From Hyphomonadaceae bacterium (lineage in GTDB: Bacteria; Pseudomonadota; Alphaproteobacteria; Caulobacterales; Maricaulaceae), in the NCBI GenBank assembly GCA_013001295.1, contig JABDMW010000006.1, positions 1 through 35,130 of the forward strand: a DNA stretch of 35,130 bases, in the 5' to 3' direction. The notes beneath the pieces were generated by a model, which saw only the letters and a program-made list of their open reading frames with translations, ran no database searches and was not told the DNA's origin. Below are positions 1 through 35,130 of this stretch, piece after piece. The translations under genes and the position numbers were made by a program. Position 1 is the stretch's first letter; each line of letters opens with the position of its first letter.

Positions 1-554
1 CCGTTGACGGGATCGCCGCCGATACCAATAGCTGTTGTCTGGCCCAATCCGACTTGCGACGTCTGATAAACGGCTTCATATGTCAATGTGCCTGAACGCG
101 ACACAACGCCAACCGACCCTTTTTTGAAGATTTTACCCGGCATAATCCCGATTTTGCATTCTTCCGGTGTCAAGATACCCGGGCAATTCGGGCCGATCAG
201 GCGCGATTTAGATCCGCACAGAGCACGTTTAACCGCGACCATATCCCGGACCGGAACGCCCTCGGTAATCGCAACAATCAATTCCATTTCAGCGTCAATC
301 GCTTCAAGGATACTGTCGGCTGCGAATGGCGGAGGCACATAAACAACAGATGCTGTCGCACCAGTAGCAGCCTTAGCCTCGTGAACCGTGTTGAAATTCG
401 GCAGACCTAGATGCTCCATACCACCCTTGCCCGGCGTGACGCCGGCGACCATTTGCGTACCGTATTCCAAGGCTTGTTCCGTATGGAATGTCCCGGTTTT
501 ACCGGTCATGCCCTGCGTGATGATTTTTGTGTTTTTATTGACGAGTACGGACAT
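1..554 (-). CDS. sucD: Succinyl-CoA ligase (ADP-forming) alpha subunit, 3' part cut by window edge
   Basis: The alpha subunit binds CoA and carries the phosphohistidine of succinyl-CoA synthetase, which converts succinyl-CoA to succinate with nucleotide phosphorylation in the TCA cycle. The first 184 codons are present; the usual length is about 290, so the C-terminal part, with the active-site histidine, lies outside the window. The reading starts [19 protein letters not shown], the typical SucD N-terminal CoA-binding Rossmann fold, and continues through GVTPGKGG and IGPNCPGI to GGDPVNG at the edge. The ATG (554-552) lies 4 bp after the sucC stop, so the two are co-transcribed and probably translationally coupled. 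Identity is secure. Confidence 0.96.
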
Positions 555-558
555 AGTC

Positions 559-1752
559 TTAATTCCTCACTGCTGCGACAATTTTTTGAGCCGCATCATC
601 CAGATCATCAGCAGCAATCGCATTGACATCGCTTTCATTGATGATGGCTTTGCCTTTTTCGACATTGGTCCCCTCAAGGCGCACAACCAAAGGAACTTTT
701 AAACCGACTTCTTTAACGGCATCAACCGCGCCCTGGGCAATGACGTCGCACTTCATAATGCCACCGAAGATATTGATCAAAATACCCTCAACTTTTTCAT
801 CAGACGTCAGGATCTTAAAGGCCGCAACGATATTTTCTTTGGTCGCGCCACCCCCTACATCCAGAAAGTTGGCCGGTTCCGCACCGTATAATTTGATAAT
901 GTCCATCGTCGACATCGCCAAACCAGCGCCATTGACCATACAGCCGATATTGCCATCGAGCGCGACGTATGAAAGGTCAAATTTCTTGGCTTCAGTTTCT
1001 TTCGGATCCTCTTCCGATGTATCCCGCATTTCCTGAACATCAGGCTGACGATACAGCGCGTTACCATCAAAGCTGATCTTGGCGTCCAGGCAGTGCAGAC
1101 GCTGATCTTCAGTGACGATTAATGGATTAATCTCCAGCATCGCCATATCTTTTGCCAGGAAGCCTTCATACAACGTCCGTCCCAGCTTATTGGCCTGCTT
1201 GGCCAGATCGCCGGACAGGTTCAGGGCCCGTGCCAAAGTGCGGCCATGATGCGGCATAAACCCTGTTGCCGGGTCTATATCGAATGTGATGATCTTCTCA
1301 GGCGTATCGTGAGCAACATCTTCGATGTTCACGCCGCCTTCTGTCGAAGCGACAAATGAAACACGGCTTGATCCGCGATCAACCAGCAGTGAAAGATAAA
1401 ACTCTTTGTCGATGTCAGACCCGTCTTCGATGTAGAGACGGTTTACGACTTTACCGTCCGGACCGGTTTGATGAGTGACCAATGTTGATCCGAGCATTTG
1501 CTTGGCGTTCTCAACGACCTCTTCGATAGACCATGCCAGCCGAACGCCGCCTTTATCGCCCGCCTTGTCTTCTTTAAACGTGCCTTTTCCTCGTCCACCT
1601 GCGTGAATTTGGGATTTGACGACCCAGAGTGGCCCGCCGAGTTCCTTAGCAGCTGACTCAGCTTCATCTGCGTTAAATATAGCAACACCTTTGGAGACAG
1701 GCGCGCCAATCGATTTTAGGACAGCCTTGCCCTGATACTCGTGAATATTCAT
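559..1752 (-). CDS. sucC: Succinyl-CoA ligase (ADP-forming) beta subunit
   Basis: This is the nucleotide- and succinate-binding subunit that pairs with SucD in the cytoplasm. The 397 residues match the family length. The N-terminal ATP-grasp domain begins [19 protein letters not shown] and contains GGRGKGT at residues 52-58. The C-terminal flavodoxin-like domain carries [12 protein letters not shown] and [14 protein letters not shown], both characteristic of SucC. The start is the first ATG; the ribosome-binding site is weak (only a GGA-like stretch upstream). The preceding 111 bp contain two hairpins, described separately. In many alphaproteobacteria sucC follows mdh directly, but here three other genes lie between them, so sucCD probably has its own promoter. 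Confidence 0.98.
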
Positions 1753-1811
1753 GAAAAAGTCCGCTAACCATATTAAAGCAGGGCCGAAATCAGCCCATGA
1801 GAACGGTGTTT

Positions 1812-1845
1812 ATAAGCGGCTGAACCCGCAGGTTCAACAGCTTAT
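1812..1845 (-). repeat. Long imperfect hairpin upstream of sucC
   Basis: The arms are ATAAGC (1812-1817) with GCTTAT (1840-1845), and TGAACC (1821-1826) with GGTTCA (1831-1836). They are separated by a small symmetric internal loop and close on a 4-base loop. No T-run follows on either strand, so it is not an ordinary intrinsic terminator. A smaller hairpin, GGGC (1781-1784) with GCCC (1793-1796), lies closer to sucC. Together they fill the gap between the DUF2306 gene stop and the sucC start and may form a structured leader. Confidence 0.5.
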
Positions 1846-1863
1846 CGACGATGTTTTTATGAT

Positions 1864-2256
1864 TTAGCCGAAAAATACATGCCACATGGTGCGTCCCGGT
1901 AAAAATGAGAGAAATCCGGGGATCAGAAGGGCGCCAAAGAAAAGACCTTTCACCGCTTTTTCGTGTTTTTTGATGTTACCTTTGCGGATGTAGAAGAACA
2001 GCTCTGCGATGGCATAAAAACTGAGTGGAACAAACAGGTGGATCCAACTAAACTGGCCATCATTGAGTTGCCGAATAAACAGAGCACTTATCGCCGTCAA
2101 CAACATGAAAACAACAAAAATTCGTCCGATCATTTTATGGGATCGAGTCCCTTTCTTGCGCACAAACATGGCGATGCCTAAGCCAAGTGCCGTGAATGCT
2201 GCAGCTGTGTGCATTTGAATAGCTGGTGAAGCGTTAAGCAGGACATCTATACTCAT
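1864..2256 (-). CDS. DUF2306-like small integral membrane protein
   Basis: This 130-residue protein has four predicted membrane segments. The pattern is family-like: an early His in SPAIQMHTAAAFTALGLG, then a basic loop RKKGTRSHKMIGR, then further hydrophobic segments, ending in a short tail. It resembles DUF2306/YozB-type proteins of unknown function. The start is ATG at 2256 with a GGAG ribosome-binding site about 8 bases upstream; that site lies in one arm of an inverted repeat. The gene is divergent from the LytTR regulator at 2456, with 199 bp between them, so it may be a target or partner of that regulator. Function is not known. Confidence 0.75.
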   Translation of the reverse strand: MSIDVLLNASPAIQMHTAAAFTALGLGIAMFVRKKGTRSHKMIGRIFVVFMLLTAISALFIRQLNDGQFSWIHLFVPLSFYAIAELFFYIRKGNIKKHEKAVKGLFFGALLIPGFLSFLPGRTMWHVFFG

Positions 2257-2263
2257 AATTCAT

Positions 2264-2282
2264 CTCCAAGTTACATTTGGAG
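2264..2282 (-). promoter_or_regulatory. Inverted repeat covering the ribosome-binding site of the DUF2306 gene
   Basis: CTCCAA (2264-2269) and TTGGAG (2277-2282) form a perfect 6-bp dyad with a 7-base loop. In the minus-strand mRNA the 3' arm is the Shine-Dalgarno sequence (UUGGAG) of the DUF2306 gene, so folding would hide the ribosome-binding site. It could equally be a protein-binding dyad. Confidence 0.35.
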
Positions 2283-2318
2283 CATTGAAAAATATCGACT
2301 TATTTGAAAGCGGGCTTA

Positions 2319-2377
2319 CGTGAATGTGCGGTTCCAATTCGTGAATTGCGCAGGTTTGCACTTCACGCATCGTGAAC
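2319..2377 (+). promoter_or_regulatory. CGTGAA repeat cluster, candidate LytTR operator
   Basis: CGTGAAT occurs at 2319-2325 and again at 2340-2346, exactly 21 bp apart (two helical turns). Similarity continues as CGTGAATGTGCG and CGTGAATTGCG. A third copy, CGTGAAC, is at 2371-2377 and forms an inverted repeat with TTCACG at 2362-2367. LytTR domains typically bind paired direct repeats spaced by about two helical turns. The cluster lies in the divergent gap just upstream of a LytTR gene, so autoregulation is plausible but inferred. Confidence 0.45.
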
Positions 2378-2455
2378 AACGGAGCTCTACCTTGCCTTTG
2401 CGTAGAAAATTGGCAAAGTAGATCAAGATTACGGACAGGAATACTATCGACCCAT

Positions 2456-3181
2456 ATGATCGAGCGGTTAAAAGCCTCAAAAGCACTGATTTTGACATGT
2501 ACTATTGCAGGTACGGTACTTGCAATTCTGGCACCTTATGGAACGGGAGAGTTTTCCGTTCCTTATCGTATCGTATTCTGGGTTGGACTTTGTTTTGCTG
2601 GCGGTTTTGGTGCAGGTTTATCCGATTTGGTCTTACAAAAGTTGGGCCATTCAGTCGGGACCTGGAAACGGGCCTTTTTACAATCCATGGGCGGAACAAT
2701 TATTGTCACAATAATGATGGTGGGTTTGAGCTTGATGCTCTCAGGTCCTGTAAGTCTAAAACAAGTATTGACGATTATTTTTTATGTCTGGGTTATTTCA
2801 ATTTCAATATCGGTGATTGGAGCCCTAACGGATCGCAAACAGTTTGAACAAGGTGACACCGACACACGATCCTTATTGTTCGATCGACTTCCTATGCATC
2901 TCAAATCAGCTGACATATATGCTTTGGCCGCGGAAGATCATTATGTGCGGGTTATAACGTCTAATGGCGAAGAGCTTGTTCTGATGCGGTTGTCTGATGC
3001 CATCAAGGAGGCCTCCCCGCTGGATGGCTTGTCCCCTCACCGCTCCTGGTGGGTGGCGGAAGCTGGCGTTGAAAAACTACTAAAGGCAAAAGGTAAAACG
3101 GATATTTTACTTAAGTCCGGTCAAAAAGTACCAGTCAGCCGCAACGGGGCCAAAAACGTCAAAGAGGCTGGTTGGCGCTAA
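2456..3181 (+). CDS. Membrane-tethered LytTR-type transcription regulator
   Basis: This 241-residue protein has four hydrophobic segments in its first half (about residues 10-30, 40-58, 74-95 and 100-122). A C-terminal LytTR DNA-binding domain follows, with LPMHLKSADIYALAAEDHYV, a VLMRLSDAIKEA stretch, HRSWWVAEAGVEKL and VPVSRNGAKNVKEAGW. The last of these is the usual end of the domain. I chose ATG at 2456. A GTG at 2372 in the same frame would add 28 poorly hydrophobic residues and would run through the CGTGAA repeat cluster. There is no receiver domain, so any signal would be sensed by the membrane part. The stop codon overlaps the stop of the convergent GNAT gene. The target genes are unknown. 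Confidence 0.85.
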   Translation: MIERLKASKALILTCTIAGTVLAILAPYGTGEFSVPYRIVFWVGLCFAGGFGAGLSDLVLQKLGHSVGTWKRAFLQSMGGTIIVTIMMVGLSLMLSGPVSLKQVLTIIFYVWVISISISVIGALTDRKQFEQGDTDTRSLLFDRLPMHLKSADIYALAAEDHYVRVITSNGEELVLMRLSDAIKEASPLDGLSPHRSWWVAEAGVEKLLKAKGKTDILLKSGQKVPVSRNGAKNVKEAGWR

Positions 3182-3696
3182 GGCCGATCTTGGCCGTACA
3201 CCAGCAGTTCACCGTCATAAATATCGCCGACACTTTGGATCGTGCGGAGATATTTTGATCCGATCCGTTCAGCGACTTTTATACTCCCAATGTTTTCGGC
3301 GTCGATACAATGGATGACATTGTCCCAACCCAGATCATCGAACACGAAATCCAAGCAAGCCTGAGCGGCCTCAACCGCGTAGCCTCTACCTGTCGCGGAT
3401 TTCGTTAAGCCCCATCCGATTTCGGGCGCTTCCCACATTTCTGGAAACCAGGGACCTACCCGCCCGACAAATTGATTTGTTTCTTTTTCAATCACAGCAA
3501 ACATGGAATACCCTCTTATCATCGCATGCCCGATCATCATCGCCATTGATCGCCAGGATTGACCACGATTAAGCGCCGAACCGCCGATAAACCTCATGGT
3601 CTCGGGGTCGCTTGTCATTTTATACCAGTCTTCAAAATCCTTATTTCCGTCCAATGGACGTAAGATTAGTCGTTCGGTTTCAAGTCTATCTCTCAT
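3178..3696 (-). CDS. GNAT N-acetyltransferase (RimJ/RimL-like)
   Basis: The 172 residues begin MRDRLETERLILRPL, the classic opening of the Acetyltransf_3 group. The acetyl-CoA-binding region is W-G-L-T-K-S-ATGRGYAVEAAQACLDF, followed by VIHCIDAENIGSIKVAERIG, where the small 'N..S..VAER.G' motif is typical. ATG at 3696 has an AGGG ribosome-binding site; a TTG at 3711 in the same frame is less likely. Members acetylate ribosomal protein N-termini or small molecules, and the substrate here cannot be read from sequence. It lies just downstream of the mdh terminator, in the same direction as mdh. Confidence 0.85.
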   Translation of the reverse strand: MRDRLETERLILRPLDGNKDFEDWYKMTSDPETMRFIGGSALNRGQSWRSMAMMIGHAMIRGYSMFAVIEKETNQFVGRVGPWFPEMWEAPEIGWGLTKSATGRGYAVEAAQACLDFVFDDLGWDNVIHCIDAENIGSIKVAERIGSKYLRTIQSVGDIYDGELLVYGQDRP

Positions 3697-3708
3697 GGTG
3701 CACCCTGA

Positions 3709-3734
3709 CAAAAAAGGCGGGCCAAAGCCCGCCT
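3709..3734 (-). terminator. Intrinsic terminator of mdh
   Basis: An 8-bp stem, AGGCGGGC (3715-3722) with GCCCGCCT (3727-3734), and a 4-base loop are followed on the minus strand by a run of six T. It lies 25 bp after the mdh stop codon. Confidence 0.85.
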
Positions 3735-3758
3735 GATCTTATAATCAATTTGAACCTT

Positions 3759-4745
<987 letters not shown>

Positions 4746-4824
4746 TTAAATTTGCCCCGTCTTTACGCCCCTATTCAACAAGACGCAATGACAACACGGG
4801 GATATTCTCTTTTTTATCGTATTA

Positions 4825-4850
4825 AAAAGGCCGCATTTCTGCGGCCTTTT
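4825..4850 (-). terminator. Intrinsic terminator of the MscS-like channel gene
   Basis: AAAAGGCCGC (4825-4834) pairs with GCGGCCTTTT (4841-4850) around a 6-base loop. It lies 21 bp downstream of the channel stop codon, with a T-run on the minus strand. Confidence 0.85.
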
Positions 4851-4870
4851 CCTTGATCTAAAGTAAGATC

Positions 4871-6115
4871 TTACTTTTTAGCGCGGGACTTCGGCTTATT
4901 CGGGAACCATGTACCCAATTTCCCTTTTGCCCAATCGCGGCCACCAAGGCCGAATGCGATCGCGCCACCAACACCGGCAGCGAATGCGACAGCCCCTAAG
5001 CTATATTCAAAAGCTGTGTTGACGATATCTTGACCGATACCCATTTGGCTCAAACCCATAAAGGTCACCAGAACGACAGTTACATATTTAATGATACGGC
5101 CTGCAAGTTCGCCAGATGTTTGTGTCACCAGACGTGAGACAAAGTTTGCGATAAACAAACCAGCACCAATGATGATGGCGCCTAATGTGATGCTACCGCC
5201 GAAGCTCAATAGTGTTTCAAACACTTCTGAGAGCTGCGGAATTTGCAGCGCATTAAATGCAGCCGTCAAGCCGAGCAGAGCAATACCAACGAAAGCAACC
5301 AAACCAACAATTTTAGATGGCTTCGTACCCGCGCTGCTTTCACCGTCAAGTCCACCGATTGCATTCAATGAGTTGTCGAACCCGAGAGATGGCAGAGTAT
5401 TTTCTGCCAATCCCTTCGCCCAACGACCGATATAGATAGAGATCGCTAGGATTGCGGTCGCGGCCAAAATCTTTGGAATATAATCCAAGATCATGTCGAG
5501 CATACCCGAAACTGGACCTGAAATCGCATCAATTTGCAACGTGTCTGCTGCGGCTGCACCGAAGAACAAAATGATTATTGCACCGATCAAGCCACCAACC
5601 GCTTTGGCAATACCGTTCGATGGCGTTGATGATTCGATATCACCTGCGCTGATTTTATTCACCAAGTTATCAACTTGAGCTGCTTCCAGTGTGCTTTGCG
5701 TGGCTTCTTTACCAACTTTTGCAACAATAAATCCGATCGCCAGCAAAAGTGCAGTACCGATCAGATTTGGGAGGTAAGAGAATACGCTTGAAAGCATGCC
5801 ATTGAGAGGCTCCAACGGACCACCTTCACCTGACAATTGCTCAAACCCGCTCAGTGCCATCAAGATGAACACCAACCAGAGCACCCAGAATACGGCTTTA
5901 GACAGTGACTTACCAATATTGCCGCCGGTTGTTTGTGCCTTGCGGCCAATACCTGTGCGATTAATTGCGCCGGCAACGATGCTGGCAGCGATTTTAGAAA
6001 TAAAATAGCCAACAATAATTGTTGCTATCGCCATGACCGGGTCGACCAGCCATGCAGGCATGAAACCGCTGAGGAAACCCTCAATCGATTGCATTGCTTC
6101 TTCAGTTTTTTCCAT
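4871..6115 (-). CDS. TM-helix repeat, MscS-like mechanosensitive channel family protein
   Basis: This 414-residue, very hydrophobic inner-membrane protein has a repeated architecture: blocks resembling the conserved TM-helix domain occur about four times. Examples are PVMAIATIIVGYFISKIAA, LAIGFIVAKVGKEA, ILAISIYIGRWAKGL and IIGAGLFIANFVSRL. The last part, YSLGAVAFAAGVGGAIAFGLGGRDWA, resembles an MscS pore helix. The protein then ends in a short basic tail, so the large MscS cytoplasmic beta domain is missing. I chose ATG at 6115 because TTGGAGG precedes it and the protein then starts MEKTEEAMQ; the upstream in-frame start would add 19 unconvincing residues. Osmotic-stress protection is inferred. 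Confidence 0.82.
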   Translation of the reverse strand: MEKTEEAMQSIEGFLSGFMPAWLVDPVMAIATIIVGYFISKIAASIVAGAINRTGIGRKAQTTGGNIGKSLSKAVFWVLWLVFILMALSGFEQLSGEGGPLEPLNGMLSSVFSYLPNLIGTALLLAIGFIVAKVGKEATQSTLEAAQVDNLVNKISAGDIESSTPSNGIAKAVGGLIGAIIILFFGAAAADTLQIDAISGPVSGMLDMILDYIPKILAATAILAISIYIGRWAKGLAENTLPSLGFDNSLNAIGGLDGESSAGTKPSKIVGLVAFVGIALLGLTAAFNALQIPQLSEVFETLLSFGGSITLGAIIIGAGLFIANFVSRLVTQTSGELAGRIIKYVTVVLVTFMGLSQMGIGQDIVNTAFEYSLGAVAFAAGVGGAIAFGLGGRDWAKGKLGTWFPNKPKSRAKK

Positions 6116-6487
6116 TTTAGAAACCTCCAATAATTCTAATGGCTTCCAAAGAAGCCCCCTACGCGCACACAAAGCCTGCGCCCTACATTAACAGATAGTA
6201 ACCTTAACATGAACAAGACCTAAATGAAAGAAAACCAAGAACAATGAGCGCTTAATTCGCCTATTTGGTTATTTTTTTGTCGCTTTTTGCGGTTTGTATG
6301 CCACAAATGCGACCAGAATGAATAAGATTAAGAACCCAATCCTGTTTTTTGCCCTCGCTGTAAGCGCCTTTGCGATTCTCGCACTCGCATCTTACTTACT
6401 TTCAAGTGCAGGAGTTTGACAGAACAAGTACATTGAAAATCATCAGCTTTTTCTTTGCAAGTCAAAATCAGGACGATATGAACAGGC
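6116..6487. other. 372-bp gap between channel gene and zapE
   Basis: No conserved gene is evident. On the minus side a small hairpin, GGCTTC (6141-6146) with GAAGCC (6151-6156), lies in the channel gene leader. A 33-codon hydrophobic open frame (6318-6419) is listed separately. AACCAA and TTGGTT arms near 6233-6270, followed by a T-run, give a weak terminator-like shape on the plus strand with no obvious upstream gene. Confidence 0.5.
6318..6419 (+). CDS. Possible small single-span membrane protein (33 aa)
   Basis: The open frame starts MNKIKNPILFFALAVSAFAI and ends LLSSAGV. It has a short basic N-terminus and one hydrophobic span of about 22 residues, the typical layout of a small inner-membrane protein. 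No good ribosome-binding site precedes the ATG, which weakens the case. It lies 68 bp before zapE on the same strand. Conservation is unknown. Confidence 0.3.
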   Translation: MNKIKNPILFFALAVSAFAILALASYLLSSAGV

Positions 6488-7630
6488 ATGGGTAAAGCTG
6501 GGTCAGTTTCAGAATTTTTGCAAACGCAAATCAAGTCGGGGCAATTACGCGAAGACGCGGTTCAGCTGCGCGCCGCTGGTGCGCTGGATAATTTATCGCA
6601 GCGCTTAGACGGCTATGCACCTAAACGGTCTTTGTTTGGAAAATTTGATGAGGCGCCAAAAGGTTTGTATTTGTGGGGAGGTGTCGGCCGCGGTAAATCC
6701 ATGTTGATGGATGTCTTTTTCGATCACTTAACATCAAAGAAAAAATCACGGGTTCATTTTCATGAATTCATGCAAGACGTTCACCGTCGCATTGGCGAGT
6801 GGCGAAAGTTGGACGACAAGCAAAAACGGAGCAAACCTTATTATGTACGCGGCGTGGGCGACGATCCCATAGCTCCGACAGCGAAGGCGATCGCCTACAA
6901 AGCCCATATACTATGTTTTGATGAATTCCACGTCACGGATATCGCCGACGCGATGATCCTGAGTCGATTATTCACAGCGCTCATTGAACGCGGGGTCGTG
7001 GTGGTGGCGACATCGAACCGCAAACCGGATGCGCTTTATAAAGATGGTCTCAATAGACAACTGTTTCTACCTTTCATCGATCTGTTGAAACAAAAACTGG
7101 AAATATTCGATTTTGATGGGGATGTGGATCATCGCTTACGTAAACTGCAGCGGGCACCTGTTTATATCACGCCTCTTGATGAATCGGCGGACGAAGGCAT
7201 TGAAGCAATATGGAACCGGTTGACACGTCCCGTTAGGCCAAAAGAAACGGTTTTAACCATTCAGGGACGCGAATTGAATATCCTGGCCGCCGGCGGGACA
7301 GCCCGAGCCAGTTTTGACGCGTTGTGCGGGGCGGCATTAGGCGCGGCTGACTATCTTGCGCTCGCCAATCACTTCAGTGCGTTGGTCCTGGAGAATGTTC
7401 CCCAATTGGACGCAGAGAATAGAAATGAAGCCAAACGGTTCGTCACACTAATCGACGCGCTTTATGAAACGCGGACAAAACTCGTTATTTCCGCAGCTGT
7501 CTCACCAGATCAGCTTTATAAGGATGGTGACGGTGCATTCGAATTTGAACGTACAGCGTCGCGATTGATTGAAATGCAAAGTGCCGAATATCTGGGTGCG
7601 GGGCACAGCCTTTCAAATCCGCCAACGTAA
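6488..7630 (+). CDS. zapE: Cell division ATPase ZapE (AFG1-like)
   Basis: ZapE is an AAA-type ATPase of the AFG1/LACE1 family that acts at the division site, where it is known in E. coli to affect Z-ring constriction. The 380 residues match the family. The Walker A motif GGVGRGKS is at residues 64-71, and Walker B ILCFDEFHVTD is at about 141-151. Further family hallmarks are HFHEFMQDVH, VVATSNRKPDALYKDGLNR and the late VISAAVSPDQLYKDG. ATG at 6488 is preceded by a weak CAGG. In many alphaproteobacteria zapE precedes mdh on the same strand; here it points the opposite way. Confidence 0.95.
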   Translation: MGKAGSVSEFLQTQIKSGQLREDAVQLRAAGALDNLSQRLDGYAPKRSLFGKFDEAPKGLYLWGGVGRGKSMLMDVFFDHLTSKKKSRVHFHEFMQDVHRRIGEWRKLDDKQKRSKPYYVRGVGDDPIAPTAKAIAYKAHILCFDEFHVTDIADAMILSRLFTALIERGVVVVATSNRKPDALYKDGLNRQLFLPFIDLLKQKLEIFDFDGDVDHRLRKLQRAPVYITPLDESADEGIEAIWNRLTRPVRPKETVLTIQGRELNILAAGGTARASFDALCGAALGAADYLALANHFSALVLENVPQLDAENRNEAKRFVTLIDALYETRTKLVISAAVSPDQLYKDGDGAFEFERTASRLIEMQSAEYLGAGHSLSNPPT

Positions 7631-7675
7631 TATGGGTTTTAGGAAATCTAAATTTGTTTGCGATAGAAAACGGCG

Positions 7676-8104
7676 ATGGACGTTTCGCGAAATACCATGA
7701 TTGACACAGTCAAAAACCTATTTGAAAAATACAATCTATGGCAAGTCGTGCGCTATGGCTGCGTTGGCGTTTTCGTCGCCAGCGCCCATGCCCTCACAGC
7801 GTTTACCGCTTATCATTATCTCGGTATCGATCCGACCTTAAGTAATTTTGCCGGGTTTCTTGTTGGCGCTGTTCTTTCTTATCTGGGATCTTATTATTTC
7901 ACATTCCGATTGAGCGAGGGGCACAAACGTTCACTGCCCCGGTTTGCATTAGTTTGGATTATCGGTATCGCGATCAATGTCGGCCTATTCAAAGTCCTAC
8001 TCACCCAGTTTGACGTCCCCTTTATGATCAACGTATTTGTCGCAATTGTATTGACGCCAATCGCGCAATTCCTGATGTTGAAATTTTGGGCGTTTAAACA
8101 CTAG
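7676..8104 (+). CDS. GtrA-like family membrane protein
   Basis: This 142-residue protein has four membrane segments. The GtrA-family opening is VVRYGCVGVFVASAHALTAF, followed by N-F-A-G-F-L-V-GAVLSYLGSYYFTFR, and it ends FWAFKH. Characterised relatives flip or help move lipid-linked glucose or other sugars across the inner membrane during polysaccharide modification. It lies 45 bp after zapE in the same direction. Starts at 7676 and 7697 (MIDTVKN) are both possible, and neither has a clear ribosome-binding site. The specific substrate is unknown. Confidence 0.85.
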   Translation: MDVSRNTMIDTVKNLFEKYNLWQVVRYGCVGVFVASAHALTAFTAYHYLGIDPTLSNFAGFLVGAVLSYLGSYYFTFRLSEGHKRSLPRFALVWIIGIAINVGLFKVLLTQFDVPFMINVFVAIVLTPIAQFLMLKFWAFKH

Positions 8105-8106
8105 GA

Positions 8107-8682
8107 CTATTTCTTGCGCGTATAGCGGATGACCCAAAGATCTTTCCATTCGGCTTCGTCAGCACCGTGACCTTGCCAATGCCAAGTCAAACTGTCTGCA
8201 GTAATGTCCTTCCAGATCATGCGGCGGAACGGTCCTTTGTCACCAAGACGGGTCATATCCAGTTTGAACGTCCCATCATCCTGAACCCCACCGTAAAGCG
8301 CGAAATACCCGCCCTGATCATCGACCCAGGTCTGGCGCCACATGCCAGCCGGCTGGTGGTAAGTTGAAACACTCATGCCTTTAAAATTCTGGGTCGGCGC
8401 CCCGTCAAAATTTTCGGTGATCACGCAATCTCCGAATGGTGTTTTTGTGATGATATTGGTTCCGGACCCGGTTTTGCCGTCCGGTAAATCCCATTCTAAA
8501 CTCCACTCCCCGACCCAAAAATCAAGCTGGCGAAATTCTTCGCCCTGACAACTCGTTTGCACCGCAGTCGCTTCGACGGGTTTAGCGTCCGGTTTATCAG
8601 TGTTTTGGTCCACTCCTCCTGTTTGTCCACATGCAGCAGTACCTAAGGAAACCGTCGCTAGTATTATGATTTTCCTGACCAT
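8107..8682 (-). CDS. DUF1579-like exported protein, probable lipoprotein
   Basis: The 191 residues start MVRKIIILATVSLGTAACGQ. This is a signal peptide ending in a cysteine context (TAAC) that is only a weak lipobox. An acidic, Pro/Thr linker follows, then a globular domain with QLDFWVGEWSLEWDLPDG, GDCVITENFDG, MWRQTWVDDQGGYFALYGG and a C-terminal WVIRYTRK. The early F-W-V-G-E-W motif is typical of DUF1579-like proteins with a lipocalin-like beta fold. I chose ATG at 8682: GGGAGG lies 7 bases upstream, whereas the ATG at 8688 would be only one base from it. The biochemical role is unknown. Confidence 0.7.
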   Translation of the reverse strand: MVRKIIILATVSLGTAACGQTGGVDQNTDKPDAKPVEATAVQTSCQGEEFRQLDFWVGEWSLEWDLPDGKTGSGTNIITKTPFGDCVITENFDGAPTQNFKGMSVSTYHQPAGMWRQTWVDDQGGYFALYGGVQDDGTFKLDMTRLGDKGPFRRMIWKDITADSLTWHWQGHGADEAEWKDLWVIRYTRKK

Positions 8683-8739
8683 TTTCATTCCTCCCAAGTT
8701 TAGCTTTACACCACGCACGGATTTTCTCAAAATCGAGTT

Positions 8740-9534
8740 GTGCATATTATAGAAGAGCTCATAACTGAACGCGCACAGCGTCTTGTGACAAAGCCCTGGC
8801 TTTGGCGATGGTTGCGCGCACCCATTTATAAGTTGCTGCGGTATGAGAAGGCCGTGGAAATGGCCGATCAAGTCAAGACCATGACAGGTCGTGAAGCGTT
8901 TACTCTCGTTAGCGATATTCTCGCCATAAAACCGGAAATCGAAGGTCTGGAAAATGTGCCCACATCAGGTGCGGCGATCATTATTGCCAATCATCCGACG
9001 GGCTTGGCGGATGGCGCATTTGTTTTCGATGCGCTTAATGGCCACCGCCCACATCACATATTTCTGGCAAATGCCGATGCCCTGCGCGTGATCCCGAACG
9101 CGGAGGATATTATCATTCCGGTGGAATGGGTTGTTGAAAAGCGCACGCAGGCGAAGACACGCAACACATTGATGTCATTAAAATCGGCGCTGAAAGACGG
9201 CAAAGCCGTCGTTATTTTCCCTGCTGGTGTGTTGGCGAAATTGTCTTGGCGAGGATTGATCGATAAAGAATGGAATCCAACGGCGATCAGCATGGCTAAA
9301 AAACACAAGGTCCCAATTGTTCCGCTTCGGATCGAAGCGAGAAACTCGCCTTTGTATTATTTCTTTGCCGCTGTGAACAAGGAATTGCGCGATATTACCT
9401 TGTTCCACGAGCTACTCAACAAGCACCAATCACGACCCAAACTGACATTCGGTTCCGTCATCGATCCCGCTTCATTGCCTCGCGGAACGGATGATGCGAC
9501 AAAATTTGTCAGAAATATCGTGGAGCGGCTATAG
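8740..9534 (+). CDS. PlsC-like lysophospholipid acyltransferase family protein
   Basis: This 264-residue protein has the glycerolipid acyltransferase core. The first motif is IIANHPTGLADGAF with His85 and Asp91; the third is VIFPAGVLAKLS in place of FPEG; then VPIVPLRIEARNS. The His and Asp are five residues apart rather than the usual four. This NHP-T-G-x-A-D-G form also occurs in the group related to ornithine-lipid and hemolysin-type acyltransferases. The N-terminus (RAQRLVTKPWLWRWLRAPIYKLLRY) is amphipathic and probably membrane-binding. The start is GTG at 8740, divergent from the DUF1579-like gene by 57 bp. The acyl acceptor is not known. Confidence 0.82.
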   Translation: MHIIEELITERAQRLVTKPWLWRWLRAPIYKLLRYEKAVEMADQVKTMTGREAFTLVSDILAIKPEIEGLENVPTSGAAIIIANHPTGLADGAFVFDALNGHRPHHIFLANADALRVIPNAEDIIIPVEWVVEKRTQAKTRNTLMSLKSALKDGKAVVIFPAGVLAKLSWRGLIDKEWNPTAISMAKKHKVPIVPLRIEARNSPLYYFFAAVNKELRDITLFHELLNKHQSRPKLTFGSVIDPASLPRGTDDATKFVRNIVERL

Positions 9535-9540
9535 CTAAGC

Positions 9541-10323
9541 TTAAACGGCGCGGCCCACCATCATAGATTTGATCTCCGCAATCGCTTTTGCCGGATTGAG
9601 ACCTTTCGGACAAACATTTGCGCAATTCATGATCGTGTGGCAGCGATACAGCCGGAACGGATCTTCCAATTCGTCCAACCGTTCTCCAGTAGCTTCGTCG
9701 CGACTGTCGATTAACCAACGATAGGCCTGCAATAGAACCGCTGGTCCCAAATACCGGTCGCCATTCCACCAGTAAGACGGACATGAGGTCGAGCAGGAGG
9801 CACACAAAATACACTCATACAAACCATCCAACTTGTCGCGGTCTTCCGGGCTTTGTTTCCACTCTTGTTGAGGGGTTGGCGTCGTCGTTTGTAGCCAAGG
9901 TTCAATTGATGCGTATTGTGCATAGAAATTTGAAAGATCCGGGACCAAATCGCGTACAACCGGCATGTGCGGCAAAGGCGAAATTACAATTGGCTTACCT
10001 TTAAATTCGTCCAATCCTTTTGTGCAAGCGAGCGTATTGCGGCCGCCAATATTCATGGCGCAGGATCCGCAAACTCCTTCGCGGCAGGACCGTCTGAACG
10101 ACAACGTAGGATCAATTTCGTTTTTAATTTTGATCAGGGCATCAAGAACCATCGGGCCGCAATCATCGAGGTCAATAGTGTAATTATCCCAAGTCGGATT
10201 TTGGTCATTTTCCGGGTTGAATCGATACACCTTAATCGTTTGTTTGTGCTTTGGTTCGGTCGGCAATTGCCACACTTGACCTTTGCCAATTTTCGAATTT
10301 TTGGGAAGTCTGAGTTCAACCAT
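9541..10323 (-). CDS. sdhB: Succinate dehydrogenase iron-sulfur subunit
   Basis: SdhB passes electrons from SdhA flavin to quinone in complex II on the inner face of the membrane. The 260 residues carry all three clusters: [2Fe-2S] ligands C80, C85, C88 and C100; [4Fe-4S] C171, C174, C177 with C181; and [3Fe-4S] C228, C234 and C238 in [20 protein letters not shown] at 10323 has TTGGAG seven bases upstream. Unlike the usual sdhCDAB operon, sdhB lies about 3.3 kb from the end of sdhA, with three unrelated genes between. A perfect TATAAT lies upstream, consistent with a separate promoter. Confidence 0.97.
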
Positions 10324-10358
10324 GATGGCTCCAAATCGAATTTATATTGGTTATATCG

Positions 10359-10364
10359 ATTATA
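10359..10364 (-). promoter_or_regulatory. Candidate -10 box of sdhB
   Basis: The minus strand reads TATAAT here, 35 bases before the sdhB ATG, giving a predicted 5' leader of about 29 nt. No good -35 box sits at 17 bp; TTGTGA lies 21 bp upstream. It supports independent transcription of sdhB. Confidence 0.4.
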
Positions 10365-10507
10365 CGAACGAAGGCGAATAAAAATTCACAAAAATCATGT
10401 TTTTTTCCTTGGTAAATTCAAAGGCATGAATCCTGCAATTCTCTCCTGAAATACGAATAATTTCGGTCATTTACCCCAATTGTGACCCAAAATCGGACAG
10501 GTTTGCT

Positions 10508-11683
10508 ATGTCGAAGATACAAAATATACGATTGCCCGAGACAGCCCAATTCGGATTTATCCCTGGATTGGACGGCTTAAGGGCGCTTTCTGTTCTCATC
10601 GTCATTATCGCTCATATGGGTTTTGAGCATATCGTGCCCGGTGGGTTTGGCGTGACGGTATTCTTCTTCATTTCAGGGTTCTTGATTACGCGCTTGCTAT
10701 TGGCTGAATCTGCAAAACAAGACGGCATCAAACTGGGAAAATTCTACATGCGACGGGCAATCCGCCTGTACCCGGCCTTACTGTTCATGGTGTATTTGAC
10801 GATATGCCTGTATCTCATCATGGGATATGGCCGCCCGGTCTTCATGGAAGTGGCCGCGGCTGTCGGGTATTTCACCAATTTTTTTCAGGTCTCGGAACGG
10901 ATCGGGGGCACTCTCCCTTTCATGCCGTGGACCCATTTATGGTCGCTCGCCGTTGAAGAGCATTTTTACCTTGGTTTTCCGCTCCTGGTCATCTTTTTCA
11001 GGAAAAATTTCAGGCATCTTGCCCTTGCTCTGGGCGCTATCGTCTTGATGGCAGCCGTGTGGCGGGCGCATATCCTGTTCAACACAAATCTGCCAGCAGC
11101 CGACTACAACTATATGATGACCGATGCCCGGATCGACAGCCTTGCTTGGGGGTGTTTGTTGTCCGTTCTTTTGCATGTCAAACGGACTGCAAAAAGCTTT
11201 TCGCACATGATCGGGTTCATACCGACTGTCGTCGGGTTTACCGGAATTATTGCGTCATTTCTGATCCGCGATGAAACCTTTCGCTATACGCTCCGCTTCT
11301 CCTTGCAAGGCTTCTCGCTTTTCTTGCTTGTTTTGAATTTATACTACTGGCGCACATTGGATTTCGCATTCTCCATTCTCGACTGGAAGCCCCTCGCCTG
11401 GATTGGAAGCGTGTCTTATGCGCTGTATCTATGGCATGTGCCAATGCTCGATTTATTCGTCCGCGGTTTGGGCGACAACCTCAGCGTCCGTATAGCAGCC
11501 GTCGCTATCAGCTTTGCCGCCGCAGCATTCTCATTCCATATGGTCGAGAAACCGTTCATTGCCATGCGTCGCAAGTTCGGATCCCATGTCGGCGGGAATA
11601 AACTTGCCTATCCTACCGCACCTTTGCATCCGGCGATAAAACGGTTTCAGCGGATTAACCGTACCAATTCACGTTCCGGGTAA
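10508..11683 (+). CDS. OafA/YrhL-type acyltransferase (acyltransferase 3 family)
   Basis: This 391-residue integral membrane protein has about ten hydrophobic segments. Family motifs are FIPGLDGLRALSVLIVIIAH near the N-terminus with the catalytic-type His, PGGFGVTVFFFISGFLITRLL, the R-R-A-I-R-LYPALL loop, and WTHLWSLAVEEHFYLGFPLL. Such enzymes O-acetylate or acylate surface sugars such as O-antigen, peptidoglycan or exopolysaccharide. ATG at 10508 has an AGG-type site. It is divergent from sdhB. The substrate is unknown; the nearby GtrA-like gene hints at surface polysaccharide modification but is not adjacent. Confidence 0.92.
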   Translation: MSKIQNIRLPETAQFGFIPGLDGLRALSVLIVIIAHMGFEHIVPGGFGVTVFFFISGFLITRLLLAESAKQDGIKLGKFYMRRAIRLYPALLFMVYLTICLYLIMGYGRPVFMEVAAAVGYFTNFFQVSERIGGTLPFMPWTHLWSLAVEEHFYLGFPLLVIFFRKNFRHLALALGAIVLMAAVWRAHILFNTNLPAADYNYMMTDARIDSLAWGCLLSVLLHVKRTAKSFSHMIGFIPTVVGFTGIIASFLIRDETFRYTLRFSLQGFSLFLLVLNLYYWRTLDFAFSILDWKPLAWIGSVSYALYLWHVPMLDLFVRGLGDNLSVRIAAVAISFAAAAFSFHMVEKPFIAMRRKFGSHVGGNKLAYPTAPLHPAIKRFQRINRTNSRSG

Positions 11684-11692
11684 GGTACATGG

Positions 11693-11718
11693 TGCCGGCG
11701 ATGGCGATGAAGCCGGCA
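11693..11718 (+). repeat. GC-rich inverted repeat after the acyltransferase gene
   Basis: TGCCGGC (11693-11699) and GCCGGCA (11712-11718) form a 7-bp stem with a 12-base loop just after the acyltransferase stop. There is no T-run, so it is at best a weak or factor-dependent terminator. Confidence 0.3.
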
Positions 11719-11756
11719 TGGACCCTGATCGGGGCTGAGTGAGGGTTATTTTACGG

Positions 11757-12506
11757 TCATACGATCCCGGATCCAAAGACTCGTCGTAAAATTTCCGATG
11801 TTCTTTTGGCAGGATTTTCGCGGATGGCTTTCTCTTCCTCCGCTACATAGTGGAACACGCCGCCCAACGCATATTCAACGCCGTGACCAATGAGGTCACG
11901 TTTGGCATCTGCACCGAGTTGCGGTGCGAAAGGCACATTTTTTACAGAGGCTGCTACCTGATCAAATAGTTGCAAAGCTCCGGTTTGGCCCAATGCATTC
12001 TCCATAATCGGGCTGAATAAGTCTGTCAGGCCCACAGTTGTTTTGTCCTGCAAATAAACAGTCGCCGCATTATCTGCCCCTTTGACGATCCCAATGGCAT
12101 CCTGGATGGTTAAATCACGAATGGCCTCCAAGAAAATGTCTTTCGCCACAGGCGCCGCCGCCTCAGCGCCCCGATTGAGCTGCACTTCCAGATTATTGAG
12201 GAGCCCGCCGGCGCCGATAGACGACATGACGGATTGCACGCTTTGAAGAGATTTCGGTAGAGGAATATGTATTAAATTATCGTTGAGAAACCCACCATCT
12301 CGCCCCACGATACCCAGCGCGCTCAACACACCATTCCCTAAAGCTTCCCTGATCCCAAGCGCCGCGTCAGCCTGCGTCAGCGCACCGCTGCCCAATATGC
12401 CTTCCATGATCGCGGGGTCGAGAGTTTCACATGCACTCAGTGGTAAGCCCAATAAACCGGCGAGAGCGAGACGGCGATTAAGCTTGAGCGGTATTGATTG
12501 AGACAT
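11757..12506 (-). CDS. DUF4197 family lipoprotein
   Basis: The 249 residues start MSQSIPLKLNRRLALAGLL and reach a good lipobox, LSAC, with an RR pair ahead of the hydrophobic core, so Tat-dependent export is possible. The mature part matches DUF4197 proteins: ALTQADAALGIREALGNGV, PLPKSLQSVQSVM, D-N-A-A-TVYLQDKTTVGLTDLFSPI and LGGVFHYVAEEEKAIRENP. I chose ATG at 12506, with AAAGGA six bases before it, over an in-frame ATG five codons earlier. The function of the family is not established. It probably sits on the periplasmic side of a membrane and is convergent with the acyltransferase gene. Confidence 0.82.
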   Translation of the reverse strand: MSQSIPLKLNRRLALAGLLGLPLSACETLDPAIMEGILGSGALTQADAALGIREALGNGVLSALGIVGRDGGFLNDNLIHIPLPKSLQSVQSVMSSIGAGGLLNNLEVQLNRGAEAAAPVAKDIFLEAIRDLTIQDAIGIVKGADNAATVYLQDKTTVGLTDLFSPIMENALGQTGALQLFDQVAASVKNVPFAPQLGADAKRDLIGHGVEYALGGVFHYVAEEEKAIRENPAKRTSEILRRVFGSGIV

Positions 12507-12680
12507 GGCGAATCCTTTCAAGGTTTCGCCAACCCTAATCTATAGAGACAAAATCGCAAAACGAGCGATACAGTACAAGAAAACTGTACTTCGGCCTGCA
12601 CTGGGCGCTGAAACAATCATCGCCCAGCGACTTATTTGGAGCGAAAGAGAGACGCTCATCATATTCGTTTGGTTTCTAAT

Positions 12681-12712
12681 GCGGACGTGCCTTGAAAGCA
12701 GACGTGCCTTGA
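12681..12712 (+). repeat. Tandem 15-bp direct repeat upstream of the alpha/beta hydrolase
   Basis: GCGGACGTGCCTTGA (12681-12695) is repeated as GCAGACGTGCCTTGA (12698-12712) with one mismatch and a period of 17 bp. It lies about 40 bp before the hydrolase ATG, where an operator or activator site could be. The rest of the 246-bp gap shows no gene. Confidence 0.5.
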
Positions 12713-12752
12713 CCTAGGCTGCCTCACTCCGTTATCGGCCCAAGGTGGACTT

Positions 12753-13565
12753 ATGAAAATAGGAACTAAGGTAATTAAGATATCAATCCAATCGTTGCTA
12801 ACTATGGTTTTCGCGTTGCAACTATCCTCAGTCGCGGCGGCAGAGGACCGATTTTTCACATCGGATGGAATACAAATTCACTTCGTCGATGAAGGACGTG
12901 GTACTCCGGTATTGCTCATTCACGGCTACACATCAGATATTGATGGCGGGTGGAGAAACCGGGGTGTGATCAATGGTCTGATATCGGCTGGGTACCGGGT
13001 GGTCGCATATGACAATCGAGGACATGGCAAAAGCGATAAGCCTAAAGACGTATCAATGTACGGTCTGAATATGGTGGAAGATGGACGAAGATTGCTTGAC
13101 TATTTGGATATCGACCGGGCACATGTTGTTGGGTACTCATTGGGCGCCTGGCTTGCAAATAAGCTTCGGGAGCTTCATCCGGATCGCGTTATATCGCTAT
13201 CCGTTGGTGGAACCGGCTGGCCTATTTCGTCTCCCACTTTGACAAACGAGCTTATCGAGCATGTCGATCAGCAGCTCCGCGATAAGGGCTTTCGGAATGA
13301 AAAGGATCGAGCGGCGCTCGTCGCCGTTCGCGTTAGCTCTCTCGAGATTCCTGCAATCGAATCCGAGTTGGGCCAGAACAAGGTTCCTATGCTGGTTATA
13401 GTAGGAGAACAGGACCGACCGGAAAGAGCTCAAAAACTTGCTGAAATAACATCAAATACGAAGTTCAAGATGGTACCGGGCGATCATGGGGCAGCCCCGC
13501 AGACACCAGAGTTTTTGGAAGCGCTTTTGGAGTTTCTCGACGAAAATCAGCCCAATCGCCAGTGA
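12753..13565 (+). CDS. Exported alpha/beta hydrolase
   Basis: The 270 residues start with a signal peptide (MKIGTKVIKISIQSLL, cleavage near SSVAAA/ED). The alpha/beta hydrolase fold follows. The oxyanion region is LLIHGYTSD; a D-N-R-G-H-GKSDKP motif follows. The nucleophile Ser129 is in GYSLG; the acid Asp221 is in VGEQDRP; the base His245 is in PGDHG. The complete triad predicts an active periplasmic esterase or lipase-like enzyme. ATG at 12753 has AAGGTGG upstream. It lies between DUF4197 and sdhA on the opposite strand, inside what would otherwise be an sdh operon. The substrate is unknown. Confidence 0.88.
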   Translation: MKIGTKVIKISIQSLLTMVFALQLSSVAAAEDRFFTSDGIQIHFVDEGRGTPVLLIHGYTSDIDGGWRNRGVINGLISAGYRVVAYDNRGHGKSDKPKDVSMYGLNMVEDGRRLLDYLDIDRAHVVGYSLGAWLANKLRELHPDRVISLSVGGTGWPISSPTLTNELIEHVDQQLRDKGFRNEKDRAALVAVRVSSLEIPAIESELGQNKVPMLVIVGEQDRPERAQKLAEITSNTKFKMVPGDHGAAPQTPEFLEALLEFLDENQPNRQ

Positions 13566-13571
13566 CCGTTT

Positions 13572-13606
13572 TTGGGTGCGTTTTAAGCTGCTCGACCAAC
13601 ACCCAA
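13572..13606. repeat. Inverted repeat between the hydrolase and sdhA 3' ends
   Basis: TTGGGTG (13572-13578) pairs with CACCCAA (13600-13606) across a 21-base loop in the gap between two convergent genes. A T-run is lacking on both strands. It may be a weak bidirectional terminator. Confidence 0.3.
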
Positions 13607-13624
13607 TCTTAGACTTACCTTAAC

Positions 13625-15409
13625 CTAATAAACCCGTTTTTTTGGCTCGATATAGTCGATGTCGTCACTCATGGTATAATCGTGCACGGGGCGGTAATTT
13701 ATCTTTACTTGCCCGTCATTTACCCACGCCAATGTGTGCTTCATCCATGTCTTGTCATCACGGTCCGGGAAATCCTCGTGGGCGTGAGCGCCGCGGCTTT
13801 CGGTTCGGTTGGCAGCACCTGCAATAGTCGTCAACGCATTGCCCATAAGGTTGTCGAGCTCCAGTGTTTCAACCAGGTCCGTATTCCAGACCATCGAACG
13901 GTCCGACAGGCCGATATCGCTGAGTTGACTATAGACATTAGCGAGTTTATTGACACCTTCGTTCAGGCTCTCGGATGTCCGGAAAACAGCGCAATGATCT
14001 TGCATTGTTTTTTGCATATCGAGTCTAATTTGCGCCGTTTTTGTTGAACCGCTGGCATTTCTGAAATGCTCTAGGCGCGCAAAACTTGCATCGCCCGCGT
14101 TTTCTGGAAGTTCCGGTTGCCCGTCTTTTGGATCAAGGACTTCACCGCAGCGTAATCCGGCTGCTCGGCCAAATACAACAAGATCGATTAGAGAGTTGGA
14201 TCCCAACCGGTTGCCGCCGTGAACGGATACACAGGCCGCTTCACCGACGGCCATCAGTCCCTCAACAACCGCATCCGGATCCTTGCCTTTTTTCGTCACG
14301 ACTTCGCCGTGATAATTCGTTGGTATACCGCCCATATTATAATGGCAGGTTGGAAGTACCGGTATTGGCTCTTTAGTCACGTCGACGCCCGAGAAGATCC
14401 GCGCACTTTCGGAAATGCCCGGCAGGCGTTCGGCAAGAACTGCCGGATCCAAATGATCGAGATGTAAGAAAATATGGTCTTTGTCTGGACCAACGCCGCG
14501 ACCTTCACGGATTTCAATGGTCATAGCGCGGGACACAACGTCACGGGATGCCAAATCCTTCGCAGATGGTGCATAGCGCTCCATAAAGCGTTCGCCCTCT
14601 GAATTTGCTAAATACCCGCCCTCACCGCGCGACCCTTCCGTGATCAAACATCCGGCACCGTAAATCCCGGTTGGGTGGAACTGGACAAACTCCTGGTCTT
14701 GCAACGGCAATCCTGCACGTAAGACCATGGCATTGCCATCACCGGTACAGGTATGCGCCGATGTACATGAGAAGAAGGCGCGTCCATATCCGCCGGTTGC
14801 CAGGATAACGCGTTTTGCGCGAAAACGGTGGAGTGTCCCGTCGTCCAATTTCCAGGCCGTAATGCCCCGGCACACATCCCCGTCCATAATCAGATCAAGC
14901 GCGAAGTATTCGATGAAGAACTCAGCCGTGTGGCGCAAGGATTGACCATACAGCGTATGCAACATGGCGTGACCTGTCCGGTCAGCCGCCGCACATGTCC
15001 GTTGGGCCGCCGGGCCTGCACCCATATTTTGCATCATACCGCCGAATGGCCGCTGGTAGATTTTACCGTCATCGGTCCGCGAAAACGGCATGCCCCAATG
15101 TTCAAGTTCATAGACAGCTTTGGGAGCCTCACGGCACAAATATTCAATACTGTCTTGATCGCCGAGCCAGTCTGACCCTTTGACCGTATCATACATATGC
15201 CAGCGCCAATCGTCCGGTCCCATATTGCCGAGCGATGCTGCAATTCCGCCTTGCGCCGCAACGGTGTGCGAACGGGTCGGAAAGACCTTTGATACACACG
15301 CCGTTTTCAGCCCAGCCTGCGCTGCGCCCAAAGTCGCTCGCAATCCAGAGCCACCAGCGCCAACTACAACCACATCATAGGTATGATCAATCCAATTTGC
15401 CTCAGACAT
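13625..15409 (-). CDS. sdhA: Succinate dehydrogenase flavoprotein subunit
   Basis: This is the catalytic subunit of complex II, oxidising succinate to fumarate with covalent FAD. The 594 residues match the family. The FAD-binding GAGGSG is at residues 17-22, and the FAD-linking His48 is in [10 protein letters not shown]. Active-site regions include [23 protein letters not shown] and the [12 protein letters not shown] region. [16 protein letters not shown] is the capping-arginine region. ATG at 15409 has GGGAG, and one base separates it from the sdhD stop, so sdhCDA is one transcript. Confidence 0.98.
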
Positions 15410-15410
15410 A

Positions 15411-15794
15411 CTAGGCTCCCAGCCAAATTTTCAATATTGCGAGCACACCGACCAGCCAAAATCCGGCGGAAGCAAGCATATTTACCAGTGTGAAAAACGT
15501 GCGCGCCCCATGCGAAGACGCATAATCAAGGATCACTTCATTCATTCCCAAGCGCCCGTGATATAACCCGGCAGTAATAAAAACGAGCCATGTAAATGCG
15601 CCAAATGGCGACGCAATCCAAGCCATAAACCCTTCATACCCGGCTGGCAGTGCCTTCATCAGTCCCCAGATAAAGAACGGTGTGATCAAAGCCAAAATGA
15701 TGGCGCTGACACGGGCGGCAATGTGATGCTGCACGCCTTCATTTGCGGCACCATGTCCGCGAACTTTACTCAATGGGGTTCTTAAATCATTCAT
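15411..15794 (-). CDS. sdhD: Succinate dehydrogenase membrane anchor subunit
   Basis: This 127-residue anchor with three membrane segments helps bind heme b and quinone. The family motif [20 protein letters not shown] contains the heme-ligand-type histidine, and the opening [20 protein letters not shown] is typical of alphaproteobacterial SdhD. Its start overlaps the sdhC stop by 4 bp (ATGA), indicating translational coupling. Confidence 0.94.
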
Positions 15795-16189
15795 TTCAAG
15801 CTCCCGATCAGTAGATAAGTTAGGGCAGCAGCAGCCAGTGCAGCAGCAACAATAATCAATATAGATAGGGTGTTTGAGAACTTGGGATCAAATCCTTTTC
15901 CAGCGTCCCAGAAAAGATGTCGAACACCGTTAAACAAGTGATATTTTATGATCCCTGCGAACGCGAAGAATAGGACAGCGCCAAACGGTGTGTAAATTAC
16001 ACTTTTTGCTTTTTCAAAGCCTTCGGGACCAGCTGCCATAAAAGCTAAACCGACACAAATTGCTAACACCGCAAAATACAAAACGATTCCAGTTGCTCTG
16101 TTAAGGATCGACGACAACATCGTCGGATGCCACTTCCAGGCGCTGAGATGTGGAGACATCGGCCGCTTATCGGTCCATTGTTTCGACAT
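15791..16189 (-). CDS. sdhC: Succinate dehydrogenase cytochrome b556 subunit
   Basis: This 132-residue anchor has three membrane segments. The start KRPMSPHLSAWKW is followed by SSILNRATG, the quinone-site loop, and HLFNGVRHLFWD, which carries the heme ligand histidine. In most SdhC proteins the loop reads S-I-x-H-R; here the His is Asn, while Ser and Arg are kept. ATG at 16189 has GGAG eight bases upstream. It is the first gene of sdhCDA, divergent from the DUF885 gene. Confidence 0.94.
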   Translation of the reverse strand: MSKQWTDKRPMSPHLSAWKWHPTMLSSILNRATGIVLYFAVLAICVGLAFMAAGPEGFEKAKSVIYTPFGAVLFFAFAGIIKYHLFNGVRHLFWDAGKGFDPKFSNTLSILIIVAAALAAAALTYLLIGSLK

Positions 16190-16227
16190 ATTTTTTCTCC
16201 ACTTTGTCTTCCGCTCGAAGTCGTCGC

Positions 16228-16256
16228 AAACCTAAGCCACCGCCTAATGTTGTCAA
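16228..16256 (-). promoter_or_regulatory. Candidate sdhCDA promoter
   Basis: On the minus strand a perfect TTGACA (16256-16251) is followed after 16-17 bp by TAGGTT/AGGTTT, a weak -10. The predicted transcript would start about 33 nt before the sdhC ATG. The -35 is strong and the -10 poor, which suits an activated promoter. Confidence 0.4.
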
Positions 16257-16351
16257 TGCCAATTTCATCCGTTTTACTTGTTTGTCGCACGGTTGCAGAA
16301 AAAGTTGGCGGACACGCCAACAATCGCTATGAGTATTGCAAAAGGAAAATC

Positions 16352-18253
16352 ATGAACCGCAATAAAATTATACTCACATCAACTGTTTTGACCGCATTCG
16401 CATCCATCAATTTGCTTTCGGTGGCGCAAGACGCGGATGCGAAATCATCTATTTCTTACCCACTGGATACGCCAATATCTGAGGTTCAGATCAAATGTAC
16501 TGGTATGAAAATAGTACAAAACGAGCGTAATTATACTTGCACTCCTCTCACCAAGGCTGCGAAACCGTCCGACTCGCTCTTGGCCATCGTCGCGGACATG
16601 GAAAAAGAAAATCTTGGGAGCAATCCGATTCAAGCGGGTATGGAGGGCGATCGAGCCTCACTGCGCCGCCTCCCAAATGTGACCCTGGCAGCAGCTGAAG
16701 AACGGGTTAATGCCACGCGCCGCTTGTTCGAGAGATACCAAGCTATTGATGCTTCAGCGTCGCATGGGGACAATAAAATCAATTACGATTTACTCGGGTT
16801 TGTCTTGAAACAAGAACTAGATCTCGCCGACTTTGACGAATCCCGGATCCCATTCACCAACGATAGCGGCTTTTTCAATATGTTGAGCTATGTCTCACGA
16901 CAGACGAAATTTGACACCGTTGACGATTACGAAGCCTATGCGGCTCGCCTATCTGAACTACCCCGGTTTTTCGAGGAACATAAGGCCAATATGCGGCGCG
17001 GGATTGCAACTGATTACACCGCATCCGCTGAAATCATGCCCGGGATACTCGACATGGTCCGCGCCTTGGCGACAGGGAAACCAGAAGACCATTCATTTTA
17101 CCTACCATTTCAATCATATAACGATCTTATTACAGAATCAGACCAATCACGTCTCAAATCCTTGGGCATCGAGACAATTCGCGACAAAGTCCTGCCAGCC
17201 TATGAAGACCTGCTCGCGTTTTTAGAAAATGAGTATGCCCCGAAAGCCAGGAGCATCGTCGGGATCGGTACAAATGAACTAAACCGCGCACATTACGAAG
17301 CTTTGGTCAAGCACTTCACGACCCTGGATATGACGCCTGATGAGGTTCACCAAATCGGGCTTGATGAAGTGAAACGAATTCGCGCGGAAATGGATGAAAT
17401 TATAAACGAGACCGGTTTTACGGGTGGGTTTAAAGAATTTCTCGACTTTTTACGGACCGATGATCAATTCTATGTCGATACGCCTGAAGCTCTTTTGAAA
17501 GAAGCAGCTTGGATTGCCAAACGTGTAGATGGTCAAATGCCCCGTTATTTCGGAAAGCTACCCCGGCTGTCGTACGGTGTGCTTCCCGTTCCTGACGAAA
17601 TTGCGCCGACATATACAACGGGTCGATATTGGGGTGGTAACCCTGACAACGGTGTGGCCGGAAACTATATGGTCAACACCTACAACCTGAAACAACGCCC
17701 GCTTTATAATTTACCGGCTTTGACCTTGCATGAGGGCGTTCCCGGGCATCATCACCAAATCAGCCTTGGTCAAGAGCTTGAGGATGTACCCAAATTCAGA
17801 CAAAGCCTTTATCCCAACGCCTTCGGCGAGGGTTGGGGCCTTTATTCCGAAAAACTAGGCGTTGAAATGGGTATCTACAAGACGCCCTATGAGAACTTTG
17901 GCCGCTTAACATATGAGATGTGGCGCGCATGCCGGCTCGTAGTGGATACAGGCATGCACTGGAAAGGTTGGACCCGCGAACAGGCTGAAGCCTGCTTTTT
18001 CGAAAATTCAGCCCTTGCTGCTCACAATATCAAAACGGAAGTCGACCGGTATATCAGCTGGCCCGGACAAGCCCTCGCCTACAAAATCGGTGAGTTGAAA
18101 ATTTGGGAACTTCGACGTCTTGCTGAAAAAGAGCTGGGCGCAGATTTTGATATTCGAAATTTCCATGACGCTGTTCTTAGCAATGGCGGTATTCCGCTGA
18201 TGGTGCTGGAAGAGCAGATAAAAATCTGGATCAAAGACCAAAAAGCCGGATAA
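16352..18253 (+). CDS. Exported DUF885 family protein (metallopeptidase-like)
   Basis: The 633 residues start MNRNKIILTSTVLTAFASIN, a signal peptide probably cut after DADA near residue 30. The mature protein is DUF885. It has the metal-site motif LTLHEGVPGHHHQISLGQ, a long helical N-terminal part, EGWGLYSEKLGVEMG and a late WPGQALAYKIGELKIWELR. DUF885 is related in motif and fold to helical zinc peptidases of the HExxGH type, so a periplasmic peptidase is likely but inferred. I chose ATG at 16352 with AAAGGA seven bases upstream; the frame is open further upstream but runs into the sdhC promoter region. Confidence 0.88.
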   Translation: MNRNKIILTSTVLTAFASINLLSVAQDADAKSSISYPLDTPISEVQIKCTGMKIVQNERNYTCTPLTKAAKPSDSLLAIVADMEKENLGSNPIQAGMEGDRASLRRLPNVTLAAAEERVNATRRLFERYQAIDASASHGDNKINYDLLGFVLKQELDLADFDESRIPFTNDSGFFNMLSYVSRQTKFDTVDDYEAYAARLSELPRFFEEHKANMRRGIATDYTASAEIMPGILDMVRALATGKPEDHSFYLPFQSYNDLITESDQSRLKSLGIETIRDKVLPAYEDLLAFLENEYAPKARSIVGIGTNELNRAHYEALVKHFTTLDMTPDEVHQIGLDEVKRIRAEMDEIINETGFTGGFKEFLDFLRTDDQFYVDTPEALLKEAAWIAKRVDGQMPRYFGKLPRLSYGVLPVPDEIAPTYTTGRYWGGNPDNGVAGNYMVNTYNLKQRPLYNLPALTLHEGVPGHHHQISLGQELEDVPKFRQSLYPNAFGEGWGLYSEKLGVEMGIYKTPYENFGRLTYEMWRACRLVVDTGMHWKGWTREQAEACFFENSALAAHNIKTEVDRYISWPGQALAYKIGELKIWELRRLAEKELGADFDIRNFHDAVLSNGGIPLMVLEEQIKIWIKDQKAG

Positions 18254-18265
18254 AACGACACGAAA

Positions 18266-18298
18266 AACCCGAAGCACCGTTATGTGATGCTTCGGGTT
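18266..18298 (-). terminator. Bidirectional terminator between DUF885 and barrel gene 1
   Basis: An 11-bp stem, AACCCGAAGCA (18266-18276) with TGCTTCGGGTT (18288-18298), has an 11-base loop. On the minus strand it is followed by TTTTTCG, 36 bp past the stop of the 18334 gene. The plus-strand tail is weaker. Confidence 0.75.
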
Positions 18299-18333
18299 AA
18301 CTTCGTCCCGCCCTGTTTTATTCGTTCCTTAGA

Positions 18334-19200
18334 TTAAAAACGATAGCGTCCGCGAATGGTTACAGGGACTGTAAAGCGATCACCGCTGTTGTTTGCACCG
18401 GCATATCGACGATTGAAATCGAGCGGCGCAGTCGTTGCTGTCATATCAGTATTGTCTGAATTTGGCTTACCTGTGTAGCGAATGCCGGTTTCAACACCGA
18501 CCGTCATACGGTTAAACAATGGTGTTTCAAAACCGATCATACCCGCAGCAGTCGGTACCCATCCGTCTTCGTACAAAGCGAGTGAGGTTGGTGTGCCAGC
18601 TGCGGTCGGAACTGTCTCGCGCATGTTTTCTATTCCGATTGAATCGACATGGGCAGCGCCAAGTTTACCTTCGACATATGGACGCATCGTCCGAACCAAC
18701 GGCATATCTGCCGGACGGAAATACTGACGCAAACCTGCCTCAACACCCCATGATTTATAATCAGAGAACTGCCCGCGTAGATCGACGCCATCTTGCGTTC
18801 CCAACAAAACATCCTGACCGTCTGCTTGCGCATAAAAAACTTGTCCGGTTAGTTTACGGCTTGGCGTAAACGCATACGATCCACCGATTTCAGCCCGGTA
18901 CCCGGTGTTATACGCGTCATTCATGCTGACATCATTCAAGGCTGTAACTGGTCCTGTAAATCCGCCATGCGCCTCGCTACCGCTAAACACATCACCGCCA
19001 ACCATGAAATCAGGGCCTGCGCCTGCTTCAACGTTCCAACGGCTCAGCTTTTTGGACCCGAAACAACATTCGCCGCCAGTGGCCTGTTGAGCATATTGAC
19101 CTGATCCATACGACTGATGATGATTTTGATTATGTCCATAGCCAAACCATGAACATCCTGAGAGAGCGATTGCTGCGGCACTACATAATAAAATACGCAT
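18334..19200 (-). CDS. Lipoprotein with C-terminal outer-membrane beta-barrel, paralogue 1
   Basis: The 288 residues begin with a lipoprotein signal, MRILLCSAAAIALSGC, and the lipobox LSGC is followed by SWFGYG. A short His/Gln/Gly linker (residues 20-45, with a CC pair) leads into alternating beta-strand sequence ending VTIRGRYRF. The terminal Phe and alternating pattern are a typical Bam signal of an outer-membrane barrel. It shares the sequence blocks N-D-A-Y, YAQADGQ..LLG, QFSDYKSWGVEAGLRQYF, RPYVEG and GWVPTAAG..GFE with the next two genes. ATG at 19200 has GGGGA upstream. The role is unknown; a lipid-anchored barrel or surface porin-like protein is inferred. Confidence 0.78.
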   Translation of the reverse strand: MRILLCSAAAIALSGCSWFGYGHNQNHHQSYGSGQYAQQATGGECCFGSKKLSRWNVEAGAGPDFMVGGDVFSGSEAHGGFTGPVTALNDVSMNDAYNTGYRAEIGGSYAFTPSRKLTGQVFYAQADGQDVLLGTQDGVDLRGQFSDYKSWGVEAGLRQYFRPADMPLVRTMRPYVEGKLGAAHVDSIGIENMRETVPTAAGTPTSLALYEDGWVPTAAGMIGFETPLFNRMTVGVETGIRYTGKPNSDNTDMTATTAPLDFNRRYAGANNSGDRFTVPVTIRGRYRF

Positions 19201-19240
19201 TTTTAGTCCCCACTATAACGGTCGTTGCACAATGCAACTG

Positions 19241-19253
19241 TTATCTAACGTTG
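19241..19253 (-). promoter_or_regulatory. Degenerate copy of the shared upstream motif, barrel gene 1
   Basis: The sequence GTTATCTAACGTT here resembles TTATGCTTAACAA found before barrel genes 2 and 3, about 41 bp before the ATG. The match is partial and the assignment tentative. Confidence 0.2.
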
Positions 19254-19360
19254 TTGTCTGGACGGGAATTTAGGAAAAATGTGTATCAATATGGTCAATG
19301 AACATGGTTTATTTTTGGTAAAATTAGTCGAATTTTGACCTTAATTTGAGCCAAAACCAC

Positions 19361-19388
19361 AAAAAACCCGAGCTAACCCGGGTTTTTT
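19361..19388 (-). terminator. Intrinsic terminator of barrel gene 2
   Basis: AAAAAACCCG (19361-19370) and CGGGTTTTTT (19379-19388) form a stem with an 8-base loop, and the T-run is on both sides. It lies 26 bp past the stop of the 19415 gene, so each barrel gene can be a separate transcript. Confidence 0.85.
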
Positions 19389-19414
19389 AACTCTGTGTTA
19401 AGCCTTCGGGCGCG

Positions 19415-20770
19415 CTAGAATGAAACGCGTCCGCGTAGCCTGACGGGAATTGAAATCCGGTCACCTGTTTCGAAATTTGTATCCAAATCATCTGACCAAC
19501 GAACACCTGTTTCAACACCGATCGCTGTCCGAGGTCCGACTTGCATTTCCGCACCGACAACACCGGATGCTGTTGGTGTCCAACCCGCGTCAATATATTC
19601 CTGGGTGAACAAAGCAGGATCGACCAATGTCGCAGAAGATTGAGTCAAATCGACTGCCGCATTATGCGTAAACCCTGCAGTTGCGCCGACATAGGGGCGA
19701 ACGCCTGCAAATCTATTATTCCAGCTGCCCATGTATTTGCGAACCCCGCCTTCGAGCGTAACTTGTTCCAGATCACTGAATTCCGCATAAAGATCCTCGG
19801 TTAAGCCCGCACCATCGTCGACCTGACCAACCAGAAGACGTTCGCCTTCAGCCTTTGAGTAACCAATACGGCCGATCAAGGTTGTGCTTGGATCAATATC
19901 GTAAGTCGCCGCTAAATCGTAGTGTGCGGCTTCTTTATATGCGTCTTTGTAACTTACAGCCGGCAAGTCAGACACTGTTCCCGGCCCTCCGAGGAATGGT
20001 TTTGCCAACTCACCCGGGAAAATATCACCGTCAACGCTGAAATCGGTTCCGACACCGGCTTCAAATCCGAATGGAAGTGCTGCGCCGCCGCCGCGAAGTC
20101 CGCCGCCATACCCGTAGCCATAATTATATCCGCCGCCGGATGCGACGCCATAATAAGCCGGATAGGGCTGTGGAACGTAAATTGGTGCACCTTGAATGGT
20201 TTGATATGTACTTGTGCCGCTACTTCCAGAAACACCGGTGGACACCCATTGTCCATTTACATATTGACCGCCGACCGCAGTCCCGAATGGAGTTCCGGCA
20301 CCTAAAGCAGTGCCAGTTCCCGCGCCGTAGCTAGCCCCGCCACCTGCGCCATAACCGTGCCCATAGCTGCTTGAACTTTGTGCTCCGCGAAGCCCATGGG
20401 CTTCAACACCTGTTCCGTGTGCACCTGTTCCAGCACCGTAAGCCCCAGCTCCGTAAGCTCCTGGACCTGCGGCGTAGCCGTTCATTGCGTATTGACTTGC
20501 ACCAGCACCATAAGCTCCTGATCCGGCACCATAACCGCTACCAGACATGCCATAGCTGCCCGCTCCTGCACATCCCGCGCCACCTTGCCCCATATATGAG
20601 TACTGACTGCCGTAAGCGTATTGACCGCCACCGTAAGTTCCCGGCGCACATCCATATGCACCGCCGCCGGCGCCGTATTGCCCGTACGAACTTGAGCTAT
20701 TGCCGCCAATGCCCAGCCATGAACACCCGGATAACAATACTGCTGATAGTGTGCAAAATGCTAGACGCAT
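19415..20770 (-). CDS. Lipoprotein with Gly/Tyr-rich linker and outer-membrane beta-barrel, paralogue 2
   Basis: The 451 residues start MRLAFCTLSAVLLSGCSWLG with a clear lipobox. Residues about 25-220 are low-complexity Gly/Tyr/Ala/Ser sequence with repeated YGAG units (such as GAGAYGAGAYGAGTGAHG), then GQYVNGQWVSTG and a Pro/Tyr stretch. A barrel of about 225 residues follows, with FGFEAGVGTDFSVDGDIFPG, YSKAEGERLLVGQ, EFSDLEQVTLEGGVRKY, RPYVGATAGF, GWTPTASGVVGAE and the terminal IPVRLRGRVSF. I chose ATG at 20770 because AGGGAGGCGAG precedes it; an ATG five codons earlier lies inside that ribosome-binding site. The function is unknown; the linker could span or extend beyond the surface layer. 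Confidence 0.78.
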   Translation of the reverse strand: MRLAFCTLSAVLLSGCSWLGIGGNSSSSYGQYGAGGGAYGCAPGTYGGGQYAYGSQYSYMGQGGAGCAGAGSYGMSGSGYGAGSGAYGAGASQYAMNGYAAGPGAYGAGAYGAGTGAHGTGVEAHGLRGAQSSSSYGHGYGAGGGASYGAGTGTALGAGTPFGTAVGGQYVNGQWVSTGVSGSSGTSTYQTIQGAPIYVPQPYPAYYGVASGGGYNYGYGYGGGLRGGGAALPFGFEAGVGTDFSVDGDIFPGELAKPFLGGPGTVSDLPAVSYKDAYKEAAHYDLAATYDIDPSTTLIGRIGYSKAEGERLLVGQVDDGAGLTEDLYAEFSDLEQVTLEGGVRKYMGSWNNRFAGVRPYVGATAGFTHNAAVDLTQSSATLVDPALFTQEYIDAGWTPTASGVVGAEMQVGPRTAIGVETGVRWSDDLDTNFETGDRISIPVRLRGRVSF

Positions 20771-20819
20771 ACTCGCCTCCCTCAATGAATTAACCTGTCT
20801 TATCGCAAATTAACCTTAA

Positions 20820-20831
20820 TATGCTTAACAA
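20820..20831 (-). promoter_or_regulatory. Shared 12-bp motif upstream of barrel gene 2
   Basis: The minus strand reads TTGTTAAGCATA, identical to the element before barrel gene 3, and ends 50 bp before the ATG. The equal position relative to the starts suggests a common promoter or operator. Confidence 0.45.
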
Positions 20832-20889
20832 AAGGTTGTGCTTTTTGGGATTTGGAAGAAAAATTGACGCGTAGATTCAGATACTTGAC

Positions 20890-22158
20890 TTAAAAGTTAT
20901 AGGATCCACGAATAGCGATTGGAATGGAAATAATATCGTCGCCCTGGGTTCCGTCAGAAAAATCTCTGGCCCCTTCGTATTTGACACCGGCCTCAAAAGC
21001 CAAGGCAGCCTTACGGTTCATCTGCCACTCCAGACCGCCCTTGATTTGGCCATATGGCGTCCACTGTGAGTCATAAAGTTGAGTTGGGGTCCCAAAATTC
21101 ACATCGTAATAATCGCCCGTGGGACTCATTTCGGTGCCATCAAATGCACGCTGTAAATAGCGCTGCCGTTGGTTTTCAACGACGGTAGTTTCGCTGTAAT
21201 ATGCTGCACCACCGGACGCGGCAACGAAAGGCGTAACGGTCCGCTCCAAATGGTCCCTGAACATTGGATTGAAATAATAACGTCCACCTACCTCAAAATC
21301 GACCTTTTCCAATTCGTTAAACTCATAGTCAAATGTTGCTACAGTTTCGTTGGGAATAAAGGTCGTATTGCTTGTTGTCCCAGTAACGGCTCCCACAGGG
21401 CCGGCCGTAGGATCCGTATTGTAATCAGTGACTGTTATGGTGCGAAGAAGCTCTTCATTTATTTCCGCTCCGCCACCTTTTTTACCTTCTGCGCGGGTGT
21501 AACCAGCATTGGCAAACAATGTCGCGTGGTCACTCATGATCATTTCGAGACCACCTGTAATCCGCAATGGCGCCGTATAAACGTCATCAAAGCTGATGTC
21601 AGGGGCATTAATCCGACCCAGACGCGCGTTACTGCTTGTGTAAACTGTATCGGTCGTCTGACCGCCCGCAACAGAACCCGTTGTCGTGCCCTCGGCAAAT
21701 AATGCGCGGTTATATCCAGCCGCTGCCAAAGATGTTGACGGGCTATATAGATTTCCCGATACGCTGTGATCTATCTCGAGCCCCAGAGAACCTCTTAGAA
21801 GCGGGCGTTTTTTACGTTGTTTTGGTGTGTGATACCGGGTACTTGCGGACGCATTTGCAGCATGTGACCCGTATCCGCCGTCGGTATAACCAGATTGACC
21901 GTAGTGTGATGCTTGCTGATTCCCCAGTGCTAAGGTGACCTGCTCAGGTCGACATCCTTGCGGAACCGCCTGCATGGGAGATGTAATTTGACATGGACCT
22001 ATTTTTTGCTGTTGCCCATAATGCGCCGATTTTTTTGCGTATTGGCCGCTATTATGCCCTTCATACGCTTGGTGAGTTCCCTGGGAGCCGCTCCCGATTC
22101 CAAGCCAGGAGCATCCTGACAAAAGCACTGTCGATAAAGCGCACGCAACGAGACGCAT
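20890..22158 (-). CDS. Lipoprotein with C-terminal outer-membrane beta-barrel, paralogue 3
   Basis: The 422 residues start MRLVACALSTVLLSGCSWLG, nearly the same signal and lipobox as paralogue 2. Residues 25-110 form a polar Gln/His/Gly/Tyr linker with two more cysteines (CQITSP, GCRPEQ). The barrel begins at about RGSLGLEIDHSVSGNLYSP and shares A-G-YTRAEGKKGGG, EFNELEKVDFEVGGRYYF, WTPYGQIKGGLEW and the terminal IPIAIRGSYNF with its neighbours. I chose ATG at 22158 with CAGGAGA placed seven bases upstream. It is the most upstream of the three tandem genes. The function is unknown. Confidence 0.78.
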   Translation of the reverse strand: MRLVACALSTVLLSGCSWLGIGSGSQGTHQAYEGHNSGQYAKKSAHYGQQQKIGPCQITSPMQAVPQGCRPEQVTLALGNQQASHYGQSGYTDGGYGSHAANASASTRYHTPKQRKKRPLLRGSLGLEIDHSVSGNLYSPSTSLAAAGYNRALFAEGTTTGSVAGGQTTDTVYTSSNARLGRINAPDISFDDVYTAPLRITGGLEMIMSDHATLFANAGYTRAEGKKGGGAEINEELLRTITVTDYNTDPTAGPVGAVTGTTSNTTFIPNETVATFDYEFNELEKVDFEVGGRYYFNPMFRDHLERTVTPFVAASGGAAYYSETTVVENQRQRYLQRAFDGTEMSPTGDYYDVNFGTPTQLYDSQWTPYGQIKGGLEWQMNRKAALAFEAGVKYEGARDFSDGTQGDDIISIPIAIRGSYNF

Positions 22159-22211
22159 AATCATTCTCCTGAGGTACAAAAGTACTATGGTTAATGACTG
22201 TGATGCCCTGT

Positions 22212-22223
22212 TATGCTTAACAA
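22212..22223 (-). promoter_or_regulatory. Shared 12-bp motif upstream of barrel gene 3
   Basis: The minus strand reads TTGTTAAGCATA, the same 12 bases as before barrel gene 2, ending 54 bp before the ATG. Confidence 0.45.
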
Positions 22224-22271
22224 CTCGTTTAACGGCTCAAATATTTTTGACAATTTTCCGCTATTAACTCC

Positions 22272-22619
22272 TTAAAATAGCGTCAAAACGTTTTCTGGCG
22301 GTCGACCAAGCGCAGCTTTTCCATTTTTGACCACGATTGGGCGTTCAATAAGTTTTGGGTTCTCAGACATCGCTTTGACGAGTATCGCTTCGTCGTCGAC
22401 ACCTTTCAATCCAAGGTCTTTGTAGGCCTGCTCGCTTTTTCGCATCAAACCGCGAGCCGTCGAGAAACCCAGCATTTTGATCAGTGACTTTATTTGTGCC
22501 TCGGACGGGACATCGTTCAGATATTGAACAATCTCAGGATCATGACCATGCTCCAGCAGAAGCGCCAAAGTTTGCCGCGATTTGCTGCACCGCGGATTAT
22601 GATAAATTTTCAATGTCAT
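22272..22619 (-). CDS. arsC: ArsC/Spx-family reductase (glutaredoxin-type arsenate reductase)
   Basis: The 115 residues have a thioredoxin-like fold with the catalytic Cys11 in YHNPRCSKSR. The ArsC arginines are kept: GLMRKSE, LIERPIVV and ALGRPPENVL. Known members reduce arsenate to arsenite with glutathione and glutaredoxin. No arsR, arsB or acr3 gene lies nearby, so the physiological substrate is uncertain and a YffB/ArsC-like housekeeping role is possible. The gene is convergent with nothing and precedes the barrel genes on the same strand. Confidence 0.88.
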   Translation of the reverse strand: MTLKIYHNPRCSKSRQTLALLLEHGHDPEIVQYLNDVPSEAQIKSLIKMLGFSTARGLMRKSEQAYKDLGLKGVDDEAILVKAMSENPKLIERPIVVKNGKAALGRPPENVLTLF

Positions 22620-22708
22620 GATTGATCCTCGAATGAATTATTGATTTCGCAAATGTTATAGGCGAGGAAGCGGGATTGAAAACCAAATTTATGGACTGAA
22701 ACACAAAA

Positions 22709-23854
22709 ATGCCCACATTGAACGAAACCCACAAAATATCCGGTCACGTAAATGTGGGCTTTGAACCGGTTTACGAAGCCTTTCTTTCGAATTTTGAAAA
22801 CGAATTGGAGGCGGGCGCGGGGTTTTGTGTAATGAGGGATGGCGAATTCCTTGTTGACCTAACAGGCGGGACGTCAGACCGAAAAAGAACTCAACCGTGG
22901 AAAAACGATACGATCGTTCAGGTGTTTTCATCAACAAAGGCGATTGCTGCGCTGGTCATAGCCTGGCTGGTTGAAAACGGTCGCTTGAACTATGAACAAC
23001 CAATCGAAAGTATCTGGCCGGCATTCGCCGCCCATGGGAAAGGCGAACTAACGATCGCACAGATTATGTCGCATCAATCAGGGCTGTCCGGGATCACCGA
23101 GCCCATGGACAGAAACGATTGGGTGAGATGGGATTTCATCTGTGATCGCCTGGCCAGTCAAAAACCAATTTGGGAGCCCGGTACCGCAAGTGGCTATCAT
23201 CCTCTCACATATGGATTTTTAGTCGGCGAGATCGGTCGGCGCGCGGACGCCCAAAACCGCACGCTAGGAACGATATTGCGAGAAGAGATTTGTGCCCCCA
23301 ACCAAATTGATTTCCACATTGGAATGCCAAAGAGCGAGTTCCATCGTTGCGCAGATTTGCACAAACCACGCGCCTTTGCTGATCTAGGCGATATCAACCC
23401 AGCGACCAAAGCGGCTTTTATGGAAAAATGGTCATCTACAGCCGGCATTGATGTTGACGCCATGCGCAACGCGGAATTGCCTGCTGCGAATGGGCATGGA
23501 ACCGCCAAATCACTTGCACGATTGATGCAAATAGCAGTCGATGGAAAAATCGGTGACAGGACATATTTAGGCGAACATACATTGTATGAATTTTCCAAAC
23601 CCCGGATATCCGGGCCTGACCTTGTCCTTCCATTTCATTTAACATTCGCCGCAGGAATCATGATCAATCATCCCATTTACTTTTACGGCCCGAACCAAGC
23701 GACACTTGGGCATAGCGGTTGGGGCGGATCGTGTACATTTGCCGACCCAATCGAAGGGCTGAGCGTTGGCTATGTGATGAATAAACAATCGAACGTCCTG
23801 ATCGGCGACCCTCGCCCTGTTAAGATCATCGACGCTCTATATTCATGTTTGTAA
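22709..23854 (+). CDS. Serine beta-lactamase-like hydrolase (EstB/class C fold)
   Basis: The 381 residues have no signal peptide, so it is probably a cytoplasmic esterase-like enzyme. The S-x-x-K motif is SSTK at residues 74-77 with Ser74 as nucleophile. The second motif is Y164-H-P rather than Y-x-N. The third region is LGHSGWGGSCTFADP, with HSG in place of KTG. This is typical of the carboxylesterase and EstB group rather than true AmpC beta-lactamases. ATG at 22709 lacks a clear ribosome-binding site. It is divergent from arsC and convergent with the ThuA gene, 8 bp away. Confidence 0.85.
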   Translation: MPTLNETHKISGHVNVGFEPVYEAFLSNFENELEAGAGFCVMRDGEFLVDLTGGTSDRKRTQPWKNDTIVQVFSSTKAIAALVIAWLVENGRLNYEQPIESIWPAFAAHGKGELTIAQIMSHQSGLSGITEPMDRNDWVRWDFICDRLASQKPIWEPGTASGYHPLTYGFLVGEIGRRADAQNRTLGTILREEICAPNQIDFHIGMPKSEFHRCADLHKPRAFADLGDINPATKAAFMEKWSSTAGIDVDAMRNAELPAANGHGTAKSLARLMQIAVDGKIGDRTYLGEHTLYEFSKPRISGPDLVLPFHLTFAAGIMINHPIYFYGPNQATLGHSGWGGSCTFADPIEGLSVGYVMNKQSNVLIGDPRPVKIIDALYSCL

Positions 23855-23862
23855 AACGGTGC

Positions 23863-24744
23863 TTACGGATTACATTCACCTGACTGCGGATCGGTTTCTT
23901 TCGCGACCCAATAAAGAGTATTATTTAGAACCTGAGCCACGTCCGGCGAATCGTACACCTGATATCGGTGTCCAATCGCGGTAAACACTGTTCGGGCCTT
24001 TTCTGGGCCCATGCATCTGGCCCAAATAATCGGATGATCCGCGGGTTTTGGACCCATGCGTAAATCAGAGCGATCCCCATAAACCGTGTTCACAGGACTG
24101 TACGTACTCTCATCCAGCCCAGCCAAAACAACAGCGTTACCCGTTGGCGGCGCATCAAATGTGTACCATTCGTCTGTCACAAAAAACGAAGGCGGTACAT
24201 TTTTCATTACCGGATGGGAGGGGGCGAGGACCTCGAGGCGCGCCTCCTGAAATTGCGGAGCCATAGGATGGCTCACAAATGTCGCGCCAATCAACCCATT
24301 GTGGTAGTGATCCCAATCCATGTGCGAGCTGTCGCCTGCTCCATGAATAAGAACGGTTCCGTTTCCTGCAGATTGCCATTTTTCAAATGCAGCTTCCTGG
24401 ACCTTGTTCAATGTATCTCCAGTCATATTGTTAAAAACAATGATTTTGAAACGCGCTAAATCGGTGTCGTTAAACACGCTTGGGTCTTCCGAGGTGAAAT
24501 AGCTATATCCCATTTCATTTGCCAATTTCATGATTGTCAAATTTGCACCGGCGATACCTTCTTCATGCCGCCAGTCCTGAGTGGCTGAAAAGATTAGAAT
24601 TGACGGTTCTGACAAATATTGGAAATATCGCGTTGTCAGTACAGATGTTGTTTGAGGAGACGCCGTTGTGCCGGACTCAGAACTGGTCTGCTCACCTGAA
24701 CAGGCAATCAACAAAAAACTGAGAAAAAGTATGATACGCTTCAT
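23863..24744 (-). CDS. ThuA-domain lipoprotein
   Basis: The 293 residues start MKRIILFLSFLLIACSG with the lipobox LIAC, then a Ser/Thr linker to about residue 45. The ThuA domain (a class I glutamine amidotransferase-like fold without the amidotransferase Cys) follows. It shows ILIFSATQDWRHEEGIAG, FKIIVFNNMTGDTL, GTVLIHGAGDSSHMDWDHY, HPMAPQFQEARLEV, WARCMGPEKARTVFTAIGHR and LNNTLYWVA. ThuA proteins are linked to sugar use (trehalose in rhizobia), but the reaction here is unknown. ATG at 24744 has AAGGA seven bases upstream. It is probably periplasmic and membrane-anchored. Confidence 0.87.
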   Translation of the reverse strand: MKRIILFLSFLLIACSGEQTSSESGTTASPQTTSVLTTRYFQYLSEPSILIFSATQDWRHEEGIAGANLTIMKLANEMGYSYFTSEDPSVFNDTDLARFKIIVFNNMTGDTLNKVQEAAFEKWQSAGNGTVLIHGAGDSSHMDWDHYHNGLIGATFVSHPMAPQFQEARLEVLAPSHPVMKNVPPSFFVTDEWYTFDAPPTGNAVVLAGLDESTYSPVNTVYGDRSDLRMGPKPADHPIIWARCMGPEKARTVFTAIGHRYQVYDSPDVAQVLNNTLYWVAKETDPQSGECNP

Positions 24745-24972
24745 GTTAAATCCTTTTCAATTGCCAACTTATGTGTCCTCGCCCTATTATTAGCCAACTC
24801 CCATGAACGTCATTTCGACCAATTAAATTGCCGTATTGGGAAGGTCATACCCTTCAATTGGTGCAAAATCGCCACAAATGGAAGAAAAACCTGTTTTTTT
24901 ACCCAAAAATACAGACAAAACCCTAGACGGGGACAAACAGACTCGGTAAACCCCGCCCACGTTTGAAATTAA

Positions 24973-25000
24973 GGCCGCCCGCCAAAAAACGGGTCCGGCC
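24973..25000 (+). promoter_or_regulatory. GC-rich hairpin in the rpsU leader
   Basis: GGCCGCCCG (24973-24981) can pair with CGGGTCCGGCC (24990-25000) with a 2-base bulge. It ends 26 bp before the rpsU ATG and is followed by a U-rich stretch, so it could be an attenuator or regulator-binding site. The rest of the 282-bp gap from 24745 shows no gene. Confidence 0.35.
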
Positions 25001-25026
25001 ATTTGTTGTTTGGAAAAAGGTTAAAC

Positions 25027-25287
25027 ATGGTTGAAATTTACGTGCGTCAGAACAATGTCGATCAGGCATTGAGAGCTTTGAAGAAAAAATTGCAAAATGA
25101 AGGCGTTTTGCGCGAAATGAAAGCCCGCAAGCACTATGAGAAACCATCAGAAAAGCGCGTCCGCGAAAAAGCCGAAGGCGTTCGTCGTGCGCGTAAACTC
25201 GCTCGCAAGCGCGCGCAGCTCGAAGGGTTGATCCCATCGAAAAAACGCGCACCGCGTCCAGGCGCTCCGCGCCCGGGAAATCGCTAA
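25027..25287 (+). CDS. rpsU: 30S ribosomal protein S21
   Basis: S21 is a small basic protein of the 30S platform near the anti-Shine-Dalgarno region. The 86 residues start [20 protein letters not shown], followed by the highly basic [20 protein letters not shown]. The C-terminal tail [15 protein letters not shown] extends beyond the roughly 70 residues of E. coli S21, as in other alphaproteobacteria. I chose ATG at 25027 because the conserved N-terminus begins there. Confidence 0.96.
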
Positions 25288-25310
25288 ACCAGCGCTTATA
25301 TTCCAAACAA

Positions 25311-25342
25311 AAAAAGAGCCACTCAAATGAGTGGCTTTTTTT
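25311..25342. terminator. Bidirectional terminator between rpsU and the PP-loop gene
   Basis: AGCCACTCA (25317-25325) pairs with TGAGTGGCT (25328-25336). An A-run lies on the left and seven T on the right, so it serves rpsU on the plus strand and the convergent 25341 gene on the minus strand. Confidence 0.88.
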
Positions 25343-26564
25343 ATGCGTCCAATTTGCGTTTCAGGCCCAGCAGACGATAAATCGCCGCCCTGAATTTTAG
25401 CAGTGGCCTTTTGAAGCGGGTGATAAATTTGACCCGCTGCCGTAAGTACATTTCGATTTTCGTCAATATCAAAAATTTTCGGGATTTAGCGATCATCTGA
25501 TCAATAGGTTTTGATATATCTTCCCGACCTCGATCATTGGCGATATCTTGTATCTCTTGCATAAAAATAAACTCGCTCTCCGAGCGCAATAAGATATCTT
25601 TGAGATTGGCGGGATTGTAAATTGTCCAATCGAAAGTCGATGCCCGCGATTTATCGACCCCAGCCAGGTCAATGGTTACCATGGTGCGTAGACATTTTTG
25701 GCATTTCGAACAATTGACATGTTCCCCGTCAAGCCGCCCTGCGCCACAAACACTAACAACACCTAATGCGGTCTCATCCTCACATATGGCAAAGGTTTTT
25801 TGAACCCGGTTGCTGTTTGCACCAAAATGCGAAATGTGGATCGATTTCGACGAGAGCAACTCATCCGTTTCCGGATGTGAACCCCAGGGAATGAGTTGGT
25901 CATACGTGAATGTTGAAGAAATTACGGCGCTGTTTAATACGGCATTTAATCGGTGCGCGATCGCGCTCAATGCGGCGCCGTGCGCGAGATAAGCCCAAAA
26001 ATCGTTCACCTCTGGAAAAGCCGTCATGAAGTCAGACGCAACAAACAAGTGTTTCCGGTCCGTTGCATTGGCGTACCCAGACATCTCACGCAGGCGGTCA
26101 AACTCAGATGCAATAATACCGATATCATTTGGAGTATGTGCAATGGAAATCAGAGCGGTTACGTCTTCTTTCAATGTTGCCGTTGTAAAGAGCGAGTCTA
26201 TTCCGCCAGAAAAAAATGAACCGCGCAATAAGTCTTGCCGACTATCCTGCTGTGACTTACGAATGAGCGTTGGAACATTGATTGAAATGTTCTTTCGGTA
26301 AGAATGCCAACCGAGCCATATTTTTTTGACCGCGTCGAAATTCTCCTGAATTTCTTTTGAGGCCGGGATAGTTTGTTCGTAGTCCTCCCCAAGAATAAAG
26401 GCGGCAATTGCGCCATATATAAACGCAAAATCGTTATCGATGGGATCTGGGATGTCCAACGGGGTTGTAAAGTGCACAAACGTTTGTTCACCCGACTTTC
26501 GCTCGTAAACCAGCAGATATTGCCGGTATTGATTCACGTCCTTATCAATGGAAATCAGTTTCAC
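25341..26564 (-). CDS. Orphan PP-loop ATPase with QueC-like zinc motif
   Basis: This 407-residue cytoplasmic protein has a pyrophosphatase P-loop, FFSGGIDSLF (SGGIDS at 119-124), as in N-type ATP pyrophosphatases such as QueC and asparagine synthetase. Four cysteines, C273, C285, C288 and C291 (VCGAGRLDG..CSKCQKCLRTM), resemble the QueC zinc site. PWGSHPETDELLSS and HFGANSNRVQKT lie between and may shape the substrate pocket. The first 110 residues and the basic C-terminal tail (RFKRPLLKFRAAIYRLLG) have no counterpart in QueC that I recognise. The start is GTG at 26564 with GGGGGCG upstream. Neighbours give no pathway. An ATP-dependent amide- or nitrile-forming or nucleotide-modifying enzyme is inferred. 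Confidence 0.75.
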   Translation of the reverse strand: MKLISIDKDVNQYRQYLLVYERKSGEQTFVHFTTPLDIPDPIDNDFAFIYGAIAAFILGEDYEQTIPASKEIQENFDAVKKIWLGWHSYRKNISINVPTLIRKSQQDSRQDLLRGSFFSGGIDSLFTTATLKEDVTALISIAHTPNDIGIIASEFDRLREMSGYANATDRKHLFVASDFMTAFPEVNDFWAYLAHGAALSAIAHRLNAVLNSAVISSTFTYDQLIPWGSHPETDELLSSKSIHISHFGANSNRVQKTFAICEDETALGVVSVCGAGRLDGEHVNCSKCQKCLRTMVTIDLAGVDKSRASTFDWTIYNPANLKDILLRSESEFIFMQEIQDIANDRGREDISKPIDQMIAKSRKFLILTKIEMYLRQRVKFITRFKRPLLKFRAAIYRLLGLKRKLDA

Positions 26565-26682
26565 GTTCGCGCCCCCGCGTTCATGCGCAATTTAGCACAT
26601 GAATGTTCATTTGTCACAAACTGAATGTGAAGTCTCCAGAATTCACCCTAGAGACGAAACTTTTAAGCCCGTATCAGGCGCG

Positions 26683-27702
26683 TTACAATAATCCCTTATT
26701 GACCATGATCTCGGCTATCTGCACGGCATTCAACGCTGCACCTTTGCGGAGATTGTCAGCAACAACCCACATGTTCAGCGTATTATCCTGAGTGCTGTCT
26801 TCGCGAATTCGCGAAACATAGGTCGCAAATTCACCGGCGGCTTCAACAGGGGTTATATAACCTCCCACTTCTTCCGGCTTGTCATATACCATGATGCCCG
26901 GGCTTTCGCGAAGAATTGACCGTGCTTCATCCGCACTTAACTCTTCGGACAATTCAACATTCAGGGCTTCCGCATGCCCGACAAAGGTCGGTACCCGCAC
27001 GCACGTTGCCGTGACTTTGACGGATTTATCCATGATTTTCATGGTCTCCGCTTTCATCTTCCATTCCTCCTTAGTGTCACCGCCCTCCATGAAAACGTCG
27101 ATTTGTGGAATGACATTGAAAGCGATCTGCTTGGGGAAGTGCTCCGGCGTCGGTGTGTCGTTGACATAAATGCCCTTGGTCTGTTGCCACAACTCATCCA
27201 TCGGCGCTTTACCGCCGCCAGATGTACTTTGATATGTCGACACAACGACGCGCTTGATTTTTGCCCGGTCGTGGAGCGGTTTAAGTGCTACAACCATTTG
27301 GATGGTCGAGCAATTCGGATTGGCAATGATTCCTTTTTTCGTGTACCCGGCGGCGGCGTCAGCATTCACCTCCGGGACAACCAAAGGTACATCCGGGTCC
27401 ATGCGCCATGCAGACGAGTTATCAATCACAACCTTGGCACCTTGCGCGACAATTTTCGGTGACCACTTTTTGGATACGTCACCGCCAGCACTCATCAGGA
27501 CGATGTCAATATTTGAAAAATCGAATTGCTCCAGATCTTCACATTTGAGCTCGCGGTCGCCATAACTTACCACGCGCCCCAGCGAACGGCGTGAGGCTAC
27601 GGCATGGACATTTGAAACGTCCAAATCGCTTTCCGATAAAATTTCCAACATTTCTGTTCCGACATTTCCGGTCGCACCGACAACAGCAATATTTAATCCC
27701 AT
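26683..27702 (-). CDS. asd: Aspartate-semialdehyde dehydrogenase
   Basis: This enzyme makes aspartate semialdehyde from aspartyl phosphate with NADPH, the branch point to lysine, diaminopimelate, threonine and methionine. The 339 residues match the family. The NADP motif is GATGNVGTEM at residues 9-18; the catalytic Cys131 is in NPNCSTIQ; the substrate region is STYQSTSGGGKAPMDEL. The catalytic-base region VPTFVGHAEALNVEL is also present. I chose ATG at 27702 with TGGAG upstream. It lies 37 bp after a small membrane protein gene on the same strand, probably an operon. Confidence 0.97.
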   Translation of the reverse strand: MGLNIAVVGATGNVGTEMLEILSESDLDVSNVHAVASRRSLGRVVSYGDRELKCEDLEQFDFSNIDIVLMSAGGDVSKKWSPKIVAQGAKVVIDNSSAWRMDPDVPLVVPEVNADAAAGYTKKGIIANPNCSTIQMVVALKPLHDRAKIKRVVVSTYQSTSGGGKAPMDELWQQTKGIYVNDTPTPEHFPKQIAFNVIPQIDVFMEGGDTKEEWKMKAETMKIMDKSVKVTATCVRVPTFVGHAEALNVELSEELSADEARSILRESPGIMVYDKPEEVGGYITPVEAAGEFATYVSRIREDSTQDNTLNMWVVADNLRKGAALNAVQIAEIMVNKGLL

Positions 27703-27739
27703 TTCACTCTCCAGGATAATTAGCTTTAAACTCTCGCGC

Positions 27740-27958
27740 TTACATGCCCGCACTGAGCATATAAACAATCATAAATACAATTAAGGTCGTGACGCCCGCG
27801 ATCCCAAATACCATCCGCATGAAATTGGCGTCTTTTTGTTCGGCCTGTCGCCGGCGGCGTTCAGCAGCCATTGACCGTTTAAACATGCGCTCTGACGGAC
27901 GTTCGCGTTTAGGCGCGGGTCGATTTTCTTGGCTGTCTTTTTCTTGGCTCTCTGCCAT
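27740..27958 (-). CDS. Small membrane protein of unknown function (72 aa)
   Basis: The protein starts MAESQEKDSQENRPAPKRER. Its first 48 residues are highly charged, with an arginine-rich stretch (AAERRRRQAEQKD), followed by one membrane span, MVFGIAGVTTLIVFMIVYML. The layout suggests an inner-membrane protein with a basic cytoplasmic N-terminal tail, able to touch RNA, DNA or acidic lipid. ATG at 27958 is preferred over an upstream in-frame start because the extra 32 residues look non-coding. The ribosome-binding site is weak. It is co-directional with asd. I do not recognise the family. Confidence 0.6.
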   Translation of the reverse strand: MAESQEKDSQENRPAPKRERPSERMFKRSMAAERRRRQAEQKDANFMRMVFGIAGVTTLIVFMIVYMLSAGM

Positions 27959-28062
27959 GTGATCGTCGCAATTTATCTGTACGCCTTGATTGCTCAATTG
28001 CAACAGAGCGTTATAGTAAGGATGTGCTTTTAATGAGAATACAGCATCGATCAAGTAGGTTT

Positions 28063-28539
28063 ATGACACGAATACGTGGAATTTCAGCATTTGCCTTCAC
28101 ATTTCTTGCGTTGACTTTAAATAACTCGGCATTCGCCAACAATAGTGATTCCGGATTTAATCAAATGCTTGGCGACGACCTCAAAGCGGTTTTCAACAAG
28201 ACAATGATGATCGGCGAATACCGGGCATACCGCGATGAAACAAAAACCAATAACTATACCGAGTTTCATTACGAAGATGGGTCGACAGACTACAAAGAAG
28301 GTGCGCAAAGCGAGCGCGGTGTCTGGACTATAGTTGGACCCGATAAGATTTGTTATAAATATCCCGAAAGCAAGTTTTACAAGGAAACCTATTGTTTCTT
28401 CGTTTATGAGTCCGAGGGATGTTTCTACAAGTATTCGTTACAAGTTATGGGTTTGCGAGGTCCTCTGAATTACGATTACTGGTCTTCACGGGCCGTGCGC
28501 AAAGGGAGCGGTAAATCCTGTGCCGCGCCAGTCAGTTGA
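28063..28539 (+). CDS. Small secreted four-cysteine protein, tandem paralogue 1
   Basis: The 158 residues start MTRIRGISAFAFTFLALTLN, a signal peptide cut near SAFA/NN. The mature domain has GEYRAYRDETKT, EFHYEDGSTDYKEG, G-V-W-TIVGPDKICYKYP, YCFFVYESEGCFYKY and a tail ending RKGSGKSCAAPVS. Four cysteines suggest two disulfides. The next two genes encode the same pattern. It resembles small exported DUF995-like proteins as I recall them, but I cannot confirm the family. ATG at 28063 is preceded by AGTAGG; two earlier in-frame starts would displace the signal peptide. The function is unknown. Confidence 0.75.
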   Translation: MTRIRGISAFAFTFLALTLNNSAFANNSDSGFNQMLGDDLKAVFNKTMMIGEYRAYRDETKTNNYTEFHYEDGSTDYKEGAQSERGVWTIVGPDKICYKYPESKFYKETYCFFVYESEGCFYKYSLQVMGLRGPLNYDYWSSRAVRKGSGKSCAAPVS

Positions 28540-29006
28540 TCTGCACACTGACATCACTCTCATTAGCGTTGAGCGCCCTCGTGAGCGCTGCTCCAGCACA
28601 AGCGCTCGACGAATATAAACCGCTGACAGCAATTCAAATGAACGAACTCTTGCCGGGCAAGACAATCAAGGGTGAGTACCGATATCTGCGCGAAAGAACT
28701 AAAACGTTCAACTTTCGAGAGGCCCATTATGCGGACGGCAAAACCAGCTATATCGAAGGACCGTTACGGGAGTCTGGACGCTGGTACACCTTAGGTGATC
28801 GAAAAATTTGCTACAAATACCCGAGCAATCCGCAAATGGGCATTAGCTGCTTTTGGGTGTATGAAAATATAACCTCAAAAAGCAAATGTTATTACGGCTA
28901 TGGCGTCGCCAATATGACGACAAGAGGCCCGCGTAATTATGATAATTGGACCGCCCGGTGGGTTATTGAAGGCAGCGGGGGGACGTGCAATGAACCTGTC
29001 AGTTAG
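28536..29006 (+). CDS. Small secreted four-cysteine protein, tandem paralogue 2
   Basis: The 156 residues begin at a TTG that overlaps the TGA of paralogue 1 (TTGA), pointing to translational coupling. The signal peptide MICTLTSLSLALSALVSAAP ends at AQA/LD. The mature part repeats the family blocks: IKGEYRYLRERTKT, EAHYADGKTSYIEG, GDRKICYKYP, SCFWVYE, KCYYGY, RGPRNYDNW and the tail GSGGTCNEPVS, again with four cysteines. No ATG is available before the signal peptide, which supports the TTG start. The function is unknown. Confidence 0.72.
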   Translation: MICTLTSLSLALSALVSAAPAQALDEYKPLTAIQMNELLPGKTIKGEYRYLRERTKTFNFREAHYADGKTSYIEGPLRESGRWYTLGDRKICYKYPSNPQMGISCFWVYENITSKSKCYYGYGVANMTTRGPRNYDNWTARWVIEGSGGTCNEPVS

Positions 29007-29472
29007 GCTGCACACTACTTCCTCGGTTTTAACGCTGACACTAATTGCATTTATTGCACAACCTGCGACCGCCGAAGATGACGGCTATCTTCAGATTACC
29101 GGTGACGATCTTCATTCCGTATTTTACGAATCAACCGTTGTGTCGGAATACCAGCGGATAAGCGGCGGCATACAAAACGAACAGTTTATCGAAACACATC
29201 ACGCCAACGGTGAAACGGATTATCAAGAGCTGGGTACACCTAAAATCAAAGGAAGCTGGCAGATCGTTGGCGATGATAAAATTTGTTATCGATATCCAGG
29301 CAATAAAGTCTTTACTCAAACCTATTGTTTCTTCGTCTACAAATCCGGCACATGCTATTATAATTATGGATCGCGTCAAATGACGTTGAATGGTCCATAT
29401 GACTGGCGTCTGTGGACCTCACGGTTCGTCCGCAAAGGTGATGGCGGCACCTGCGACGCACCCGTGAGCTAG
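28990..29472 (+). CDS. Small secreted four-cysteine protein, tandem paralogue 3
   Basis: The 160 residues overlap the end of paralogue 2 by 17 bp and have a strong GGGGGGA ribosome-binding site before ATG 28990. The signal peptide is MNLSVRLHTTSSVLTLTLI, cut near PATA/ED. The mature domain repeats T-HHANGETDYQELG, WQIVGDDKICYRYP, YCFFVYKSGTCYYNY, NGPYDWRLW and GDGGTCDAPVS. The overlapping arrangement and shared domain show a recent tandem family expressed as one operon. The function is unknown. Confidence 0.75.
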   Translation: MNLSVRLHTTSSVLTLTLIAFIAQPATAEDDGYLQITGDDLHSVFYESTVVSEYQRISGGIQNEQFIETHHANGETDYQELGTPKIKGSWQIVGDDKICYRYPGNKVFTQTYCFFVYKSGTCYYNYGSRQMTLNGPYDWRLWTSRFVRKGDGGTCDAPVS

Positions 29473-29559
29473 CGCACGATTTTCTCAATTCACTTTTTTG
29501 ATCGATTGCTTCATAGAACATAGATTTTATGGTACGTTGAGCCAAACAAGGAGCCCCCT

Positions 29560-30012
29560 ATGATCAAGCTGAATGTAAATGGAAAGAAACTCGACTTTGA
29601 TGGCGATGAAAATACACCCCTGCTCTGGGCACTGCGCGAGCAACTCGGACTGACGGGCACCAAATACGGATGCGGCATCGCTGAATGCGGTGCGTGCACG
29701 GTTCACATCGACGGTCAAGCCGTTCGGTCTTGTGTCTATCCAATCGCCGCGCTGGAGGGATCGGAAGAAATCACAACAATTGAAGGTCTCTCGAAAGACG
29801 GATCACATCCCGTGCAACAGGCATGGACAGAACTGGACATTCCGCAATGCGGATATTGTCAGGCCGGGATGATCATGGCGGTTTCGGCGCTGCTCAAAGA
29901 AAATCCGAATGCGACAGATCAGGACATTGACGACACCATCACAAACATATGCCGGTGTGGAACGTTTGCGCGCGTGCGCAAAGGTATCCATCTTGCGAAG
30001 AAGAAAGCATAG
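29560..30012 (+). CDS. [2Fe-2S] small subunit of a xanthine dehydrogenase-family hydroxylase (IorA-like)
   Basis: The 150 residues carry both clusters of this family. The plant-type cluster ligands are C38, C43, C46 and C58 ([17 protein letters not shown]). The second cluster ligands are C97, C100, C131 and C133 ([21 protein letters not shown]). It hands electrons from the molybdenum site to an acceptor. It has no signal peptide, so it is probably co-exported with the Tat-bearing large subunit, whose ATG follows after 8 bp. The length and pairing match isoquinoline 1-oxidoreductase and related aldehyde-oxidising enzymes. The substrate is unknown. Confidence 0.92.
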
Positions 30013-30020
30013 GGAGAGAA

Positions 30021-32222
30021 ATGATGAACAAATTATTCAACACATCGCCTAACCTCTCCCGCCGTTCTTTCATTGTCGCGACCAGTGCCGCCGGCTTATC
30101 AGTTGGCGTCTTAAACGCCTGTGCACCATCGGAGAAACCGGTCGACTATAGTCAACTTCCGCCCAATCCGGAGGTCAACGCCTGGGTCCATATTCATCAT
30201 GATGATACCGTTACGGTTCGCATCGCCCGTTCTGAAATGGGACAAGGCACAGTGACAGGGTTATCGCAATTGGTTGCAGAAGAACTGGGATGTGACTGGG
30301 ATAAAGTCACATTCGAATTCCCGACACCCGGAGAAAACCAAAGACGGGACCGCGTGTGGGGAAGTTTTAGCACGGGTGGTTCAAGCGGTATTCGCAGATC
30401 TCACCAATATGTCCGTGAAGGCGGTGCGGCGGCCCGCATGATGTTGACGGAAGCCGCTGCCAATCAATGGGATGTCCCCGTAAGCGAATGCACTGTAGAA
30501 AAAGGCGTGATTTCCCATAAAGGATCGCGCAAATCTGCCCGGTTCGGTGAACTTGTAGTCGCGGCTTCAAAACTAATGCCGCCAACCGAATTCAAGCTGA
30601 AAGACAGCAAAGATTGGATCATATCCGGAAAGTCGAAACAGCGCCTCGACACGGCAGATAAGCTGACAGGTGCCTTGAAATATGCATCTGATTTGACATT
30701 TCCTGGCATGCTCAATGCCAGCATCAAGGATTGTCCAATCTTGGGAGGCACCCTTAAGAGTTTTGACGCTTCTGTGCCTGAGGCTATGCCGGGCGTGAAA
30801 AAAGTGCTACAAATCGACAACGCGGTTGTCGTCGTTGCTGACACATGGTGGCAGGCTAATTCCGCGCTTGAAGCCACCCCAATTGAATGGGACGGCGGTA
30901 AACTCGCATCGTACTCAAGCGATGAAATAAACGCCTTACTGGACGATGGTTTAGAAGCAAGTGAGACATTTACCGGCAATAAGGGCGGTGATGTCGATGC
31001 CGCAATGAAAGCGGCAGCGAAAACGATCGAAGCCACCTATAACTTCCCGACACAAAATCACGCGACCATGGAACCGATGAACGCGACGGCGTTGTGGACA
31101 CCGGAAAAATGTGAAGTTTGGTGTCCCACTCAAAACGGTGAAGCCGCATTGCGCGAGACCGTGACCGCGTCAGGTCACCCAATCGAAAAATGTGATGTTT
31201 ACAAGACCATATTGGGCGGAGGTTTTGGTCGCCGCGGCATGTCCGATTATGTCGGACAAGCGGTAAAAATCGCTAAGGAAATGCAGGGTAAGCATATCAA
31301 ACTGCAATGGTCACGCGAAGAAGACATGCTGCATGGATTTTACCACCCAATCACCAAGTGTAAATTGAAAGGAGGATTGGATGTTGACGGTAATATCACC
31401 GCACTGGACATTAAAATTTCCGGCCAATCCATTCTAGCCGCGCTTATGCCTCAGGCCCTCGTAGAGGGTGCCGACTATGCTACATTTCAAGGACTTCTCC
31501 CTGCCGGTCTTAGTGACCGTCTTGAAGATCAAACACTCAAATATTCATTCCCGAATTTTCATATCCATCATGCCATGCGCAACCCACCAATCCGGCCAGG
31601 ATTCTGGCGCGGCGTGAACTTGAATCAGAACACGTTATATCTGGAGAGTTTCCTTGATGAGATGGCCCACGCCGCAGGGGAAGACGCGCTCGATTTCCGT
31701 CTGGCAATGCTTAAAGACGAGCCAAAAATGGCCGCGGTTTTAAAAGCGGCTGCAGACAAAGGCGGATGGGGGTCAAATGATGGCAAACACCGCGGTCTCG
31801 CCAACATTTATGGGTTTGGCAGCTATGTCGCGGCCTGCGCGGAAGTCAGCATCAACAATGATGGAACTGTCAAAATAAATAAAATCACAGCGGCAACGGA
31901 CCCGGGACATGCCGTCAATCCGCAACAGATCGCGGCTCAGGTCGAAGGTTCATTTGTATACGGGCTGTCTGCCATGTTATTTGGCGAGATCACCTATAAA
32001 GACGGCCAACCGGAGCAACGTAATTTCGATACATATAACTCGATGCGCATCAAGGATATGCCCAAGGTCGAAACCATCGTTATGCCATCCGGTGGGTTCT
32101 GGGGTGGTGTCGGCGAGCCGACGATTGCCGTTGCCGCGCCCGCAGTGGTGAATGCAATATTCTCTGCGACCGGCAAGCGTGTACGGAAGTTCCCGATCAA
32201 CAATCGAGATCTGCGGGTTTAG
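30021..32222 (+). CDS. Molybdopterin-binding large subunit of a xanthine dehydrogenase-family hydroxylase (IorB-like)
   Basis: The 733 residues start MMNKLFNTSPNLSRRSFIVA, a Tat signal with an SRRSF motif. The core is followed by LNAC, which resembles a lipobox, so it may be a Tat-exported lipoprotein. Cofactor regions include RSEMGQGTVTGLSQLVAEEL, GGGFGRRGMSDY, RNPPIRPGFWRGV and the catalytic glutamate region GGVGEPTIAVAAPAV. I chose ATG at 30021 with AGGGAG seven bases upstream; longer in-frame starts overlap the small-subunit gene. It forms an alpha-beta pair with the upstream gene and oxidises an aldehyde or N-heterocycle, not yet known. No XdhC-type chaperone gene lies in the window. Confidence 0.92.
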   Translation: MMNKLFNTSPNLSRRSFIVATSAAGLSVGVLNACAPSEKPVDYSQLPPNPEVNAWVHIHHDDTVTVRIARSEMGQGTVTGLSQLVAEELGCDWDKVTFEFPTPGENQRRDRVWGSFSTGGSSGIRRSHQYVREGGAAARMMLTEAAANQWDVPVSECTVEKGVISHKGSRKSARFGELVVAASKLMPPTEFKLKDSKDWIISGKSKQRLDTADKLTGALKYASDLTFPGMLNASIKDCPILGGTLKSFDASVPEAMPGVKKVLQIDNAVVVVADTWWQANSALEATPIEWDGGKLASYSSDEINALLDDGLEASETFTGNKGGDVDAAMKAAAKTIEATYNFPTQNHATMEPMNATALWTPEKCEVWCPTQNGEAALRETVTASGHPIEKCDVYKTILGGGFGRRGMSDYVGQAVKIAKEMQGKHIKLQWSREEDMLHGFYHPITKCKLKGGLDVDGNITALDIKISGQSILAALMPQALVEGADYATFQGLLPAGLSDRLEDQTLKYSFPNFHIHHAMRNPPIRPGFWRGVNLNQNTLYLESFLDEMAHAAGEDALDFRLAMLKDEPKMAAVLKAAADKGGWGSNDGKHRGLANIYGFGSYVAACAEVSINNDGTVKINKITAATDPGHAVNPQQIAAQVEGSFVYGLSAMLFGEITYKDGQPEQRNFDTYNSMRIKDMPKVETIVMPSGGFWGGVGEPTIAVAAPAVVNAIFSATGKRVRKFPINNRDLRV

Positions 32223-32238
32223 ATTGCTCGCACGTTAA

Positions 32239-33159
32239 ATGGCGATCCTACTGAACAATGACGGCCATTGGCATGACAAATGGCGTGCCGCGATCCTTAA
32301 ATATCTGCCCGGGCGTCCCATCGTTGAGTACCCGAATGTGCCCGAACCCGACGCCATCGAATATGCATTTATTTGGAAACATCCCGCCGGTGACCTCGAA
32401 AAATATCCCAATTTGAAAGCCGTGTTTTCACTCGGGTCGGGCGTCGACTATCTGGATGCATTTCCGATATTGCCCGATGCGCCGATGTTTCGACTTATCG
32501 ACCCGGCCATGGCCGAAGACATGGCACTTTATACGCTGTATTGGGTGATCCATTTTCAGCGCCTGTTTGGAATCTATCAAACGCAGCAAAAACAAGCCCA
32601 TTGGGCTCGTTACCCGACGCCCTTGGCCCCTGCATTCAAAGTCACCATGCTGGGACTGGGCGCCATCGGTTCACATATTGCACAAGTCCTGGCGAAAAAC
32701 GGGTTTGATGTATCCGGGTGGTCGCGCAGTCCGAAAGACATTGAGGGCGTCAAATGCATACACGGAGAAGACGCCCTTTTCGATAACTTGCCGCAAACAG
32801 ATGTTCTCGTATGTTGCCTGCCTTTTACCAAAACAACCTATGAATTCCTCAGTCTATCAGTTCTATCCAAACTGAAAAAAGGAGGCGCATTGATCAATAT
32901 TAGTCGCGGCGCTGTCATCAACGAAGAGGATTTGCTGACGCTTTTGGACAGTGGTCATATTGGCGGCGCGGCGCTCGACGTCTTCCACACGGAACCGCTC
33001 CCGAGAAACTCGCCGTTTTGGCAACATCCCAATGTCCACGTCACACCGCATATGTCCGGCGCCACCAATCCAGATACGGCCGTGCAAATCATCGCGAAGG
33101 AGCTGGCCGATTTTGAAAACGGGATAATGCCGCGCTATAGGTATATTCGCAGCGATTAA
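32239..33159 (+). CDS. ghrA: Glyoxylate/hydroxypyruvate reductase A-type 2-hydroxyacid dehydrogenase
   Basis: This 306-residue cytoplasmic NAD(P)H-dependent reductase converts glyoxylate or hydroxypyruvate to the hydroxyacid. The nucleotide-binding motif is MLGLGAIGSHIAQVLAKNGF; the substrate loop is LGSGVDY; ISRGAVINEEDLL follows; the Asp/Glu pair lies in ALDVFHTEPLP; and the catalytic His is in VTPHMSGAT. It matches the GhrA group. ATG at 32239 is 16 bp after the large-subunit stop and is likely in the same operon, suggesting handling of a related oxidation product. The ribosome-binding site is weak. Confidence 0.87.
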   Translation: MAILLNNDGHWHDKWRAAILKYLPGRPIVEYPNVPEPDAIEYAFIWKHPAGDLEKYPNLKAVFSLGSGVDYLDAFPILPDAPMFRLIDPAMAEDMALYTLYWVIHFQRLFGIYQTQQKQAHWARYPTPLAPAFKVTMLGLGAIGSHIAQVLAKNGFDVSGWSRSPKDIEGVKCIHGEDALFDNLPQTDVLVCCLPFTKTTYEFLSLSVLSKLKKGGALINISRGAVINEEDLLTLLDSGHIGGAALDVFHTEPLPRNSPFWQHPNVHVTPHMSGATNPDTAVQIIAKELADFENGIMPRYRYIRSD

Positions 33160-33164
33160 CCCCA

Positions 33165-33192
33165 ACAAAAAACCCGGCACAATGGCCGGGTT
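33165..33192 (-). terminator. Terminator of rplS, also usable for ghrA
   Basis: AACCCGGC (33171-33178) pairs with GCCGGGTT (33185-33192) around a 6-base loop. A run of T follows on the minus strand, 27 bp past the rplS stop. Confidence 0.82.
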
Positions 33193-33219
33193 CTTAACAT
33201 CCACGTGGGAATGGAGAAT

Positions 33220-33615
33220 TTATTTTTTGCCGCGTGACTGGTCGATACCGCGGCCTGTGACGCGTTCTGCGATACGGGCTGATTTACCGCGACGCTCACG
33301 CAGGTAATAAAGCTTCGCGCGTCGAACCTTACCCTTACGCTTGATGATGATCTCTTCAACGAGTGGAGAGTAAACCGGGAAGACCCGCTCTACGCCTTCA
33401 CCGTAAGAAATCTTACGCACAGTGAAGCTCTCATTGAGGCCCTTGCCTGAACGGGCGATACACACGCCTTCAAACGCCTGCAGACGCTCCCGTGATCCCT
33501 CACGAATACGAACCTGTACGATCAGTGTATCACCGGCTGAGAAATCAGGGATGGTTTTGCCAGACTCGAGGAGGCGGGCTTCTTCTTTTTTGTTCAGTTT
33601 TTCGATCACATTCAT
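33220..33615 (-). CDS. rplS: 50S ribosomal protein L19
   Basis: L19 sits at the 30S-50S interface. The 131 residues start [20 protein letters not shown], and the core has [43 protein letters not shown] and [23 protein letters not shown] short basic extension beyond the usual length is common in alphaproteobacteria. ATG at 33615 has AAGGAG in the end of trmD, and only 4 bp separate the two genes, so they are co-transcribed. Confidence 0.97.
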
Positions 33616-33619
33616 GGTC

Positions 33620-34363
33620 TTACTCCTTTTTGCCTTCCCGGTGCTTTTCCCAAAGATCCGGTCGGCGCTTTCTTGTCACGTCTTCTGATTTCTCGCGTCG
33701 CCATCTCCCGATTGCGCCGTGATCACCAGATAATAATACATCCGGGATTTTTCGTCCTTCCCACTCCCGCGGCTTGGCGTAGAGCGGGTATTCCAAAAGC
33801 CCGTCTTCAAAACTCTCTTCAACGGTCGAAGCTTCATCACCCAGAACTCCGGGCAATAAGCGCACACACGCCTCGATTAAGGCCTGTCCCGCGACTTCTC
33901 CACCGGCGAGAACAAAATCCCCGATGGAAACCTCTTCCATTTCGCGCGCTTCGATGACCCTTTCATCAAGGCCTTCAAACGGCCCGCAAAACAAAACGAC
34001 CCCGGTGCCAGCCGCCAATTCCCGTACTCTTTTCTGAGTCAGGGGCGTCCCGCGCGGGGTTAAATATAAAAGCGGCCGCGTTTTACCATTATGGTCCCGC
34101 GCCACTGCGTCTATTGCTTTCGCACTCACATCCGGCTTTAGAACCATTCCAGGTCCGCCGCCAGCGGGAGTCTCATCAACAGTGCGGTGCTTATTACCGG
34201 AAAATTTGCGAATGTCTATAGCTTCAAGTGACCATTTTTCATCTTTTAATGCAGTTCCGATGATGGAAGCGCCCAAAACGCCCGGAAAAGCGTCCGGAAA
34301 CAGGGTCAAAACCGTGGCTTTCCACGGTGAACCGTCTGGAGAAATGTCAGAATTATGGGCCAT
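33620..34363 (-). CDS. trmD: tRNA (guanine37-N1)-methyltransferase
   Basis: TrmD methylates G37 of tRNAs reading CNN and some other codons, protecting the reading frame, with S-adenosylmethionine as donor. The 247 residues match. The SPOUT trefoil-knot motifs are [35 protein letters not shown] and [20 protein letters not shown]. The last third has the C-terminal domain with [20 protein letters not shown] at 34363 has no Shine-Dalgarno, but TATAAA lies 8 bases upstream, so a leaderless transcript is possible. It is followed by rplS. Confidence 0.96.
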
Positions 34364-34371
34364 GCGGGGCT

Positions 34372-34377
34372 TTTATA
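34372..34377 (-). promoter_or_regulatory. Candidate trmD -10 box for a leaderless transcript
   Basis: The minus strand reads TATAAA, then eight bases, then the trmD ATG. Transcription would start at or next to the ATG. TTGACT upstream is only 14 bp away, shorter than the usual 17, so the call is tentative. Confidence 0.35.
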
Positions 34378-34466
34378 CGAAGGAATCAGGGAGTCAAATC
34401 ATCCAAGTCGGATAATTCGGCCAAAAATGAGCCAATTTGGGTTCGATTCTAAAGGTCAAATCCGCA

Positions 34467-34577
34467 AACAAAAAAGGCAGGGTCGCGAATTTAAGGGGGA
34501 GGAAACTCGACCCTGCCTTGGTTATGTAACGAGGATGGGGCGACCTCGCTATCTATGTCTCATGAGGGGAGGAGACA
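34467..34577 (-). ncRNA. Candidate anti-Shine-Dalgarno small RNA between rimM and trmD
   Basis: A roughly 110-nt minus-strand RNA is predicted, beginning about 7 bases after a -10-like box. Stem-loop 1 (34557-34576 region) has a TGTCTC/GAGACA stem and loop CTCCCCTCAT. Stem-loop 2 (34530-34548) has a GCGAGG/CCTCG-type stem and loop TCGCCCCAT. Stem-loop 3 (34474-34519) has a 12-bp stem (AAGGCAGGGTCG with CGACCCTGCCTT), then a CG bulge and five more pairs, and a 10-base loop CCTCCCCCTT, ending in TTTTTTG. Each loop exposes a C-rich sequence that can pair with ribosome-binding sites, as in known alphaproteobacterial C-rich-loop sRNAs. No protein frame is convincing here. Conservation is unchecked. 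Confidence 0.55.
34470..34519 (-). terminator. Intrinsic terminator ending the candidate sRNA (and rimM read-through)
   Basis: AAGGCAGGGTCG (34508-34519 on the minus strand) pairs with CGACCCTGCCTT (34474-34485) and six T follow. The long stem makes termination on the minus strand very likely, which would split rimM transcription from trmD. Confidence 0.82.
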
Positions 34578-34582
34578 ATTCC

Positions 34583-34611
34583 TTTAGACTAGATTCGACG
34601 CACACAAACAA
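34583..34611 (-). promoter_or_regulatory. Candidate promoter of the sRNA
   Basis: TTGTTT (34606-34611, minus strand) lies 17 bp before TCTAAA (34583-34588), which is 6-7 bases before the first stem-loop. The match to the housekeeping sigma consensus is moderate. Confidence 0.4.
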
Positions 34612-34664
34612 TAAAACTGGACGTGAGAAAAATGTGATCGGTTAATCACGGGTTTGTGAGCGCG

Positions 34665-35130
34665 CTAACGCGTATGGTTTGGGTCTTCGTCCGCTTCTTC
34701 AAAGAAGATCACGACGCGACCGCCCCTGATGTCGACTACCGGCACACCAATGCGGGAAAACGAGTGAAAGAAAGCTTTGATTTTTTCGCCCTGCTCGTCT
34801 TTACCACCGGCAATTTCCAGCACATCCCCGGCTCCGAAGTTTTGCACGGCTTTGATTAGACCCCAGACTTTCCCGTCTTCGGTTTCGGCACGCAGACCGA
34901 CCAGATCTTCATGGTAGAATTCATCCTCGTCAGGCTCCGGCATATCGGATCGGTAGACATAGAGTTTTGTCGATTTTAACGCTTCCGCTTGCTCACGGGT
35001 TTCGATTTCCTCACAATGCGCGGCAATGGCGTTCTTGACCATGCGTGATGATTTAACAGTCAGCAGGGTTTTGCCGTTTTTATCCTTGAGCGGACCATAG
35101 GTCAGACACGCCTTCGGATCCTCGGTGAAG
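34665..35130 (-). CDS. rimM: Ribosome maturation factor RimM, 5' end outside window
   Basis: RimM binds S19 and helps 30S maturation. The reading frame is open to the window edge. It shows FTEDPKACLTYGPLKDKNGK (RimM N-terminal domain), then HCEEIETREQAEALKSTKLYV, DEFYHEDLVGLRAET, VWGLIKAVQNFGAGDVLEI and a PRC-barrel-like end VVDIRGGRVVIFF. An internal ATG at 35042 is not the true start, since the conserved N-terminal domain continues upstream. It is normally followed by trmD; here 301 bp and a terminator lie between. Confidence 0.95.
   Translation of the reverse strand, partial: FTEDPKACLTYGPLKDKNGKTLLTVKSSRMVKNAIAAHCEEIETREQAEALKSTKLYVYRSDMPEPDEDEFYHEDLVGLRAETEDGKVWGLIKAVQNFGAGDVLEIAGGKDEQGEKIKAFFHSFSRIGVPVVDIRGGRVVIFFEEADEDPNHTR

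Follow-up and report, generated by a model that had tools for sequence, protein, structure and literature searches.

The window, meaning here the whole 35,130-nucleotide stretch of DNA that was analysed, is one entire contig and carries on its minus strand the genes rimM, trmD and rplS, whose products RimM, TrmD and L19 pass curated cut-offs, in keeping with the neighbours named by an earlier note on this DNA. The spacer from the rimM stop (34665) to the trmD start (34363) is 301 nt long and holds all three hairpins of the element described below. The features of the region are as follows.

34665–35129, minus strand: rimM, its 5' part lost at the edge of the contig (NCBIfam TIGR02273, 84.1 bits, cut-off 66.2)
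34634–34649, minus strand: palindrome GTGATTAACCGATCAC, then ATTTTT, about 60 nt before the sRNA (sequence)
34583–34611, minus strand: promoter-like pair TTGTTT (34611–34606) and TCTAAA (34588–34583), 7/12 matches, chance level
34470–34582, minus strand: probable sRNA gene, about 105–113 nt, with three stem-loops, the last an intrinsic terminator
34556–34577, minus strand: hairpin 1, 6-bp stem, loop CTCCCCTCAT (34571–34562), anti-Shine-Dalgarno-like (folding and sequence)
34527–34551, minus strand: hairpin 2, 8-bp stem, loop TCGCCCCAT (34543–34535), C-rich, not anti-Shine-Dalgarno-like (folding and sequence)
34474–34519, minus strand: hairpin 3 and terminator, 12-bp stem, loop TCCTCCCCCTTA (34503–34492) (folding and sequence)
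34470–34475, minus strand: terminator T-run, TTTTTT (sequence)
33620–34363, minus strand: trmD (NCBIfam NF000648, 285.9 bits, cut-off 220)
33220–33615, minus strand: rplS, encoding L19 (NCBIfam TIGR01024, 149.8 bits, cut-off 90.7)

Structure and rarity of the element

The 113 nt from 34582 to 34470 on the minus strand fold at −38.1 kcal/mol, compared with a mean of −22.6 kcal/mol for shuffled sequences (z −5.06), and none of 200 shuffles folds as low, which confirms the three consecutive minus-strand stem-loops with C-rich loops that had first been read from the letters. Loops 1, 2 and 3 are CUCCCCUCAU, UCGCCCCAU and UCCUCCCCCUUA, with the loop stretches CCUCCCCC and CUCCCC. The last stem had been described as a terminator of 12 plus 5 bp with a T-run; the 12-bp stem and the TTTTTT are there, but the inner helix has four pairs in the centroid structure and one in the minimum free energy (MFE) structure instead of five. 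Hairpin 3 is absent from the output of a terminator scan that permits loops of 3–8 nt only. When a longer minus-strand segment of 156 nt is folded, hairpins 1 and 2 give way to alternative pairings in the MFE structure (z −3.10). A plus-strand reading was rejected: its 156-nt fold has a similar z-score (−2.88) but is not followed by a terminal T-run. A 96-aa plus-strand open reading frame in the ORF list spans the element.

Three CCCC-loop hairpins within 125 nt occur once in the window, not at all in 400,000 strand-bases (200 kb, both strands) of other DNA from the same genome, and not at all in 30 Markov copies of the window (2.1 million strand-bases, with a single hairpin pair), under a rule that is post hoc because it was widened after its first version (loops up to 14 nt) had missed the window's own triple.

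The promoter-like pair 17 bp apart, to which the earlier note had drawn attention, does not rise above chance, as each strand carries about 13 N17 pairs of 7/12 quality per kb, and no pair reaches 9/12 between 34350 and 34760. CATATA or TATATA elements, present upstream of many other copies of the family described below, are missing upstream of the window copy. The palindrome GTGATTAACCGATCAC, whose surroundings (34618–34668) fold at −5.3 kcal/mol (z −0.58), may serve to terminate rimM weakly or as an operator of the LysR type.

Viewed in isolation, the locus might be taken for a cis-acting terminator or attenuator only, in which the hairpin ends rimM transcription, trmD has its own start and the C-rich loops play no role in trans. 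A 12-bp stem followed by six T residues is indeed a strong terminator between co-directional genes, and the spacer holds no credible promoter. A terminator, however, can do without a set of three hairpins and without C-rich loops, the triple is unique in the scanned DNA, and termination fails to explain why similar loops and a similar layout recur at unrelated loci on different stems; we consider this explanation improbable.

Relation to known small RNA families

The best Rfam match of the window is ar14 (RF02344), with 24.8 bits and E 0.0054 in 231 bases over the full length, compared with a gathering score of 58.8. CcsR1 (RF02791) scores 14.6 bits with a gathering score of 65.3, and two further matches, PreQ1 (15.1 bits, cut-off 39) and SorY (14.2 bits, cut-off 111), were rejected. 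The comparison with CcsR and alpha-r families that the earlier note had drawn is borne out to the extent that ar14 ranks first, and falls short in that both scores are below their cut-offs. AbcR1 and AbcR2 constitute alpha-r15, for which Rfam holds a model, ar15; it is not among the nine Rfam matches of the window up to E 10.

The alpha-r14 RNAs, represented by NfeR1, resemble the element in having three hairpins, C-rich loops, variable stems and a terminal intrinsic terminator. Their length is given as 115–123 nt (PMC10746234, PMC8844928), and by definition the motif CCUCCUCCC recurs unchanged in each of their three unpaired regions (PMC10746234). The window loops are not three identical copies of CCUCCUCCC, and because this identity is lacking and the ar14 cut-off is missed, the window element is to be regarded as a variant. 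AbcR1 and AbcR2 of Sinorhizobium are reported to carry two different C-rich seeds, CUCCUCCC and UUCCCCUC (PMC8844928), and the window element likewise has different C-rich seeds; unlike AbcR, it lies at rimM–trmD instead of lsrB, and its terminator loop holds one of the seeds. With the CcsR1–4 or cuckoo RNAs of Rhodobacter it shares CCUCC-type loops, and another candidate in the same genome follows an hsp20 gene, a further likeness to CcsR. The CcsRs are described as linked to a DUF1127 gene and processed from the ccaF1 operon transcript (PMC10253847), whereas the immediate neighbours here are rimM and trmD. Because these tested defining features fail, the element is not filed as ar14, AbcR or CcsR.

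A similar short sequence is found in alpha-R8, whose members SisA–D/MmgR are described as multi-copy anti-Shine-Dalgarno sRNAs in Caulobacter (PMC12559287). Their core 10-mer, UUUCCUCCCU, resembles UUUCCUCCCC in loop 3, with nine of ten letters agreeing. In the published description this core is single-stranded, downstream of a weak hairpin and usually beside an FGase (N-formylglutamate amidohydrolase) gene, with no terminator loop involved (PMC12559287). The near-identical 10-mer of the window sits inside the terminator loop of a different architecture, the upstream gene is rimM, and RF00519 (mmgR) is absent from the Rfam matches up to E 10. Membership in alpha-R8 is hardly credible. Instead, the element probably represents a diverged copy, specific to its lineage, of an anti-Shine-Dalgarno sRNA family resembling alpha-r14 and AbcR.

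With ar14, sub-threshold matches (E ≤ 0.5) were obtained in 45 of 136 genomes of the window's family, compared with one of 14 control genomes. The cut-off is passed in none of the 136 family genomes and none of 240 genomes of the class, so that annotation by the ar14 cut-off would miss this branch. A whole-genome ar14 scan of 14 genomes of the genus matched none of them, the window's own included.

Related copies and their addresses

A covariance model built from the window alone (R1) matched five of 137 genomes of the family at E ≤ 1, its own genome included. Its best matches elsewhere, L063 (E 0.055, 20.7 bits) and L064 (E 0.119, 19.9 bits), are terminators with the loop TCCTCCCCCTT(A/G) as in the window, on different stems and with C-rich hairpins ahead; their scores, little higher than the 19.1 bits of the element's own opposite strand, are weak on their own. 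L064 has a LysR gene on one side and a dps-like gene on the other, which is the commonest address of the family. Applied to 32 loci, most of them fetched by ar14, R1 gave 12 matches at E ≤ 0.0052, the window included, and the R1 and ar14 coordinates nearly coincide at L073, L080, L082 and L086. In this step an alignment of 19 matches (A2) was reduced (A3) by removing seven rows above E 0.0052, among them the window's plus-strand match, which the cut was chosen to exclude.

The motif TCCTCCCCCTT by itself occurs in at least 89 of 136 genomes, above its reversed control. Among 34 distinct places in the fetched loci, five look like terminator loops by eye (the window, L063, L064, L108 and L122) and a strict script rule flagged one, L108, and because so few qualify the motif by itself was given no weight. 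At least 13, 11 and 13 copies are found in genomes G081, G125 and G095, respectively; in G095, contigs C16, C149 and C198 carry pairs of the motif on opposite strands, 125 bases from each other, which resemble a repeated element.

A second model, R2, made from 12 rows with the window among them, had matches (E ≤ 0.05) in 51 of the 136 family genomes. It was used to align 30 matches in 29 loci (A4); 11 of these 30 rows had also been R2 training rows, and the window was left out. In this alignment 25 of 26 pairs change on both sides and 88.0% of cells are paired, compared with 8–15 pairs and 26–45% paired cells in slid controls, with the caveat that alignments fitted to a model lean towards its structure. 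The sequence TCCTCCCC is present in 22 of the 30 terminator loops and in 22 of the 30 hairpin-2 loops, and the remaining eight terminator loops are other C-rich forms. A third model, R3, built from these 30 rows without the window, scores 34580–34467 on the minus strand at 70.8 bits (E 1.2e-13), though not fully independently, the R2 alignment having held the window as one of its 12 rows and the scans being biased to this layout. The window copy ranks first among the scored places of its genome, which cover 150 of 293 candidates; the runner-up, at 25.9 bits, is 45 bits lower and is itself a C-rich-loop candidate. Across the order, R3 has matches with E ≤ 0.01 in 57 of 299 genomes, representing 20 of 54 genera and including 22 genomes outside the window's family. 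The covariance search proposed in the earlier note thus finds stems that covary and C-rich loops that are conserved, in relatives and at other loci. As judged by sequence comparison, a large family of anti-Shine-Dalgarno-type sRNAs exists at other loci in the window's family and order.

The position between rimM and trmD is not part of this conservation. The spacer, compared by blastn with 61 genomes, matched its own genome and nothing in the 60 others; in the 14 genomes of the genus at E ≤ 10, the matches listed outside its own locus extend over 14–24 nt only. In G012, a nearest relative with rimM beside trmD (TrmD 80% identical), the gap between the RimM match and TrmD is about 55 nt and lacks the element; in G013 (TrmD 81% identical) the fetched flank contains no RimM match. 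At 48 other trmD loci, some of them duplicating one another, R1 did not find the element, and its sole weak match there (L038) is situated downstream of trmD. For the genus, this comparison covers the stretch ahead of trmD in eight of the 13 other genomes (L003–L010), TrmD matches in the remaining five being absent, partial or unfetched. RimM was found by tblastn in the flank of 22 of the 48 relatives' trmD loci (L003–L049 and L051), sometimes several hundred bases off (L012, L021). The rimM–trmD junction seems to vary, unless RimM has diverged too far or lies outside the flank. A literature search for an sRNA in the rimM–trmD spacer returned no title dealing with the site.

The element's address is therefore not conserved. 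Judged by the site alone, the finding would fall, and the conservation of stems and loops that the earlier note had looked for is met with only at other loci. Since no copy was found at rimM–trmD in the relatives examined, the coupling to ribosome synthesis through rimM, trmD and rplS that had been proposed is without comparative support; members of the family usually lie beside LysR and dps-like genes.

This isolation, with a high-scoring match at this place in its own genome only among 14 genomes of the genus, could also mark a decaying extra copy of the family, an RNA pseudogene that has lost loop 2 as a seed and has no working promoter, and loop 2 is indeed not anti-Shine-Dalgarno-like and no promoter is apparent. 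The three stems are nevertheless intact, the terminator is strong, and the R3 score of 70.8 bits compares with 25.9 and 23.3 bits for its two sister copies in this genome. Decay appears quite unlikely, less likely than termination in cis.

Among the 29 loci of A4, a particular LysR gene is present in 20, a dps-like gene in 23 and at least one of them in 24 of the fetched flanks; Dps models match the dps-like genes below their cut-offs. The window copy, between rimM and trmD, departs from this commonest arrangement of lysR, sRNA and dps. Its own genome holds a sister candidate (L173, G000:C9:62455–62556) after trxB and a LysR gene, with orthologs (L164, L167, L169, L172) that bring the number to five of 14 genomes of the genus. 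Across these five, TTCCTCCCCGAA is invariant in the L173-type copies. In the trxB–lysR sister copies ACAGTTCCTCCCCGAATAGTA is likewise invariant, and upstream of them an element containing GCATA is conserved, which in L173 reads ATGCATTTTTGCATA; a shared ORF behind them is PAS/histidine kinase-like by eye. Another C-rich-loop candidate (L171, G000:C14:6229–6345) lies at the end of an hsp20 gene, with relatives L162, L165 and L166, making four of 14 genomes of the genus. These candidates begin at the hsp20 end or at most about 50 nt from it, the hsp20 gene being ibpA-like but below the cut-off, and L171 is possibly a heat-shock 3'UTR-derived anti-Shine-Dalgarno sRNA. The two sister copies of the window's genome score low with R3 (23.3 and 25.9 bits, E 0.147 and 0.041), and it is their conservation across genomes that suggests they belong here.

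The LysR proteins at L173 (501–1406) and L064 (416–1357) have as their best solved relative 9HH1; the LysR of the sister copy scores 286 bits, compared with 118 for the next structure. 9HH1 is LsrB of Agrobacterium, and trxB–lsrB operons are described throughout Rhizobiales, to which a 2025 paper calls LsrB unique (PMC11975290). On the basis of score and gene order, we infer probable orthology of these LysR proteins with LsrB. In Sinorhizobium, AbcR1 and AbcR2 adjoin lsrB (PMC8844928), and LsrB is reported to activate AbcR1 and NfeR1 (PMC10746234); the position of L173 after trxB and the LsrB-like gene recalls that of AbcR.

Loop pairing and a proposed function

The pairing potential of the loops was surveyed over 193 ORFs from the window and 200 kb of DNA of the same genome. 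For loop 1, the share pairing at or below −8 kcal/mol is 0.337 in the 40 nt before ATG and 0.181 in coding sequence; for loop 3 the shares are 0.316 and 0.171, and for the 16S tail, taken as a comparison, 0.301 and 0.176 (193 ORFs in each case). This contrast between upstream and coding regions is due in part to any Shine-Dalgarno-like G-richness. Loop 2 does not favour upstream regions (0.420 compared with 0.487 in coding sequence, 193 ORFs), and the average pairing of loop 1 is no better than that of its own shuffles (−6.37 compared with −6.91). At least 6 nt complementary to loop 3 are present at positions −25 to −3 of 18 ORFs, compared with five in the coding control; at 7 nt the numbers are two and two, and at 8 nt one and none. 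The proposal that the C-rich loops act as anti-Shine-Dalgarno seeds thus finds agreement in the upstream preference of loops 1 and 3, qualified for loop 1 by its shuffles, and does not extend to loop 2.

For NfeR1 (alpha-r14) and AbcR1/2 of Sinorhizobium, C-rich seeds are described as pairing at translation start regions and silencing the mRNAs (PMC10746234, PMC8844928). By analogy, the minus strand from 34582 to 34470 would encode a trans-acting sRNA of roughly 105–113 nt, terminated by its own intrinsic terminator, and this gene would be a lineage-specific, relocated copy of the multi-copy anti-Shine-Dalgarno sRNA family of its family and order. The stems would keep the C-rich loops open, and the terminator loop UCCUCCCCCUU together with the first loop CUCCCCUCAU would pair with GGGGAGG-type ribosome-binding sites of several mRNAs, whose translation would be blocked. 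The genome has an hfq gene; we infer that the element is transcribed as a discrete RNA, silences targets and uses Hfq, and it could instead be cut out of rimM read-through.

The structure of the element, its rarity, its family relation, the conservation of loops and covariation of stems in relatives, and the non-conserved address are established here. Covariation within the family, the retention of C-rich loops and the first rank of ar14 among Rfam matches, albeit below its cut-off, make an anti-Shine-Dalgarno RNA, as originally put forward, the best explanation. We consider it likely that 34582–34470 on the minus strand is a trans-acting sRNA of this kind, a lineage-specific relocated copy of a multi-copy family that blocks ribosome-binding sites.

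In alphaproteobacteria, anti-Shine-Dalgarno sRNAs control nutrient uptake, metabolism and stress responses. They are described from Sinorhizobium, Rhodobacter and Caulobacter (PMC10746234, PMC8844928, PMC10253847, PMC12559287). In the window's order, 57 of 299 genomes give matches to the diverged branch recognized here. As a tentative and rather speculative extension, the module of trxB, LsrB and an anti-Shine-Dalgarno sRNA, described from Rhizobiales, may be older and wider, and in the window's branch it may have given rise to a multi-copy sRNA family missed by current models; copies would settle behind stress or ribosome genes, such as the hsp20 3' end and rimM–trmD, and borrow the input of the host operon, placing one set of anti-Shine-Dalgarno seeds under several signals, here including rimM transcription. 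The sister copies beside the LsrB-like gene suggest a connection with AbcR regulation and make it testable how these sRNAs arose and spread.
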